This document shows, in pieces, positions 1 to 64,000 of a stretch of 64,000 bases of DNA (within the stretch, counting starts at the first letter, position 1; the number at the start of each line of letters is the position of its first letter). This DNA is from Clostridium sp. 'deep sea' (lineage in GTDB: Bacteria > Bacillota > UBA994 > PWPR01): NCBI RefSeq assembly GCF_014931565.1, contig NZ_CP063353.1:3534001-3598000 (forward strand), read 5' to 3'. The notes beneath the pieces are model-generated. The model saw nothing but the letters and a program-made list of their open reading frames with translations. It ran no database searches and had not been told where the DNA came from. A program made the position numbers and the translations under genes.

Positions 1-2
1 AC

Positions 3-653
3 AGAGATAACTCAAATTTTGCGATAAGAACTCCAAAACAGCCTATTAAAAGCGATTTTCATTTAGTAAGCTACAATGAGTTAGCTAAAGCTCGAAACAG
101 TAAATATAGACCGTTTCCTGCTAACAATAAATACCTAGATATAGATTTAACTGATTTTAAAGGTGTTACTGAGCAAAGTGTAGTAACCTCAATTACTTTA
201 ACTTGCAACAAAATGCTTAAGGCACCTGCCAAGTTATTAGGTATTAATGGCATTAATAAATTCAGTAAAGAAGTACTAACGTGGAATAAATTTAAGATAG
301 AGAAATTGAAATTAGCTGGAATAAACAATTACTTTCAAATAAGTGCCGATGGTGGTACAGGTGGGGGTATGTTTAGAGAGATGTTTGCAGACTTTTTAGT
401 TGAGAGTGCCGCCCTCTTAAATAGCACTGTTATTCAGAACTTAGGTTATAGCTATAAGCAAGAAGCAAAGAAGTGGAATATCATATCAGAACTAATGTGG
501 CAACTCTACCAAACAGCTAACAAAAACATTTTAAAAGAGATTAGCAATATAAGCCAAAAAATATCTGTAACTGAACTTAGTTTATTAACTCAATTACAAT
601 ATGAAATAAATAACATACGAAGGAATGGCACAGAGGCACATTCCCTACAATAG
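3..653 (+). CDS. BtrH/DUF4872-like protein, 3' part (start lies outside the window)
   Basis: The reading frame is open from base 3 to a TAG at 651-653, giving 216 residues of a protein whose start is off the left edge. An internal ATG at 213 has no ribosome binding site, so it is not the start. The Gly-rich stretch GGTGGGMFREMFADFL followed by a helical tail resembles the C-terminal half of DUF4872 proteins, the family of butirosin biosynthesis protein H, which transfers an acyl group from carrier protein in that pathway. The N-terminal BtrH domain with its catalytic Cys cannot be seen, so substrate and activity are unknown. The family call rests on motif recall only. Confidence 0.55.
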   Translation, partial: RDNSNFAIRTPKQPIKSDFHLVSYNELAKARNSKYRPFPANNKYLDIDLTDFKGVTEQSVVTSITLTCNKMLKAPAKLLGINGINKFSKEVLTWNKFKIEKLKLAGINNYFQISADGGTGGGMFREMFADFLVESAALLNSTVIQNLGYSYKQEAKKWNIISELMWQLYQTANKNILKEISNISQKISVTELSLLTQLQYEINNIRRNGTEAHSLQ

Positions 654-730
654 TAGCTTTTCTCAAAATAAATGCTAAGGCGTAGCAAGCAAAACCTAAT
701 AGATTAAAAGATTACGATTACTCACAACTT

Positions 731-804
731 TGTAGGGGCGAACCTTGTGTTCGCCTGTATTAATACCTCAAATAAAAAAGGCGAAGACCAGCTTCACCCC
801 TACG
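731..804. repeat. imperfect inverted repeat, MITE/REP-like
   Basis: Two 25-base arms, 731-755 and 780-804, are imperfect reverse complements around a 24-base A/T-rich centre. Both arms read TAGGGG(C/T)GAA at one end and TTCGCC at the other. The G/C content is well above the surroundings. Such extragenic palindromes are common in Clostridia. It lies between two convergent genes and could also act as a bidirectional stem. Confidence 0.6.
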
Positions 805-884
805 ATAGGTACCTATGTTAAGTCTCTTAAATCAAAAAGAACAGTTGAAAACAAAATCAAAATCATGCACATGCGATTATAGAT

Positions 885-2021
885 TTAAACAATTAACATA
901 TATATAAAATGAGCAGTAATACCAGCAACTAATCCCCCAATTGTGTGACTAATTAAGGCTGATGAAATTAATTCTCGTCTTTTTAGGGCATCCATCATGC
1001 CAACATGGGTACTTAAATAACCACTCCAGCACATTCCCATTGCTGTAAATACTGCAATATCGTTGCCACCAATAAGGTTTAACTCTAAAAACTTAGGTAC
1101 TAAGCTAATAGCTGCTCCTACAGCACCCAAAGAAGTAATTGGAAAAGAAATTGCCTCTGGGCTAGTGAAACCAAACAAAGGAGTTAAAATTGGTGAAAAT
1201 AAATTGCCAATCTTAGGTAGCAGGGCTACACCCTCAAAGGCTAAACCTTGGTATCCTACAGTTGGATCAGCAGGGCCAAAGGTTAACATCATGATTATTG
1301 TACAAACAAATAATAAACCAGGTATTATAGCAATGCCCATTTGCACACCACTTTTACCACCCTCAAGCATAGCTGTCATAAAGCGAATAAAAAATGAATC
1401 ATCAGAGTATTGCTCATCTTCTGTTTTTTTAATCTTGTTGGTGTGTTTAATAGTGGTAGGATTTTTTTTGTTTCTTCTTTTCTGTATTAAGTGTGCCATA
1501 ATTCTAACACTAAAGATACTACCTATTATAGCACCAATATTACCAATTAAGGCCTCATTAAAAAAACCAAAACCCATCATAAAAGTGGTTAATATTAGTC
1601 CCATTCCAAATGATGTTCCTAAATTACATAGCGTTGGCACTTCATCTTCGGTAAAGTATTCTAAATAATTTTCGTCATTGGCTAGAGTTATAATGGCAGG
1701 GTTATCAGATAAATAAGTAGTTACAATACCAAGCGATGAAGCCCCCGGAAGGTTATACAGTGGTTTCATTAACGGGGCAAATATGCGGTTAAAGATTTTT
1801 ACTAAGCCAAATTCATTTGCTAGGTTCCCTAAGGCTCCCATAATAACAGAGATAGCTAGTATATATAAAGCTGTATCAAGAAGCAGTGTATGTGCTGTTT
1901 TCATAAGAGATGAAAATAAATTTGCTACACCCATATTCACACTTAAATACCCAACAAAGAGCCCTATTAACGTAATAAATAATAGTGTATAAATGGCTTC
2001 TTTTAATTTTCTGTTTTTCAT
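885..2021 (-). CDS. CD0519/CD1768-type membrane protein (nucleoside-recognition/gate fold)
   Basis: Polytopic inner-membrane protein of 378 residues with about nine hydrophobic segments. The motif LSDNPAIITLAND and the following NLGTSFGMGLI resemble the YjiH/CD0519 group of gate-domain proteins, thought to be transporters of unknown substrate. The ATG at 2021 is chosen because AGGAGG at 2028-2033 sits six bases upstream; a TTG six codons earlier would lie before that site. A charged, Lys-rich cytoplasmic loop lies near residues 185-210. It is transcribed alone, convergent with the preceding gene. Confidence 0.6.
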   Translation of the reverse strand: MKNRKLKEAIYTLLFITLIGLFVGYLSVNMGVANLFSSLMKTAHTLLLDTALYILAISVIMGALGNLANEFGLVKIFNRIFAPLMKPLYNLPGASSLGIVTTYLSDNPAIITLANDENYLEYFTEDEVPTLCNLGTSFGMGLILTTFMMGFGFFNEALIGNIGAIIGSIFSVRIMAHLIQKRRNKKNPTTIKHTNKIKKTEDEQYSDDSFFIRFMTAMLEGGKSGVQMGIAIIPGLLFVCTIIMMLTFGPADPTVGYQGLAFEGVALLPKIGNLFSPILTPLFGFTSPEAISFPITSLGAVGAAISLVPKFLELNLIGGNDIAVFTAMGMCWSGYLSTHVGMMDALKRRELISSALISHTIGGLVAGITAHFIYMLIV

Positions 2022-2340
2022 GTGACACCTCCTAAACAAACTAAATCACCCAAGATTATATAGCAGCAATAATTATTTATCTATACAAAAATACAGGTGC
2101 TTATTAGCCGTTTCCCAGTAGCAATATCATTAAGCAATTTTATTTAAGAAATTTATAGAATTATATTATGTTTTGGAATTGTTGACAGTATTTAATTAAT
2201 AATTAATGAAATTTACACCATATTAGTTATTGACATGAAAAATATTAATGCTTTTAATTTAGTATATATCGAAATAAATTCAAACAAAGAAACTTTTTGA
2301 AAAATAAGTATTAAAGTATATTTACATTATTAACAATTAG
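2022..2340. other. gene-free region with an orphan plus-strand promoter-like sequence
   Basis: No coding region is evident. A TTGACA (2230-2235) and TTTAAT (2253-2258) separated by 17 bases face right, where the next plus-strand gene is over 1 kb away. It may be chance in this A/T-rich DNA. Confidence 0.3.
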
Positions 2341-2374
2341 TAAAAGTCGAGATTAAATAAATTAATCTCGACTT
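2341..2374 (-). terminator. rho-independent terminator of the AraC gene
   Basis: A 13-base perfect stem, 2344-2356 with 2362-2374, has a five-base loop and a short U run when read on the minus strand. It overlaps the stop codon of the AraC-type gene. Confidence 0.65.
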
Positions 2375-3081
2375 AGCTTATATTTTTTGCGATATTCAGT
2401 TGGAGACATTTTTTCAATAATTTTAAAAACCCTACAAAAAGATGAACTATGGCTGTAACCAACCTGATTAGATATTTCGCTTATACTATATTTTGTTGTA
2501 AGTAAAAGTTCTTTAGCCTTTTCTATGCGCAACTTTTGAATATAGTCTTTGGGGTTCATAGACTCTTGTTTTTTAAACCATTCTGAATAATAGTTAACAT
2601 TATAATGTTCAATTTCAGCAAGCTTATTTATATTTAAATCTTCATTATAATGTTTATTAATATAGTCTATAGATTTTGAAATATTACGCTCAATAATCTT
2701 ATCGTACAAGAAAAAATATAGGTATTTAATTGTAGAGGGGTTTGTTTTGTTATCTATCTCTAACATAATAAGCCTAATTAATAAAGACATACTTTCGTTT
2801 ATTAAAACCTTGCTACTTGCCTTGAATTTTTCAAGATCACTTTTTTTAATCATGCTCATTGGAATGTCTATTACTAAAGATTTTTCACCAGCTTCACTTC
2901 TAAAGTCATGAAAACAGTTAGGTGGTATAAAACCAAGTGACTTATTATCTATGGTGAATGCTCCATAATTAGTTTGAATGTAAACATTAGACTCTAAGGG
3001 GATTACTATTTGGGCATAAGCATGTTTATGAGACATGTTTTTGTTAGAGATTTCTAAGATGTTTGCGTTGATTTGGTTCAT
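2362..3081 (-). CDS. AraC-family transcriptional regulator with N-terminal cupin
   Basis: DNA-binding regulator of 239 residues. The N-terminal half (about 1-130) looks like the cupin ligand-binding fold of AraC proteins (HKHAYAQIVIPLE). The C-terminal 100 residues hold two helix-turn-helix units, the second reading ISEISNQVGYSHSSSFCRVFK and ending SPTEYRKKY, the family signature. The ATG at 3081 fits the AGAAGG at 3089-3094; a GTG two codons earlier is too close to it. It is divergent from the DUF4097 lipoprotein gene, which is a possible target, but nothing shows this. Confidence 0.9.
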   Translation of the reverse strand: MNQINANILEISNKNMSHKHAYAQIVIPLESNVYIQTNYGAFTIDNKSLGFIPPNCFHDFRSEAGEKSLVIDIPMSMIKKSDLEKFKASSKVLINESMSLLIRLIMLEIDNKTNPSTIKYLYFFLYDKIIERNISKSIDYINKHYNEDLNINKLAEIEHYNVNYYSEWFKKQESMNPKDYIQKLRIEKAKELLLTTKYSISEISNQVGYSHSSSFCRVFKIIEKMSPTEYRKKYKLSRD

Positions 3082-3355
3082 ATACACACCTTCTTTAATG
3101 ATAAATAGGATTTTATTTATTATATTATTTTGATTATAGATAACTTATATCCATAAATCAATATTCATTATAAAATAAATATATTTGCAATGTTTACTAT
3201 AGTTTATACATCTGATTTAATCCCAATACCCTATAAAGTAATTTATTAAAAAGCAGTAATACTTAATGTATATTAATGTGTAATGTTTGAGCTTATGGTA
3301 GTATATTATATAGGCTTTAATATAAATTAATATATGTTTAGTGGAGATTAAATTT

Positions 3356-4297
3356 ATGAAGAGTAGAATAAAAGTAATAATAGCTAGTTTATTTATGATT
3401 GTCATATTGGTTGGTTGTAACATAGATTTGTTTGGTGAATATGAAATGGTAAGTGTAGATGAAACAGTAAATGATGTGACTGGCATATTCGATTTAATAA
3501 AAGTTGATGTGATTTGTACAAATATAAACTTAGTTGCTGATGATAGAGATAATATTCTAATTAAATTAACAGGAGAAAAGTCTAAAAATGTAAAACATCA
3601 ATTAAAAGTTAATAAGGTAGATGATTGTTTAGAAATATTAATAGACTTTAACAAGCTAAGTGGTTTAAGAAGCATAGATTTTAAATTAGATATTCATATT
3701 CCTAAAAACTATGTCCAAAGCATGGATCTTACTACATCATCTGGTGATATAACAATTAAAGATTTTACTTTAGATAATCTAGCGTTAGATTTATCATCGG
3801 GGGATAGTAGCTTACAAAATATCACAAGCAATAAACTCAGTCTAGCTATCAGCTCTGGTGATACCACAATAGACAAAGTAGATGCAAACAGCTTTGATTT
3901 TTCAGCATCATCGGGTATGTTGACAGCTAATGAATTAACAACAGATACATTTAAGTATGGTGTTACATCTGGTGATATAAAAATAGAGAAATTTAGGGGT
4001 GATATATGCGGTGAAGGATCATCAGCTGATATTGAGTTTAATTATTCAGAGTTTGATAATGAAATTGCTATTGAGGCTACGTCTGGTGATGTGACAATTA
4101 ACTTGCCAAATACTGCTGAGTTTAACTTAGCTGCTAAAGTTAGTTCTGGTAATATAGTATGTGATTTTCCAATCCTAACCCAGGGTAAACAGGAAGATGA
4201 TGTGCTTAACGGCACTGTTATAAGTGCAGATAATAAAATAAATATACAGACATCATCTGGTGATATTTTAATTAAGTATCTAATAAAAGATGAATAG
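3356..4297 (+). CDS. DUF4097 beta-repeat lipoprotein
   Basis: Predicted membrane-anchored lipoprotein of 313 residues. The signal peptide ends in a lipobox (VILVGC), so Cys 22 or so would be lipidated. The rest is a repeating beta-strand protein with recurrent SSGD motifs about every 18-20 residues, typical of DUF4097 (putative adhesin/LiaG-like) proteins. The function of the family is not settled; several members belong to cell-envelope stress loci. The ATG at 3356 follows GTGGAG at 3341-3346. The gene stands alone. Confidence 0.8.
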   Translation: MKSRIKVIIASLFMIVILVGCNIDLFGEYEMVSVDETVNDVTGIFDLIKVDVICTNINLVADDRDNILIKLTGEKSKNVKHQLKVNKVDDCLEILIDFNKLSGLRSIDFKLDIHIPKNYVQSMDLTTSSGDITIKDFTLDNLALDLSSGDSSLQNITSNKLSLAISSGDTTIDKVDANSFDFSASSGMLTANELTTDTFKYGVTSGDIKIEKFRGDICGEGSSADIEFNYSEFDNEIAIEATSGDVTINLPNTAEFNLAAKVSSGNIVCDFPILTQGKQEDDVLNGTVISADNKINIQTSSGDILIKYLIKDE

Positions 4298-4448
4298 ATA
4301 TTACTATGTATTAGTATTGTAATAAAATTGTTGCATAGATACTATTTTGGATATTGGTATAAAACTATTTTATTTATGGCTTGATTAGGTTTACTGAACA
4401 TCTAAAATAAATTATATAATAGTGTAAACAATAAAATGGGTGATTAAC

Positions 4449-5222
4449 ATGAAAAAGAAAATAGAAAAAAATTGGAATAGCATGGTTGATGCTTATGAGC
4501 AGTTTACTAATAAGCCCAGCTCTTATAGCTTAGCTATAGAATGGCCATCAATTAAGCAGCTATTGCCAAATATACAGAATAAAAAAATATTAGACTTAGG
4601 CTGTGGTTCAGGACGATTTAGCTTTTTACTTGAATCATTAAATCCAAGAAAAATTACTGCAATAGATTTGTCTCAGCAAATGTTGAATAAAGCTAAAGAG
4701 ATAGCTAATACGAAACAGTCAAAAGTTGAGTTTCTTACGGCAGATATAGAGAACTTATCTATATTAGAAGATAATAGTTATGATTTAGTATTTTCATCTA
4801 CTACACTTCATTATTTGCCTCAGTTAAACAAAATAATGAGTGAAATACAACGAGTTTTAGTACTAAATGGAGTTTGCATTTTATCTGTGATACATCCGAT
4901 ATATACATCACATTATCCGCTAGCTCAAAACAATGAGTTTCCAAAAGATGATGATTGGCAGGTGAGGTATTTAAATAAAGAGCTAAGAGCCTATGTTCAA
5001 CCTTGGATAGAATTTAATGACAATATTAAAAACTACCTAAGTATAAGCTATCATCATACATTTGCTGATTATGTTAATAACGCTATAAACGTTAATTTAA
5101 ATATTATATCTGTAAGTGAACCTGAACCACCCAAACAATGGAGTATAGATACACCTACAAGATACACAGGATTTATAAATACACCAACCTATTTGATAAT
5201 TAAACTACAAAAGAGTTTTTAA
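4449..5222 (+). CDS. class I SAM-dependent methyltransferase
   Basis: Soluble Rossmann-fold methyltransferase of 257 residues. Motif I reads ILDLGCGSGRF near residues 45-55, the acidic residue after strand 2 is in ITAIDLSQQML, and DLVFSSTTLHYL is the post-motif region of Methyltransf_11/25 enzymes. The acceptor substrate cannot be told. The ATG at 4449 is preceded by GGGTG at 4438-4442. There is no operon partner. Confidence 0.85.
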   Translation: MKKKIEKNWNSMVDAYEQFTNKPSSYSLAIEWPSIKQLLPNIQNKKILDLGCGSGRFSFLLESLNPRKITAIDLSQQMLNKAKEIANTKQSKVEFLTADIENLSILEDNSYDLVFSSTTLHYLPQLNKIMSEIQRVLVLNGVCILSVIHPIYTSHYPLAQNNEFPKDDDWQVRYLNKELRAYVQPWIEFNDNIKNYLSISYHHTFADYVNNAINVNLNIISVSEPEPPKQWSIDTPTRYTGFINTPTYLIIKLQKSF

Positions 5223-5464
5223 AAACGGTTTTGATTATATATTCACTAAATAGGCTGAAAAGAGCAATTATAGTTTTTTTTATATGCTGTTTCACTATCA
5301 TTTTTATTTTTGGTAATGTAGCAGCTGTTTTTTTATTTATCATATAAAAATCATTATATTATAGTAATTATCCATGCAAACAAACGTTTACTTTTAAGGC
5401 TTTTTATTGTAAAATTGAACTATTGGATTAAAGTAAAAAAAGTAGGAGTAAAGGATTAACCATT

Positions 5465-5950
5465 ATGATAAAATATACAATCTGCTTTATAAAGCAAGGA
5501 GATAAAATACTGCTTTTAAACAGAGAAAAACCAAGCTGGATGGGCCGCTGGAATGGAGTAGGGGGACATATAGAAGAAAATGAAACAGCAAGGCAGTGCA
5601 TTATAAGAGAAATATATGAAGAAACAGGTTTAAAAATAAATAATGTTGTATTTAAGGGTTTAGTTACTTGGATTTATGACGACAAGTATCATGGAGGTAT
5701 GTATTCTTATATTGCAGAAATAGCAGAGAATGTAAACTATAAAACCCCTATAAAAACCCCAGAGGGTATTTTAGATTGGAAATCTCTTTCTTGGATTTTA
5801 AACCCACGTAATACAGGGGTAGTTAATAATATTCCTTCTTTTTTGCCTTATATGTTAAATGAAAATAATATTTATGAACATATATGTTATTACACTAATA
5901 ACAATTTGAATAGGGTGGAAAAGAAACAATGCTCTCTAGTTGTAGAATAG
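5465..5950 (+). CDS. NUDIX hydrolase (MutT/8-oxo-dGTPase-like)
   Basis: Cytosolic hydrolase of 161 residues that cleaves a nucleoside diphosphate linked to another group. The Nudix box GX5EX7REUXEEXGU is complete: GGHIEENETARQCIIREIYEETGL begins near residue 36, written here only to show the Glu residues that bind metal. The length and N-terminal strand TICFIKQGDKILLLNRE resemble the 8-oxo-dGTP diphosphatase group. The ribosome binding site is AGGAGTAAAGG ahead of the ATG. Confidence 0.9.
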   Translation: MIKYTICFIKQGDKILLLNREKPSWMGRWNGVGGHIEENETARQCIIREIYEETGLKINNVVFKGLVTWIYDDKYHGGMYSYIAEIAENVNYKTPIKTPEGILDWKSLSWILNPRNTGVVNNIPSFLPYMLNENNIYEHICYYTNNNLNRVEKKQCSLVVE

Positions 5951-6063
5951 CATTTACATAAGACTAAAAAATTTACTAATATTTGATTTAAGAAGTGAGT
6001 TTTGGGGTAAAAACTTAGTATGTAGTTATAAAGCTACAAGGATTGGAGAAGTGAACATCTAAG

Positions 6064-7011
6064 ATGAAATCAAAGTTTATTAACAGTTTGCAAAATAATG
6101 ATTTAGCAACGCTTAAACAAATACCCAAAAGTGATTTACACAACCATGCTACAAGAGGTGGTAATATAAAGTATGTTTTAAAAAACAGTGAAGAAGTTTT
6201 AGCAAATTTACCTAAAAAATTCACTAATTTAACTGATATGCAAAGTTGGTATGAAGCCAATATTAAATTACACTGTAAAGGTTTACATGGATTTGTTAAT
6301 AGAATTGAAGCAGCATTTTTACATGCTTTAGATGATGGTGTACAAACTTTAGTTTTGAGTTTTGGTTTAGCCGACAGTATACATTACAATAATAGTTATA
6401 AAGATTATATAAATGACATAAAACATATCCACCAGCGAATAGCTCCTGAAATAAATTTTATACCAGAGTTAAGTTTATCTCGTACGCAAAATATTGTTGA
6501 AATGGAGGAAATTTTTGAGCAATTATTATCATACAACTTTTTTAAGTCTATTGATTTAATAGGTGATGAAAATATAGCAGTGGATGAATTTAAAAGTATA
6601 TATAAAAAAGCTAAACAACATAACTTAATACGCAAAGCTCATATAGGTGAATTTAGTGATGCACTATCAGTTAAAAATGTAGTAGAGGCCTTAGACCTTA
6701 ATCAAGTACAACACGGTATAGCAGCTGTAAATTCTCAAAAGGTTATGAACTTTTTAGCAGATAACAAAATTCAGCTTAACATTTGCCCTACAAGTAATGT
6801 AATGTTAAGTTTGGTAAATAGCTATAGAGAACACCCCATAAGTATACTGCATGAAAATGGTATACCTATAACTATAAATACAGATGACATGTTAATATTT
6901 AATCAAAGTGTTTCACAAGAATACTTAAACCTTTATAATAATGGTGTTTTATCCGCAACAGAACTTAATGAGATTAGAGAGACAGGCTTAGGAGTTATAA
7001 AAACAAAATGA
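6064..7011 (+). CDS. adenosine deaminase family amidohydrolase
   Basis: Metal-dependent hydrolase of 315 residues, close to the family's usual 330. The N-terminal HxH metal ligands are in SDLHNHATRGG, a further His in RKAHIGEF, the His in QHGIAAV, and the late Asp pair in ITINTDDML. NICPTSNVMLS is the conserved C-terminal adenosine deaminase strand. It probably deaminates adenosine or a related nucleoside to inosine. It overlaps the next gene by four bases (ATGA), so the two are co-translated. The gene ends in TGA. Confidence 0.85.
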   Translation: MKSKFINSLQNNDLATLKQIPKSDLHNHATRGGNIKYVLKNSEEVLANLPKKFTNLTDMQSWYEANIKLHCKGLHGFVNRIEAAFLHALDDGVQTLVLSFGLADSIHYNNSYKDYINDIKHIHQRIAPEINFIPELSLSRTQNIVEMEEIFEQLLSYNFFKSIDLIGDENIAVDEFKSIYKKAKQHNLIRKAHIGEFSDALSVKNVVEALDLNQVQHGIAAVNSQKVMNFLADNKIQLNICPTSNVMLSLVNSYREHPISILHENGIPITINTDDMLIFNQSVSQEYLNLYNNGVLSATELNEIRETGLGVIKTK

Positions 7012-7487
7012 AACTTGAAATTAGTGAAATAAGCAATGCCCAAGCAAAAAAAATTACAGAGTGGCAGTATAATGAACCCTATAATATTTACAATGGCAGT
7101 GGTAGTGATAATGAGGTTGAAGAAATTTTATCAAATAATTATTTTGCCGTAAATAATAATAACGATTTAATAGGCTTTTATTGTTATGGAAAATCAGCGC
7201 AAGTTCCTGCTGGTAATGAGGTTAATGCCTATGCAGATAGTAGCTATATTGATATAGGTATTGGTTTAAAGCCTGAGTTATGTGGTAAGGGTTATGGATA
7301 TAACTTTTTTTCAAATGCAATAAAGTTTGCACAAGAACTAGGACATACTAAAATTCGTTTAACTGTAGCTAGTTTTAATACAAGAGCTATTAGAGTTTAT
7401 GAAAATGTTGGTTTTAAAAAACAAATGCAATTTTATAAACAAGACAACTCTCTGTTAAGACCCTTTACAGTTATGATACTTAAATAA
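7008..7487 (+). CDS. GNAT-family N-acetyltransferase
   Basis: Acetyltransferase of 159 residues. The acetyl-CoA pyrophosphate loop is seen as PELCGKGYGYNFF and the RimI-type C-terminal signature as NTRAIRVYENVGFKK. The target is unknown. The start overlaps the deaminase stop, so the pair forms a two-gene unit closed by the hairpin at 7504-7538. Confidence 0.85.
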   Translation: MKLEISEISNAQAKKITEWQYNEPYNIYNGSGSDNEVEEILSNNYFAVNNNNDLIGFYCYGKSAQVPAGNEVNAYADSSYIDIGIGLKPELCGKGYGYNFFSNAIKFAQELGHTKIRLTVASFNTRAIRVYENVGFKKQMQFYKQDNSLLRPFTVMILK

Positions 7488-7503
7488 AAAATATAATAAG
7501 TTT

Positions 7504-7538
7504 AAAAGCACACTGGCTATGTATTGCAGTGTGCTTTT
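7504..7538. terminator. bidirectional terminator
   Basis: Twelve-base perfect stem, AAAAGCACACTG (7504-7515) with CAGTGTGCTTTT (7527-7538), between two convergent genes. A/T tracts on both sides allow use in both directions. Confidence 0.85.
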
Positions 7539-7555
7539 GATATTTTTTATTCTAC

Positions 7556-8005
7556 TTACATATGATTTTTAACCATATCTTTTGCTAATTTAACAAAATG
7601 ACTTATGGTATTTAAATCATGTTCTGATAACGCTAAGAGATAGTTAAAAATTTGTGCATCATTTTCTTCATGAAACTTATGGTGAGCGTAATAGGCTTTT
7701 TGACCTTGTTCAGTTAAATAAATGCTTTGTTTCTTTTTGTCACCTTCATAAGAACATTTATAAACAAGCTTTCTAGCCTCTAGCTTTTTTAAGGCTTTCC
7801 ATATTACTGCCCTTGTAACATTAAATCTTTGGGCTATTTCAGATAAATATATACCGGGAAAATCTCCAATAACCTTAATAATGTGTATTTCTCTTCTATG
7901 AAATACCATACCATCGCCAAAGTCTAATACTTTCTTTTTTCCATTTGCAGCACTCTCAACAAGCTGAACAAAATTCTTCAATATATAATTTGCTTTATCT
8001 TTCAT
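7556..8005 (-). CDS. MarR-family transcriptional regulator
   Basis: Winged-helix regulator of 149 residues. The recognition segment reads LSEIAQRFNVTRAVIWKALKKLE, followed by a Lys-rich wing (EGDKKKQSIYLTEQG). It is the last gene of the minus-strand iron-uptake operon, 20 bases after the O-methyltransferase stop. It may sense a ligand connected with that operon, but no operator resembling an MarR palindrome was found in front of the operon. The ribosome binding site (TTAGG) is weak, in keeping with a distal gene. Confidence 0.85.
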   Translation of the reverse strand: MKDKANYILKNFVQLVESAANGKKKVLDFGDGMVFHRREIHIIKVIGDFPGIYLSEIAQRFNVTRAVIWKALKKLEARKLVYKCSYEGDKKKQSIYLTEQGQKAYYAHHKFHEENDAQIFNYLLALSEHDLNTISHFVKLAKDMVKNHM

Positions 8006-8025
8006 AACCTAATTATAGCATTTCA

Positions 8026-9006
8026 CTACTGCTTTTGAAATAAATACTTATTGAATCGATCTTTAGTACTTGGCATGTTAATTTCCTTAAAGTCATTATT
8101 TAAGATGCTTGCTAAAATAGTTTTTTCATCACACAATAAGTCCGAACCAGCTAATCTTCCTGAGAGCCAACCAATAATAGATTGGGTTGGTGATAAATAG
8201 TCTTGGGATACTCCATGAGTAATAACATATAAATAGCCATTACTATTTAAACTTTTATTTAGTTTACAAGTTACATTATCTAAATACTGGCTTGCAAAAT
8301 CCATTATACCTGCAGCAATAATAAAATCATAATTATTACCAATATCATCTTTATTAAAATCACCTATCATTACATCTGCTTGTTTACTTAAATTCTCTTC
8401 TTTAATTAATTGCTGAGGTAGTTTAGCAACTATTTCATGTTCGAATACAACAACTCTACTATTTTTAAAATGTTTTGCTACCTCAAGAGCTAAGGTTCCT
8501 GAGCCTCCGCCTAAATCTAAGAGTTTAAAATGATCATCTTTATTATACAAGTTACTTAGTAAATTTATGATTTCTTGTACTCTTCCATAATACATTTCAT
8601 TTCTAGTTACTCTTGCTAACTCATAAAAGTCATATAGTTCTGCACCATCTTTTAAATTAGTAGCAGGACCATCTTTAACTTTATTTTCAACATCGTCTAA
8701 AGACATCATGGTTTTTTTGAACAAAATTCCATCACCAATATATAGCTCACTATTTTCATTTAACATTTTATTACTAGCAGCAGTATTTTTGTATACGTTT
8801 TTGCTTTTTTCAATTAACCCTATAGAAGCTAAGGCATCTAAAAAAAGTGCTAAATTTCTGGAGTTATAATTTAATTTTTCAGCAATTTGCTTGGCAGTTA
8901 TAGCCTCTTCCATATAAGAAAAAACCTTAAGATTAAGTGCAGCAATCAATAATTGTATTTCTTTATAATCGTGTAATTTTTTATAGTAATCCATCATTGT
9001 GTTCAT
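8026..9006 (-). CDS. O-methyltransferase with winged-helix dimerization domain
   Basis: SAM-dependent methyltransferase of 326 residues. An N-terminal winged-helix dimerization domain (about 1-80, ITAKQIAEKLNYNSRNLALFLDALASIGLI) precedes a Rossmann domain with motif I LLDLGGGSGTLALEVAKHF. This is the architecture of acetylserotonin/hydroxyindole-type O-methyltransferases acting on small aromatic molecules. The ATG at 9006 follows GAGGAAG; a TTG at 9024 would precede it. It lies 29 bases after an ABC transporter ATPase in a Fur-controlled operon, so its substrate may be an iron chelator or tetrapyrrole-like compound; this is inference. Confidence 0.85.
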   Translation of the reverse strand: MNTMMDYYKKLHDYKEIQLLIAALNLKVFSYMEEAITAKQIAEKLNYNSRNLALFLDALASIGLIEKSKNVYKNTAASNKMLNENSELYIGDGILFKKTMMSLDDVENKVKDGPATNLKDGAELYDFYELARVTRNEMYYGRVQEIINLLSNLYNKDDHFKLLDLGGGSGTLALEVAKHFKNSRVVVFEHEIVAKLPQQLIKEENLSKQADVMIGDFNKDDIGNNYDFIIAAGIMDFASQYLDNVTCKLNKSLNSNGYLYVITHGVSQDYLSPTQSIIGWLSGRLAGSDLLCDEKTILASILNNDFKEINMPSTKDRFNKYLFQKQ

Positions 9007-9035
9007 TATTTCTTCCTCTTTCAAAAAATATTATT

Positions 9036-9803
9036 TTAAGTTGCAGGCATAATAAGACTGCGATAATTATATCCAATGTTATAATAATCTTTTGGTAAAC
9101 CGTAAATATCTACTAGCTTATTTAAGGTAACTATATCCTTTGTTTTGCCATAAATACTTGTTAAATCTTTTTTTAATAATAATGAATTATCACTATATTT
9201 AATAGCATTAAAGGGCAAATGAGTGTTGACTATACATACTATATTTTCTTCATCTGCTAGTCTTCTTATAGTAGAAAAGATTTTGTCTTGATTAGCTAAA
9301 TCCAAGTTAAGCTCTGGTTCATCTAAAATAATTATTTGGGGATCAGATACCAAAGCTCTAGCAATCAGTACTATTTGTTTTTGTCCGCCACTTAATTGAT
9401 ACATAAAAGAATATCTTTTACTACTTATATCTAATAAATCTAATACCCGTTCTACAGCTAAGTAATCACTTTTTTTAGGTTTGCCAAAGTACCCTATGTG
9501 AGGATTTCTGCCAATTAGTATCATATCTTCAACCGTATAATTAAAAGGAATTTCTTTAGCTTGAGGTACGTAGCTAATAGTTTTCCAAAGGTATTTTATA
9601 TTACTTATTTCTTTAAGATTAAGATAAGTTGCACCTTTTGTCCATTTATAAAAGCCCAATAAACACTTTAATAGAGTTGTTTTCCCAGCACCATTTGGGC
9701 CAAGAATAGTGAGTAATTCACCAGTTTTTACTTCTAGGTTGATATCTTCTAATATTTTAGTATTACCGTGTGAAAAACAACCATTTCTAATTGATAATAT
9801 CAT
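9036..9803 (-). CDS. iron-complex/cobalamin-type ABC transporter ATPase (FecE/BtuD-like)
   Basis: Cytosolic ATPase of 255 residues. Walker A is GPNGAGKTTLLKCLLG (about residues 35-50), the Q loop lies in SYVPQAKEIPF, the signature is YQLSGGQKQIVLIARAL, and Walker B is IIILDEPELNLD. The H-loop is in IVNTHLPF. The layout matches the ATPases of type II importers for siderophores, heme or cobalamin. It overlaps the permease stop by four bases (ATGA). Confidence 0.93.
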   Translation of the reverse strand: MILSIRNGCFSHGNTKILEDINLEVKTGELLTILGPNGAGKTTLLKCLLGFYKWTKGATYLNLKEISNIKYLWKTISYVPQAKEIPFNYTVEDMILIGRNPHIGYFGKPKKSDYLAVERVLDLLDISSKRYSFMYQLSGGQKQIVLIARALVSDPQIIILDEPELNLDLANQDKIFSTIRRLADEENIVCIVNTHLPFNAIKYSDNSLLLKKDLTSIYGKTKDIVTLNKLVDIYGLPKDYYNIGYNYRSLIMPAT

Positions 9804-10801
9804 TTTATTGCCCCCATTCTACGTTTAATAAGATATATTAAAAATGGTACTCCCACTAATGCCGTTAAAATTGATAGTGGTATTTCTGTTTTAAATAAGC
9901 TTCTACAACTTGTATCTATTAATAATAAATAAATTGCACCAAGAGCAATACAGGCTGGAATCAATTTTCGATGATCACTGCCAAAAATAAGTCTGGCTAC
10001 ATGAGGAGCAATTAAGCCAATCCAGCCAATGATACCGCAAACAGAAACAGAGATTGCTGAAAGTATTGTAACAATTACAATTATGAGTGCTTTGTATACT
10101 TTAAGATTTAAACCCATTGAGATAGCTTCTTCGTCTGAGATACTTAAAATATTTAATTTCCATCTCATTAAATATAGTATACTAACACATATAATAATAG
10201 GAACAGCTACCCACTTTACATTATCCATGGTAACTCCAGATAAGCTACCCATAAGCCAATAGACTATGGAAGGCAACTCTGTTTCCACATTTGCATTATA
10301 CTGAACCAACGCTAAAAGCGCTGTAAACATACCATCGACAGCCATACCCGATAAAAGCAGAACTAATATCGAATTATTTATGGCTTTATTAGCAATTCTA
10401 TAAGTTAGCCATACAGCCAATATGCCTAAAATAAATCCTAAAATATAGGCATATAAAGAATTATGAAATAATACTAATCCAAGAGCTATGCCAAAAGCAG
10501 AGCCAGAGAATACACCTAAAATCTTAGGGCTAGCAAGTGGATTTCTTAAAAGTGATTGCATACTTGCACCGGAAACAGCTAAACTACTTCCAATAAGCAA
10601 TGCCATTAATACCCTTGGTAATCTTATTGAGAGCAAAACAAATGCATAATTAGGCATCTCACTTTTATCTTTGAAGATATACTTAAAGCTATCAAGTATT
10701 TCATTTCATGACATCGAATACTTTCCAATGGTTAATGAAGCAAATGCTAAAGCTAATATGCAGACTGGAACAATAATAGAAAAAGCTCGATTTTTTTTCA
10801 T
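9800..10801 (-). pseudogene. FecCD-family iron-complex permease interrupted by an in-frame TGA
   Basis: Read from the ATG at 10801, four bases after the upstream gene, the frame runs 333 codons to a TGA at 9800-9802, the usual length of FecCD/BtuC permeases. Codon 32 (10706-10708) is TGA, in the context SMS*NEIL where relatives commonly have Trp, so a TGG to TGA change is likely. After it the sequence is fully intact: SIRLPRVLMALLIGSSLAVSGA, then the GIIGWIGLIAPHVARL coupling helix. A restart at ATG 10657 would give 285 residues without the first membrane helix and has a poor ribosome binding site. Either a real nonsense mutation or a sequencing error. Confidence 0.8.
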
Positions 10802-10805
10802 AATA

Positions 10806-11837
10806 TTACTTACCTTTTTTTGGATTTAACACTGCTTTTACTAATTTATCATCAATCTCAATTTTGTAACATCTCTTATAGTGTTCTTTAACTACCTTTT
10901 CAAAGTCACTATCTTTTTTATCCTCTAATAATACCCATTTCATCATAAGTGGTGTATCTATGCCTGGCGCAACCCAACTGTATAAGCCAAGGGGGATATC
11001 ATATATTTTATTATTTTTAACAGCGTTTACTCTGCTCCAATCTTGAGCCTTAAAATTATCTTTATATTTTTTTGCACCAGGACCCATATAAACATATATT
11101 TCATCTGGTTGCCATTTATATATTTGCTCCATGTTTACTTCTTTTTCTCCTTCAATATCCTTTGCGACATTGTTAATACCAGCATACTTTAGCCAATATG
11201 CACCAAAGGTATTGCTACCACTTACCGTTAATTTGCTACCTGTATTATTAAAAATAATTAAGGCATTTTTTTTATTATCATTGTCCTTAACCTGTAATTT
11301 CTCTGCTTCTTCAACCTCTTTTAGTATAGAAAACTTTGGTGTTATATTTAATACTTCACAGATAGTTTTTTCCCACTGTTTTACTATTGTTGCAGCGTTT
11401 TTTTCTCCTGCCATATAAAAATCTACTACCGGTATATTTAAATTTTCTAGGCCTTTTCTTTGCTGCTCTCCATAACAAAAGACAATATCTGGATTCAAAT
11501 TCATCAGTTTTTCTACATCAATATTAAATCCTTTAATGTATGTGCGATTTTTTTCTTCTACATTACTTATTTTCAACTTTAATAATTGCTGATTAGCATT
11601 TATTAGAGTAAAGGGGTGTATTCCAACAATTTTTTCTTGTTCATTCAATAAAGCATCCACCATTGTTAGCAATGGTGGAGATGATATTACAATTCTTTCT
11701 ATCTCTTTGTTTGGTATAGCAACACTATGTCCGCTACAATCTACTACTTCTCTGATATTATCCGCAGTTTTAATATCACTGTTACTACAACCGACTAAAA
11801 ACACCAATAAAGTTAAGATAACTACTAGTTTCTTCAT
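10806..11837 (-). CDS. ABC transporter substrate-binding lipoprotein, iron-complex type (BtuF/FecB-like)
   Basis: Extracytoplasmic binding protein of 343 residues anchored by a lipobox (LVFLVGC, Cys 17). It has the two-lobed periplasmic-binding fold of class III: N-lobe IERIVISSPPLLTMVDALL and IVGIHPFT, then LNPDIVFCYG, a long linking helix, and C-lobe WQPDEIYVYMGPGAKKY. The ATG at 11837 has AAGGAG seven bases upstream. It is the first gene of the operon and directly follows a Fur box. The exact ligand (heme, siderophore or cobalamin) cannot be read from the sequence; the Fur box favours an iron complex. Confidence 0.88.
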   Translation of the reverse strand: MKKLVVILTLLVFLVGCSNSDIKTADNIREVVDCSGHSVAIPNKEIERIVISSPPLLTMVDALLNEQEKIVGIHPFTLINANQQLLKLKISNVEEKNRTYIKGFNIDVEKLMNLNPDIVFCYGEQQRKGLENLNIPVVDFYMAGEKNAATIVKQWEKTICEVLNITPKFSILKEVEEAEKLQVKDNDNKKNALIIFNNTGSKLTVSGSNTFGAYWLKYAGINNVAKDIEGEKEVNMEQIYKWQPDEIYVYMGPGAKKYKDNFKAQDWSRVNAVKNNKIYDIPLGLYSWVAPGIDTPLMMKWVLLEDKKDSDFEKVVKEHYKRCYKIEIDDKLVKAVLNPKKGK

Positions 11838-11889
11838 AAAGTTCTCCTTTTGTATGCTAGGCATACATTGTGATAAAAAAAATATTAAT

Positions 11890-11908
11890 AATGATAATTA
11901 TTATCATT
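11890..11908. promoter_or_regulatory. Fur box
   Basis: AATGATAATTATTATCATT is a 9-1-9 palindrome, almost the classic GATAATGATAATCATTATC iron box. It lies just downstream of the minus-strand promoter -10, over the expected transcription start of the ABC operon. Binding of Fe-Fur would block that promoter. Confidence 0.88.
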
Positions 11909-11912
11909 TAAA

Positions 11913-11942
11913 AGCATAACAAATACATCAATAAACTGTCAA
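11913..11942 (-). promoter_or_regulatory. promoter of the iron-uptake operon
   Basis: On the minus strand TTGACA (11937-11942) and TATGCT (11913-11918) are 18 bases apart, with the Fur box immediately after the -10. The divergent dioxygenase gene starts 200 bases to the right. Confidence 0.7.
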
Positions 11943-12144
11943 GATAAAAAAGTAATAAACATAAAAAACTTATAAAGGAACTGCGATTGAATTGTACTAG
12001 ATAAATCAAATTATTATTCTATATCTATAACTAATAAGTTTATAAATCACATATATAACTGAGTAGATACAAAGATTAAAAAGGTTTATGGATTTTAACA
12101 GAGAATTTAAAGTGGATATTAAAGATAAATAGGAGAGGTCTAAT

Positions 12145-12984
12145 ATGGGTAAATTAGTGAGCGCAGGTATTGCTCCGCACGGATCATCAATCATAGCTGA
12201 AATTGCTGGTAAAGAGCTAGAGCTATTTAAACCAACTAGAGATGCAATGATAAACTTAGGGAATCACATAATGAGTACTAAACCAGATACTATTGTAGTT
12301 TTAACACCTCATGGCATGAGGCTTAAAGACTTTAATGCTATTTACACTACAGCATACTGTAGAGGTAGTTTAAGTGCTAATAATAATACTGTTAGTTTAT
12401 CTTATAAATGTGATAAGGATTTGTCACTAAAAATACTTGAGCAAGCTACAGCAGAAAATATAGCCTCGGTAGGTTGCAACTATGGTTCCTTAAGTGGTAT
12501 TGGCTCAAACATAAATATGGATTGGGGAACCTTTATACCACTTTGGTTTTGTCAAGATGAAAGCTATCAGCCAGAGATAGTTGTAATAGGTCCAACCAGA
12601 GATATAGCTTTAACTGATTTAGTAAGATTAGGTGAAATTATTGCCGAGCAAATTATAAAAAGTAATAAAAATGTTGCTTTAATAGCAAGTGCTGATCAGG
12701 CCCATTGCCACGATGAAGAACATGCAAGCTTTGGTTACCATGAAGCAGCTAAACAATATGATGATAAAATATCAGAGTTAATTAAGCAAAACAAGCTAGC
12801 TGAGTTAGTTAACATGGATTTAAACTTTGTTGCAAATGCTAAGCCCGATAGCCTTTGGCAAATGCTGATATTATATGGAGCAACAAAAATAGTTCCTATG
12901 AAGGGTGAATTTTTATCCTACCAAGTACCAACCTATTTTGGTATGACAGTAGCCAAATATTATCCTGTTCAAAATGTTTTATAA
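12145..12984 (+). CDS. LigB/MEMO-like class III extradiol dioxygenase family protein
   Basis: Cytosolic protein of 279 residues in the LigB superfamily, which includes protocatechuate dioxygenase subunits and the MEMO/AmmeMemoRadiSam B proteins. Seen motifs are GIAPHG near residue 10, VVLTPHGMRL near 52, MDWGTFIPLWF near 130, IASADQAHCHDE near 180 and the C-terminal LWQMLILYGA. The His residues of the first two and the fourth would bind a metal. Ring cleavage needs oxygen, so in an anaerobe the natural role is uncertain. The ribosome binding site is AGGAGAGG. It is divergent from the Fur operon. Confidence 0.75.
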   Translation: MGKLVSAGIAPHGSSIIAEIAGKELELFKPTRDAMINLGNHIMSTKPDTIVVLTPHGMRLKDFNAIYTTAYCRGSLSANNNTVSLSYKCDKDLSLKILEQATAENIASVGCNYGSLSGIGSNINMDWGTFIPLWFCQDESYQPEIVVIGPTRDIALTDLVRLGEIIAEQIIKSNKNVALIASADQAHCHDEEHASFGYHEAAKQYDDKISELIKQNKLAELVNMDLNFVANAKPDSLWQMLILYGATKIVPMKGEFLSYQVPTYFGMTVAKYYPVQNVL

Positions 12985-12991
12985 TGATGTT

Positions 12992-13018
12992 AAGGGTTGC
13001 CTATATAAGCAACCCTTT
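12992..13018 (+). terminator. terminator after the LigB-like gene
   Basis: Stem AAGGGTTGC (12992-13000) with GCAACCCTT (13009-13017), followed by an A/T-rich stretch with only a short T run. Confidence 0.6.
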
Positions 13019-13134
13019 AATTATAAATAAAATAATAACATATATTATTACGTTGCTTGTTTTAAGGGGAGTATTAGTTTAATTAAGTAATAATAAAAGC
13101 TGTTTTATGAAACACTAGCTATTGAGGTGATTAA

Positions 13135-13779
13135 ATGAAAACGCTTTTATACATAACCTGTCATTCAAAGCCAGAAGAGCTTTCTGCTAGTAAAACTGTT
13201 GCCAGAGAGCTATTAAACTCTATTTTAGCTAAAAACACTGATATTACGGTTAAAGAACTGGATATATATGAAATGAAACTACCAGAATTACGCTATGAGT
13301 ATTTTCAGGGCAGAAATTCAGTAGTAAGTATGGGTGAATACGATAAACTAACAAAGAATCAAAAAAAAGATGTAGATACTATTAAAAATTTAGCAACTGA
13401 ATTTAAAAATGCTGACTACTATATTGTAGTAGCTCCAATGTGGAGTTTACTATTTCCAGCTGCTCTAAAAAAATATTTAGATTGTATAATTCAAAAAGAT
13501 ATCACAATTAAAATGGAAAAAGATAATATTGGTGGTTTGCTTAATGATAAAAAAAGAGTATTGTTCTATGTTCAATCTTCAGGAGGGCCTATTCCCTGGC
13601 TAATTGAAAGAAAAATTAATCATGGCGGAATATATTTAAAAGACATATTTAGATTTTTGGGCATAAAACATATTCATGAAATACTGGTAGATAAAACTGG
13701 ATTTACAGCAGAAGAGCAACATAAAGCTATTCAACAAGGACATAAAGAAGCCCGAAATAAAGCAGATGTTTTATCATGA
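13135..13779 (+). CDS. NAD(P)H-dependent flavoprotein, AzoR-like
   Basis: Flavodoxin-fold oxidoreductase of 214 residues. The N-terminal strand and FMN phosphate loop are LLYITCHSKPEELSASKTVA, and the second flavin motif is VAPMWSLLFPAALKKYLD, which matches FMN-dependent NADH azoreductases. LFYVQSSGG is the third flavin-contact loop. It would reduce quinones or azo compounds. The length equals the family norm. GAGGTG precedes the ATG; the stop is TGA. Confidence 0.85.
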   Translation: MKTLLYITCHSKPEELSASKTVARELLNSILAKNTDITVKELDIYEMKLPELRYEYFQGRNSVVSMGEYDKLTKNQKKDVDTIKNLATEFKNADYYIVVAPMWSLLFPAALKKYLDCIIQKDITIKMEKDNIGGLLNDKKRVLFYVQSSGGPIPWLIERKINHGGIYLKDIFRFLGIKHIHEILVDKTGFTAEEQHKAIQQGHKEARNKADVLS

Positions 13780-13996
13780 TTAAAAGAGGAGACCTTCTTA
13801 AGTGATTTTCTATTAATATTTTTTGAAAACACTAAGAACTCTAAGGACACAAAGATGGAAATCTAAATATGGCACCTATCTATTTTGCTGTTCTTATATA
13901 ATATTGTTAACAGATAAATGTTTAATGGAAGTTTAGTTTAAATAATCCATAATATCTTGTATAATATTTTTAGAACATCCGAAGGGAGTGAGTGAT

Positions 13997-14038
13997 ATGG
14001 CAACTTACAAAAGTAAATTAATGGTGATTATTTACTAA
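13997..14038 (+). CDS. 13-residue leader peptide
   Basis: MATYKSKLMVIIY is preceded by AAGGGAGTGAG with eight bases of spacing and ends in TAA. It lies 90 bases before the attenuator terminator. Its only likely role is to report ribosome movement. The sequence shows no run of one amino acid, so amino-acid starvation is less likely to be the signal than ribosome inhibition. Confidence 0.65.
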   Translation: MATYKSKLMVIIY

Positions 14039-14128
14039 TAGAATAAAGAAACTATAACAAAGCATTATCGCTCATTGAACACTTTTAAAACTAAAGGTGT
14101 AATTTATTTTGCACCTAACTAATGAACG

Positions 14129-14160
14129 AATCGCAACTTGCTTTGCGATTTTTATATTTT
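14129..14160 (+). terminator. attenuator terminator
   Basis: Stem AATCGCAA (14129-14136) with TTGCGATT (14143-14150), six-base loop, tail TTTATATTTT. It lies 23 bases before the GTPase start codon, so it must be bypassed for expression. Confidence 0.75.
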
Positions 14161-14182
14161 AAAAGAAATTTCGGAGGATTAT

Positions 14183-15247
14183 ATGAATAAAAATATTATT
14201 AACACTGTTATAAGAGAATTTTTTACTAATCAGTGTAACAATAATTGTGAAAATATTGCACGCATTATCTCATGCAAAGGAACAATATATGGTTTATTAA
14301 CAACATACGGAAAGCAAAAAGCTAAACTTACTGGTAAGTTTATTCATAACATACAAGCACCAAAAGACTACCCGGTAGTAGGAGACTATGTTGAGTTTTG
14401 CAAGGTACAAAATAATGATTATCTTAGCATTAATAAAGTACTAAAAAGAAAAAATAAATTTTCAAGAAAAATGCCAATATCAGGAGGCAGAAAGTTATAT
14501 AAAGGAGTAATTGATGGGGGAATTACAGAAGAGCAGGTTATGGCGGCAAACATTAACTATGTATTAATTCTGGTGGCTTTAGATCAAAACTTCAACATAG
14601 CAAGATTAGAACGCTACATTTTATTGGCTAAAAGCTCAAATTTACATCCAGTTATCATACTTACTAAGCGAGATTTATGCCAAGATTACCAAAGTTATGT
14701 TAATAAAGTTAACGCTATAGACAGGGAGTTAGCTGTTTATGCTGTAAGCTCAATTACTGGTGCAGGAGTAAATAATCTAAATAGTTATTTAAAGCCCTAC
14801 TATACTATTGCTTTAATAGGCTCTTCTGGTGTTGGTAAATCTACATTACTAAACTATTTAAGCAGTAAAGAAGTGCAAAAAACCAAAGCTTTAAGTAGTT
14901 CTTCAGGAAAAGGTAAACACACTACTACCCATAGAGAAATGTTTTTTTTGGAGAATAACTGTATGATAATTGACATGCCTGGCATAAAGGAATTACAGCT
15001 GTGGCTGGAAATAAGTGATTTAAGATATCTGTTTAAAGATATAATGTTACTTGAAAAAAGCTGTAAATATAAAAATTGCAGTCATAAAAACGAAGCTGGC
15101 TGTGCTATAAAAGAAGCCTTAAATAATAATACATTATCACAAGATAGATATATAAGATATAAAAAACTAGTAAGAGAAGCAAATCGCTTAATAGAGAGAA
15201 AAGCGGAAAGAGAAAAAAAGACAAAAAAGAATAAAAAATATAACTAA
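14183..15247 (+). CDS. RsgA/YjeQ-like ribosome-associated GTPase
   Basis: Circularly permuted GTPase of 354 residues, longer than canonical RsgA (about 290-300). An OB-fold N-terminus (YPVVGDYVEF near 70) is followed by G4 (TKRDLC), G1 (GSSGVGKSTLLNYL) and G3 (DMPGIKELQ), then a zinc knuckle CKYKNCSHKNEAGCAI. A Lys-rich tail may touch rRNA. RsgA assists late 30S maturation. This divergent type is often a second copy, and the attenuator suggests it is induced by ribosome stalling. The ATG at 14183 follows CGGAGGA; the upstream ATG at 14138 lies inside the terminator. Confidence 0.88.
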   Translation: MNKNIINTVIREFFTNQCNNNCENIARIISCKGTIYGLLTTYGKQKAKLTGKFIHNIQAPKDYPVVGDYVEFCKVQNNDYLSINKVLKRKNKFSRKMPISGGRKLYKGVIDGGITEEQVMAANINYVLILVALDQNFNIARLERYILLAKSSNLHPVIILTKRDLCQDYQSYVNKVNAIDRELAVYAVSSITGAGVNNLNSYLKPYYTIALIGSSGVGKSTLLNYLSSKEVQKTKALSSSSGKGKHTTTHREMFFLENNCMIIDMPGIKELQLWLEISDLRYLFKDIMLLEKSCKYKNCSHKNEAGCAIKEALNNNTLSQDRYIRYKKLVREANRLIERKAEREKKTKKNKKYN

Positions 15248-15272
15248 AAGTTGTACTTTTTACTAATTAAAT

Positions 15273-15315
15273 AAAAATACTACAGTGGTTGCTTTGAGAC
15301 AACTGTAGTATTTTT
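15273..15315 (+). terminator. terminator after the GTPase gene
   Basis: Perfect 14-base stem AAAAATACTACAGT (15273-15286) with ACTGTAGTATTTTT (15302-15315). Confidence 0.85.
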
Positions 15316-15390
15316 ATTAAGAAATATTGTAAAAGAAAATAACTATTTAAATTTGGTATACTTATTGTAGAAAATTAAGGAGAGATCACT

Positions 15391-16098
15391 ATGAGAAATA
15401 TAAGTATTGGAATATTAGCTGGTATGGGTCCTAGATCCACCACCCCATTTTTAGAATTAGTTTTAGATGAGTGTCAAAAGCAATACAGTGCTAAATACGA
15501 TATAGATTATCCTCATATCATAATCTATTCTCTACCAACTCCATTTTATGTAGATAGAGAAATTGATAATGACCAACTTAAAAAATCTATTATAGATGGT
15601 GCCATTCGACTAAATTCATTTAATGTAGACATAATAGCAATTCCATGTAATACAGCTCATAAATATTTTACTAGTATTAAAAATGAATGTTCTGCAAAGG
15701 TACTTCACATAGTTAATGAGACTATGAAACATATTCCCAAGAACAGCAAGGTTACAGTATTAGCAACAGAGTCTACTATTGCAAGTAATTTATATCAGCA
15801 GGGTATTCAAGCAAAAAATTGTGAATTTGTATTTCTACCAAATTGGCAGTTAGAGGTCAATAAGATAATTTATATGATAAAAAACAAAGAAAGTGAACAG
15901 AATATTTTAGTTAGCTGGAATAAACTTATAAAAGATATTACGGATACTGGGGTAACTAATATTGTATTGGGATGTACAGATTTAAGTGTTATAAAAAATA
16001 ATAACAGTAGTATTAATATTATAGATTCAGCTGTGTGTTTAGCTAGAGCTGTAGTAACAGAGTATTGTAAATTGATAAATAATGTAATAATAGAGTAG
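15391..16098 (+). CDS. aspartate/glutamate racemase family protein
   Basis: Cofactor-independent racemase of 235 residues. The two catalytic Cys residues sit in IPCNTAH (near residue 90) and LGCTDLSVI (near 195), both present. GILAGMGPRSTTPF is the N-terminal signature of the aspartate racemase branch. It would interconvert L- and D-aspartate or glutamate for wall synthesis or catabolism. AAGGAGAG precedes the ATG. The gene is followed closely by a WYL regulator on the same strand. Confidence 0.87.
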   Translation: MRNISIGILAGMGPRSTTPFLELVLDECQKQYSAKYDIDYPHIIIYSLPTPFYVDREIDNDQLKKSIIDGAIRLNSFNVDIIAIPCNTAHKYFTSIKNECSAKVLHIVNETMKHIPKNSKVTVLATESTIASNLYQQGIQAKNCEFVFLPNWQLEVNKIIYMIKNKESEQNILVSWNKLIKDITDTGVTNIVLGCTDLSVIKNNNSSINIIDSAVCLARAVVTEYCKLINNVIIE

Positions 16099-16124
16099 AT
16101 ATGTAGAATTAGGAAGTAATTATT

Positions 16125-17048
16125 TTGAAAATAGATAGATTAATTGAAATCTTAATGATGCTTATAAATGAAAATAAAATAACTGCTACCAAATTAGCTA
16201 ATTATTTTAATGTTTCAGTACGAACCATTCAACGAGATATAGATAGTCTTTGCATGGCTGGTATTCCTATTTTTGCTACTGTTGGTAAAACTGGTGGATA
16301 CGAGTTATTAAAGAACTATAAAATTGATAAGAGCTTTTTAAACAAAAATGAGGCTACAACTTTAGTGGCATTTTTAAAAGCTTTATCAAGTACAGTGCCT
16401 AATCAAGAAATGAAATCTTTATTTAACAAGCTTAGTGTTTTGTATCCTAATAACCATAATCAAAACAAAGTAGTTATAAAGCTGAATCCTCATGTTGATG
16501 AAAAGCACTTTAATCATTTACTACAAAAATTAACCACAGCTTTAGAGAATGAGTTAAAATTAAAACTAACCTATATTGATTCAAACTTAAAAAAAACAAC
16601 AAGAACTATAGCACCTCAAACAATAGTTATGATGGGTTCAGCTTGGTACATCTATGGCTATTGTTTTTTACGTGAGCACTATAGGGTTTTTAAAATAAAT
16701 AGAATTGTAGATTGTACTGTCATAAGTGAGCAGTTTAATAAACAAAGCTTACCTTATCAAACAGAAGAAGAGTTGCCTTGGCATAATAATATGGATTCAA
16801 AAAGAGCTAATACCACTATACAATTAGAGTTAGATAAATGTATGTTAGCAAGAATACCAGATTATTTTAGCTATAAAAACTGTAAAATAGTTAAAGACAA
16901 AATATTAATTAATATAGCATACCCTGTAGACGAGTGGCTGTACAGCTTATTTTTAAGTCTTGTACCGTTTATAAAAATACTAAAGCCTGAGTGGGTAAAA
17001 CAGGAATTTTTTAATAGGCTACAATGTGGCTTAAATAAAAATAAATAA
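16125..17048 (+). CDS. HTH-WYL transcriptional regulator (YafY-like)
   Basis: Regulator of 307 residues starting at TTG, supported by AGGAAG at 16111-16116. The N-terminal DeoR-type helix-turn-helix reads ITATKLANYFNVSVRTIQRDIDSL. The WYL region has APQTIVMMGSAWYIYGYCFLR, followed by a C-terminal extension. WYL domains bind nucleic acid or small ligands and often control stress or defence genes. Spacing of 26 bases after the racemase and 69 before the DinB gene suggests one transcription unit. Confidence 0.9.
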   Translation: MKIDRLIEILMMLINENKITATKLANYFNVSVRTIQRDIDSLCMAGIPIFATVGKTGGYELLKNYKIDKSFLNKNEATTLVAFLKALSSTVPNQEMKSLFNKLSVLYPNNHNQNKVVIKLNPHVDEKHFNHLLQKLTTALENELKLKLTYIDSNLKKTTRTIAPQTIVMMGSAWYIYGYCFLREHYRVFKINRIVDCTVISEQFNKQSLPYQTEEELPWHNNMDSKRANTTIQLELDKCMLARIPDYFSYKNCKIVKDKILINIAYPVDEWLYSLFLSLVPFIKILKPEWVKQEFFNRLQCGLNKNK

Positions 17049-17117
17049 TACTATGACATAATGGTGTCGTAGTTAGTTTTGTATAATTATCTTAAAGTAA
17101 ATACTGGAGGATTAATT

Positions 17118-17585
17118 ATGATTAAATCACTACAAGCTTTGTTAAATAACTGGAACTATGGTAGAGAAATAGTAAAAGACTTTATAAACTTAGTTAGTAA
17201 TACAGATCTCGACAAATTATTTCCTAGGAAATATTTAAACACTATTAGAAAACAATGTATTGAACTAATTCAAATACAGCAATGTTATCTTAATGCTATT
17301 AATAGTGGTAAAATGCAGTTTAATATTTTACCTGTAGAAGATGTATCAAAATTGGGTTTAATAACAAAAATGAGTAAACTAGACAATCAACTATTACAGT
17401 TACTTGAATGTTGTAGTGAATCAAAAACTATAATATGGCATGGGGAACCTTGGAATATTGTTCAGCACTTTTCTGCAATGATAAGTCATGAACAAATGCA
17501 TGTAGGACAAATTGTAGCTTTTTGTTATGCTACTGGCATAGAAATCCCTCAAAAAATAGTTAAGCTTATGGCTTTAGATGGTTAA
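17118..17585 (+). CDS. DinB-family protein
   Basis: Four-helix protein of 155 residues. SHEQMHVGQIVAFCYATGIEIP is the C-terminal DinB/YfiT signature, in which His residues form a metal site with an earlier His (WNIVQHFS). DinB relatives include thiol transferases using bacillithiol or mycothiol. TGGAGG lies nine bases before the ATG at 17118; an earlier in-frame ATG at 17079 has no binding site. It directly follows the WYL regulator. Confidence 0.8.
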   Translation: MIKSLQALLNNWNYGREIVKDFINLVSNTDLDKLFPRKYLNTIRKQCIELIQIQQCYLNAINSGKMQFNILPVEDVSKLGLITKMSKLDNQLLQLLECCSESKTIIWHGEPWNIVQHFSAMISHEQMHVGQIVAFCYATGIEIPQKIVKLMALDG

Positions 17586-17727
17586 ATTTTATTTTTTGTA
17601 GTGACCATATCAGCCCCTCAATTAACTTGCAATAAAATTTATTAATAATCTCATAATCTTTTTGTATTAATTAAAATTAATGATAGAATTAAGTAAACAT
17701 TTTAAATAAGTACAGAAAGGAGAAACT

Positions 17728-18504
17728 ATGTTATTAGATACCACACTTATAGATGAATACATACGTACTAAGTCAACAGTTGAAATCGAAAAACATTGGA
17801 TTTTTAATAAAATTGTTGAGGGGAAACATTTATTTGCAGATCCACCACTAAAACATCTTAATAAAATAATAAATAATCGTTCTTTAATAAGTAAAAAATT
17901 AAAAAACTTTGAGCCAACAAATAATGAAGTATGGACAGCTCTATTTGGCGATAGATTAAACTCAACAACTGAGCAAATAGCTATGTTAATAGTAGGAGCC
18001 CCAGAACCATATGATGCCTTTGTTAGGAAAGATCAAAGTGGTAATAATGTAATGGTATTTGATGTTGAAAGGTTAATTAATATAACTAACCCAGCACATG
18101 TTATAAATGGAATTATAACTCATGAAGTAGCTCATACGCTTATCCACCGAGATTTTCAGCTTTATAACTGCAATTTAAACAGCAAAGAAGTATTAAAACA
18201 AATGCTCTTTGATGAGGGTTTTGCCCACTATGTATCGTTTTTAAAATTAAAAGATTTACATAGTGATAAACAATATGTGCAATATAAACAACAAGTATAT
18301 AACACCCTTAAAGAAGTATTAAAGTCTGAAATAACTCAGCAAAATTTAATTGACGGTAATTCTGGTTCATATTGGAGCAAATACATATCTATTAGTGGTT
18401 TGTTCACAATTGTTGACTATCTTAATGGTGGTGGAGATATTACTGAGTTATACCAAAAAGGTTATGAAAATTTCTTTAAGTATTGGCAAAGCATAGTTAG
18501 TTAA
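17728..18504 (+). CDS. putative zinc metallopeptidase with HExxH motif
   Basis: Protein of 258 residues without signal peptide or membrane helix. ITHEVAHTLIHRD near residue 133 is an HExxH zinc site, and DEGFAHY about 30 residues later supplies the third, acidic ligand expected of gluzincins (as in DUF2268-like proteins). The target is unknown. AAAGGAG precedes the ATG. It is convergent with the YcdB/SLH gene and shares its terminator. Confidence 0.65.
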   Translation: MLLDTTLIDEYIRTKSTVEIEKHWIFNKIVEGKHLFADPPLKHLNKIINNRSLISKKLKNFEPTNNEVWTALFGDRLNSTTEQIAMLIVGAPEPYDAFVRKDQSGNNVMVFDVERLINITNPAHVINGIITHEVAHTLIHRDFQLYNCNLNSKEVLKQMLFDEGFAHYVSFLKLKDLHSDKQYVQYKQQVYNTLKEVLKSEITQQNLIDGNSGSYWSKYISISGLFTIVDYLNGGGDITELYQKGYENFFKYWQSIVS

Positions 18505-18507
18505 AAT

Positions 18508-18537
18508 AAAAAAACTCGCTCCTAGAGCGAGTTTTTT
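18508..18537. terminator. bidirectional terminator
   Basis: CTCGCTC (18515-18521) pairs with GAGCGAG (18525-18531), flanked by A and T runs on either side, between convergent genes. Confidence 0.9.
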
Positions 18538-18539
18538 AA

Positions 18540-20639
18540 CTATTTTTTAAATTGATTTTCTAAATTATAAGATGCAATTAATAAGTCTAGTTTGTTAACA
18601 TAATCTTCAGTATTTAAATTATTATTCTCAGGCTGTAATAAACCAAATCCAACGGCTAAAGCAATATATCCATAATCATCTTTATTTATCTTACCACTGT
18701 CTGCAAATGATAGTTTATAAATATTTTGTAGTTCTGCAAATCTATCATAACCTAATAACTTAATCATCATTTTAGCTAACTCTGTTCTAGTTATAAAACT
18801 TTGCCCGTTAAAGGCTGTTTCGGTGTTATCTACCATGCCTAATTGACAAGCATTTTGTAACATAGCATAATAGCTACTGTTTTCACCAATATCAGTAAAC
18901 TTTAACTCTATATTTTCACTATTATTTAATTTACCTACATAATATTCTTTAAATCCTAAAAGCGATTTTACAGCATCGTATTTTGTAATATATTGATCTT
19001 TAATAAAGTTGGTACTATGATTACTGTCAATTTTGGTTAAATTACGGGTTAATAGCTGACCATTAGTTGCATCTACCATAAAGTTATCATAGTAGCTATT
19101 GGGTAAATTATATACTAAACGCATTTCAAAAGATTTTTGTTCACTTTCAGGTGTTGTATTGTATAAAACGTAGTACAGCTCAGGTTTATAGTTTTCAAAG
19201 TAATTTTTAACTGCAACTGATTCATTTATTAGAGTATCTGAATATTCAGGCGGATTTTTATCCCAAGTCATATCAATGTACCTTATATTTGTATTGTTTT
19301 TATCAAATAATATGGCAACACCATTGTAATGATAAAGAACTCCATTAACTTTTCTGGTGAAAACAAACTGATTATTTTTGTGTTCTACTAATTCAATTTT
19401 TGTTTCAATATCATTAATTTTGTCTGGATAATATTCTTTAATTACCTCTATAGCTTTATTATAAGCCTCTTGGCTTGTACTCTTTATATCTTCAGGATTT
19501 AGTTCAATGTTATTAACACTTGCTAAAAGTAGGCGCTCTGTTAAGGCATTAATATGTAATTTGCCTTTGGCGTTCTCTTTTTTAAATGATGCATTCCACT
19601 CATACATTACATTGGCAAAATTATCGTCAGAATTATCTATCAGAGTTAACTCTGTTACTTGGTATCCTTGTCCGTAAATACCTTCAATGTAATCAGTAAC
19701 AACCTCAGTGGCACGCTCTTTTGAAATTGGTTGCTCATTTTGTTTTAACTGGCTTTTAACTTTAGTAATTTCAGCTCTTTTTTCAGCTGTAATATCAAAA
19801 ACCTCAGTTTGTTGTGCCTTTTTCCATTCATGATCAATAATTTCACCTGTTTTAGCATTTAAAGCATAGCCATTTAAGCTTGTTGTGCTATAAATTGGCA
19901 AATAAGTTTTAGTAGTATAATCATTAATTCTTATTATAGGAAAGTATCTTAAGTTTATAGGAATACTTTCTTTAACATTTTTTAGGGCCTGGTATTTATT
20001 AATAATACCTTTTTTGTTCTCAAACTTTATATTTTCATACCATTTACTTGTGTAACCAGCTACTTGTTTATTATCACTAGATACACTAACACTGATGTAA
20101 TTATTATTAACATAAGCTCCATTAAGTTTACGATAAAAAACATACTCATAATTAATAGCATTATAACCAGCACTAACTTTGCTAGAAACCAACTCTAAAT
20201 CTTTAAACTTAGTGGGAAAAACCTTTTTAACAAAATCTTCAGCTATTTTCTGAGCCTCACTATCACTCATAGCAGTAAATATTTTGTTTTTATCTTCAGA
20301 GTTTACGAAATAATTCTCATAAAATATTTTGTTAACAAAACCGGTAACACCATCAACAGTTGCATGAACAATAGTTTTAGTGTCGTTTTCAGTATAATTC
20401 CAGCGCACATCAATCTCATTGTTTACTAATTGAGCTGAATTTGCAACTAATTTAATAGTAGGTTGGTACTGCTTAGCATTAAGGTTTACATTCCAGCCGC
20501 TTCTTAGGCACTTAAGTACTGAAGATACAGCTTGATCCTTAGTTATATCTGTTAAAACAGTATCATTAGCAGCACTAGCTACTAACATAGTGCCGGTAAC
20601 TAAAGCAACAATTAATATAAAAGATAAACACTTTTTCAT
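18540..20639 (-). CDS. secreted YcdB/YcdC-domain protein with C-terminal SLH region
   Basis: Exported protein of 699 residues. A signal peptide (KKCLSFILIVALVTGTMLVASAA) of about 24 residues is followed by repeated YcdB/YcdC (PepSY-like, once DUF4901) units of about 110-150 residues to about residue 560. The C-terminal 130 residues carry S-layer-homology-like segments (FITRTELAKMMIKLLGY). It would bind the cell wall through these. The ATG at 20639 follows AAAGGAG. A paralog of the same layout lies at 33106-35184, also on the minus strand. The molecular role is unknown; PepSY-type domains are often protease inhibitors. Confidence 0.8.
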   Translation of the reverse strand: MKKCLSFILIVALVTGTMLVASAANDTVLTDITKDQAVSSVLKCLRSGWNVNLNAKQYQPTIKLVANSAQLVNNEIDVRWNYTENDTKTIVHATVDGVTGFVNKIFYENYFVNSEDKNKIFTAMSDSEAQKIAEDFVKKVFPTKFKDLELVSSKVSAGYNAINYEYVFYRKLNGAYVNNNYISVSVSSDNKQVAGYTSKWYENIKFENKKGIINKYQALKNVKESIPINLRYFPIIRINDYTTKTYLPIYSTTSLNGYALNAKTGEIIDHEWKKAQQTEVFDITAEKRAEITKVKSQLKQNEQPISKERATEVVTDYIEGIYGQGYQVTELTLIDNSDDNFANVMYEWNASFKKENAKGKLHINALTERLLLASVNNIELNPEDIKSTSQEAYNKAIEVIKEYYPDKINDIETKIELVEHKNNQFVFTRKVNGVLYHYNGVAILFDKNNTNIRYIDMTWDKNPPEYSDTLINESVAVKNYFENYKPELYYVLYNTTPESEQKSFEMRLVYNLPNSYYDNFMVDATNGQLLTRNLTKIDSNHSTNFIKDQYITKYDAVKSLLGFKEYYVGKLNNSENIELKFTDIGENSSYYAMLQNACQLGMVDNTETAFNGQSFITRTELAKMMIKLLGYDRFAELQNIYKLSFADSGKINKDDYGYIALAVGFGLLQPENNNLNTEDYVNKLDLLIASYNLENQFKK

Positions 20640-20895
20640 AATAGACTCCTTTATTTTTTCTCTTAATGAACCCAATTAAATTCAGATTTAACTACGTTTA
20701 GACTAATAAATTGCTTAATTTGTTCCCAAAAAAATGCAATATTACAACTAAACAACCTCATATAATTATATAGTATATTATAAATTACTTACTAAATCAC
20801 TTCAATAAAATTATGGATTAATATGAAGATATTGTAGTAATAAAGCATATTAGTGTGTTAACAAGTAGTGTTTTTAGCTGTTTTGTATAAGACTA

Positions 20896-20924
20896 TTGAC
20901 ATAAGTAGCAAATATGCTTATAAT
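20896..20924 (+). promoter_or_regulatory. promoter of the TetR-ABC operon
   Basis: Consensus TTGACA (20896-20901), 17-base spacer, TATAAT (20919-20924). It leads directly into three operator repeats. Confidence 0.88.
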
Positions 20925-20925
20925 G

Positions 20926-20971
20926 TGACTATAAAGTCACATGACTCAAAAGTCACATGACCTTAAAGTCA
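20926..20971 (+). promoter_or_regulatory. three tandem palindromic operators
   Basis: TGACTATAAAGTCA (20926-20939), TGACTCAAAAGTCA (20942-20955) and TGACCTTAAAGTCA (20958-20971) are 14-base palindromes spaced exactly 16 bases. They begin two bases after the -10 and precede the TetR-type gene by 42 bases. They are probably the binding sites of that TetR protein. Confidence 0.75.
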
Positions 20972-21013
20972 TATGCTATTAACTACTAAAATATAATGAA
21001 TTAAGGTGACATA

Positions 21014-21673
21014 ATGCCTAAAGACACATTTTACAATTTGCCAGAAGATAAAAGATTTTTAATTGAAGATATCGCTACTCATGAGTTTGTTGAATATGGT
21101 TATGATAAAGCTAGTGTAAATCGAATAGTAAAAAACTGCAAAATAGCTAAGGGTAGCTTTTATCAATACTTCGAAGATAAAAAAGACTTGTTTAAACACC
21201 TTTTAAAAAGACTTACTGATAAAAAACTAAAATATATTTCACCTAAGTTACAAAACCCTTATAAGCTAGATTTTTTTGTATTATTAAGAGAAATGTATAT
21301 AAGTGGACTGCGATTTGGAGCTGAGAACTCAGCCGCAGCCTATTTGGGGAATCAAATACTAAAAAACAAGGACCATCCAGTATATAAAGAAGCTGTAGCC
21401 GACACAATTAAATATGCCTATAGTTTTATAGAAAGCATGCTCAATAATTCCATTAAGCAGGGAAATGTAAGAGCTAATATTGATACAAAGTTTGTAAGCT
21501 ATATTATAACTGCCTTAAACATTGCAACCATAGAGTATTACTTTGATGTAGTAAAAAATACAGAAATGGTTATAAGTGATTATGATGGGGACATAATGGA
21601 GACTGTAGATTTATTTATTGACTTTATTAAAAACGGGATAGGAAAACAAACAGGAGGTAAAAGTGATGATTAA
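21014..21673 (+). CDS. TetR/AcrR-family repressor
   Basis: Repressor of 219 residues, first gene of a five-gene operon. The helix-turn-helix reads ASVNRIVKNCKIAKGSFYQYFEDKKDLF, followed by a helical ligand domain. Three palindromes in the promoter suggest autorepression, with release when a toxic compound binds. Its stop overlaps the ATPase start by eight bases. Confidence 0.92.
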   Translation: MPKDTFYNLPEDKRFLIEDIATHEFVEYGYDKASVNRIVKNCKIAKGSFYQYFEDKKDLFKHLLKRLTDKKLKYISPKLQNPYKLDFFVLLREMYISGLRFGAENSAAAYLGNQILKNKDHPVYKEAVADTIKYAYSFIESMLNNSIKQGNVRANIDTKFVSYIITALNIATIEYYFDVVKNTEMVISDYDGDIMETVDLFIDFIKNGIGKQTGGKSDD

Positions 21674-22520
21674 AGTTAAGAACTTGTATCATTCATATGC
21701 TAATGACAAGAACTATGCTGTTAAAGATGTAAGTTTTGAGGTTGCAAAGGGTGAGGTATTTGGTTTTTTGGGACCATCGGGAGCAGGCAAGTCTACTACC
21801 CAAGGAGTTTTAACAGGTTTGCTACAGTTACAACAAGGTAAGGTTGAGGTGGCTGGCTATGACATGCGTAACATACAACGTAAAATGTTTAACAAAATCG
21901 GAATGTCTTTTGAACAATCTAATGTATATAACAAAATGACAGCTAAAGAGAACCTAGAGTTTTATCGTAAGCTGTTTGATGTGCCAACCCGTAACCCCTT
22001 AGATTTATTAAAAATGGTGGGACTTAATGGTAAAGAGAATATTAAAGCCGGTGATTTTTCAAAAGGTATGAAACATCGTTTAACCTTTGCTAGATCAATG
22101 ATTAATAACCCAAAGTTATGGTTCTTAGATGAGCCCACAACAGGTTTAGACCCTGCTATAGCATCTGAAATAAAAGAGATTATAAGAGAGCAGAACAAAC
22201 AAGGAGTAACAATATTTTTAACTACCCACAATATGCATATTGCTGATGAGCTGTGCGATAGAGTAGCCTTTATTGTAGATGGTGAATTAAAACTAATTGA
22301 TTCACCCAAAAGTCTTAAACTGCAATATGGAGAAAAATTTGTTGATGTTGAGTATATAAAAGATAACCAGGTAGTAAAACAATCATTGTCTACAATTGAA
22401 GCCAACGATAAGATGCTTCTTAAACAAATAATAGACAAATATTCTATCCAAACAATGCATAGTAAAGAAGCCACATTAGAAGAAATCTTTATAAAGGTGA
22501 CAGGAAGGGAGCTCGTATAA
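21666..22520 (+). CDS. ABC exporter ATP-binding protein
   Basis: ATPase of 284 residues for an ABC-2 exporter. Walker A is GPSGAGKSTTQGVLTG, the signature FSKGMKHRLTFARSM and Walker B LWFLDEPTTGLDP; the signature has FSKGM in place of LSGGQ, which is common in this exporter group. The C-terminal 70 residues form the extra domain of drug or antibiotic exporters. AGGAGG at 21652-21657 fits ATG 21666 better than GTG 21663. It is followed directly by two permeases. Confidence 0.93.
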   Translation: MIKVKNLYHSYANDKNYAVKDVSFEVAKGEVFGFLGPSGAGKSTTQGVLTGLLQLQQGKVEVAGYDMRNIQRKMFNKIGMSFEQSNVYNKMTAKENLEFYRKLFDVPTRNPLDLLKMVGLNGKENIKAGDFSKGMKHRLTFARSMINNPKLWFLDEPTTGLDPAIASEIKEIIREQNKQGVTIFLTTHNMHIADELCDRVAFIVDGELKLIDSPKSLKLQYGEKFVDVEYIKDNQVVKQSLSTIEANDKMLLKQIIDKYSIQTMHSKEATLEEIFIKVTGRELV

Positions 22521-22521
22521 A

Positions 22522-23628
22522 ATGAAACTATGGCATAGTTTTAAAAAAGAGCTTAAACTAGCCTCAAAAGGATTTTACTTTTATATAGAATTATTTATGG
22601 CACTTATTATACTAGTAGTTTTAATGTTTGCCGTACCAGAGCAAATAACCTCATCTACAACAGAGTATGTAGCGCTTGAATTACCAGCCCCACTTCATGA
22701 GGCTTTTATGCAAAGAGCTATTGAGCATGATTTAGATCATAAGTTAGAAGATGTAGAGATAAAGAGTGGCAAACAGGTATACAAGGCTAAGCTCTATCAA
22801 GACGAAGAAAAAATAACCTATCTGCTCGAAACAGAGCAGGCAATACAGCAGATAGCAAAAGACAAAAATAAGCTTGGTGCTGTAGTAACAACAAATGAGC
22901 AAGGGCAACTGATTTATAGATATTATACTCAGGGTTATGAGTCAGAAAGGTACAAAAATGCCTTACAGCTTTTACATGTAAAGGATCTAGAAGCATTAAA
23001 AGAACACATGGATCAGCAAAAAGTTGTTGCCCTTAACACCCAAGTGAAAATACTAAATGACAGACAAAACTCAGTGCCATCTTTACTAGTGTTTAATGGT
23101 AGTTTAATGGGATTTTTTATAATTGCAGCTTATATCTTTTTAGACAAAAAAGAGGGAGTTATTAAGGCCTATGCTGTAACAGCTTCATCTGTATGGCAGT
23201 ATTTATTGAGTAAAGTAGGCGTAATATTATTTACAACAATTATATCTTCTTTAATTGTTGTTGTACCAATAATGGGCTTACAACCTAACTATTTATTGCT
23301 AATTATATTTTTATTAACAACAGGCTTTTTTGCCTCATCATTGGGTTTATTATTAGCAAGCTTTTACGATAATATCATGCAGTCATTTGGAACAATGTAT
23401 ACCCTAATGATGTTATTAATAGTGCCTAGCTTCTCGTACTTTATAGCCAGTTGGCAGCCAGTTTGGGTAAAGTTTATTCCAACTTACCCTATGATACAAG
23501 GCTTTAAAGAAATAATGATAAACGGAAGTACATCTTATGTATTACTTGCCTCAGCAGGTTTTTTTGTTAGTGGTTTTCTACTATTCTTATTAGCTAATAA
23601 ACGCTATAAAAAGACCTTAACGGTGTAG
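22522..23628 (+). CDS. ABC-2 type exporter permease
   Basis: Membrane protein of 368 residues. One N-terminal helix (about 18-38), a soluble outer domain (about 40-180, Gln/Lys/Glu rich), then five helices from 188 to the C-terminus, the ABC2_membrane_3 layout. It begins one base after the ATPase stop. It would form a heterodimer with the next permease. Confidence 0.88.
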   Translation: MKLWHSFKKELKLASKGFYFYIELFMALIILVVLMFAVPEQITSSTTEYVALELPAPLHEAFMQRAIEHDLDHKLEDVEIKSGKQVYKAKLYQDEEKITYLLETEQAIQQIAKDKNKLGAVVTTNEQGQLIYRYYTQGYESERYKNALQLLHVKDLEALKEHMDQQKVVALNTQVKILNDRQNSVPSLLVFNGSLMGFFIIAAYIFLDKKEGVIKAYAVTASSVWQYLLSKVGVILFTTIISSLIVVVPIMGLQPNYLLLIIFLLTTGFFASSLGLLLASFYDNIMQSFGTMYTLMMLLIVPSFSYFIASWQPVWVKFIPTYPMIQGFKEIMINGSTSYVLLASAGFFVSGFLLFLLANKRYKKTLTV

Positions 23629-23638
23629 GAGGGTAATT

Positions 23639-24640
23639 ATGCTAAAGAATATATGGAACGTATTTTTACGTGATTTAAAAGTTAACTTAAGAGACTTTAT
23701 GGCGCTATATATAATTGTATTTCCAATATTAGCAGCTATTGCAGTAAATATTTTTGCGCCAGGAATTAATGATACAACAATCAATATAGCACTAGTAGAG
23801 GGCGATAATGCGGCCCAAGTGGAGTATTATAAAAACTTTGCCAAAGTAGAGCTCTTTAAAGATGTAGAAAGTATGCAGCGTAGAGTAGAAAAAAGAGATA
23901 GCATTGTTGGATTTATGCCAGCAGAAAATGGGGGCTATATTTTAACTCAGGGTAATGAAGGTGCAGAAGTAGTAGAATACGCTAAAGTCTTAAAATCTTT
24001 TTATGACTTGGGCATAAGTTTAGAAGATACAAATGCTGAAATAAGGGACTTTGGCAGAACTGTTCCTCCCCTCAAAAAGGTTTTAGTAAACGTTATTATG
24101 ATGTTTACAGCTGCCTTAGGAGGTATGTTAATTGCCTTTAATATAGTAGAAGAAAAAACTGACCGCACCCTTAAAGCTGTACAGGTTACAACAGTATCTA
24201 GAATGCAGTTTATACTAGGTAAAAGCTTAATGGGTATTTTAGTACCAATTATCGGTAGTATAGCTGTGCTACTAATTACCGGATTTAGTAATGTAAACAT
24301 AGGTCAGGCAATATTATTAATTGCTTCATCCTCATTACTGAGTATGTTAATTGGTTTTATAGAAGGTATTCGAAATGACGATATTATGAGTGCTGCTGCT
24401 GGGGTAAAACTAATATTTCTGCCACTAGCGGCATCCGTAGTTGCGATTGAACTGTTAGCTTCTAAGTGGCAAAAGTTCTTTTATTGGAGCCCATTTTACT
24501 GGGCATATAAAGGCAACAATGCAGTATTATCATATACAGCTAGTTGGCAAAACATATTACTGTACACAGGATTAATAGTGGCAATAACAGGTGTAGTTTA
24601 CCTTATATTATCGCCAAAAATACGAAAGGGTTTTGAGTAA
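23639..24640 (+). CDS. ABC-2 type exporter permease, second subunit
   Basis: Membrane protein of 333 residues with the same layout as its neighbour: helix near 20-40, outer domain to about 150, then FNIVEEKTDRTLKAVQVTTVS, the cytoplasmic coupling motif of ABC-2 exporters, and more helices. AGGAGGG precedes the ATG. The compound exported is unknown. Confidence 0.9.
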   Translation: MLKNIWNVFLRDLKVNLRDFMALYIIVFPILAAIAVNIFAPGINDTTINIALVEGDNAAQVEYYKNFAKVELFKDVESMQRRVEKRDSIVGFMPAENGGYILTQGNEGAEVVEYAKVLKSFYDLGISLEDTNAEIRDFGRTVPPLKKVLVNVIMMFTAALGGMLIAFNIVEEKTDRTLKAVQVTTVSRMQFILGKSLMGILVPIIGSIAVLLITGFSNVNIGQAILLIASSSLLSMLIGFIEGIRNDDIMSAAAGVKLIFLPLAASVVAIELLASKWQKFFYWSPFYWAYKGNNAVLSYTASWQNILLYTGLIVAITGVVYLILSPKIRKGFE

Positions 24641-24650
24641 GGAGGTCACT

Positions 24651-24857
24651 ATGAAGATTAAGGTACTGTTAGGTCTGTTATGTGTGATTTATGGATTATT
24701 TGTATATTTCCTCACAATAACTAAGCCCCCCAAACTATGGGGCATAGGCAAAATCCAAGCCTTTGTAAAGGTATTAGGAAACACAGGAACAAACATCTTC
24801 TTTTACATTTGGGGTACCGGATTTATTGCCTTAGGCGTATGGCTGTTTATAAAATAA
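24651..24857 (+). CDS. small two-helix membrane protein
   Basis: Protein of 68 residues with two hydrophobic segments (about 3-22 and 45-66) and a short Pro/Lys loop. The ATG at 24651 follows AAGGAGG by five bases. It is the last gene of the TetR-ABC operon and may assist the exporter. No family recognised. Confidence 0.7.
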   Translation: MKIKVLLGLLCVIYGLFVYFLTITKPPKLWGIGKIQAFVKVLGNTGTNIFFYIWGTGFIALGVWLFIK

Positions 24858-24879
24858 AACTATACTAAATATAAATTTA

Positions 24880-24915
24880 AGGGTTCACTTCTGAATTGGG
24901 TGAACCTTTATTTTA
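24880..24915 (+). terminator. terminator of the ABC operon
   Basis: GGTTCAC (24882-24888) pairs with GTGAACC (24900-24906), followed by TTTATTTTATTTTA. Confidence 0.75.
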
Positions 24916-25108
24916 TTTTAAACACAAAAACACACTTTTATTATCAAAAAACTTTATAAATAAATTAAGACCTAAAATAGACAATATGCGGTCTAGGTGT
25001 AAGAATCTCGTTCTTACATAAATAGAATACTTGTGCTATATTAAAACTGTATAAAGTATAAAATAACAAAAAAGTTTATTCTATCATTTAAACAGATACG
25101 AGGAAAAA

Positions 25109-25969
25109 ATGAAGATATGCCATGAATGTATACCTTGCCTTGTTCGTCAGTCAGTCGAAGTAGCTGAACTTATGAGCAATAAAAAAGAACTGCAACAAAA
25201 AATAATCAAAAAGACCTTAGAGCAACTATGCGACATAACATTTAATGAAACAGCTCCGTATTTAGCACGACATATCCATAAATATGCTAAACAAATAACA
25301 GGAAACCAAGACCCCTATAAAGAACTAAAAATAAAATATAACAAAATAGCAGAAGACCTTTGTTATGAACTTGATTTGCCAAAAATGGTTACTAAGAGTG
25401 ATAACCCTTTTGATACAGCCTGTAGACTCGCAATTGCAGGCAATATAATTGACTTTGGCTTAGGTATAACTCTAAAAAAACAGGGTATTTACGATTCAAT
25501 TCAACAAAGCCTAGAGTCTGAGATAGCATGTAACAGTATTCAGGAATTGCATAATGCTGTTAATAAAGCAGAAAACATCCTTATACTATGTGATAACTCA
25601 GGAGAAATAGTTTTTGATAAACTGCTAGTAAATCAAATGCCAAAACATAAGATAACTTACGTAGTAAAAGGCGCTGCAATAGTAAATGATGCCACTATGC
25701 AAGATGCTATAGATGTAGGCATGACAGATTTAGTAAAAGTAATACACAATGGTGCAGAAGCACAGGGTACGATCTTAGAGCTCTGTTCTGAAGAGTTTAT
25801 ACAAACATTTAACAGCGCAGATCTAATAATTTGCAAAGGTCAAGCAAACTATGAAACCCTGAGCGACCTACACGATCCCCGAATCTACTATTTACTAAAA
25901 GCCAAATGCCAATCAATAGCAGACCATTTAAACTGTCAAAAAGGTGCTTATGTAATAAAACATTTTTAG
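25109..25969 (+). CDS. DUF89/ARMT1-like metal-dependent phosphatase
   Basis: Protein of 286 residues. CHECIPCLVRQ at residues 4-14 is the Cys-rich start of prokaryotic DUF89 proteins. LCDNSGEIVFDKLL near 155 holds the metal-binding Asp and Asn of the active site, and KGAAIVNDATMQDA and ICKGQANYETL complete the family signature. DUF89 proteins are damage-control phosphatases acting on sugar phosphates or phosphopantetheine precursors. The gene is single. Confidence 0.87.
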   Translation: MKICHECIPCLVRQSVEVAELMSNKKELQQKIIKKTLEQLCDITFNETAPYLARHIHKYAKQITGNQDPYKELKIKYNKIAEDLCYELDLPKMVTKSDNPFDTACRLAIAGNIIDFGLGITLKKQGIYDSIQQSLESEIACNSIQELHNAVNKAENILILCDNSGEIVFDKLLVNQMPKHKITYVVKGAAIVNDATMQDAIDVGMTDLVKVIHNGAEAQGTILELCSEEFIQTFNSADLIICKGQANYETLSDLHDPRIYYLLKAKCQSIADHLNCQKGAYVIKHF

Positions 25970-25972
25970 AAT

Positions 25973-26013
25973 AAAAAGCAATTTAGCATGAATAATGTTA
26001 GGTTGCTTTTTTT
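25973..26013 (+). terminator. terminator after the DUF89 gene
   Basis: AAAAAGCAA (25973-25981) pairs with TTGCTTTTT (26003-26011), with a T run. Confidence 0.75.
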
Positions 26014-26027
26014 GCAGTTTCTACTTT

Positions 26028-26044
26028 GGGGTCAGGCTAGAAAC
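26028..26044 (+). repeat. left terminal inverted repeat of the RAYT element
   Basis: Seventeen bases, GGGGTCAGGCTAGAAAC, complementary without mismatch to 26932-26948. Confidence 0.85.
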
Positions 26045-26096
26045 ACGTATTTTGTGATATAATATTGTATGTAATATTAACTACAGGAGGTGTATT

Positions 26097-26924
26097 ATGG
26101 CACGCAGACAACGGCTTCACTATAATGGAGCCCTATATCATGTTATTACAAGAGGCAATAATAAAGATAATATTTTATTAAATAACGAAGATAAACACCA
26201 ATACATAAAGCGCATTCAAAAATACATAAGTAAATATAATGCTAAAATTTTTGCATATGCAATTATGGACAACCATTGTCATTTGTTAATGCAGGTTTCT
26301 GAAGTTCCGTTAGGTAAAGTTATGCAACTTATACAGCAAACCTATACTGCATACTACAATAAAAAATATAATAGAAGTGGTCATGTTTTTGAGCAGAGAT
26401 ATAAGAGTATCCTAGTTGATAAAGATGAATACCTATTAGTACTTATTAAGTACATACATAATAATCCAGTTAAAGCACAAATAAGTGACATTAATTATAT
26501 GTTTAGTAGCCATAAAGAGTATAGTACTGGTATTGCATCACTATGTAGTATAGATGAAGCTTTATCTTTGCTTGATAGTAACAAAGATAAGGCGATTAAA
26601 AGATATTTAAGATTTATGCAAATGAACGATGATATTAAGCCTTTAGCTGAGTTAGATTATTTATTAAATGTTAAAGATTATGATATCGACTTGAATGAAA
26701 GATTTTATATAACCAAATTTTTTAATAAGATAAAAAGTGAGTTTGAGGAAAAATATAATATTGATTGTGATGTTTTAAAGGGAAAACATTACAAACCTGA
26801 TTTGAGGAATATTAGAAATGAATTTGTTATTGAAGTAATAAAAAATAAGGCGATGAAGCAAGTAGAATTGGCTGATTATTTGGGTATTTCTCATCATGCA
26901 ATATCGAAAATAGTTAATAAGTAA
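26097..26924 (+). CDS. RAYT/IS200-like Y1 transposase with C-terminal HTH
   Basis: Protein of 275 residues. ALYHVITRGNN is the N-terminal RAYT signature; DNHCHLLMQ holds the His-x-His metal motif; KYIHNNPVKA contains the Tyr helix region typical of Y1 transposases. Residues 245-275 form a helix-turn-helix (MKQVELADYLGISHHAISKI), which could bind DNA. AGGAGG is immediately upstream. It appears intact. Confidence 0.93.
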   Translation: MARRQRLHYNGALYHVITRGNNKDNILLNNEDKHQYIKRIQKYISKYNAKIFAYAIMDNHCHLLMQVSEVPLGKVMQLIQQTYTAYYNKKYNRSGHVFEQRYKSILVDKDEYLLVLIKYIHNNPVKAQISDINYMFSSHKEYSTGIASLCSIDEALSLLDSNKDKAIKRYLRFMQMNDDIKPLAELDYLLNVKDYDIDLNERFYITKFFNKIKSEFEEKYNIDCDVLKGKHYKPDLRNIRNEFVIEVIKNKAMKQVELADYLGISHHAISKIVNK

Positions 26925-26931
26925 ATTACTA

Positions 26932-26948
26932 GTTTCTAGCCTGACCCC
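26932..26948 (-). repeat. right terminal inverted repeat of the RAYT element
   Basis: Reverse complement of 26028-26044, starting eight bases after the transposase stop. Confidence 0.85.
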
Positions 26949-26955
26949 GTTAATA

Positions 26956-26971
26956 TGACACACTTGTGTCA
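26956..26971. promoter_or_regulatory. 16-base palindrome ahead of yoaP
   Basis: TGACACA-CT-TGTGTCA lies eight bases after the RAYT element and 45 before the yoaP start. It may be an operator; no regulator gene adjoins it. Confidence 0.35.
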
Positions 26972-27015
26972 AGTACAATGTAGTAATATTAATGTTATGA
27001 AGGAGGCGATAATAT

Positions 27016-27774
27016 ATGGAGATTATTACTGTTGATTCTTATAATATTAGTTCTGAGCATATCTGTTGTGCAATTTCAGAGTCTGATACAAGAGCTGAGC
27101 TAAAAAAGAATTGGCTTCGAGAGAGATTTGGTGATGGTTTAATTTTTAAAAAGCTAGCAGTAAGAGGCAAAGTTTTTATTGAATATATTCCTGCCGAAAA
27201 AGCTTTTGCACCTGTTGAAGCAGATAATTATATGTATATAAATTGTTTATGGGTATCTGGTAAGTATAAAAAGCAGGGTTATGCTAATCAACTTTTGTCT
27301 GAGTGTATTACAGATGCTAAAGCTAAGGGTAAGGCTGGCTTAGTGACTCTCTCATCAACTAAAAAAAAGCCGTTTTTATCTGATCCAAGTTTTTTAAAAT
27401 ACAAAGGTTTTAAGATATGTGATACAGCAAAACCCTATTATGAACTTTTGTATTTACCATTGAATAATATATCTCAAGTTCCCCGTTTTAAACCATGCGT
27501 AAAACAGCCATCTGTGCAAAAACAAGGTGTAGTTGTTTATTACTCTAATCAGTGCCCTCATTCAGAGATGTATGTTAATATTATTAAAAAAATTGCCCAA
27601 AATCACAGTATTTTGTTTAAAGATATTAAGTTTAGTAGTTACCTTAAGGCTCAAAATTCTCCTAATCCATTTACATCTTATGCAATTTACTTCAATGGTA
27701 AGTTTGAGACCAATGAAATTTTAACGGCAAAAAAATTCTCTCAATTACTAATTAAGCATAATATGACAGAGTGA
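27016..27774 (+). CDS. yoaP: YoaP-like N-acetyltransferase with thioredoxin-like tail
   Basis: Protein of 252 residues. The N-terminal GNAT domain has the acetyl-CoA loop SGKYKKQGYANQLLSECI near 75-95 and the strand YKGFKICD. The C-terminal 85 residues match the YoaP domain, with CPHSEMYVNIIKKIA resembling a thioredoxin-fold motif in which one Cys is replaced. The substrate is unknown in characterised members. AAGGAGG precedes the ATG; the stop is TGA. Confidence 0.85.
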   Translation: MEIITVDSYNISSEHICCAISESDTRAELKKNWLRERFGDGLIFKKLAVRGKVFIEYIPAEKAFAPVEADNYMYINCLWVSGKYKKQGYANQLLSECITDAKAKGKAGLVTLSSTKKKPFLSDPSFLKYKGFKICDTAKPYYELLYLPLNNISQVPRFKPCVKQPSVQKQGVVVYYSNQCPHSEMYVNIIKKIAQNHSILFKDIKFSSYLKAQNSPNPFTSYAIYFNGKFETNEILTAKKFSQLLIKHNMTE

Positions 27775-27837
27775 TGTCTTATTTGCTTTGATATACTCTA
27801 TCTACTCGAGTATAAATTAATTGAAGAGGTAAATTAT

Positions 27838-28290
27838 ATGAAATATGAGCTTATAACTTTAACTGAAATGCAAATTGTAGGATTAGCAGTAAAAGCTGAT
27901 AATAGTGAAGAAGAAGCATTTGTAATAGGTAACACTTGGCAAAGGTTTTTTGATGAGAGTATTATGAATTCTATTAATAACAAAATTACAAGTTTAGGCA
28001 TTGGTCTTTATGCAAATTATGAATCAGATGCACTAGGCTCTTATACCTTTCTATGCGGTTGTGAAGTAACTAAAAATAAAAATCCAGAGCTTAATGCTAT
28101 TACCATTCCAGCTGGCAAGTATGGCAAATTTACAATTAAAGGCCACCCTGTAAACGATCTTATGAAGGCTTGGCAGGAGATTTGGCAAATGCAGTTAAAC
28201 AGAAAGTTTACTTGTGATTTTGAGGTATATCACTACGATAACGAAGATATGAATAATCAAACTATAGATATTTATATTGCCTTAAAATAA
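27838..28290 (+). CDS. GyrI-like/AraC effector-binding domain protein
   Basis: Stand-alone effector-binding domain of 150 residues. The start LITLTEMQIVGLAVKADN and the late TIPAGKYGKFTIKG are the two strand motifs of the GyrI/BmrR ligand-binding fold. Such proteins bind hydrophobic cations or hydrolyse small cyclopropanoids. No DNA-binding part. GAGG precedes the ATG. The gene is 63 bases after yoaP. Confidence 0.8.
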   Translation: MKYELITLTEMQIVGLAVKADNSEEEAFVIGNTWQRFFDESIMNSINNKITSLGIGLYANYESDALGSYTFLCGCEVTKNKNPELNAITIPAGKYGKFTIKGHPVNDLMKAWQEIWQMQLNRKFTCDFEVYHYDNEDMNNQTIDIYIALK

Positions 28291-28389
28291 GCTATTTTAA
28301 TAGTGATATATAAGGATGCTATGTAATGTAGTATCCTTATATTTGTTTTAAAGTTTTAATTGACTTGTTGTACTTATTGTATTATTCTG

Positions 28390-28428
28390 TAATAGTTCAA
28401 TTTTAAACAGTTTAAAATTAAACTATTA
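28390..28428. promoter_or_regulatory. 39-base palindrome ahead of the MarR-MATE operon
   Basis: A nearly perfect palindrome begins TAATAGTT and ends AACTATTA, with a second pair TTTTAAAC/GTTTAAAA inside. It lies 29 bases before the MarR start and overlaps a possible -10 (28388-28393). It looks like a double MarR operator for autorepression. Confidence 0.75.
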
Positions 28429-28456
28429 CGTTGCAAACGAAGCAGGAGGTAAAATC

Positions 28457-28903
28457 ATGAACAAAGATCATGTAGGGCAGTTAAATCAGCTCTTTTTTGA
28501 GTATATAACGCTTTACCATCACAGAATTGGTCACATTTTTACTGTAGACAATAATGATGAACCACTGTGCAATAAAAATCAAAAAAAGGCTTTATTTGTT
28601 ATAAAAAAATATCGCAGAGTTATTCAAAAAGACTTAGGTAAGAGTATGGATTTAAGTAAAGGTGCACTTACTAGTCTATTAGATTCATTAGAAGAAGTTA
28701 ACTTAATAAAGCGTATTTCAGATAAAGATGACAGAAGAAAAAGATGGCTTGAACTAACTCAACAAGGTCTTGAATATACAAACGCTAAACTAACCTTGTA
28801 CGAAAATGAGCTCAGTAAAATGCTTAAAAACGTGGAGGAAAAAGAAATCTTAAGAGCGATTAATAATCTTAAGCAGTTAACTTCTTTTATTGAAACAATA
28901 TAA
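28457..28903 (+). CDS. MarR-family transcriptional regulator
   Basis: Winged-helix regulator of 148 residues. The recognition region is LGKSMDLSKGALTSLLDSLEE, the wing SDKDDRRKRWLELTQQG. The 39-base palindrome upstream and the efflux gene 15 bases downstream point to a drug-responsive repressor of the pump. AGGAGG precedes the ATG. Confidence 0.92.
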   Translation: MNKDHVGQLNQLFFEYITLYHHRIGHIFTVDNNDEPLCNKNQKKALFVIKKYRRVIQKDLGKSMDLSKGALTSLLDSLEEVNLIKRISDKDDRRKRWLELTQQGLEYTNAKLTLYENELSKMLKNVEEKEILRAINNLKQLTSFIETI

Positions 28904-28918
28904 AAGGAGATTTATTTT

Positions 28919-30280
28919 ATGAATCATTGTTTAAAACTAGAGCAAGAGAAAGTATCAAAGCTGTTATTTAGGTATTCTATGCCAGCAATTATTGCTATGT
29001 TAGTCAATGCCTTATACAACGTTGTAGATCGAGTTTGTATAGGTAGGGGAGTAGCCACTTTAGGAATAGCTGGTGTAACATTCTGTTTTCCAATCATGAA
29101 TATTATTGTGGGCTTAACGCTTTTAGTAGGAATTGGCTCAGTAACCTTAATATCTATTAATTTAGGTAAAAAAAATATGGCAGAGTCTGAGCATATTTTA
29201 AATAATAGCCTAGTTTTAATTACAATTATATCTATAGCATTTTCAGTAATTTGCTATTTAAATATTAATAATATTTTAAAATTATTTGGTGCAAGTAGTG
29301 AGGTATTTCCTTATGCAAAGCAGTATTTGCAGATAATTTTAAGTGGTTCGCTTTTTCAAGGAATTGGCTCAGGATTAAATCACTGTATTAGAGCAGATGG
29401 AAATCCTAAAAGGTCTATGGCAATAATGTTAACAGGCGCAGTTACCAATATTATTCTTACTCCATTTTTCATTTTTGTAATGCATTTAGGAATAAGAGGA
29501 GCAGCTATTGGTACAGTTATTGCCCAAAGCCTTACTGCTATTTTAGTTTTATGCTATTTTACAAGAGGCAACAGTAAGTTAAAGCTTAGTATTCATAACT
29601 GTAAATTAAATATTAACCGTAGTATTAAAACAATTGTTATAGGATTAGCTCCTTTTTTATCACAGCTAGCTGCTAGTGTGGTAACTATTGTTCTTAACAA
29701 ATGGCTAGGCATGTATCAGGGTGATATCGCAGTTTCAGCCATGGGTGTAGTTACAACCACATCAATGTTATTGTTAATGCCTATTTACGGAATTAATCAG
29801 GGTTTGCAACCTATTTTAGGTTATAATTATGGGGCAGCCAAGGCAAATAGAGTTAAACAGGTTGTAAAGTTAGCAAGTGCTTGGGCATCTATTATAACAA
29901 CTCTTGGCTATATTTTAATCTTTATATGCTCTAAGTCTATTATGTTATTGTTTAGTAAAAACGATCCTCAGCTTGTTGTAGTTGGCACAAAAATGTTTAA
30001 ATTATTTTTACTAGGCATGCCTTTACTTGGCTTACAATTTGTAGGATCATCGTGTTTTTTAGCTATGGGTAAGCCCAAGCAGTCGTTATTGCTTAGCTTA
30101 TTACGACAGGTACTGTTATTAATGCCTTTAATAATAATCTTAGCTCACTTCTACAAATTTAAAGGAATATTATTAGCAGGACCAATAGCTGACACAATAG
30201 CGTTTATAATCACAGCATTATTTGTTTATAAGGAGTTTAAAAATTTATCGTTTAATAAAGATATTAAAATAGCAAGTTAA
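28919..30280 (+). CDS. MATE-family multidrug efflux protein
   Basis: Twelve-helix membrane protein of 453 residues, normal for NorM/MepA-type exporters. Features are YSMPAIIAMLVNALYNVVDRV at the start and YGINQGLQPILGYNYGAAKANRV in the second half, a MepA-like signature. It exchanges Na+ or H+ for cationic drugs. Co-transcribed with the MarR gene; ends at a strong terminator. Confidence 0.93.
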   Translation: MNHCLKLEQEKVSKLLFRYSMPAIIAMLVNALYNVVDRVCIGRGVATLGIAGVTFCFPIMNIIVGLTLLVGIGSVTLISINLGKKNMAESEHILNNSLVLITIISIAFSVICYLNINNILKLFGASSEVFPYAKQYLQIILSGSLFQGIGSGLNHCIRADGNPKRSMAIMLTGAVTNIILTPFFIFVMHLGIRGAAIGTVIAQSLTAILVLCYFTRGNSKLKLSIHNCKLNINRSIKTIVIGLAPFLSQLAASVVTIVLNKWLGMYQGDIAVSAMGVVTTTSMLLLMPIYGINQGLQPILGYNYGAAKANRVKQVVKLASAWASIITTLGYILIFICSKSIMLLFSKNDPQLVVVGTKMFKLFLLGMPLLGLQFVGSSCFLAMGKPKQSLLLSLLRQVLLLMPLIIILAHFYKFKGILLAGPIADTIAFIITALFVYKEFKNLSFNKDIKIAS

Positions 30281-30289
30281 ATAAATAAT

Positions 30290-30325
30290 AAAAACTCACT
30301 CATCATAAAAAATGAGTGAGTTTTT
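30290..30325 (+). terminator. terminator of the MarR-MATE operon
   Basis: AAAAACTCACTCAT (30290-30303) pairs perfectly with ATGAGTGAGTTTTT (30312-30325), eight-base loop. Confidence 0.9.
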
Positions 30326-30428
30326 ATTATTTACATACCTATTTTTCAAAGCAGTATCCGAAAACCGCTATAAAACTGGCACTATAAAAGTTATTATTAT
30401 ATTATATAAAAGAGTTAGGGGGAATTGT

Positions 30429-31883
30429 ATGAGTAGTATTAAAAGCTATCAGCAAGCCAGAGTAACTAAAGATAAAAACTTTGATGGTAAGTTTTATTTT
30501 GCTGTAAAAACAACTGGTGTGTTTTGTCGTCCATCATGCCCTTCTCCTATAGCTAAAGAACACAATGTAGAGTACTTTACCAGTATTTTTTCTGCCTTAA
30601 ATAAAGGCTATAGACCCTGTTATCGTTGTAGACCTGATTTAAATGTTGACTATTATAATAGTAATATTGATGGAAGTAAAATAGTAAGCGAAGCGCTTAA
30701 ACTAATATACGATGGTTACTTAAACTTTAATTCTGTGGTAGATTTAGCAAAAAAGTTTTATATCTCTGATCGCCAATTACGTAAGCTATTTAACCAAAAC
30801 ATTGGGCTACCACCGGTTAAGGTTGCTTTATACCACCGTGCTATTTTTGCCAAAAAGCTGCTAAGTAACTCACAGTTATCTATTACAAATATTGCCTTTG
30901 CGGCCGGCTTTGGCTCTATTAGGCAGTTCAATGCGGTTTATAAAAATATATTTGGGGTAACCCCAACTGATACTAAAAACAAAACAAGTAGTAGCAATGT
31001 ACCACAGAATAATGTTTTATATCTAAAATACCAAAAACCATTTGACTTCAATCAAATACTTAGCTACCTAAAGTTAAGAGCTATAAGTGGGGTTGAACAG
31101 GTCACTAATAATAGCTATTCACGTACCTTTAGATTAAATAACATCAAGGGTTATTTTACAGTAACAAATAATCCTGCAAAATCTGCCTTAGAGCTAAAAA
31201 TTGTTACTGATAATATAAAGGTATATATGCCAATAGTAAATAAGGTAAAGAGGTTATTTGATTTATATACAAACTTTAGTGTTATTAGGTCAATTTTCAG
31301 CAAAGACCCAATCTTAAAGCAAGGTTTAATTAACAATCAAATACCTAATTTGCCTGTATCTATTAATGCCTATGAGGTTGTAATAAGGGCTATATTAGGT
31401 CAGCAAATTACAGTTAAGGCAGCAACCACGTTAGCAGGTAGGTTAGTAAAAAAAGTCAACATTACAACAACAAATTATCCTAATTCACTTAGTCACTTTT
31501 TTCCTAAGCCTCAAGAGCTTTTAACTACAGATATTACAAATATAGGCTTAACTAAAACCAGACAACAAACCCTAATGGCGGCAACACAGGCATTAATAAA
31601 AGGTGTTTTTACTTTAGAAATGAGTCAGCCTTACAATCAGTTTATAAATGAATTTACTAGCGTTAAAGGAATAGGCAACTGGACCGCTAACTATGTAGCT
31701 ATGCGAGCTTTAGCTATGGTAGACGCCTTTCCGGCAAGTGATTTATGGGTAATTAAGGCCTTAAGCCCAAGCCAGCATAAATTAAGCCAAAAACAAATAT
31801 TACAAATAGCAGAAAAATGGCGTCCATATAGAGCCTATGCAACCCTATGTTTATGGAACTATGCTAGTAAAATGGAGGAATAA
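30429..31883 (+). CDS. Ada-AlkA fusion: methyl-phosphotriester sensor, AraC HTH and 3-methyladenine glycosylase
   Basis: DNA repair and regulatory protein of 484 residues. Residues 1-75 form the Ada zinc domain with Cys 33, 37, 64 and 67; Cys 33 would accept methyl from phosphotriesters. Residues 85-180 are an AraC-type helix-turn-helix (LSITNIAFAAGFGSIRQF). Residues 200-290 match AlkA_N, and 300-480 the HhH-GPD glycosylase with VKGIGNWTANYVAMRAL and the catalytic Asp in FPASDLWV. It should sense methylated DNA, activate its own operon, and excise alkylated bases. The ATG at 30429 follows GGGGGAA; the upstream ATG lies in the preceding terminator. Confidence 0.93.
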   Translation: MSSIKSYQQARVTKDKNFDGKFYFAVKTTGVFCRPSCPSPIAKEHNVEYFTSIFSALNKGYRPCYRCRPDLNVDYYNSNIDGSKIVSEALKLIYDGYLNFNSVVDLAKKFYISDRQLRKLFNQNIGLPPVKVALYHRAIFAKKLLSNSQLSITNIAFAAGFGSIRQFNAVYKNIFGVTPTDTKNKTSSSNVPQNNVLYLKYQKPFDFNQILSYLKLRAISGVEQVTNNSYSRTFRLNNIKGYFTVTNNPAKSALELKIVTDNIKVYMPIVNKVKRLFDLYTNFSVIRSIFSKDPILKQGLINNQIPNLPVSINAYEVVIRAILGQQITVKAATTLAGRLVKKVNITTTNYPNSLSHFFPKPQELLTTDITNIGLTKTRQQTLMAATQALIKGVFTLEMSQPYNQFINEFTSVKGIGNWTANYVAMRALAMVDAFPASDLWVIKALSPSQHKLSQKQILQIAEKWRPYRAYATLCLWNYASKMEE

Positions 31884-31886
31884 GCA

Positions 31887-32987
31887 GTGTATTATTCAAT
31901 ATTTAACACCCCTATAAGTGAGGTTATAGCTGTAGGAGATGAGCAAGGACTACAAATGCTTCATCTCAAGACTAATCAAACTAACAGTAAATTTACGCTA
32001 AGTAAAAGATGGCAACTAAACAATAATTATTTTACCGAGGTTAAGCAGCAAGTTTTACAATATTTAGCTGGTAATCGCAAGCACTTTACCTTAAAACTAA
32101 ACCCCCAAGGCACAGAGTTTCAAAAACAGGTTTGGCAAGAGTTATTAAAAATACCATATGGCCAAACTATTAGTTATAAACAACTAGCTATCAACATAGG
32201 CAATGCTAAAGCTTCGCGGGCTGTTGGGGCAGCTAATGGCAAAAATCCGCTAGCAATAATTATTCCTTGCCATAGGGTTATTGGTAGCAACGGCAAACTA
32301 ACAGGATACGCCCACGGACTAACAATTAAGCAAAAGTTACTAAATACTGAAAAGCTTAATGAGGTATATGATGTATTACTACAGCATTACGGCCCTCTTA
32401 ATTGGTGGCCTGCTAAAAATAGCTATGAGGTAATGGTAGGAGCCATTTTAACTCAAAATACTAGTTGGAGTAATGTTGAAAAAGCCATCAGTAATTTTAA
32501 ACAAGAGCTAACAGCCCAATTAATAAAACAACTTAGTATAAATGACTTAGCCCAAACCATTAAACCCAGCGGCTATTATAATCAAAAAGCTAAAAAGCTA
32601 AAGGCTTTAACTGACTGGTTTGAGCAGTATGACTTTAATATTTTAAACACAAAACATAAAACAACTCTTCAGTTACGTACAGAGCTTTTAAGTATCTTTG
32701 GAGTAGGTAAAGAAACAGCCGACTGCATATTAACCTATGCCTTAAAAAAGCCTTCATTTATTATAGATACCTATACAAAAAGGCTCTTAACTAGGTTAGG
32801 GTTTAAACTGCCAAACGAGTATAATGAAATTCAAAATTTATTTCAGCAAAGTATTGCTCCAGATTTATATAAATATAATGAATATCACGCATTAATTGTA
32901 AAACACGCTACAGAGTTTTGCTTTAAAACCCCAAAATGTACTAACTGTCCTTTATTAAGTCTGTGTCAAAGAGAGCATGTTAGTTAG
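31887..32987 (+). CDS. fusion of O6-alkylguanine-DNA methyltransferase (Ogt) and endonuclease III-like (MagIII-type) glycosylase
   Basis: Protein of 366 residues starting at GTG (GGAGGAA upstream), three bases after the Ada-AlkA stop. Residues 1-156 are a complete Ogt domain with the acceptor Cys 128 in IIPCHRVIG and helix KASRAVGAAN. Residues 157-366 are HhH-GPD: NWWPAKNSYEVMVGAILTQN, the hairpin FGVGKETADCIL and Asp in FIIDTYTKRL. The position of the lyase Lys of endonuclease III is Glu, as in monofunctional 3-methyladenine glycosylase III. Four C-terminal Cys (345, 351, 354, 360) suggest a 4Fe-4S cluster, spaced C-x5-C-x2-C-x5-C rather than the usual x6 first gap. Confidence 0.92.
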   Translation: MYYSIFNTPISEVIAVGDEQGLQMLHLKTNQTNSKFTLSKRWQLNNNYFTEVKQQVLQYLAGNRKHFTLKLNPQGTEFQKQVWQELLKIPYGQTISYKQLAINIGNAKASRAVGAANGKNPLAIIIPCHRVIGSNGKLTGYAHGLTIKQKLLNTEKLNEVYDVLLQHYGPLNWWPAKNSYEVMVGAILTQNTSWSNVEKAISNFKQELTAQLIKQLSINDLAQTIKPSGYYNQKAKKLKALTDWFEQYDFNILNTKHKTTLQLRTELLSIFGVGKETADCILTYALKKPSFIIDTYTKRLLTRLGFKLPNEYNEIQNLFQQSIAPDLYKYNEYHALIVKHATEFCFKTPKCTNCPLLSLCQREHVS

Positions 32988-33032
32988 TAATCTAAAATTA
33001 GCTAATAAAATTAAATAAATAGCTAATATCAA

Positions 33033-33072
33033 AAAGAGGTCAAAGCAATAAACTGCAAGCTAAGTCCTCTTT
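33033..33072. terminator. possible terminator between convergent genes
   Basis: AAAGAGG (33033-33039) pairs with CCTCTTT (33066-33072) around a 26-base loop, between the repair operon and the convergent surface-protein gene. Confidence 0.45.
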
Positions 33073-33105
33073 AATATTTATTTACTTATTTAGTTAAAAT
33101 ATAAC

Positions 33106-35184
33106 CTACTCATAATAATAATATAAGTAACATAAGGCAATTGCTAATTCTGCATCACTCACTGGATTATTAGGCATAAATCTTTTATTCTCTGACTTAA
33201 TAATACCTAAGGCATCACAAAAAGCGGCATAACCTAAACAGTCTTTAGCGATTAATTTACTGTCTGTAAAAGAGACCTTGTACAAACTACTTACCTTAGC
33301 TATTTTTTCATACTTTAAGGCTCTTATAATAAGCTCTGCTAATTCTATTCTAGTAATATCTTCATTACCGTTAAAGTCAACAACCTTATTATCTATTAAA
33401 CCATAGTTAACAGCAAACTTTAGTTCTTGGTAATACTTAGTATCTCTACTTATGTCTAAAAATAGAGGTTCCTCAAGTTCTGCTATGTTATTGCTTAATG
33501 CAGATTTAAGTTTATTTACAACTGCTGTTACTGCTTGTGCTCTGCTAATGTTTTTATGAACCTCTATTAATCTAGTTGATAAGGCATTAAAGTCTAGAAG
33601 TGATCCATCTACAGCATCAACGATGTTACTAAAATAATAATTTTGAGGCATTCTATAAACCAATCTGTACTCATAGGTAGGTTTATCTATATTTTTACTG
33701 GTATTAACTTTGGCATAACATAACTCATAATTATAGTCTTCTAGGTATCTTTCAAAGGCTTCTTTTGCTGTAATTATATTTTTATTAGGCAATTTCTCAG
33801 CATCATTCCAATTACAAGTAAAAGCAAAAACAGTTAAATCCTTTGGGTTAATAAATATGCTTATTTCATTATAGGGATATTCAATTCCATTAATAATATT
33901 AGTAAAAGTAAAAACACCATGATCTTTATTAATTAAAGATTGTTGGCAGTTTAGTTCTTTAAATTTTTGAGGATAAAATTTAGACACAACCTCTAGCGCT
34001 TTATTATAACAACTACTCCATTGGACATCATTTAGTTCAATATTTGGTGGATTATCAAGTAAAACATATAGCAATTGCGAAGTTAAAGCATCTATATATA
34101 TGTCACCTGTAATATTCTCATCATTTTTAGTAAATATAAATTCACTATGCCATAGTTGTTTTAATAAAACATTTTTTTTACCAACATAGTTAGTACTAAT
34201 AACCTTAAAATTACTGCCATAAAAATATTTTAAGTAGTTGTTAATAAAGTAATTAGCTACCTCTTTTTTGGTTGGTTCTGTGGCATTAGTTATCGCTACT
34301 TCTGTAAAAAGTTGTTCTTTTTGTTGCTTACTTATATCTAAACTTGCTTCATAGTTTCGTATTGTACCGTTTTCATCAATAAGAACGCCTTTTTCAGCAT
34401 CAATAGCATAGGCATTTGGTAAAGTTGTAGAATAAGTTACAATATAATCTTTATTAGTAGTAACAGCTTTATTGTTTACAAGTTTGTATCTGGGCTGTAA
34501 GTTTAAACTCTTTTCTATTAAAGCTTTAACTGTATCTTTAGACATATTGTTCTTAATAGGCTTTAGTACAGCCTTGTTATCCCAACAACAAGAATAACTA
34601 GTAACCTCTTTTGTGTTTGCATTAACTTCAATCAATACCTCATTGCTTACCACCCATTTACCATTATATTGTCTTAAATAGGCAAAATTATAGTTAAGTA
34701 AATCATTGTACGCTTCGTCTAAAACATAATTTTTATATTTAGTTTGTTTATAAATACTGTAATTTACTTTTTTAAAAAAATTGTCTGCAATATCTTTGGC
34801 TTCAGTTAAAGTAGTAATATTACATTTTTCTTGAGTATTACAGTTAACTATGGGGTGCTTATCAAATACAGCCCTTTCAATACTTCCTGTTAAAGTATTT
34901 ACTACTACTTTTAAATATAAGGTATGTAAATCATTTTTTATAGTCCAGTTAATATCCCATGTATCATTTTTAATATTTAAATAGCTTTTTTTATAATTTA
35001 TAGTTACCTTTTCATCTCTATTAATACTATAATTCCAGCCTGTTTTAATAAAATTAATTGCCTTAATTATAGCCTGATCTTCGGTTATTTTAGTTGCTTC
35101 ATTTGTATTTATTTGGGCAAAAGCTGTTATTGTTAAACTCATTACTAATATCATAACTATAATAAATGACAATAGTTTTTTCAC
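33106..35184 (-). CDS. secreted YcdB/YcdC-domain protein with C-terminal SLH region (paralog)
   Basis: Exported protein of 692 residues with the same architecture as the product of 18540-20639: a signal peptide of about 23 residues ending ITAFA, repeated YcdB/YcdC units, then SLH-like segments (EDITRIELAELIIRALKYEK) over the last 150 residues. Sequence similarity is clear but modest, so the duplication is old. It starts at GTG, with GGAG nine bases upstream. Function unknown. Confidence 0.8.
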   Translation of the reverse strand: MKKLLSFIIVMILVMSLTITAFAQINTNEATKITEDQAIIKAINFIKTGWNYSINRDEKVTINYKKSYLNIKNDTWDINWTIKNDLHTLYLKVVVNTLTGSIERAVFDKHPIVNCNTQEKCNITTLTEAKDIADNFFKKVNYSIYKQTKYKNYVLDEAYNDLLNYNFAYLRQYNGKWVVSNEVLIEVNANTKEVTSYSCCWDNKAVLKPIKNNMSKDTVKALIEKSLNLQPRYKLVNNKAVTTNKDYIVTYSTTLPNAYAIDAEKGVLIDENGTIRNYEASLDISKQQKEQLFTEVAITNATEPTKKEVANYFINNYLKYFYGSNFKVISTNYVGKKNVLLKQLWHSEFIFTKNDENITGDIYIDALTSQLLYVLLDNPPNIELNDVQWSSCYNKALEVVSKFYPQKFKELNCQQSLINKDHGVFTFTNIINGIEYPYNEISIFINPKDLTVFAFTCNWNDAEKLPNKNIITAKEAFERYLEDYNYELCYAKVNTSKNIDKPTYEYRLVYRMPQNYYFSNIVDAVDGSLLDFNALSTRLIEVHKNISRAQAVTAVVNKLKSALSNNIAELEEPLFLDISRDTKYYQELKFAVNYGLIDNKVVDFNGNEDITRIELAELIIRALKYEKIAKVSSLYKVSFTDSKLIAKDCLGYAAFCDALGIIKSENKRFMPNNPVSDAELAIALCYLYYYYE

Positions 35185-35620
35185 TTAAATAAACTCCTTT
35201 TATGTATTATCAGTTATTATTTTATCATAAATTTTACCATTATAATGGTTTATTATTAGTACTTTGAGTAAATTTTCTACCGTTATACTATCGGTAGTAA
35301 GTTCTGGTTTACTTATTGTCATAAATAGCAGTAAAACAACTAAAACAACTAAAACAAAGTACTATTAATAGCGTGTATCTTAAGTATCATATTAAAAAAA
35401 TTAATAAAATATATAATTAACTAAGCTTATTCTAGTCAATACAGCAGTATAGAATTAATAATAATAACCATTACAGTAACTTAAACATCATAATATTAAT
35501 ATTGTGTTACAAAAATTTACATAATAATGAGGTAGCTTGATTAATTTGCTTAATAATGATATATTTTTAAAAATTATTAACAACATTAGTTGTTAGTAAA
35601 AAAACTATTAGGAGGACACT
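35185..35620. other. gene-free region with small hairpins and a short tandem repeat
   Basis: Contains the hairpin CTACCG/CGGTAG (35277-35297), three near copies of AAAACAACT (35333-35359) and the hairpin TAACAAC/GTTGTTA (35578-35595) just ahead of the small zinc-ribbon gene. No coding region or clear promoter seen. Confidence 0.4.
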
Positions 35621-35764
35621 ATGGGTAAAACTAATAGAGGTAAAAATATTAAAAAAACTCCAGGATGGAGAGGAAAATGCCCAGTATGTAATAGAACTGG
35701 GGTAAAACTAATGTGGACCGATGCAGATGGTCAAAAAGTATGTAAAATTTGTGGAAGTAAATAA
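35621..35764 (+). CDS. 47-residue zinc-ribbon protein
   Basis: Small basic protein with two Cys pairs, CPVC near residue 20 and CKIC near residue 41, 17 residues apart: a zinc ribbon. Lys/Arg-rich N-terminus. GGAGG sits five bases before the ATG and a terminator-like hairpin follows, so this is a real gene despite its size. It might bind RNA or ribosomes; no family recognised with confidence. Confidence 0.8.
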   Translation: MGKTNRGKNIKKTPGWRGKCPVCNRTGVKLMWTDADGQKVCKICGSK

Positions 35765-35782
35765 ATACATAAACATAAAGAT

Positions 35783-35822
35783 AAAGGCTCACTCTGCTTA
35801 AAGAGGGGCTTTTGTTTTTTTT
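35783..35822 (+). terminator. terminator after the zinc-ribbon gene
   Basis: Imperfect stem between AAAGGCTCACTCT and AGAGGGGCTTTT followed by a long T run. Confidence 0.6.
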
Positions 35823-35833
35823 AAAGACTTTGC

Positions 35834-35862
35834 TTGACTAACAAGTAAATTAGTAGTATTCT
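35834..35862 (+). promoter_or_regulatory. promoter of the TetR-hydrolase pair
   Basis: TTGACT (35834-35839), 17 bases, TATTCT (35857-35862). Confidence 0.65.
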
Positions 35863-35869
35863 TTGTTGT

Positions 35870-35887
35870 AGAGACTGCGTGGTCTCT
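35870..35887. promoter_or_regulatory. 18-base inverted repeat, possible TetR operator
   Basis: AGAGAC-TGCGTG-GTCTCT lies at the expected transcription start, between promoter and TetR-type gene. Confidence 0.5.
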
Positions 35888-35904
35888 TTGGGGGTGTGAA
35901 GTAA

Positions 35905-36501
35905 TTGAAAAAACAGTATTTTGTAATAGCAGAAAGCAAAAGACAAAAAATCGAAAAAACAGTTTTAGCAGAGTTTTCAGCTCACTTTTATTATGAAGCA
36001 TCGCTTAATAATATAGTTAAACAAAGTGGAATCTCTAAAGGAGGTTTGTTTAAGTATATAAACTCAAAAGAGGATTTATATTTATATTTATATCAAAAAT
36101 ACCTTAACGAGCTAGTAAGCTATCAAGCAGATAACTTAAATGCAAAAACAACAGATTTTTTAGAGCGAATTAAAGAGTTAGCACACTTAAGTTTGTTATA
36201 CTATCAGCAAAATGAACACGTATATAACTTTATTTTAAACGGCTTAACTGACTACTCGGCAGTGGTTTACAAAAGAGTGATTGGCTTAAAAAATGAGGTA
36301 TTAAAAAATTATCATAATCAATTGCTCAAAGGGATAAATTTTAAAAACTATCACTACTCAAAACAGCAAATGTTAGAGATTTATGAGTGGATAAGTACAG
36401 GTATTAACGCTAGCATTAAAAACACAAATACAATTGAAGATATTTTAGCTAAATTAGATATGCTTGTAGAGGTCTTAAAGTTTGGGGTTATGAGGAGGTA
36501 A
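35905..36501 (+). CDS. TetR-family transcriptional regulator
   Basis: Regulator of 198 residues starting at TTG, with GGGGGTG eight bases upstream. The helix-turn-helix reads ASLNNIVKQSGISKGGLFKYINSKEDLY. The rest is an all-helical ligand domain. It is followed after four bases by the hydrolase gene, so the two are co-transcribed. Confidence 0.88.
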   Translation: MKKQYFVIAESKRQKIEKTVLAEFSAHFYYEASLNNIVKQSGISKGGLFKYINSKEDLYLYLYQKYLNELVSYQADNLNAKTTDFLERIKELAHLSLLYYQQNEHVYNFILNGLTDYSAVVYKRVIGLKNEVLKNYHNQLLKGINFKNYHYSKQQMLEIYEWISTGINASIKNTNTIEDILAKLDMLVEVLKFGVMRR

Positions 36502-36505
36502 TTTA

Positions 36506-37207
36506 ATGAATTATTCTATATACAATAAAAAAAAAAGTGATACAATAATTTTTTTAAATGGAGCAGGAGTAGGTCAGTGGATGTGGACTAAACAAATAAA
36601 AAACCTTAAAGATTATCAACTAATTACCTTCGACTATCTTGGCCATACAGCAGATAATAAACACTTTGTTAACATGCAAACAGAAATAAACAGGCTTAAA
36701 GAACTTATGCAAGACCATTGTACAGCTAAAGTATACCTTGTTGGCTTTAGCCTAGGGGCTCAAATTAGCTTACTAGCTCAGCAGCAGTTGTTAATAGAAA
36801 AAGCCATAATTATAAGCACCCTAAATAAGCCAAATAAACTGATGTACCAAATCCTAAAGCCTTTTATAAAGCTCTCAATGCCTTTTGTTAAATATAAATG
36901 GTATGCCAAATTAAATGCTAGCCAACTTAATATTAAACAAGAGTTATTTGAAAATTATTTTGTAACCTCAAAATTTTTAAGCTATAAATCATTAAAAAAT
37001 ATTTATAAAGAAAATATGAGTTTTAAGTTTGGTAAAGTAAATAATGAAAAAACAAGGGTATTAGTAGGTGCTAATGAGGTTAAGGTTGTAAAACAATCAG
37101 CTCAAGAGTTATCGAGTAACTTTATAGAAATAAATAATGCTGGCCATGACATACCTTATAATCACTTTGAGAAATTAAATAAACTAATTACACAATTTTT
37201 TAAATAA
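36506..37207 (+). CDS. alpha/beta-fold hydrolase
   Basis: Soluble hydrolase of 233 residues. NGAGVGQWMW near residue 18 is the oxyanion strand-loop, GFSLGAQ near 81 carries the nucleophile Ser, and NNAGHDIPYNHF near 213 the catalytic His; the acid residue is likely in the strand before VGANEVKV. The substrate is unknown. Co-transcribed with the TetR regulator. Confidence 0.85.
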   Translation: MNYSIYNKKKSDTIIFLNGAGVGQWMWTKQIKNLKDYQLITFDYLGHTADNKHFVNMQTEINRLKELMQDHCTAKVYLVGFSLGAQISLLAQQQLLIEKAIIISTLNKPNKLMYQILKPFIKLSMPFVKYKWYAKLNASQLNIKQELFENYFVTSKFLSYKSLKNIYKENMSFKFGKVNNEKTRVLVGANEVKVVKQSAQELSSNFIEINNAGHDIPYNHFEKLNKLITQFFK

Positions 37208-37240
37208 TTCTCTGAATCACTAAATAAAATAAATAAGAAC

Positions 37241-37278
37241 TAAGGGTAAAATATATTGGTAAAATGTTTTGCCCTTAA
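37241..37278 (+). terminator. terminator after the hydrolase gene
   Basis: TAAGGGTAAAA pairs with TTTTGCCCTTA around a 16-base loop, followed by a T-rich stretch. Confidence 0.6.
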
Positions 37279-37426
37279 TTTTATTTAAAAAGCTATTAAT
37301 ACTGTTTTGCAAATAAGATTAGTGATTTTTATTATTTTAGTTAACTTATTGTGTGTTAAAACAATATAAAATATAATTAAGTTAGTTACTATATGTAACT
37401 AGTGTCTAATATAGGAGGGAAAATAC

Positions 37427-38569
37427 ATGAAGTATGTTACCTTAGGTGCTACTGGTTTAAAGGCGTCAAGATTTGGATTAGGATGTGTCAGATTCATTGA
37501 TGATGGAGAGCAATCTGCTATAAAGCTTATAAGGTATGCCTTAGATAACGGAGTTAATTACCTAGATACAGCTTATTACTATGGCAATAGCGAAGAAATT
37601 GTTGGTAAAGCACTTACAAATGGCTATAGAGATAAAGCCATATTAGTAACAAAATCACCCTTAGCTAGTTGTGAAAAGTATGAAGACCTCGAAAAATACC
37701 TAGACATAGAGCTTAAAAAACTACAAACAGACTACATAGATATTTACTTAATTCATAATATTGATGCTAAAAAATACCATAAAGTAGCAAAGCTAAACTA
37801 TAAAAAGTTCTTCGAATCCATGAAGAAAAAAGGCAAAATAAGATACCATGGTTGTTCAGTACATGGCTCTTTTGAACACCTTAAACAAGTAATAGATAAC
37901 CATAGTTTTCAGTTAATGACTTTGCAAGTAGGTTTATTAGATACCGACATTCAAGCTGGGGTTAAAGGGTTAAAATATGTTAGCCAAAACTATAATATGC
38001 CCACTTCAATAATGTCACCACTTAGGGGTGGAAACCTTGTTAAATATGCTCCTCAAAAAGTACATGACTTAATAAATAGCTTTCCTGTAAAACGCTCAAT
38101 AGCAGAATGGGGTTTTAGGTACTTGTATAATATGCCCGAGGTTTCGGTTGTATTAAGTGGAGTTAGCAATATAGAGCAACTTAAAGATAATATTAAAATA
38201 TTTAGCAAGGCTGAAACTAATGTCATAAACATTAAAGAGCAACAACTACTGCAAAATATAAAAACGGCATTTTTAAAAAGCTATGCTGTTCCATGCACTA
38301 CCTGTAAATACTGTTTGCCATGCCCGCAAAACATTAACATACCTAAAATACTAAGCCTATATAATAAAATTTCAGTAGCTCCTAACCACATAGATAATCA
38401 GTATTATCAAAACGAAATGATTGCTAATAAAACAGATGTTAGCCAATGTATAGAGTGTGGTGCCTGTGAAAAACAATGTCCACAAGAAATAAACATAATT
38501 AAAAAATTAAAAGAGGCTCATGAAAAATTATCAGAAAAAAGAGAAGCAATAGGCTTATTATCAATTTAA
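37427..38569 (+). CDS. aldo/keto reductase with C-terminal 4Fe-4S domain
   Basis: Oxidoreductase of 380 residues. The TIM-barrel part has LDTAYYYGNSEEIVG with the catalytic Asp and Tyr, and KSPLAS in place of the usual Lys motif. Residues 290-380 hold two Cys clusters: CTTCKYCLPCPQNINIP and CIECGACEKQCP, as in ferredoxin-like aldo/keto reductases of anaerobes. It probably passes electrons between ferredoxin and carbonyl substrates. AGGAGGG precedes the ATG. Single gene, closed by the terminator at 38607. Confidence 0.92.
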   Translation: MKYVTLGATGLKASRFGLGCVRFIDDGEQSAIKLIRYALDNGVNYLDTAYYYGNSEEIVGKALTNGYRDKAILVTKSPLASCEKYEDLEKYLDIELKKLQTDYIDIYLIHNIDAKKYHKVAKLNYKKFFESMKKKGKIRYHGCSVHGSFEHLKQVIDNHSFQLMTLQVGLLDTDIQAGVKGLKYVSQNYNMPTSIMSPLRGGNLVKYAPQKVHDLINSFPVKRSIAEWGFRYLYNMPEVSVVLSGVSNIEQLKDNIKIFSKAETNVINIKEQQLLQNIKTAFLKSYAVPCTTCKYCLPCPQNINIPKILSLYNKISVAPNHIDNQYYQNEMIANKTDVSQCIECGACEKQCPQEINIIKKLKEAHEKLSEKREAIGLLSI

Positions 38570-38606
38570 AATATTTGAGACCATTAAAATAAATTTAAAA
38601 AAATAA

Positions 38607-38665
38607 AAGGTTAAGGTAAAAGTGCTACTTAAAAAGTGCAAAATTTACCCTAACCTTGTTTTTTT
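38607..38665. terminator. terminator between convergent genes
   Basis: AAGGTTAAGGTAAA (38607-38620) pairs with TTTACCCTAACCTT (38644-38657), T run after it on the plus strand. Confidence 0.8.
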
Positions 38666-38674
38666 ACAGTAATC

Positions 38675-39400
38675 TTATATTAGTATATCAATTTTTGATG
38701 TCTGTTTAACAGAATTTTTTCTTTGAGTAGCTACTTTGTTATTGGCAACAGGCTTTATTGTTTGGTTATCAGTATTTTCAGTACCATTAACTTTCTTTTT
38801 GACTTCATCTTTATCGTTATTATTGATTTTAGCTGTTTCCGTATTTTTAAGATCTTGATTTGCTGTTTTTTCCACTTTCTTGGCAGTTTTTCTTAAATCA
38901 TTATTTATTTTATTAGATTTTTTAATAATACTATCTTCGAGATTATCAATTTTCTCTTCAATGCTTTGACCAGCTGCTGGATATTTACCGCTACTGGTTG
39001 CAATCCTCAGCTTGTTCTTTAATTCTGTGCGTACCTTACCCATAGTTTGTAAATATGAGTATCCTGATACTGCAGAAAGCATATGTGCTGAATTTATATC
39101 TGCTACAGTTCCTACTCTTTGTATTTGTTTCTTCTCATTATTAGAGATATTTACTGTTTTTGATTCACTAGAATTGCATTTTACTTTATTTTTACTTTGT
39201 TGCTGAATTTGTGTTTCAATTGACTCAATTTGCTCTTGTATAGCTTTGATTTTCTCCTGCTTTATTTTTGGGTCCATTTTACTTTCATTAACTTGTTTTA
39301 GCTGCTTTTGCAACTGCATTTTCTGCTTTTCAAGTATTTTTATATTATTATCTGTAGAATAACAGAATTTATTTGAGCTTGAAACTGCTGTAATATTCAT
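38675..39400 (-). CDS. FlxA-like coiled-coil protein
   Basis: Protein of 241 residues with no signal peptide. A coiled coil at about 22-68 (KMQLQKQLKQVNES, IKAIQEQIESIETQI) resembles FlxA-like family proteins. A middle part (SAHMLSAVSGYSYLQTMGKVRTELKNK) looks helical, and the last 90 residues are a low-complexity Lys/Asn/Thr tail. GGAGGAAG precedes the ATG. Role unknown; some FlxA genes lie in flagellar regulons but no flagellar gene is near. Confidence 0.6.
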   Translation of the reverse strand: MNITAVSSSNKFCYSTDNNIKILEKQKMQLQKQLKQVNESKMDPKIKQEKIKAIQEQIESIETQIQQQSKNKVKCNSSESKTVNISNNEKKQIQRVGTVADINSAHMLSAVSGYSYLQTMGKVRTELKNKLRIATSSGKYPAAGQSIEEKIDNLEDSIIKKSNKINNDLRKTAKKVEKTANQDLKNTETAKINNNDKDEVKKKVNGTENTDNQTIKPVANNKVATQRKNSVKQTSKIDILI

Positions 39401-39660
39401 TAACTTCCTCCCTAAACAAAAAATTTACTATTATTCACTACAAAATATTTCGGTAACATTTTAATATTCTTTAAATCCTATTTTAAATTAGATTTTTCTT
39501 ATATGTAATAAATTACTTATAGTTCAAATTAATTTTAATTTCGAAAATAAATATAGCTTTAACAATGCTGTTGTTACACAGTATTTTAAAGTATATTTAT
39601 TGTTGACTAATATATTTTTATTGATTATTATAAAAAAAATATCTTTAGTTAGGAGCTTAT

Positions 39661-40494
39661 ATGAATACATTTATTAGCAACTATATAAAGCAAACAACCT
39701 ATACAAATCCTCACCAATATGCTTATTTATACAGTGATATTCCAAACGATATTTGTAGTATAGTTAAAATAGTTAACAACCTCTTAATCCATCCTTCTAA
39801 GCTTTCAAAATATTCAGATATCAATGTTAATGAAACTGAAATATGGAATAACGAACCAAAAACAGTATTTGATATTTTAAAAAAATTAGCAAAAAAGAAC
39901 AATACCAGCTTAGTTAATGCTAGAGCAAATAATGAAAAAGTAATTGTTACCTGTAGGGGTTTTACCCTTTTATTAACATCAATATTGAGACATAAAGGTA
40001 TACCTGCAAGAGCACGAGCAGGTTTTGCTCCCTATATTGTTAAAGAAATTAATATAGATCATTTTATTTGTGAGTGTTATATTAAACAGCAGCAAAGGTG
40101 GGTATTATTGGATGCTGATTTTCTCAAAATAGATTTTGATAAAAGTGAGTTTTGCTATGTTGCCAATGTATATTTAGATTGTTTATCAGGTAAAAAGGAT
40201 GCCTTAAAGTTTGGTTGTGATGATAATTGGGGATTTTCATATATTATAATGTATTTAAACCTAGATTTACTTTGTTTATGCAAAGCTGAATACTGGTATA
40301 ATCCCAAAACCCCAATTACTAATAAACTTTATTGGAGCGGAAAAACAAGCTATAATGAGGCTACTAAAAACTTATCAACTAATGAAAAAAAATTATTGTT
40401 TGAGCTTGCTAAGTTAATGCAATACTGCAATGAAAACTATAGTAGGCTACAAGATATACTCAATAATGACTTGTGTTTATTGCCGAAACTATAA
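39661..40494 (+). CDS. transglutaminase-like superfamily protein
   Basis: Soluble protein of 277 residues. The Cys of CRGFTLLLTSILRHKGIPAR near residue 99, the His of IDHFICECYI and the Asp of WVLLDADFLK form the Cys-His-Asp triad of transglutaminase-fold proteases and amidases. It may cleave peptides or act on small amides; no signal peptide is seen. A weak binding site (AGGAG) lies before the ATG. Confidence 0.75.
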   Translation: MNTFISNYIKQTTYTNPHQYAYLYSDIPNDICSIVKIVNNLLIHPSKLSKYSDINVNETEIWNNEPKTVFDILKKLAKKNNTSLVNARANNEKVIVTCRGFTLLLTSILRHKGIPARARAGFAPYIVKEINIDHFICECYIKQQQRWVLLDADFLKIDFDKSEFCYVANVYLDCLSGKKDALKFGCDDNWGFSYIIMYLNLDLLCLCKAEYWYNPKTPITNKLYWSGKTSYNEATKNLSTNEKKLLFELAKLMQYCNENYSRLQDILNNDLCLLPKL

Positions 40495-40574
40495 ACCCTA
40501 ATTATGTTTTTTAATATATACTAGCTATGTTTTTTCCATAATAAACTATTTATATTATAATTAAAAAGTCTATT

Positions 40575-40606
40575 AATGAGAGCACTTGTTTAAGGCTCTC
40601 ATTTTA
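40575..40606 (+). terminator. terminator after the transglutaminase-like gene
   Basis: AATGAGAGC (40575-40583) pairs with GCTCTCATT (40595-40603), followed by a short T run. Confidence 0.6.
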
Positions 40607-40880
40607 ATGTATAAAAACCATAAAAATCACTTAATTATCACATGAGTAAAACGTGATTTAGGTAGTTTTAACAGGTAAAATGAACATAGGCAATATTAAT
40701 AATACTATACAAGGCAAAATAACTCTAAGTGTAATAATCAAAGTCAAATATTTAAAGTAAATAATATTTAAATAATAAAATACGAAAATAAAGTAGTTGA
40801 TGGTGAAAACTACACTTAACAAGGTATAATAAATGTATCATATAAAGCCTTTTATAAGTCTAAACAAGGTGGTGAATGAA
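40607..40880. other. gene-free region ahead of the two-component system
   Basis: A/T-rich. A TATAAT at 40825-40830 without a clear -35 may be the promoter of the response-regulator gene. Nothing else recognised. Confidence 0.4.
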
Positions 40881-41543
40881 TTGAGTAAAATATATTTAGT
40901 AGAAGATGAAAAAGCTTTAAGAGATTTACTAGTATCATACTTAAAAGATGCTGGTTATCAAGTTACCTCTTTTGAAGATGGTTTACAAGCCAAAAATCAT
41001 ATTAAAGATAAACCAGATTTATGGATTTTAGATATTATGTTGCCTGGAATAGATGGATATTCGTTAATTAATGAAATTAAAAAGCTCTCCGCAAACATCC
41101 CTGTAATTTTTATGTCAGCTCGAAGTGCCGAGTTAGATAGAGTTATTGGTTTAGAAATGGGCAGCGATGACTATTTACCTAAGCCTTTTTTACCCAGAGA
41201 ACTAGTACTTAGGGTTAATAGAATATTACAAAAAGAGCGATTACCCAAAGAAAATACCATTTTAAAGATAGGAACATGTAATTTTAACAGGCAAAATAGA
41301 ACCATAAATAGCAATGATAAAGAGATTCAATTAACTGTAAAAGAATTTGATATATTAAACTACCTAGTTATAAATAAAGGATTAGCTATTAGCCGTACCC
41401 AAATTATAGATAAAGTTTGGGGAGCAGACTATTTTGGATCAGAGCGAGTAGTAGATGATACCATAAAACGTTTACGCAAAAAGGTTCCTGAACTACCTTT
41501 ATCATCAATTTATGGTTACGGTTATATCTTAAAAGTGGAGTAA
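40881..41543 (+). CDS. OmpR-family response regulator
   Basis: DNA-binding regulator of 220 residues. The receiver domain has acidic VEDE at 6-9, the phosphorylated Asp in LWILDIMLPG and Lys in YLPKPFLPRE. The C-terminal winged helix ends in a typical RVVDDTIKRLRKKV. The TTG at 40881 is chosen, after AGGTGGTG; a longer start from ATG at 40833 adds 16 residues lacking homology to the fold. Four bases separate it from the kinase gene. Confidence 0.93.
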   Translation: MSKIYLVEDEKALRDLLVSYLKDAGYQVTSFEDGLQAKNHIKDKPDLWILDIMLPGIDGYSLINEIKKLSANIPVIFMSARSAELDRVIGLEMGSDDYLPKPFLPRELVLRVNRILQKERLPKENTILKIGTCNFNRQNRTINSNDKEIQLTVKEFDILNYLVINKGLAISRTQIIDKVWGADYFGSERVVDDTIKRLRKKVPELPLSSIYGYGYILKVE

Positions 41544-41547
41544 AAAC

Positions 41548-42885
41548 ATGAATAAACGGTTTAAATCAATTAGTCTAAAAATATGGTATGAGATGGCCAA
41601 AATTGTAGGCATTATCTTCATACTTGTTTTCATAATGAACATACTAATAGCTGGTAAATTTAATGAGGGTTTTGTTTATGAACGCTTAAATGATGTAGCT
41701 AAAAATACCGAAAACCAACAAGATTACTCATTGTACATGCAACAAGAGCAACAATGGGTAGATTTGTTTAGTGTGAAAATGGAAAACAATAACTATTTTG
41801 TTACCCCTCATGGTTTAAACCGATTTAGTTTAGCAAATAGATTAACCCGTAAAAAGGCTATAAATATAATTGCTGAAAAAATATCTCTAAACAACAATGA
41901 TACACAAGGAAAAATAACAAAAGGTTTTGACTCATACTTTTACTATGTGGTATGGAACCCCACTAAAACCCAAGCCGATGTATATTACACTGTATTGCCA
42001 AATTTGGTTTTTAGTTGGAAATTAATTTTACCGTTATCATTTTTATTGATAGTAAGCTTTTTTGCTGTTAGGTTGGCAACAACAAGACTGGTTAGACCAA
42101 TAAAAGAGCTAGAGAAATTTGCTAATGAAATATCTAAACGTAATTGGGATGTACAGGTACCAAAAATAGAGTCAGATGAAATTGGCATATTAACAGAGGC
42201 TTTAGCCAATATGAAAGAGTCACTAAGAGTGGCAGAGGAGCGAGATCGAAAGTTTTTGCAATCTGTGTCGCATGATTTAAAGACCCCTGTTATGATAATA
42301 AAAGGTTATACTCAAGCTGTTATGGATGGAGTAGGGGTAACCTCTTTAGATGAGTCTTTACTAGTTATTAAAAAAGAATCAGAGCGTTTAGAACGACGCA
42401 TAACCCAATTACTTAGGTTAAATACCCTAGATCACTCATTAAGAATTAATGATAATAAACACATAATAAGAGTAGATAGACTCTTAAAAAGCTTGGTAGC
42501 AAAATTTAAAGTAATAAGACCAGAGCTAGTATGGCATTTAAATTTGAAGAGCGTTGAGATTATGGGTGATAGTGAGGCACTTTTAATTGCTTTTGAAAAC
42601 ATTTTAGACAATCAGCTTAGGTATGCTAAAAGTGCAGTATGTATAGAAATAAACACAAAAAATAATTTAATAATTAAAATAGCTAACGATGGCGAAAAAT
42701 TTTCAAGTGATGACCCTATGGAATTATTTGATTCCTACAAAAAAGACAAAAATGGAAACTTTGGTTTAGGCTTAGCTATCGTAAAACGAGTTGTAGAAGT
42801 ACATGATGCAAACATAAAAGCTCACAACACTGCAACAGGAGTGGAGTTCATAATAATATTTAAAAATGGCTTTTGTGCAGTATAA
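41548..42885 (+). CDS. sensor histidine kinase
   Basis: Membrane kinase of 445 residues. Two transmembrane segments (about 15-35 and 150-172) flank an outer sensor domain of some 115 residues. A HAMP linker (RLVRPIKELEKFANEI) precedes the H-box SVSHDLKTPVMIIKGY and the ATPase with N box (ENILDNQLRYA) and G box (NFGLGLAIVKRV). It pairs with the preceding regulator. The signal is unknown. Confidence 0.93.
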   Translation: MNKRFKSISLKIWYEMAKIVGIIFILVFIMNILIAGKFNEGFVYERLNDVAKNTENQQDYSLYMQQEQQWVDLFSVKMENNNYFVTPHGLNRFSLANRLTRKKAINIIAEKISLNNNDTQGKITKGFDSYFYYVVWNPTKTQADVYYTVLPNLVFSWKLILPLSFLLIVSFFAVRLATTRLVRPIKELEKFANEISKRNWDVQVPKIESDEIGILTEALANMKESLRVAEERDRKFLQSVSHDLKTPVMIIKGYTQAVMDGVGVTSLDESLLVIKKESERLERRITQLLRLNTLDHSLRINDNKHIIRVDRLLKSLVAKFKVIRPELVWHLNLKSVEIMGDSEALLIAFENILDNQLRYAKSAVCIEINTKNNLIIKIANDGEKFSSDDPMELFDSYKKDKNGNFGLGLAIVKRVVEVHDANIKAHNTATGVEFIIIFKNGFCAV

Positions 42886-42952
42886 ATACCAATAAAATCA
42901 GCTATTTTAGCAGTTTATGTGCCAAAATGTAGCAAAATTCTATTATCTTAGT

Positions 42953-42981
42953 TTGACAAATAGCAAGAATAATGCTAAATT
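42953..42981 (+). promoter_or_regulatory. promoter of the cold-shock gene
   Basis: TTGACA (42953-42958), 17 bases, TAAATT (42976-42981). It predicts a 5' leader of about 130 bases, as usual for cold-shock mRNAs whose leaders act as temperature sensors. Confidence 0.65.
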
Positions 42982-43121
42982 GTGAGTGCTTAAATTTTTA
43001 GTAAATTAGTTTAACATGAATATTTTTAATAGGTGTTCATATAAGTATCATCCTAATTAAGAATTGTATCGGTTATCTCTTTTAGTAAATTTAAGAAAAA
43101 AAATTGGGAGGTACTATAATT

Positions 43122-43322
43122 ATGAATGGTACAGTAAAATGGTTTAACTCAGATAAAGGTTTTGGATTCATCACATGTGAAGATGGAACAGATGTTTTCG
43201 CTCATTACTCTAAAATCAATGGTAGTGGTTTCAAATCTTTAGAAGAAGGCCAAAAGGTTACTTTCGAAGTAGTTGAAGGTCCTAAAGGTTTACAAGCTGA
43301 AGAAATTAATGTTGTTCAATAA
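43122..43322 (+). CDS. CspA-family cold-shock protein
   Basis: OB-fold RNA chaperone of 66 residues, full family length. RNP1 is KGFGFI and RNP2 is VFAHYS. The ATG at 43122 follows GGGAGG by ten bases; an ATG six codons earlier would precede that site. A strong terminator follows. Codon use is richer in C/G than in most neighbours, as expected for a highly expressed gene. Confidence 0.95.
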
Positions 43323-43336
43323 TAAAACTATATAAT

Positions 43337-43374
43337 AAAAAGTGATTTTGAGTTTACTCAAAATCACTTTTTTT
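43337..43374 (+). terminator. terminator of the cold-shock gene
   Basis: Sixteen-base perfect stem 43337-43352 with 43357-43372, loop TTTA, T run. Confidence 0.92.
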
Positions 43375-43387
43375 GTTTTATATAAAA

Positions 43388-43431
43388 AAAAGCCTAATCT
43401 CATTACAATGCACTTATATGAGACTAGGCTT
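43388..43431 (-). terminator. minus-strand terminator without a known gene
   Basis: AAGCCTAATCTCAT (43390-43403) pairs with ATGAGACTAGGCTT (43418-43431) with one mismatch. The run of A before it is a U tract on the minus strand, so it would stop a transcript coming from the right, where no minus-strand gene is seen for over 5 kb. Confidence 0.6.
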
Positions 43432-44175
43432 ATAGAACTAAGTATGTAAACTGTATTGTAAATAAATACGTGTAATCAAATAAAACTTAATAGCAATATA
43501 TTTACTCGTCTTTATTAAATTTAATATTTGTAAGGGTGTTTTTAGGCTTATAAACATGAATGCAAGCTAGGATGTTGTTGTGTCTTATATCAAATTTCAA
43601 ATAATTATCTATGCAACTATATATTTTAACTATAATTGATAATTTAAGCCATGTTAAGTAGCTTGTTGTAATTTAGTTATATTAATTTCATATATGTAAT
43701 ATGTATATGTTTATTAAATAAGGGCTTACCTCTTTGTTTTTTGAGGTAATATCTTGTTCAGCTATAATATTGTATACATTATTATAAAAAATTTTACATA
43801 CCTATAAATATGGTAGTACTAAATAATCAGCCAATTATAACAGTTTTTTTAAATTGTTATAACACAATTCTAGTGTATGTTAGATGATAATATAAACATG
43901 TTTATTGAGTACTGCAAAAAAGCTAGCAACACATGGTAGCTAAAGCTTAATTTGAAAGCATATAAAACAGTGGTATACTGGTAAACAGCAGTATTCTATA
44001 AAATAAAATGATAAACTAAATATATTATAATTACAACATAAAATTTATGAATCATGCTTTTAATAAATAGCTTAAATAACTAGTATAAAAAATAAAACTA
44101 AGGCTTTAAAAAATGCTCTATTACAATAATCAAAAGTCAGTTAAAATATTATAAAACATATTATTGTGACATGTG
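43432..44175. other. gene-free region of about 740 bases
   Basis: No open frame with coding character on either strand. Small hairpins (for example TTACCTC/GAGGTAA at 43726-43749) are present. It may hold a small RNA on the minus strand ending at 43390, but no promoter is clear. Confidence 0.35.
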
Positions 44176-44330
44176 TTTACAAAAAAAATAAGGTATGTTA
44201 TTATTCCAGTAGGAACAAGAGTATGAGAATGCTCTCTTTCTTTTGGGATACTCGTGTATGCAGTATCCACTCACCCAAAATAAGGTTTTAAATAACCTTT
44301 AATCGTGAAATTTTACATTAGTAAAATTTC
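44176..44330 (+). promoter_or_regulatory. gdhA promoter and structured 5' leader
   Basis: TTTACA (44176-44181) and TATTAT (44199-44204) 17 bases apart predict a start near 44211 and a leader of about 170 bases. It holds hairpins GGATAC/GTATCC (44246-44268), AAGGTT/AACCTT (44283-44299) and a perfect ten-base stem GAAATTTTAC/GTAAAATTTC (44307-44330). None has a terminator tail. I do not recognise a known riboswitch. Confidence 0.5.
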
Positions 44331-44384
44331 TTAATTGTGAGCCAAATTATATAAAAATATATATAACAAAGGGAGGCTTTTAAA

Positions 44385-45728
44385 GTGTCTTACGTACAAC
44401 AAGTTTTAGAAAAGGTTAAAGCAAGAAATCCACATGAACCAGAGTTCTTGCAAGCGGTTGAGGAAGTTCTAATTTCATTAGAGCCAGTTATCGAGCAACA
44501 TCCAGAGTACGTTGAAGCAAATCTTTTAGAGAGAATTGTAGAACCTGAAAGACAAATTCTTTTCAGAGTACCTTGGGTTGATGACGAAGGTAACGTTCAA
44601 GTTAACCGTGGTATGAGAGTACAGTTTAACGGAGCTATTGGACCATACAAAGGTGGTTTAAGATTCCATCCTTCAGTTTATGTAGGAATTATTAAGTTCT
44701 TAGGTTTCGAGCAAATCTTTAAAAACTCTTTAACTGGTCTACCAATTGGTGGCGGTAAAGGTGGTTCTGACTTTGATCCACGTGGTAAATCTAATGCAGA
44801 AATCATGAGATTCTGCCAAAGCTTTATGACTGAACTTTACAGACACATTGGTCCAGACGTAGACGTTCCTGCTGGTGATATTGGTGTAGGTGGAAGAGAG
44901 ATTGGATACCTATACGGTCAGTATAGAAGAATTAGAGGCGCTTTTGAGAATGGCGTTTTAACTGGTAAAGGACTACCTTATGGTGGTAGCTTAGTAAGAC
45001 CTGAAGCTACAGGTTTTGGTGCAACATATTTTGCTAATGAAGTTCTAAAACACGAAGGTGAAACTTTTGAAGGTAAAATCGTAGCATTATCTGGTTTTGG
45101 TAATGTTGCTTGGGGTGCTGCTCAAAAAATTAGCGATTTAGGCGGTAAAGCTGTTACACTTTCTGGTCCTGATGGATACATTTATGATCCAGACGGAATT
45201 ACTGGTGAAGAAAAGATTAATTATTTACTAGAAATGCGTGCTTCTGGTAGAGATAGAGTTCAAGATTATGCTGATAAATTTGGCGTTGAATTCTTCGCAG
45301 GAGAAAAGCCATGGGGTCGTAAAGTAGATATCGTTATGCCTTGTGCTACTCAAAACGAAATTCGTTTAGAAGATGCTAAGAAGATTGTTGCTAATGGAAT
45401 TAAATATGTTATTGAAGTTTCAAACATGCCAACAACAAATGATGCCTTAGCTTATCTACAAAAGAATAACGTTATTGTAGGTCCTGGTAAAGCTGCTAAC
45501 GCTGGTGGCGTTGCTACATCTGCATTAGAAATGTCTCAAAACAGCTTAAGAATGTCTTGGACAAGAGAAGAAGTTGACGAGAAATTACGTCAAATTATGA
45601 TTAATATTCACAACAATGCTATGACAGCAGCCGAAGAAACTGGTTTAGGCTACAACTTAGTTGCTGGTGCTAACATTGCTGGATTTAAAAAAGTTGCTGA
45701 AGCTATGATGGCTCAAGGTAACTACTAA
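44385..45728 (+). CDS. gdhA: NADP-type glutamate dehydrogenase
   Basis: Hexameric family I dehydrogenase of 447 residues, full length. It interconverts 2-oxoglutarate plus ammonia and glutamate. GLPIGGGKGGSDFDP has the substrate Lys, PAGDIGVGGREIGY the catalytic Asp, and SGFGNVAWGAAQ the dinucleotide fold. It starts at GTG, with GGGAGG eight bases upstream. Codon choice differs from neighbours (more C-ending codons), suggesting very high expression. Single gene with a long leader. Confidence 0.96.
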   Translation: MSYVQQVLEKVKARNPHEPEFLQAVEEVLISLEPVIEQHPEYVEANLLERIVEPERQILFRVPWVDDEGNVQVNRGMRVQFNGAIGPYKGGLRFHPSVYVGIIKFLGFEQIFKNSLTGLPIGGGKGGSDFDPRGKSNAEIMRFCQSFMTELYRHIGPDVDVPAGDIGVGGREIGYLYGQYRRIRGAFENGVLTGKGLPYGGSLVRPEATGFGATYFANEVLKHEGETFEGKIVALSGFGNVAWGAAQKISDLGGKAVTLSGPDGYIYDPDGITGEEKINYLLEMRASGRDRVQDYADKFGVEFFAGEKPWGRKVDIVMPCATQNEIRLEDAKKIVANGIKYVIEVSNMPTTNDALAYLQKNNVIVGPGKAANAGGVATSALEMSQNSLRMSWTREEVDEKLRQIMINIHNNAMTAAEETGLGYNLVAGANIAGFKKVAEAMMAQGNY

Positions 45729-45752
45729 GAGATCATTTATAAATAAATAATT

Positions 45753-45780
45753 AAAACCTCGGTTTAGGCCGAGGTTTTTT
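45753..45780 (+). terminator. gdhA terminator
   Basis: CCTCGG (45757-45762) pairs with CCGAGG (45769-45774), preceded by A4 and followed by T6. Confidence 0.92.
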
Positions 45781-45967
45781 GTTATGTTAATAAACCCTGA
45801 AGGGGATCTCCCTGCTATATTTTAGGTGGGTATTTTAATTATAAGCATTATTAAATAATAAATTATTAAGGCAATGCTCCCTTTTAATAAGTTAAACTAG
45901 TAAAATAATAGAAAAATTATAACTTTAATGCTAATATAGATATAATATTTTACAAGGGGAGCTTTAA

Positions 45968-46759
45968 ATGATTGTAATACTTATAATCTTGTTATTTATA
46001 ATCTATATTATCATTAATACCCATTACCTAAAAATATCAAAAGTTAAATTATATAACTCACCCCAATATCTAAAAATTGCCCATATATCAGATATTCATG
46101 GTAAATTAAAATTCCTTAATGGAGATTTAACTACAATTCTGAATAACCAAAAGCTAGATTATTTAATAGTTACAGGTGATCTGGCTAATAATTATGAGCA
46201 AAGAAGGCTGGTTAGAGATGCTCTAAATAAAGTTAATGTAACTTACAAAACCTTAATTGTACTAGGTAATTATGAGAGAATAAAATACAAAATGCCTAAT
46301 AACACAGTAAGTTTTTTAACAAGTGCAAGCATAAAAAAGTACTTTAATAATGACAAGGTACAGGTTTTAGTTAATGAACCTTTTGTGCATGATTTTAACA
46401 AAAAAAGAATACTCTTTTGGGGATTTGATAACTCCATATATGGCAGAGAAAAATATAATAATGGCATTAATGATCGAAAATTCAGTTATAAAATACTATT
46501 AGCCCACTCACCAAGAATTTTAAGTTTTATCAAGCAGTATAAAATACAAGCAGATTTGCTATTAGTTGGGCATACGCATGGCAATCAAATTAATCTGCCT
46601 ATCTTAAAAAAAATCAAAAACAATTATCATAAATATCATATAGGAATGAAATATACTAATAATATGCAAGTAAATATCTCCAAAGGCTTAGGCACATCAA
46701 GATTAAATTTAAGAGTTAATAGTCTTCCAGAGATAACAATCATAGAACTGTTACAGTAG
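45968..46759 (+). CDS. membrane-anchored metallophosphoesterase (YkuE/YaeI-like)
   Basis: Hydrolase of 263 residues with an N-terminal membrane anchor (about 2-22). Motifs are HISDIHGK near 40, VTGDL near 70, LGNYE near 101 and LVGHTHGNQI near 205. The third block, normally GNHE/D, has Tyr where the catalytic His is expected. Relatives act on UDP-diacylglucosamine or related lipids. AGGGGAG precedes the ATG. Confidence 0.8.
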   Translation: MIVILIILLFIIYIIINTHYLKISKVKLYNSPQYLKIAHISDIHGKLKFLNGDLTTILNNQKLDYLIVTGDLANNYEQRRLVRDALNKVNVTYKTLIVLGNYERIKYKMPNNTVSFLTSASIKKYFNNDKVQVLVNEPFVHDFNKKRILFWGFDNSIYGREKYNNGINDRKFSYKILLAHSPRILSFIKQYKIQADLLLVGHTHGNQINLPILKKIKNNYHKYHIGMKYTNNMQVNISKGLGTSRLNLRVNSLPEITIIELLQ

Positions 46760-46839
46760 TAGTTGAAGCACTATAGGGTGATAGTCATTGCTGTAGTCGG
46801 AGTATTTTTTTGATTACTATATTTACTTGGTAGTGGTTA

Positions 46840-47280
46840 ACAAAATGTATGGGGTTACAAGCACGATACAATAAGTAATATTACTGATAAAATAATGAAT
46901 CGAGTAATAGAATGGCAAAATAGAAGCCTTAACCATTGCTATCCATTTATATTTGTAGATTTAAATTAAAGAAGGCATTAACATCTAGGGTACGATTATA
47001 AGAAGGATATTTTAGGTGTATGGATAGATAAAGTAAAAGTGCACATTATTGGTTAAATATCTTTCAAGAGATAAAAGGTGTACAAGATATATATTATAAT
47101 ATCTATGGACGGTTTAACTGGATAGAAGATGCTGTAAGAAAGCTTTAATACCACAATTTGCAAAAGTTTAAGGAAAAGTGGTCTGGGTATAACGGAGCAA
47201 TAAGTGGGAATGCAGTTGGATACATGTTGAGCTCTAAACACCTAGAATGCGCCACATGTCTACCTGAGCTTTTCTGTAAC
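46840..47280 (+). pseudogene. decayed IS256-family transposase fragment
   Basis: Translated pieces in different frames match IS256/Mutator transposases in order: ISNITDKIMNRVIEWQNRSL and YPFIFVD at about 46871-46962, KDILGVWID near 47000, DGLTG-like text around 47100, and KFKEKWSGYN near 47167. Stops and frameshifts separate them and both ends are missing. The 690-base gap holds no other gene. No terminal repeats seen. Confidence 0.75.
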
Positions 47281-47381
47281 AAATAGTAAATAAAAATATA
47301 ATATTAAACATTCTCATAAAGAGATATTTATAATCAAATCACCAAACTTTTTATTTATAATCATTGACCCTTTCTCACATA

Positions 47382-47410
47382 TTGACAAAGTATAGAAGTG
47401 GTATTATGCT
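47382..47410 (+). promoter_or_regulatory. promoter of the first lipoprotein gene
   Basis: TTGACA (47382-47387), 17 bases, TATGCT (47405-47410), 40 bases before the start codon. Sigma-A type, unlike its paralog's promoter. Confidence 0.65.
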
Positions 47411-47450
47411 TATTAAGCGTAATATAAATACATAGAAATTTGGTGAAAAA

Positions 47451-48299
47451 ATGAATAGGTCGTCTAGAAGCATTGTTAAGTTTATTTTACTACTAACTCT
47501 TTTCTTATTTGTTTTTATTGGATGTCAGCAACAGGCATCCGTAAATAATGATGAAGAAAGTTTAGTTATAGAGAGCGTAAAGATTGAAAATTTAGTCAAT
47601 TTTTTAGGTCGAAATTCTTATACTACAGCTGTTAGTGAGACTTATAGTAATGAAAGAGTAACTCTTTATGGAGAGAAAATATTTGCAAATATAACATTTT
47701 CTGAAGACGTTACAGATTTACAATCATCAAGTGAAATGCAACTTCTTGTTGATGAAGAGGTTAATAATGTTATTAAGCAAGCCAATAAAGACGTAGAAAT
47801 TAATATTTGGGCAATTAATAACAAAGAAATTAGAGTAGGAATCAGTGAAGATATTAATTCAAGTGAAACAAAGGAATACAACATAATTATTCCTAAAAAA
47901 TTAATGAGTATGGCTAAAAAAACACTTGATACCCAGCAAGTGATAAAACTAAAAGTAGTGCCTCATGTAGATGTTAAAATTATTAGTAAAGATGAAAAAA
48001 ATCCTTTAACATATGGTACATTTAATACCTTTTCATGTAGTTTAGGAAAAGGATCAAACTATAGTTTTATTATAGAATTTAATAAAGATGTAGATAAAGA
48101 TGGTGTACTTGCGAAGGTAAAAGAGGCATTTGATAAATACAAAGCAAAATACAAATGGATTAATGATAAAGAGCTTGAAATTTCTTTACATGAAATACAA
48201 CAGTGCATTACAGAAAGCATAGATCTATTAAATGTTTTAGATTCTAACGGTAATAATATATGGAGTACACCAATAATAAACATTGATATTATGAATTAA
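47451..48299 (+). CDS. lipoprotein of unknown function (paralog of 52055-52915)
   Basis: Exported lipoprotein of 282 residues, lipobox LFVFIGC near residue 25. The mature part has two blocks of beta-rich sequence: IESVKIENLVNFLGRNSY... with YGEKIFANITFSEDV, then a C-terminal segment SFIIEFNKDVDKDGVLAKVKE. Both blocks recur in the protein at 52055-52915. The repeated theme of an N-terminal domain with EYNI(I/K)IPK resembles Ig-like (Big) folds. I do not recognise a family. Confidence 0.7.
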   Translation: MNRSSRSIVKFILLLTLFLFVFIGCQQQASVNNDEESLVIESVKIENLVNFLGRNSYTTAVSETYSNERVTLYGEKIFANITFSEDVTDLQSSSEMQLLVDEEVNNVIKQANKDVEINIWAINNKEIRVGISEDINSSETKEYNIIIPKKLMSMAKKTLDTQQVIKLKVVPHVDVKIISKDEKNPLTYGTFNTFSCSLGKGSNYSFIIEFNKDVDKDGVLAKVKEAFDKYKAKYKWINDKELEISLHEIQQCITESIDLLNVLDSNGNNIWSTPIINIDIMN

Positions 48300-48557
48300 T
48301 AGGGCGCTAAGTCTCCATTAATGAATTGAGTTTAATTGCTTCCCTCAAATTAAGAGTGAAGAATCAAAGCAATTAAGAGTTATGGTAATTTTTCTTGCGA
48401 AAAATCTTTTATTGTATGTGGTCATCTCTCCAGAAGAGAATAGAAGAGAAATCATTACAACTTAGTTTTATATCATATCAAAAATAAAGTGGATTTTGCT
48501 GAAAATGTTTTCTGTGATTTTTCACGAAGTGATTATCTTAGCTTATAAATAAGATTG

Positions 48558-48650
48558 AGGATTAAGAGGATGTTCTAGGTCAAGGCACAAGGAATTTTTA
48601 TGCATATAAAAATTCCTTGTAACGCGGAGATTGGGCATCCTCTAAATCCT
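48558..48650. repeat. 93-base near-palindrome, MITE/REP-like
   Basis: Outer arms of 15 bases (48558-48572 and 48636-48650) pair with one mismatch, and an inner perfect 15-base stem (48587-48601 with 48606-48620) has a four-base loop GCAT. It is G/C-richer than its surroundings and lies just after the flavoprotein stop (minus strand). Confidence 0.75.
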
Positions 48651-48654
48651 TGGC

Positions 48655-49296
48655 TTAGTTATAGGGTGTGATAGCACCAAACTTATTAGCGTATTGCTCA
48701 CCAGTCTGGGGGTTCCTGGGGCTGTTAATATTATAAATATAGCCACTCTTGCCGTAACGGCCACGTTTATTCTCATCATAATAGGTGTCATCCATAGCTA
48801 AGTGTTTAACAATTAAACACATAGTTACATGTTTACTACCCTCATAATGATCCTTGCACCATAGTAGTTCACACTCTAGGTTTAAAAAACACTCCTTAAT
48901 GCGAGGGGCATTAACTGTTTTGGCCGGTTCACTTGTAAAGCCAGCTTTAATAATTTCATTGTCTGAGTCTTCATTGTTATTTATGGTAGCCTCACATCTA
49001 TCATATAAGTCTATGGTAGGAAAATTTATAACACACTCTTTAGTTTCAGTAATGCTTTTGTATAGATGACCTGTCTTAGAAACAGAACCAATTATGGCTA
49101 AAAACTCACCATTATCTCCTACAAACGAAGACCATGATTGTAAACAGGCATTAGGTTTGCCATTATCTTTATACGTAGTAATTAAAAAAATAGGTGTAGG
49201 TATAGCTGTTAAATAGTCTTGCCATGAAAACAAACTAAACTCACCAGGCCATTGTTCTTTAAAGCTTTCAGGAATATTAAAAAATTCTTTTTTCAT
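48655..49296 (-). CDS. flavin reductase-like FMN-binding protein (flavoredoxin type)
   Basis: Split-barrel FMN protein of 213 residues. TAIPTPIFLITTYKDNGKPNAC is the N-terminal flavin-reductase motif, SVSKTGHLYKSI the FMN phosphate loop, and CVINFPT the next strand. The C-terminal part has a tail beyond the barrel, as in flavoredoxins. It would pass electrons to an acceptor or reduce free flavin. GAGGTGA precedes the ATG. Confidence 0.85.
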   Translation of the reverse strand: MKKEFFNIPESFKEQWPGEFSLFSWQDYLTAIPTPIFLITTYKDNGKPNACLQSWSSFVGDNGEFLAIIGSVSKTGHLYKSITETKECVINFPTIDLYDRCEATINNNEDSDNEIIKAGFTSEPAKTVNAPRIKECFLNLECELLWCKDHYEGSKHVTMCLIVKHLAMDDTYYDENKRGRYGKSGYIYNINSPRNPQTGEQYANKFGAITPYN

Positions 49297-49640
49297 TATT
49301 TTTCACCTCATGAAACTAACCTAAACTTATAAATAGTTGTTTAGTATTAATATATTAGCAGAAATCAGTATAACAAACAAGTGTTTGCAGATTTTATTAA
49401 GTATTAAAGTATACTTAAATATAAAAAGCAAAAACACCTTTAGTAAACATAATTAATATTAATCAGTAATTTCCAAATAACCATAAAATTCAACAATATA
49501 CGACAGTTAAACTAATATAAAAATTGTAATATAAGCTTGTATTTTTTAAAGTATAATATAATTATGAGTTAATAAATAGTAGTGTTTATCATACAATTTA
49601 TTGTACATAGTAAAGTTAGATTTAAAGTGAGGATTTCATA
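49297..49640. other. gene-free divergent region
   Basis: A/T-rich region between the flavoprotein and cytidine-deaminase genes, presumably carrying both promoters. No clear operator seen. Confidence 0.4.
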
Positions 49641-50018
49641 ATGACATTTAAAGAATTACATGAGGTAGCAATAAAAACCTTAAACCCTAGGCAAATATCC
49701 CAAAAGTCTTTTGCAGGTTCAGTAGCTGCTGCACTTTTAACTGCTGATGGCAATGTTTATACTGGTGTTTGTATAGATACTCCAAGTGGAATGGGATTTT
49801 GTGCAGAACATGCAGCTATTGCAAGCATGATAACAGCAGGCGAAACAAAAATAGTTAAACTAGTTTCTGTACATTATCGCAAAGATATCGTACCACCCTG
49901 TGGTAGATGCCGTGAGTTCATAAGCCAAATTAACGATGAAAATATAGACTGTGAGGTATTAATTTCTGAAGACAAAGTAGTTACTATTAAAGATTTACTA
50001 CCTTATAGGTGGGTGTAG
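49641..50018 (+). CDS. cytidine/blasticidin-type deaminase
   Basis: Zinc-dependent deaminase of 125 residues. CAEHAAI carries the proton-shuttling Glu, and PPCGRCREFI the two other zinc Cys, the cytidine-deaminase signature. It would convert cytidine or an analogue to uridine. GAGGATTTC precedes the ATG. Confidence 0.88.
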   Translation: MTFKELHEVAIKTLNPRQISQKSFAGSVAAALLTADGNVYTGVCIDTPSGMGFCAEHAAIASMITAGETKIVKLVSVHYRKDIVPPCGRCREFISQINDENIDCEVLISEDKVVTIKDLLPYRWV

Positions 50019-50133
50019 AATAATGCAAAATAGGTTACATTGTTTGTTTTAAGTATCTGTAATAACTATACCATATTTATGGTAATAATTATGGTATAGT
50101 ATAGTACATAACTAACATTAAGCAGGTGGACAA

Positions 50134-50883
50134 ATGAAAATTATTAAGGTAGCAAATAGAGGTTTATTATTTACCTTTAATGAACTTAACAAACCACCCT
50201 ATAATTGCATTACTAACGTGTATGTTATTGTAGGTAAAAATAATTTTATTATTTGCGATACGTATTTAGGAAAATTTTATATGAAGGATATTAAACAATA
50301 TCTCGTAAATAATTATGGTAATAAGAACTATATAGTATTTAACTCCCATAGTCATTGGGATCATGTATGGGGTAATATTTCTTTTAAAAATAGTAAAATA
50401 ATAGCCCATAACTTGTGTAAAGAAAACATGGTCAATGAGAGCGATGAGGATATAAAAAATAATATTGCTTTTGCTAAAGAAGAAGTAAAAATAATATTGC
50501 CCAATACCTTGTTTAGCAATAGTTATGAGCTAAAAGAAGAGGGTTTAACATTCTTTTACAGCCCTGGTCATTCCAATGATTCGAGCTCATGTTATGATAT
50601 TAGGGATAATGTTTTATTTGTAGCAGACAATATTGATGATCCTTTTCCCTCGTTTATATGCTGGGACAATCTTAATGAGTACCTTACAACTTTAGAGAAC
50701 TACCTAACCTATAATGCTCAATTTATAGTTCAGTCACATGGCCCAGTTACCAACAATAAAGTAATAATAAGTTGCATAGATTATTTAAAAAAACTAATTA
50801 GTAATAAAAAAATGAGCTTTTCTTCAGCAAGCCAACAGCAAAAACACCTATATAATTTACAGGCATTAAAAAAAAGCTACTAA
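50134..50883 (+). CDS. MBL-fold metallohydrolase
   Basis: Metallo-beta-lactamase-fold protein of 249 residues. SHSHWDHVWGN is the HxHxDH zinc motif near 75; SPGHSNDSSSC, DNIDDP and QSHGP supply the remaining ligands. It is of the general hydrolase type, not a drug-resistance enzyme by its features. AGGTGG precedes the ATG. Confidence 0.9.
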   Translation: MKIIKVANRGLLFTFNELNKPPYNCITNVYVIVGKNNFIICDTYLGKFYMKDIKQYLVNNYGNKNYIVFNSHSHWDHVWGNISFKNSKIIAHNLCKENMVNESDEDIKNNIAFAKEEVKIILPNTLFSNSYELKEEGLTFFYSPGHSNDSSSCYDIRDNVLFVADNIDDPFPSFICWDNLNEYLTTLENYLTYNAQFIVQSHGPVTNNKVIISCIDYLKKLISNKKMSFSSASQQQKHLYNLQALKKSY

Positions 50884-50909
50884 AAAGATTTATTGTATCA
50901 ACTATAAGA

Positions 50910-50944
50910 ATATAGCCCTAGTACTACTTACTTAGGGCTATATA
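50910..50944. terminator. terminator between convergent genes
   Basis: TATAGCCCTA (50911-50920) pairs with TAGGGCTATA (50933-50942), overlapping the 3' end of the CPBP gene. Confidence 0.75.
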
Positions 50945-51574
50945 TACAAATGGTATAACATTGGCTAAAAAATTAACTGCAAGCACGGGCATTAAACCGT
51001 AGTTAACATACATATAGCTTAGTAACATACCAACTATTAATGGAATTATAAATATTGGGTGAATTAAAGCAAACAATAAAGATGCCATAAAAATACTTAT
51101 AGCTCTTCGTAGTTTAGCTTCTTTAACAAAATACTGTAACATAAATACCAGGATAGATATCATTAAAAATCTAAAAATAAGCTCCTCTGTTAATGCAGAT
51201 CTTAAAGAGTATAAAACTGCATTTAGGGGATCTAGTAACTCAAGAGGAGGCTGGGCTTTAAAGAGTTGGCTCTTATTACCTATATAAGCAGCTATATTAA
51301 CATAACTATTAACTGCAACTATCACAACAGCCATAACAGTTAAAACTATGATGTTTCTTTTTTGATTTTTTTTATTAAGCCTCCACCAAATAGGTAGATC
51401 TGTGTGTTTAGCTAATAAATAACCTACTATACCAGCTAAAACTACAATAACAAAATCAGAAATACTCTGCGATAAAGTTGCCTTTTTAATAAAAACAACG
51501 CCAGCTAAACCTAAATCTAAAAGAACAACAACAATACCAAATACCAAAATTAATGTTATTGTTTTATGTTTCAT
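50924..51574 (-). CDS. CPBP-family intramembrane metalloprotease
   Basis: Membrane protein of 216 residues with about six helices. LTEELIFRFLMIS holds the EExxxR motif and LFALIHPIF the FxxxH motif of CAAX/Abi (type II) proteases. The ATG at 51574 has GGAGG twelve bases upstream, a long spacing. Substrate unknown. Monocistronic. Confidence 0.85.
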   Translation of the reverse strand: MKHKTITLILVFGIVVVLLDLGLAGVVFIKKATLSQSISDFVIVVLAGIVGYLLAKHTDLPIWWRLNKKNQKRNIIVLTVMAVVIVAVNSYVNIAAYIGNKSQLFKAQPPLELLDPLNAVLYSLRSALTEELIFRFLMISILVFMLQYFVKEAKLRRAISIFMASLLFALIHPIFIIPLIVGMLLSYMYVNYGLMPVLAVNFLANVIPFVYIALSK

Positions 51575-51980
51575 ATTAATTAATACCCTCCTTACTAAGG
51601 GTTAAAAACTGCTACCTAACTATTATTTGTTGTTTAATACAATAATATATATGAATCAAAAAAAACAACTAAAACCTTATAACATAATGCTAATTATTAC
51701 ATAATTTAGGGTAAATAATATAATAACTTTGTGTAATGAAGGAATTATATGCTAATAAAATTTTGACAAAGCCTAGTTATGGTTGTAACATGAAATAAGT
51801 GAAGATACAAAACTACAGTTTTTTGTTTTATATTTCACATAAATGCCACATGAATAAGGTATAATTTATTGTGAAATTATAAGGTATTTATTTACTTTAG
51901 TAAGTCATTTTTAGCACATTATATAGACTAAATTATGCTAAAATAAATTTAATAATTAATCATTATTAATCTCAAAAAAC
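51575..51980. other. gene-free region between divergent genes
   Basis: A/T-rich. No coding frame seen. It includes a TATAAT near 51870 but the lipoprotein's best promoter is the ECF-type site at 51981. Confidence 0.4.
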
Positions 51981-52008
51981 TGAAACATTGTGTAAAAACT
52001 ATCGTCTA
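51981..52008 (+). promoter_or_regulatory. ECF-sigma type promoter of the second lipoprotein gene
   Basis: TGAAAC (51981-51986), 16 bases, CGTCTA (52003-52008), the form known for SigM/SigV/SigW-like promoters in Bacillus. It matches the site in front of the sigma gene (53157-53185). Confidence 0.7.
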
Positions 52009-52054
52009 AAATTTAGATATGTTGGGTATATAAAAACAGACATAAAATAGGAGA

Positions 52055-52915
52055 GTGATTACCATAAATACATTCAAGAAAATACTTATAGCAGTTGCTA
52101 CACTAACCTTAACTCTTAGTTTATTTGCAGGTTGTACACCAAAGTCAGATAAACCACCAGTAGTGAATAATAAAGAGTTTGAAATTGAAACTATTAACTT
52201 AGAGAATCAGGTTAATTTTACAGGCAGAGTAACATTTGAAAAGGCCTTAGAATTAAAATATGAAGGTCAACAAGTAGAGTATTTTGGTGAAAAATTAGTA
52301 GCTAAAATTAAGTTTAGTCAAAACTTACCTACAGGTAAGAACATTAGCACAAATAATTTGGCATCCAAAACATCTATAGAAGAAATAATTAAAAAAGCTA
52401 ACCCCAACATAGACTTAAAGGTTGAAATTACTAAAGATGAATTAGAAATAACCGTAAGTGATTCGGTTGAAGCAACAGAAGACAAAGAGTACGAAATTAA
52501 AATTCCAAAAACTATTCAAAGTGTTTCTGGAAAAACCTTAAAAGAAGACTCAACTATCAAGTTAAAAATGAAACCACATACCTTTGTAAAAGCTGTTAAC
52601 AAAAGTAAGTCAAACCCATTGTTCTTTGACGGTACTTACAACACCTATTACATTAATGTTCAGGAGAATTCTAGTTTAGTTTTTTATTTACAGTTTAATA
52701 ACGATATAGACAAAGCAGAGGCATTAAAAAAAGCTAAAGAAGCATGTGATTCACTAAATGCAACCTATAAATGGATTACAGATAAAGAGCTTAAGATATA
52801 TCTACCAAAAATAAAAACAGATGAAGAACTAAAAATTGATTTAACAGATGTAATAGATAAAGACGGAGAGAAACTTTATACTAGTCCTGTTATATCTATT
52901 TTAGTAGGTAAATAG
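52055..52915 (+). CDS. lipoprotein of unknown function (paralog of 47451-48299)
   Basis: Exported lipoprotein of 286 residues with lipobox LSLFAGC near residue 27. Shares with 47451-48299 the motifs IETINLENQVNFTGRV, YFGEKLVAKIKFSQNL and FYLQFNNDIDKAEALKKAKE. It precedes the ECF sigma gene and has an ECF promoter. The annotated GTG at 52055 abuts AGGAGA; ATA (52064) sits where ATG would be expected (NTFKKIL), so the true start is uncertain. Function unknown. Confidence 0.7.
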   Translation: MITINTFKKILIAVATLTLTLSLFAGCTPKSDKPPVVNNKEFEIETINLENQVNFTGRVTFEKALELKYEGQQVEYFGEKLVAKIKFSQNLPTGKNISTNNLASKTSIEEIIKKANPNIDLKVEITKDELEITVSDSVEATEDKEYEIKIPKTIQSVSGKTLKEDSTIKLKMKPHTFVKAVNKSKSNPLFFDGTYNTYYINVQENSSLVFYLQFNNDIDKAEALKKAKEACDSLNATYKWITDKELKIYLPKIKTDEELKIDLTDVIDKDGEKLYTSPVISILVGK

Positions 52916-52954
52916 AACAACAATCCTTAAAGTATAACTTTAAACAGTTATAAT

Positions 52955-53004
52955 AAATACTGGCCAAAGCATAATATTAAATAGCTTTAGTCAGTATTTT
53001 TTTT
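52955..53004 (+). terminator. terminator after the lipoprotein gene
   Basis: AAATACTGGCCAAAGC pairs with GCTTTAGTCAGTATTT (two bulges), followed by eight T. Confidence 0.8.
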
Positions 53005-53074
53005 ATGACCATGTAATAAATAATTGCCTTATTCTCTAACAGTAGTTAAGTTTCTTTAAGTGAATATAAATGTT

Positions 53075-53114
53075 AAAATACTGATTTAAGATATTATTTA
53101 AATCAGTATTTTTT
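53075..53114 (+). terminator. second tandem terminator ahead of the sigma gene
   Basis: AAAATACTGATTTAA (53075-53089) pairs with TTAAATCAGTATTTT (53098-53112), with a T run. Confidence 0.8.
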
Positions 53115-53156
53115 GATTTACTAAAGTTAAAAAAATAATAATTACTTGAAAATAAA

Positions 53157-53185
53157 TGAAACATATTTCCTTTTTCAATCGTGTA
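53157..53185 (+). promoter_or_regulatory. ECF-type autoregulatory promoter
   Basis: TGAAAC (53157-53162), 17 bases, CGTGTA (53180-53185). The predicted start near 53192 leaves only a short leader before AAGGAGG. Confidence 0.7.
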
Positions 53186-53205
53186 CATGGTGCAAGGAGG
53201 AAAAC

Positions 53206-53694
53206 ATGAACAGAAGTGATATATATCAAAATATAAATAACATTAATAAAATTGTTGAAGACTATTCAGATATGGTCTTACGATTGGCATACATGTATGT
53301 AAAAAACATTTCCGATGCAGAAGATATAACACAAGAGGTATTTATAAAATTTTTTAATTCAAAAATAGAGTTTAGGGATAAAGAGCATATAAAAGCTTGG
53401 TTAATTACAGTTACCAAAAACGCAGCTAAAGATAACGTAAAGTCTTGGTGGAAGAGAATGACATCAATCTTTGAGGATAACTTTACGGTAACAGATAATT
53501 ACTTTGGTAGTGATGTTATAAAGCAAGTTCTCGACTTGCCCCTTAAATACCGAGATATTATTTACTTATATTACTATGAAGGATATTCAACAGTTGAAAT
53601 AGCAAAAAAACTTAGTATGAAAGAGGCCACTGTAAGAACCAGATTAAGTCGTGGTAGGTCACTTCTTAAAATAGAATTAGGAGGGTTAGTATGA
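53206..53694 (+). CDS. ECF-family RNA polymerase sigma factor
   Basis: Sigma-70 family ECF factor of 162 residues. Region 2 is seen as MVLRLAYMYVKNISDAEDITQEVFIKFF, and region 4 as YSTVEIAKKLSMKEATVRTRLSRGR. The ATG at 53206 follows AAGGAGG. A promoter of ECF type precedes it, so it probably activates itself. It overlaps the anti-sigma gene by four bases. The stop is TGA. Confidence 0.92.
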   Translation: MNRSDIYQNINNINKIVEDYSDMVLRLAYMYVKNISDAEDITQEVFIKFFNSKIEFRDKEHIKAWLITVTKNAAKDNVKSWWKRMTSIFEDNFTVTDNYFGSDVIKQVLDLPLKYRDIIYLYYYEGYSTVEIAKKLSMKEATVRTRLSRGRSLLKIELGGLV

Positions 53695-54626
53695 AAAATA
53701 ACTTAAATGATTTTAATAAAATAAAAGCAAGTGACAATTTAAAGCAAAGAATTTTAAATTCTGTAATATATGAAGAAGATAGAAAGGTAAAAAAAATGAA
53801 AACATATAATAATGTAAAGAAAAAAAGAGCATTTGCTCCAATGATAGCTGTTATACTTATAGCTTTTAGTAGTCTTATGGTGTATGGAGTAACTAAACTT
53901 GAATATTTTAAAAGCTATTTTGGTGAGAGCATTTATTTAGTAAAAGAAGATGTGTATCAAGATATATTAACTGTAAAGAATGACAATTATACTGTAACTT
54001 TAGAGGCTGTATTAGCTGATGATTATAGATTATCATCTGTAATTTCAATTAAGGCTAATAAAAAAGAGCTTATAACAACATTAGATTCTATGAAAAAAAA
54101 TATTAAACTGCAAAGAAAAGAAAATGGAATTATAGCATACACCTATGGTGTTAAAGAATTAAAGCAACACGATACTGAAGACACTAAGTACTTTTTAATT
54201 AATACTGTAGCCTTAAGTAATAAGCTAACAGACATTGTTAAATTGAGTGTTAATGAAAAATTAGTATTAAATATTCCTACAAAAAGTACTCTTAACTACA
54301 AAACAATAAATATTGATAGTAAGTATTATAAAGACTCAGATTATGTACCCAAAAAAATAACAGTTTCTCAAATTGGTTTAATGGTAGAAGGTTTTGAAAA
54401 CAAAGTACAACACCAAATACCAAATCCTCAGGTAACATTAGTGTTTGAGAATAATAAAAAAGTTGTTGTTTGGGATGGTGGTCCCGATGAAATGACTATG
54501 ACGGGTTATAGAGATGATAAAGAGCAAAATAACTCAACAACTGTTTTTTGTAGTTTTCCTAATATAGTTGATGTGAATAAGTTAACAAAAGTAATAGTAG
54601 ATAATCAAGACTATATCATACAATAA
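53691..54626 (+). CDS. DUF4179 membrane protein, likely anti-sigma factor
   Basis: Protein of 311 residues with a cytoplasmic N-terminus of 50 residues (a probable sigma-binding helix), one membrane helix (about 52-70) and an outer domain. The layout is that of DUF4179 proteins, often encoded beside ECF sigma genes. It would hold the sigma at the membrane until a surface signal is received. It ends at a strong hairpin at 54630. Confidence 0.8.
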   Translation: MKNNLNDFNKIKASDNLKQRILNSVIYEEDRKVKKMKTYNNVKKKRAFAPMIAVILIAFSSLMVYGVTKLEYFKSYFGESIYLVKEDVYQDILTVKNDNYTVTLEAVLADDYRLSSVISIKANKKELITTLDSMKKNIKLQRKENGIIAYTYGVKELKQHDTEDTKYFLINTVALSNKLTDIVKLSVNEKLVLNIPTKSTLNYKTINIDSKYYKDSDYVPKKITVSQIGLMVEGFENKVQHQIPNPQVTLVFENNKKVVVWDGGPDEMTMTGYRDDKEQNNSTTVFCSFPNIVDVNKLTKVIVDNQDYIIQ

Positions 54627-54629
54627 AAG

Positions 54630-54690
54630 CAATTAGGGACATGGTAAGGTACATACTATGTCCCTAATTGGTTTAAATGTTTTTTTACAT
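54630..54690 (+). terminator. terminator of the sigma/anti-sigma operon
   Basis: CAATTAGGGACAT (54630-54642) pairs with ATGTCCCTAATTG (54658-54670), with an inner GTA/TAC pair, followed by a T-rich tail. Confidence 0.8.
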
Positions 54691-54835
54691 GTTAATTATA
54701 AATCCTTCTTTACAAATATTTCATAAAAACTTATTATAAAACATAGTAGATTAAAATTGCTTTGAGTAAACTAAATTACTTGTAAAATTTTTTTACTTAT
54801 TTTATTACCAAGTAGTAAAGAAAGGGTTTTGTAAC

Positions 54836-57634
54836 ATGGCTGAAAATAAATATAATAACAACATAAATAATTCGAAAATTATATTGAGTAATAATACTGT
54901 GTATGATCATAACACCAATAAAACAGTTTATGAAAATAATAGCCATGAACCTCTTAATACAGGATTAGTACTTAATGACAAGTATCAGCTAATAGATATA
55001 CTTTCTAACAATACCGGAGAAGCAGCTATTTACTTGTGTTTATATAATAATCAAAACTATGTTGCCAAAATATATTTTAAGAGTCATAAACATAAACAAG
55101 AAATCTCAAAGCGTATAAACAATGTTAATTCAAATTATGTTATTAAAATTTTAGAAGAGGGCTGGCTGGGCGAACGTTTTTACGAAATAATGCCTTACTA
55201 CCATCAAGGAGATTTATTACAGGCAGGAAAAATAGATTATAAAACCCTAAAAAATTTAATAATACCTTGCATTAATGAAGGATTAAAAGATATTCACCAA
55301 ATAGGAGTTTTACATAGAGATATAAAGCCTAATAATATTTTTTTTAACGATACTAAAAGCAAAGTAATTTTAGGCGACTTTGGTATAAGTACAACCTTAA
55401 AGAATGAAAATAGCGTTGTATATACCTCGGTTGCAAGAACACTTGGTTATGCCTCTCCGGAAACAGCACATGGTTATTTTTCTAAGGAGTCAGACTACTA
55501 CGCTTTTGGTATTACCATACTGCATCTTGCTTTAGGAAAAAGCCCCTTTTTAAATATGACAGAGCAGCAAATAGTGTTTAATACCCTAAATAAAGCAATT
55601 GAAATACCCAAAACAGTAGAGCTTTCACTAGCCTACTTAATAAAAGGCCTTACCCTAAAAGATAGAACACAACGTTGGGGATACAACGAGGTTGTAAAAT
55701 GGTTAAAAGGAAATCCTATAAAACTAGTAAATAGCTATAATATAAAACCCCAAAATGTTTATGTATTTGAGGCAAATAGTTATACTAACTTAGGTGAACT
55801 TGCTATAGGCTTAGCTCATAGCTGGCAGCAGGCTAAAAAACATTTGTACCGGGGACTAATACAAGACTTTTTAAAACAGCATGGTCAAGACCTAGTATCT
55901 AAGTGTATAGATTGCACTAATGAAAAAAATAAAGATATAGGATTGTTTAAACTGCTTTATATACTTAACAAAGATTTGCCTTTATGCTGGCGAGGACAAA
56001 CCTTTAAGACACTAAAAGATTTAGGTACATTAATTAATTCTCAATTGCCAACAATTCAAGAAAGATATCTGACTATGTTACAAAGTAAAGTCTTATCTCA
56101 CTATATGCAAATAAAAGGATTTAATGCAAGTAAAATAGCCAGTGTAAGGTATATTGAAAAACTAGCTCAAACAAATAAGGTTAAGGCTTATTTAAAATTA
56201 AGTTACTTGTTAACAAATAATAGTCAATTTAAATTTCAAGATAAAAGCTTTTATAAGCTTAACGATTTACTAATATATTTAAAACAGCAGCAAAATTATC
56301 TACAAACTAATGTTAATATCTTAAACAAGAGCCTGTACTTTTTAACTTGGTTAGAGCAATTAGGTTTTATAGAGCAGTTAAAAAGTTTTGAAAAGAATCA
56401 AATAGATATATTTTCTCTTTTAGAGAGCTGTGTTATTAATAAACAGCTTGTACGTGATTTATATATCATAAAATTAAGTAAAACAAAGCAATATTACCTA
56501 TATAAAAACCTTAACTCGTACAATTTTATAAACTCTCAAGCTTTCCAGTTATTAAAAAACATTACTACTTTACAATTTAATAATGAGCTTTGTATAGCTA
56601 ATCTTAAACAAAATGAGTTAAAACTAAGCCAATATTTTGAGCAATTTTTAGGGTTATATCAAAATAATCCTTTACTATATGGCTTAAAAGAATACCCTAT
56701 TACAGCTAAAAACCTAGAGAATAATTTAGTAAATAATAGTCCTCTAGAGTTTTCTAAGCAAAACGAAATTAAAGAGCACATTCAACAATGGTCTCAAGAG
56801 GCTAAAAAAATTGCCCATAACAATATATCTACTATAAAAAAAGATAACGCTTTACTTGTTAAAAGAAGAGAAGTTATATTTACACCAAAAATTTTAGTAG
56901 TATTTAAAATGTTGATTTCAGTTATAACAGTTTTAATAGCAACTAGGTATTTATGGTCTGCCAAAAACATTTTTAGTACGACAACTTCTAGTACAGTTAT
57001 CTCATTATATATTTGTTTATTAGTTTTATGTTTATTTAGTGTGCACAAAATAGGTAAAACAGTAGTTTGGCTTAATTATAAAAAACAGTATAAAGCTATT
57101 AACTCCCAAATTAAACAACTACAACAGTTTTTTACAGATGAATACCTTAATAATAACAAGCTAAAAATTGAACATTACTTTAATCATATTAAGGATAATA
57201 GTGGTGAACTTTTTGTTCATAAACAACAAAAGTTATTAAACATAAATAGGCTATTGAATGAGAGAAAAACAATAATTTATAAAGCAAATATGCCCTTAGT
57301 AAAACTAAAATATGCCTTAGTGATATTTGTTTTAATTATTTCAGCTATATACACTAGTGGCAGTTTGCCAACATATATTCAAAAATTTCAGCAAGTTACA
57401 GGTTTACAGCTTAAAACAGCACAAACATACGTATACTATCAGCCAAAAATTAAAGCCAATGTAAGAGATAAAGGCTCACTCACTGGGCAGGTATTATTTG
57501 TAGTATCTAAAGATCAAAAATTAAAGTACTTAAACCAACAAACACAAGATAATGAAGGTAGAGTTTGGTATTACGTTGAAACCCAAAAAGGCAAAGGATG
57601 GATTTGTAAAAAAATAATAAAGCCTATTGAATAG
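54836..57634 (+). CDS. membrane Ser/Thr protein kinase with C-terminal SH3 domain
   Basis: Large protein of 932 residues. Residues 48-300 are a Hanks-type kinase: an atypical nucleotide loop (SNNTGEAAIY), Lys 78 in YVAKIYF, catalytic HRD at 160-162, DFG at 181-183 and YASPE. Residues 320-670 are helical with no recognised fold. Three membrane helices follow (about 680-700, 716-738, 822-845), and the C-terminal 80 residues form an SH3b domain, possibly outside the cell. Binding site AAAGGG is weak. It adjoins a CPBP protease and the Kiwa-like pair; a joint role is possible but unproven. Confidence 0.85.
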   Translation: MAENKYNNNINNSKIILSNNTVYDHNTNKTVYENNSHEPLNTGLVLNDKYQLIDILSNNTGEAAIYLCLYNNQNYVAKIYFKSHKHKQEISKRINNVNSNYVIKILEEGWLGERFYEIMPYYHQGDLLQAGKIDYKTLKNLIIPCINEGLKDIHQIGVLHRDIKPNNIFFNDTKSKVILGDFGISTTLKNENSVVYTSVARTLGYASPETAHGYFSKESDYYAFGITILHLALGKSPFLNMTEQQIVFNTLNKAIEIPKTVELSLAYLIKGLTLKDRTQRWGYNEVVKWLKGNPIKLVNSYNIKPQNVYVFEANSYTNLGELAIGLAHSWQQAKKHLYRGLIQDFLKQHGQDLVSKCIDCTNEKNKDIGLFKLLYILNKDLPLCWRGQTFKTLKDLGTLINSQLPTIQERYLTMLQSKVLSHYMQIKGFNASKIASVRYIEKLAQTNKVKAYLKLSYLLTNNSQFKFQDKSFYKLNDLLIYLKQQQNYLQTNVNILNKSLYFLTWLEQLGFIEQLKSFEKNQIDIFSLLESCVINKQLVRDLYIIKLSKTKQYYLYKNLNSYNFINSQAFQLLKNITTLQFNNELCIANLKQNELKLSQYFEQFLGLYQNNPLLYGLKEYPITAKNLENNLVNNSPLEFSKQNEIKEHIQQWSQEAKKIAHNNISTIKKDNALLVKRREVIFTPKILVVFKMLISVITVLIATRYLWSAKNIFSTTTSSTVISLYICLLVLCLFSVHKIGKTVVWLNYKKQYKAINSQIKQLQQFFTDEYLNNNKLKIEHYFNHIKDNSGELFVHKQQKLLNINRLLNERKTIIYKANMPLVKLKYALVIFVLIISAIYTSGSLPTYIQKFQQVTGLQLKTAQTYVYYQPKIKANVRDKGSLTGQVLFVVSKDQKLKYLNQQTQDNEGRVWYYVETQKGKGWICKKIIKPIE

Positions 57635-57737
57635 TAAAACTATTAACATATTAAGTTGCCTACTTTATAATAGAATATACTTATAGCTATATACAGGGCT
57701 AATAATAGAATACTATTTAAATAGGGAGAAAAACAAA

Positions 57738-58343
57738 ATGACAATAGTAGTTAACTCATTAGTACAGGCTTTAATTAATTTAGTTATTTTTTCAGCAGTC
57801 CCGTTTATATGGTGGTTAATATTTTATAGAGAAACCACTAACTTTTTTAGCTTTGTGGGTTTACACAAAATCAAAATAAAAAATACGCAAAAATACGCGT
57901 TAGTTTTTATAGCTTTAATTTTATTTTCATTAATTTTTGTAATGCTAGTTAAATACAGCCCAAGTCTTAACCAAAACTCAGCAACTACTAATATAGAGGG
58001 TACAGGGGTAATATACATAATAGCTGCATTACTGTTTTCATTTGTAAAAACTGCATTAGCTGAAGAAATCTTGTTTAGAGGTTTTATAGCAAAAAGAATG
58101 ATAAGCCGTTTTGGGTTTAAACTAGGTAATATAATTCAGTGCTTTATATTTGGTGTATTGCATGGAATCTTATTTTACAAATTAGTAGGTTTAATAACAG
58201 CTATACTCATAACCCTGTTAATTAGTGTAAGTGCCTGGTTTAGTGGCTGGATTAATGAAAAACAATCTGGAGGGTCAATAATATCAAGTTGGTTATTACA
58301 CGGCATATCTAACTTTATAGCCAGTTTAGTAGCATTAATTTAA
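57738..58343 (+). CDS. CPBP-family intramembrane metalloprotease
   Basis: Membrane protein of 201 residues, about six helices. AEEILFRGFIAKR holds the EExxxR motif, and FGVLHGILF the HxxxH region of the Abi/CAAX protease family. Such proteins are found in bacteriocin immunity and in membrane stress. AGGGAG precedes the ATG. Terminator follows at 58353. Confidence 0.85.
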   Translation: MTIVVNSLVQALINLVIFSAVPFIWWLIFYRETTNFFSFVGLHKIKIKNTQKYALVFIALILFSLIFVMLVKYSPSLNQNSATTNIEGTGVIYIIAALLFSFVKTALAEEILFRGFIAKRMISRFGFKLGNIIQCFIFGVLHGILFYKLVGLITAILITLLISVSAWFSGWINEKQSGGSIISSWLLHGISNFIASLVALI

Positions 58344-58352
58344 ATAATTTTT

Positions 58353-58386
58353 ACGCTGGGCTTTTAATTATGGCCTAGCGTTTGTA
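58353..58386 (+). terminator. terminator after the CPBP gene
   Basis: ACGCTGGGC (58353-58361) pairs with GCCTAGCGT (58373-58381), one G-U pair. Confidence 0.55.
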
Positions 58387-58461
58387 TATGTAGAAATATT
58401 TGGTTGATAGCAAGTTATATCAATTGTTATAATAAAAGTATAAACAAATATAGGGGTTGGT

Positions 58462-58980
58462 GTGGTGTTAAGCAATATCTTAAAATTAGTTTTTTACTTA
58501 TCTTCTTTTGCACCTGTTGGTTTGGCCTTTTCTTTTGTTATGTATCAGCAGCAAAACTATAACAATGCTTTGAGATCTTTGTTAGTAAGCTTAGCCTTTA
58601 TAGTTATGGCTTATGTAATAACCTTTATTGGTAAAAATAAATGCATTTCTTACACCATAAAGGTTACTGGTGTTCAAGACGATAGTAAAGCCTTATTTGT
58701 TTATGTTGTAAGCTACATATTACCCTTTGTTACTTTAGTGGTTAAAAACATCAACATAAATAATACCATGTTATTTGCTTTTATAACATTAATAATGATA
58801 ATTGTGTATTTCACTAATATGCGCTTTGTTAATCCACTGCTCTTTATTATAGGATACAGATTTTACTTAGTGTCTATAGAAAATGGGGTAGATAACCTAC
58901 TAATCAGCAAAAAAAATTATCGCAATAGCAATAATATTACACGAGCAACTCGTTTGTTTGAAGGAATACTTATTAACTAA
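58462..58980 (+). CDS. four-helix membrane protein, Kiwa KwaA-like candidate
   Basis: Protein of 172 residues with four hydrophobic segments (about 5-25, 37-57, 76-93, 100-120) and a soluble tail of 50 residues. The tail has NPLLFIIGYRFYLVSIENGVDNLLISKK, a pattern I associate with KwaA of the Kiwa anti-phage system. GTG start (58462 or 58465), with AGGGG upstream. The gene sits 11 bases before the KwaB-like gene. The assignment is from pattern, not alignment. Confidence 0.55.
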   Translation: MVLSNILKLVFYLSSFAPVGLAFSFVMYQQQNYNNALRSLLVSLAFIVMAYVITFIGKNKCISYTIKVTGVQDDSKALFVYVVSYILPFVTLVVKNININNTMLFAFITLIMIIVYFTNMRFVNPLLFIIGYRFYLVSIENGVDNLLISKKNYRNSNNITRATRLFEGILIN

Positions 58981-58991
58981 GGGGGTAACAT

Positions 58992-59858
58992 ATGTTTACT
59001 AATAGTAACTTTTATATAATGTTGGGTAAAAGAGATAAACCAGAGTATCAAGTTTTAACTATGGATAAAACTAGTCAAAATGTTTTAGCAACAACTTTTA
59101 CAGCTCTTTGTAATAGCTTCCTAAAAACACACAAGCTAATTAAGTTTAATGGTAAATACAAGCCCGAGCAGCATGAACTACTGTACATAAATAACTTTAG
59201 CCTTAACCCCCACATAATTAATTGCCTAGCAAACGATATTACCCTAAACAGCTATACACCTAAAAACAAACATAAAATAAGGTCAGTATTTAGTGGCTAT
59301 AAAACTAATAGCAGTTATGTATTGGCATTTCAATATTTTCATAAAGAGCAGCACCTAACAAATAAGGGTCTGCAATTTTTTTATAGTAAGGATACCTTTT
59401 CTATTGAAAAAAAACAGGGCATAAGTATATTAAATAAACTAGACTGTCTCTATAAAAACAATACCTTGTACTTTAAATCCTTTATAATTACCAATAGAAT
59501 ACTTAATCTCTCTAAATACTACCGAGTAGCAACAAATGATGACTTACAGGTTTTTAGCCAGCTTAAAGAGCTTTATTTCGATCAAAATATAAACCTTAAA
59601 GACTTAAGTGACACAATCATTCGCAGAAAAATTGCAGAGCTACTCGATTATAACTTTTTTACTAACTTTACCGTAAAGCAAATAAAAAAAGAGGCAAAAG
59701 AGATCGGTTATGATATTCATAGCAAAAACAATAAAATAGTAATACCCAATACTCGTAAAGAACTAAAAACTCTAGTTAAATTCTTAAGTAACGAGGTATA
59801 TAAAGGTGCTTTTGATAAAAAACTGCGGGAGAGTAACTCTTCTCGATATTTAATGTAA
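58992..59858 (+). CDS. DUF4868-like protein, Kiwa KwaB-like candidate
   Basis: Soluble protein of 288 residues. The segment GISILNKLDCLYKNNTLYFKSF followed by RILNLSKYYRVATNDDLQVF and the terminal SNSSRYL resemble DUF4868/KwaB proteins. KwaB binds DNA and works with the membrane sensor KwaA against phage. Start is ATG after AAGGGGG, 11 bases from the preceding stop, so the two are co-expressed. Confidence is limited as no alignment was made. Confidence 0.55.
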   Translation: MFTNSNFYIMLGKRDKPEYQVLTMDKTSQNVLATTFTALCNSFLKTHKLIKFNGKYKPEQHELLYINNFSLNPHIINCLANDITLNSYTPKNKHKIRSVFSGYKTNSSYVLAFQYFHKEQHLTNKGLQFFYSKDTFSIEKKQGISILNKLDCLYKNNTLYFKSFIITNRILNLSKYYRVATNDDLQVFSQLKELYFDQNINLKDLSDTIIRRKIAELLDYNFFTNFTVKQIKKEAKEIGYDIHSKNNKIVIPNTRKELKTLVKFLSNEVYKGAFDKKLRESNSSRYLM

Positions 59859-59909
59859 TTATATTAGTTAATAATAAAAAGAATATATACTTATAGTAAA
59901 ATTACTTGT

Positions 59910-59929
59910 GGAGAACCTTGGGGTTCTCC
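59910..59929 (+). terminator. hairpin after the Kiwa-like pair
   Basis: GGAGAACC (59910-59917) pairs with GGTTCTCC (59922-59929), loop TTGG. The T run after it is short. Confidence 0.5.
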
Positions 59930-60018
59930 TAAAATGTTTTTAAACATTGACATAATAAAATTAACATGATATAACAAGTATGAAATGTATAACTTGTATG
60001 ACTTTGGGGGAGGACTAT

Positions 60019-61062
60019 ATGATAATAAAAATAATACTAATCTTGTTATTGCTATTATTAGCTTTGGCAGGTCTTTACGTATATAACAACTTAAACTATT
60101 ATAAAAAGCCAAAAAAGCAAACTCAAAAGGCTGGATTTGTGGAAAAACAAATACAGCTACCTAATGGTACGGTACTTAACTATGGTGAAGGACCTAATAA
60201 TGGACTTTCACTTATGTTAATACATGCACAAACAGCTGCTTGGCAGGACTACGAACCAGTATTACCAGAGCTATCTAAACACTTTCATATTTATGCCATT
60301 GATTGTCATGGGCATGGTAAGTCTAGCAAAGATCCTAGTAAGTACAGTGCCGAAGAAATGGGCAAGGATTTTATTTGGTTTATAAAAAACGTAATTAAAC
60401 AACAAACAATTGTATCTGGGAACTCATCAGGAGGTTTATTAGCGGCTTGGCTCGCAGCCAATTCTCCCGAAAATGTACAGGCTATTGTTTTAGAGGATCC
60501 TCCTTTTTTTTCATGTGAGGCTAATCGTTGTGAAAAGAGCTTTGCTTGGATTGATTCATTTCAACCTATGCATGAGTACCTAAAACAAACAGAACAAACA
60601 GACTATGTAATGTACTATATCAAGAATTGTCATTGGTTAAAGTACTTTGGTAATGGTAGAGAAGGAATAATAAACTACGCCCAAAAATATCGTGAAAAAC
60701 ACCCTAACAAAAAGCTACAGTTTTTCTTTTTGCCACCTAGCATTAATAAAACTTTTAGATTTTTAGATTACTACGACCCTCGGTTTGGTGATGGCTTTTA
60801 TGATTGCTCATGGCTCAAAAACTTTAATCACGCTGAAACCTTAGCTAAAATAAACTGTGATTCGGTTTTAATACACGCTAATTTTAAGTATGAAAACGAT
60901 ATATTATTGGCAGCAATGGATAACAAAGATGCTCAAAAAGCCAGTTCATTAATAAAAAATAATGAACTAATAAAAGTAAATGCTAGTCACGTAGTACATA
61001 GCCATAAACCACAGCTATTTATTAAAATAATGAAAGATTTTTTAGGTAAACTGCAGAGTTAA
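60019..61062 (+). CDS. membrane-anchored alpha/beta hydrolase
   Basis: Protein of 347 residues with an N-terminal anchor (about 3-22) and a hydrolase domain outside. IHAQTAAWQDY near 78 is the oxyanion region, SGNSSGGLLAAWL near 146 the nucleophile elbow, and ASHVVHSHKPQLF near 325 the catalytic His. ATG 60019 follows GGGGGAGGA; an earlier ATG (59980) precedes that site. Substrate unknown. Confidence 0.87.
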   Translation: MIIKIILILLLLLLALAGLYVYNNLNYYKKPKKQTQKAGFVEKQIQLPNGTVLNYGEGPNNGLSLMLIHAQTAAWQDYEPVLPELSKHFHIYAIDCHGHGKSSKDPSKYSAEEMGKDFIWFIKNVIKQQTIVSGNSSGGLLAAWLAANSPENVQAIVLEDPPFFSCEANRCEKSFAWIDSFQPMHEYLKQTEQTDYVMYYIKNCHWLKYFGNGREGIINYAQKYREKHPNKKLQFFFLPPSINKTFRFLDYYDPRFGDGFYDCSWLKNFNHAETLAKINCDSVLIHANFKYENDILLAAMDNKDAQKASSLIKNNELIKVNASHVVHSHKPQLFIKIMKDFLGKLQS

Positions 61063-61155
61063 GCCGTAAGGGTTTAGTTTGACTTTATAAAAAAAACTGT
61101 ATAGTATAAAACATATAACTACTACTAAATGATTTATGTGAGGGGGGTAAGTTTT

Positions 61156-61386
61156 ATGAAAGCACCAGAAGGAAAACATGTTTTTGGAACAGTTAAAGTT
61201 GGCTCTAAGGGGCAAATTGTTATTCCCAAAGAAGCCAGAGATATTTTTAATATTAAGCCAGGTGATACCTTACTATTACTTGGAGATGAAAAGCAGGGTA
61301 TTGCGATAGTAAAAAACGAGATATTTACAAACTTTGCTTATGATATATTAAGGGCTCAAGATAAAGAACCTATAGAAGATGATTAA
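61156..61386 (+). CDS. AbrB/SpoVT-family DNA-binding protein
   Basis: Protein of 76 residues. GTVKVGSKGQIVIPKEARD and IKPGDTLLLLG form the swapped-hairpin AbrB domain. The C-terminal 25 residues are a helical tail with several acidic residues. The ATG at 61156 follows AGGGGGG. It may regulate its neighbours (for example the ABC-2 exporter 400 bases on) but no site is seen. Confidence 0.88.
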   Translation: MKAPEGKHVFGTVKVGSKGQIVIPKEARDIFNIKPGDTLLLLGDEKQGIAIVKNEIFTNFAYDILRAQDKEPIEDD

Positions 61387-61399
61387 TAGGTGTTAATAC

Positions 61400-61624
61400 A
61401 TGAAAGAGTTATTAATGATTACTGTATCCTCATTAATTATTCATAGTGCAGGATACGATAAAGAAAATAAAGTAGTTTTTATCAGGTTTTTAAAAAACAG
61501 CTCACTATATTGTTATTTTAATGTACCTTATAGTATTTTTAATGATTTAATTAACTCATCTTCGGTGGGCTCTTATTTCACTAAAAACATAAAAAATGTA
61601 TATCAATATCAAAAACTCGAATAA
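61400..61624 (+). CDS. KTSC-domain small protein
   Basis: Protein of 74 residues. SSLIIHSAGYDKENKVVFIRF and YFNVPYSIFNDLINSSSVGSYF match the KTSC domain. Some members are tied to lysyl-tRNA synthetase or phage genes; the role is open. Thirteen bases after the AbrB gene, so probably co-transcribed. A start at the second Met (61415) is possible. Confidence 0.75.
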   Translation: MKELLMITVSSLIIHSAGYDKENKVVFIRFLKNSSLYCYFNVPYSIFNDLINSSSVGSYFTKNIKNVYQYQKLE

Positions 61625-61636
61625 CATCAATATAAG

Positions 61637-61668
61637 TAAAGCGATTGCCTTTTAGCAGTCGTTTTTTT
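61637..61668 (+). terminator. terminator after the KTSC gene
   Basis: GCGATTGC (61641-61648) pairs with GCAGTCGT (61655-61662), two G-U pairs, followed by a T run. Confidence 0.7.
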
Positions 61669-61716
61669 AGCTTTAAACCACTAGTGCAAAGCTTATAACT
61701 TAGTGAATCTAGTGTA

Positions 61717-61745
61717 TTGACAGTTGATTGTATCCGTGGTATAAC
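61717..61745 (+). promoter_or_regulatory. promoter of the ABC-2 exporter pair
   Basis: TTGACA (61717-61722), 17 bases, TATAAC (61740-61745). Confidence 0.7.
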
Positions 61746-61811
61746 TGGTATAATAAGTCATACATGTATTACTAGTATGAAAAATCGAGCAATTTGCTGG
61801 AGGTGTTAATA

Positions 61812-62540
61812 GTGAAAGCAATAGAAATAAAAAACCTAACCAAAAAATATAAAGAACATTGTGCTGTAAACTCACTAAACTTAAGCATAAAAAAAGGAGA
61901 GTTTTTTGCTTTGCTTGGCCAAAATGGTGCCGGTAAAACTACGACCATAAAAATGTTATGTTGTTTACTAACTGCAACCAGTGGTGACGCCATTTTATTA
62001 GGGGATAGCATAATAAATAATAGCGAGGCAGTTAAACAAAAAATAAACGTATCTCCTCAAGAAACAGCAGTAGCTCCTAATTTAACAGTCAAAGAAAACC
62101 TCGAGATGTTTGCCCAAATTTACGGTAGCAATAAAAAACAAGCCAAACAAAAGGCAAGTGAAATGATAAAAACATTTTCACTTAGTGAAAAAGCTAATAC
62201 CAGAGCAAAATCATTATCTGGTGGAATGCAAAGAAGATTAAGCATTGCTTTAGCCTTAATCTCTAACCCTCAAATTATATTTTTAGATGAACCAACGTTG
62301 GGTTTAGATGTACGCGCAAGACGAGAGCTGTGGAAACATATTAAAAGCCTTAAAGGAAAAATAACTATAGTATTAACAACCCACTATCTCGAAGAAGCCG
62401 AAGCCCTAGCAGATAGAATAGCTATTATGCATAATGGTAACCTACAAGCCTTAGGTACCGTAAATGAAATAAAAGAGCAAACAAATGAGCAATCACTTGA
62501 GGAAGCATTTTTAAAACTAACAGATATGGAGGTAATATAA
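61812..62540 (+). CDS. ABC-2 exporter ATP-binding protein
   Basis: ATPase of 242 residues. Walker A GQNGAGKTTTIKML, signature LSGGMQRRLSIALAL, Walker B IIFLDEPTLGLDV. GTG at 61812 is chosen, with GGAGGTG at 61799-61805; longer starts would precede that site. It ends one base into the permease start. The cargo is unknown. Confidence 0.93.
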   Translation: MKAIEIKNLTKKYKEHCAVNSLNLSIKKGEFFALLGQNGAGKTTTIKMLCCLLTATSGDAILLGDSIINNSEAVKQKINVSPQETAVAPNLTVKENLEMFAQIYGSNKKQAKQKASEMIKTFSLSEKANTRAKSLSGGMQRRLSIALALISNPQIIFLDEPTLGLDVRARRELWKHIKSLKGKITIVLTTHYLEEAEALADRIAIMHNGNLQALGTVNEIKEQTNEQSLEEAFLKLTDMEVI

Positions 62541-63265
62541 TGAAAAGCCTAGCCTTTGCCTCACGTAATCGTAAAGAAATTTTAAGAGATCCCTTAACTA
62601 TCATAATAGGTATGGGTTTACCCGTAATACTACTAGTGTTATTATCTATAATGCAAAAAAGCATACCTAATAACCTCTATAATATTGAAAAACTAGCACC
62701 AGGGATTGCCGTTTTTAGCTTTTCGTTTATATCATTATTCACTGGTATGTTAATAGCGAAAGACCGTAGCAGTAGTTTTTTAATGAGAGTATTTGCTTCA
62801 CCTTTAACAGCCCAAGAATATATCTTAGGTTATACTATTCCAGTACTGCCAATTGCCTTGTTACAAATAATAATTTGTTTCACAACAGCCTTTTTCTTTG
62901 GCTTAAACTTTGCCTTAAGCGTAATAGCAGCTAGTCTAGTATTAATGCTAATATCCTTGCTTTATATAGGCTTTGGCTTACTGTTTGGAGTAGTATTAAC
63001 AGATAAACAAGTAGGAGGATTTTTCGCCATCTTTGTTAACATAACAACATGGCTAAGCGGAACATGGTTTGAGTTAAGCCTAGTAGGGGGCATGTTTAAG
63101 AAAATAGCCTACACTCTACCATTTGCACACGCTGTAGATGCCGTAAAATATACCCTAGCAGGTAACTACAATCAAATACTTACCCCAATGTTATGGGTGG
63201 CTGTTTATACAGTAGTGGTATTTGTGTTGGCTATAGCTATATTCAATAAAAGACTAAAAGCCTAA
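62540..63265 (+). CDS. ABC-2 exporter permease
   Basis: Six-helix membrane protein of 241 residues. SRNRKEILRDPLTIIIGMGLPVI is the cytoplasmic coupling start, and ASPLTAQEYILGYTIPVLPI an internal ABC-2 motif. It partners the ATPase, with one base of overlap. Confidence 0.92.
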   Translation: MKSLAFASRNRKEILRDPLTIIIGMGLPVILLVLLSIMQKSIPNNLYNIEKLAPGIAVFSFSFISLFTGMLIAKDRSSSFLMRVFASPLTAQEYILGYTIPVLPIALLQIIICFTTAFFFGLNFALSVIAASLVLMLISLLYIGFGLLFGVVLTDKQVGGFFAIFVNITTWLSGTWFELSLVGGMFKKIAYTLPFAHAVDAVKYTLAGNYNQILTPMLWVAVYTVVVFVLAIAIFNKRLKA

Positions 63266-63384
63266 GAACCATTAAAAATGCTTGCTCTCGGCGTTGTACG
63301 CATTTTACAACTTAACTGTATTGCGTTTACCTGCAAAACTACTAGTGCCTAAACAGCAAAGATTTTTAACAATTCTTTGAGTTT

Positions 63385-63453
63385 GCAAACGTTGGAGACG
63401 GGTGATTTTGTTCGTTTTTCGAACAAAATCACCCGTCCCCAGCGTTCGTTATT
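63385..63453. repeat. long palindrome, REP-like
   Basis: A perfect 18-base stem (63397-63414 with 63420-63437), loop TTTTT, extended by a further imperfect 12 bases on each side (63385-63396 with 63438-63449). The arms read GACGGGTGATTTTGTTCG, G/C-richer than the surroundings and typical of RAYT-linked repeats in Clostridia. Confidence 0.75.
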
Positions 63454-63524
63454 TTAAAATATTAAAAAGCAACTACAAAATGTGTTATTATAATAGCGAT
63501 AATGAAAACGTAAGGAGAAAATCA

Positions 63525-63863
63525 ATGACCAATATCCCAAATTGCCCAAAATGCAATTCAGAATATACCTACGAAGATGCAGCAATGTATGTCTGCCCCG
63601 AGTGTTCTCACGAGTGGCCAATAGAAGTAGCTGAGGCTGTTGCTGAAGAAAACGTAGTTAAAGATGCCAACGGCAATATTCTTAACGATGGCGACTCAGT
63701 AACTATAATAAAAGACCTAAAAGTAAAAGGCTCATCATCAGATCTTAAAAGAGGAACAAAGGTAAAAAACATTCGCCTAGTAGAAGGCGATCACAATATA
63801 GATTGTAAAATAGATGGCTTTGGAGCAATGAAATTAAAATCGGAGTTTGTGAAAAAACTGTAA
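63525..63863 (+). CDS. yjdM: PhnA/YjdM zinc-ribbon protein
   Basis: Protein of 112 residues. [21 protein letters not shown] forms the zinc ribbon, followed by the PhnA domain ([25 protein letters not shown]). Once linked to phosphonate use, its role is not known. The ATG at 63525 follows AAGGAG. Upstream lies a REP-like palindrome. Confidence 0.92.
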
Positions 63864-64000
63864 ATTATTAAGGTAAGTTAAATTTGAATAAAAAAGATGT
63901 GTTTTGTAGTGGGGCAGTCGCGAAGTAATAGCTTTGTTTTTGTTGTTTACTAAACATATAGTATAAGTTGTCTGTCAGTAGGGAGTCACCTCTGTGTGAT
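63864..64000. other. right edge, no feature seen
   Basis: A short non-coding edge. No start or ribosome binding site is evident. Confidence 0.4.

Follow-up and report, generated by a model that had tools for sequence, protein, structure and literature searches.

A predicted ribosome-responsive attenuator before a second RsgA-type GTPase gene, and comparable leaders across a long RsgA subfamily

A leader attenuator is often the sign of a gene that responds to blocked ribosomes, as with Erm, ABC-F and HflXr. Among the closest described counterparts of the locus presented here is hflXr (lmo0762) of Listeria monocytogenes with its leader rli80, an attenuated second copy of a ribosome GTPase that gives resistance (PMC6310831). 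RsgA itself takes part in a late step of 30S maturation, at the decoding centre (PMC9032327). Within its family, one of the two paralogues of Streptomyces coelicolor, SCO6149, is listed as WblC-activated and tetracycline-responsive (PMC7157823), and one transcriptome mentions a Lactobacillus plantarum 'rsgA2' by name only. In the open-access literature we found neither an attenuated RsgA nor, as a subfamily, the group of long RsgA proteins for which we coin the label RsgA-L in this analysis. Attenuation itself is a known kind of control, and our locus follows the hflXr layout of a promoter, a short ORF (14 codons in hflXr) overlapping an anti-antiterminator, an antiterminator and a terminator; in both cases the gene is the second copy of a ribosome-associated GTPase whose housekeeping copy lies elsewhere in the genome (PMC6310831).

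The locus lies in a window of 64,000 nucleotides, the whole stretch of DNA analysed, from Clostridium sp. 'deep sea' (contig NZ_CP063353.1), and positions below are those of the window. At a probability of roughly 0.72, we read the region as a ribosome-mediated attenuator that senses ribosomes blocked near the start of its leader and controls transcription of a stress-inducible RsgA paralogue, the GTPase probably acting on 30S problems. The anatomy of the region, its alternative pairing, the predicted dependence on ribosome position and the recurrence before RsgA-L genes were all computed. The features are as follows.

13937..13965, + strand: sigma-70-type promoter TTTAAA-17-TATAAT (10/12 consensus match, no evidence alone)
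about 13972, + strand: inferred transcript start
13983..13989, + strand: leader Shine-Dalgarno (SD) AGGGAGT; the AAGGGAG duplex with the anti-SD has -8.2 kcal
13997..14038, + strand: 13-codon leader ORF, MATYKSKLMVIIY and stop (ATG 13997, TAA 14038)
13988..13997, + strand: segment 1, the leader SD/start and anti-antiterminator strand, partner 14066-14075
14058..14076, + strand: segment 2, partner either of segment 1 (via 14066-14075) or, as antiterminator (14058-14064, 14068-14076), of segment 3
14095..14116, + strand: linker hairpin AGGTGTAA/TTGCACCT between segments 2 and 3, which fits both states
14121..14145, + strand: segment 3 (14121-14129, 14139-14145), the partner of segment 2, overlapping the terminator
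14128..14160, + strand: intrinsic terminator, stem 14128-14151 and U-rich tail to 14160
14173..14177, + strand: Shine-Dalgarno GGAGG of the GTPase gene (-9.5 kcal)
14183..15247, + strand: RsgA-type GTPase of the long subfamily (RsgA-L), 354 aa (TIGR00157, PF03193)
15273..15317, + strand: inverted repeat and T run 3' of the GTPase gene, read by eye

The first-pass annotation had described a promoter, a 13-codon leader with a strong SD, alternative stems and a terminator 23 bases before the start codon, and all of these are present, the terminator tail ending about 23 nt upstream of the GTPase ATG at 14183. Its start coordinate for the element (13960) is too late, cutting off the -35 element of the promoter at 13937-13965. 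By itself the promoter call is weak, because shuffled versions of the whole region carry more promoter-like sites than the region itself; terminator-like sites number 2 against 0.4 expected. The repeat at 15273..15317 is a probable terminator, which would make the GTPase unit monocistronic. Two genes upstream, at 12145-12984, lies a LigB-type (extradiol dioxygenase / AmmeMemoRadiSam B-like) gene. A search of the leader DNA against its own genome returned no second copy.

The RNA from 13973 to 14183 folds at -50.1 kcal, against -30.2 +/- 3.8 kcal for its shuffles (z = -5.2, with 0/200 as good). Within it, the pairing of 13988-13997 with 14066-14075 is worth -11.5 kcal, a value equalled by 2/1000 shuffled targets, and a two-helix antiterminator (14058-14064/14139-14145 and 14068-14076/14121-14129; -12.7 kcal, with one A.C mismatch) competes with both this segment 1:2 pairing and the terminator. 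We scanned ribosome positions by masking a 30-nt footprint codon by codon and then letting folding choose between the stems. When no footprint was placed, or when the P site stood at codon 7 or beyond, the segment 1:2 pairing had a probability near 1, and the terminator stood at 0.76-0.79 for a transcript ending at 14147 and at 1.0 once fully transcribed. Placing the P site on any of codons 1-5, again with the transcript end at 14147, gave 0.65-0.91 for the second antiterminator helix and 0.03-0.12 for the terminator. These probabilities were computed with the leader start placed one base too far downstream, a shift of no consequence at such resolution; the comparison with shuffles used the correct start. 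In this masked-footprint computation, then, terminator and antiterminator are mutually exclusive and ribosome position sets the choice, better than in 25/25 shuffles; the switching score of 0.69 was reached by 0/25 shuffles that kept the terminator. Folding for two states had been suggested as a check by the first-pass annotation, and it does predict a terminator and an antiterminator that depend on where the ribosome stands. In the window element a fully transcribed terminator prevails at equilibrium even if a ribosome stands on codons 1-2, so antitermination relies on the antiterminator forming first, within a kinetic window. The generic leader-downstream pairing score of the element gives p=0.065 only, and, lacking a close homologue, the element offers no covariation signal of its own.

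The switch would operate as follows. When a ribosome is absent, or has moved past about codon 7, the leader SD/start would pair with segment 2, leaving segment 3 free to form the terminator and the gene off. A ribosome held on leader codons 1-5 would instead cover the SD/start and release segment 2, which could then pair with segment 3 while the terminator is being transcribed, turning the gene on. We infer that the leader is translated, and that ribosomes are held on it under ribosome-targeting inhibitors, in the cold or when 30S subunits are defective.

An alternative account would take the small ORF for a working small protein or a product of chance, and the terminator for one that merely ends an upstream transcript; short ORFs are indeed common and intergenic terminators normal. 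Recurrence of the arrangement bears directly on this. From named genomes we assembled 80 RsgA-L genes, 71 of them testable, with 206 neighbouring genes on the same contigs as controls, and counted as a leader any ATG ORF of 5-45 codons with an SD of -8 kcal or stronger, within 350 nt and after the previous ORF. Such strong-SD leaders precede 39/71 RsgA-L loci (55%) and 12/206 neighbouring genes (6%; Fisher p=8e-18), and a leader followed by a terminator is found at 17/71 loci (24%) against 1/206 controls (0.5%; p=3e-10). These same-rule controls, the lack of peptide conservation between lineages, and the placing of promoter, SD and terminator in one transcript on the same strand make the chance-ORF or small-protein account very improbable, and leader-peptide attenuation of an RsgA-like GTPase, the central claim of the first-pass annotation, is well supported by the recurring leaders together with the switch structures before RsgA-L.

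RsgA-L leaders occur in at least five phyla: at an SD threshold of -7 they were found in Bacillota (31/50), Cyanobacteriota (6/7), Planctomycetota (2/2), Myxococcota (2/3) and Actinomycetota (2/2), with single examples in Fusobacteriota and Vibrio. A fresh sample gave 9/21 loci with a leader by the same rule; by eye, three further loci have leaders that start with GTG or TTG. By the strict rule about 45% of RsgA-L loci have no leader; operonic proteobacterial loci seem to be without one, and none was clear in the plasmid records (Roseburia, Lysinibacillus, Trichlorobacter and several alphaproteobacteria). The leader peptides vary from lineage to lineage, with no amino acid enriched across them. 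Conservation of leader and stems in relatives, on which the first-pass annotation had staked its claim, thus holds for the architecture, which recurs before RsgA-L in several phyla, and fails for peptide and sequence, which are not conserved between lineages.

Several individual loci deserve mention. The cyanobacterial leaders (L041, L072, L079, L089, L104) start ATGACTGA or ATGACTGT and have unusually strong SDs, those of the RsgA-L genes themselves being weak. On a plasmid of Streptomyces sp. NBC_00842 (L138), an RsgA-like gene near a Tn3 transposase has a 23-codon leader (SD -11.5 kcal) and is immediately followed by a methyltransferase/N-acetyltransferase gene. In Listeria monocytogenes NZ_LR134403.1 (L136:3700-4969), RsgA-L lies between an mltG-like gene and pnp behind a short leader, MAIVKMENLIINTGVFYL, and a GCTCCC segment there can pair with GGGGGT of the leader or GGAGC of the gene; OR848648.1 (L128), labelled Listeria phage LM 4-14-1, has the same leader and flanks and is probably host DNA. 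Shorter RsgA proteins of a related family (about 300 aa; L022, L023, L025, L026) have leaders of 27-29 codons, several of them opening on a VF(F)C-like stretch, and a strong terminator immediately upstream of the gene. We considered recoding in L022-L026, where stops seemed to lie inside the genes, and rejected it, the stops being true C-terminal ones.

Pairing between leader and terminator or leader and SD recurs across lineages despite the differing peptides. The leader region is complementary to the region downstream (p<=0.05) at 21/48 loci against 2.4 expected from dinucleotide shuffles. Termination was relieved by early-codon occupancy only (D>=0.5) for 12/31 terminators, compared with 19/775 shuffles (2.5%), the 12 not all being independent because some come from close relatives or are two terminators of one locus. 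Examples of early-codon switching come from Fictibacillus (L039/L040), Bacillus (L043/L048), Cytobacillus (L054), Planococcus (L090) and Sporosarcina (L110); for leader-bearing L001, L010, L011, L017 and L045 the ribosome scan predicted no early-codon switching. L001 and L010, orthologues from the same genus, nevertheless keep three competing pairings in different sequence: leader end with the 5' arm of hairpin 1, the hairpin-1 stem, and its 3' arm with the 5' arm of the terminator. L001 (900-1260; G000:C1:3169651-3170011) is the other long RsgA gene of the genome of the window; its promoter is TTGACA..TATACT, its leader has 21 codons (MKKLQNNILASKLNALHIRIK), and terminator-like hairpins whose pairings compete stand there in tandem.

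Many clostridia carry GGGAGG within the leader, CCTCCC just after it and AGGAGG as the SD of the gene itself, and here control of RsgA-L looks translational. Across 15 clostridial elements, two leader:post-leader helices have 87% paired cells and two-sided changes in 7/14 pairs, and the covariation score of 0.233 exceeds that of shuffled alignments (0.116; 0/500 as high) and of slid ones (0.03-0.08). Equilibrium accessibility of the main SD was mixed among the translational variants, which do not all behave alike; for them we therefore rely on covariation, and the direction of control may differ from one to another.

What, then, might the leader sense? Amino-acid attenuation, in which it would track the aminoacylation of one particular tRNA in the manner of the trp and his operons, could draw on the two Ile, two Tyr and two Lys codons of the window peptide, and an early-codon logic would respond to starvation stalls too. 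The peptide, however, has no single-codon run beyond Ile-Ile, relatives' leaders share no enriched amino acid across lineages, and the target is a ribosome GTPase rather than a biosynthetic or transport gene; we regard this explanation as improbable. A direct RNA sensor (riboswitch or thermosensor), with the leader ORF incidental, would account for the stability of the alternative structures, but no Rfam family reaches its gathering cut-off in the leader region, no conserved aptamer-like core is seen, and the recurring features are a strong SD, a short ORF and base pairing in which the leader takes part, so that this idea is hardly credible. As to the R/K-x-R/K (+x+) macrolide-arrest motif, KSK at leader positions 5-7 fits it only loosely, and related leaders have no motif in common. 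Most nascent-chain-specific arrest needs a peptide longer than 1-4 residues, which suggests that the signal is a generic block of initiation or early elongation. Common to RsgA-L leaders are strong initiation, a variable peptide and structures that report ribosome position, and where a transcriptional switch is best resolved, occupancy of the first few codons is the predicted on state. Because the critical position lies at the very start of the leader and the peptides are not conserved between lineages, an attenuator of this kind most likely reads slow or blocked initiation or early elongation in general, not one amino acid or a peptide-specific drug.

The gene under control encodes a member of the RsgA GTPase family, with family activity predicted from its sequence: it scores 168 bits against TIGR00157 (cut-off 100) and 156 bits against PF03193 (cut-off 30), and has the OB fold, a circularly permuted G domain with intact TKRD, GSSGVGKS and DMPG motifs, and the Zn ligands C-C-H-C (C294 C299 H301 C307). 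The OB fold, permuted GTPase motifs and Zn ligands are common to RsgA-L and canonical RsgA (E. coli YjeQ, B. subtilis CpgA/YloQ), whereas the long form averages 352 aa against 293 aa (Bacillota forms compared) and carries subfamily-diagnostic residues that include R141, Y145, R251 and E270. In a tree of 104 sequences, 14 canonical proteins (including E. coli RsgA) split from the long forms on a 100/100 branch of length 1.9; two oddly long rows (L088/L101) are probably artefacts of RsgA mis-framing in GC-rich loci. The window protein falls outside the canonical group as a divergent member of the long one, keeping most diagnostic residues, and on an end branch of 1.63 its exact place is unsure. 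Its genome holds three RsgA genes, namely the canonical one, the second long one (L001) and the window gene. In the set of relatives searched first, a canonical copy accompanies the long form in nearly every genome, and RsgA-L is usually a second RsgA. On plasmid pMGMM7 of Lysinibacillus fusiformis (L133), a FosM fosfomycin resistance gene directly follows an RsgA-like gene that has no clear leader.

These relationships bear on a homeostatic reading, in which 30S subunits that are immature or slow would dwell at the start of the leader and induce extra RsgA with no link to antibiotics. The place of RsgA in late 30S maturation at the decoding centre (PMC9032327) and a sensor that reads start-proximal occupancy both suit such feedback. 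The canonical housekeeping rsgA of the same genome is not so arranged, however, being operonic with no room for a leader, and most genomes of the phylum lack RsgA-L (95/399 match at E<=1e-60, mostly RsgA-L); we judge this feedback unlikely, though plausible enough to be kept in mind. In the stress-inducible attenuator that we favour, the induced GTPase would act on decoding-centre or initiation problems of the 30S subunit through rescue, quality control or drug displacement. Because RsgA acts at the 30S decoding centre, a 30S problem would be the most economical input and output. More tentatively, and as a possibility only, RsgA-L may be a phylum-spanning, attenuator-controlled 30S target-protection or rescue GTPase, induced by ribosomes that 30S inhibitors trap at or just after initiation and clearing or resetting the decoding centre; if so, it would be the 30S counterpart of HflXr/ABC-F/TetM. 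Attenuators of unrelated sequence and the same logic, recurring across an uncharacterised RsgA subfamily, predict that a 30S GTPase has an overlooked role in ribosome stress or resistance, and the window unit offers a directly testable inducible promoter-leader.

Set beside known systems, the window attenuator is probably analogous to Listeria hflXr, reading ribosomes held near the start codon. The two differ in that hflXr belongs to the HflX family (50S/70S splitting) and has an RLR macrolide-arrest motif in its leader (PMC6310831), whereas the window element serves an RsgA-family (30S) protein, has no RLR motif and is predicted to be on when the first codons are occupied. The VmlR/ABC-F attenuators of Bacillota likewise combine a leader ORF with attenuation of both transcription and translation upstream of a protein that acts on the ribosome, but that protein is an ABC-F ATPase directed against 50S-targeting drugs, not an RsgA GTPase (PMC9226507, PMC10201436). 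SCO6149 is, like the window gene, a second RsgA; under transcription-factor control (WblC/WhiB7), it is comparable as an RsgA paralogue only (PMC7157823). Together with the hflXr precedent, a tetracycline- and WblC-induced RsgA paralogue in Streptomyces fits the putative inducer of the window gene, a ribosome-targeting drug or cold as the first-pass annotation supposed, and its putative role in protection or rescue of blocked 30S subunits. RsgA-L leaders also suggest sensors of start-codon occupancy instead of nascent peptide.
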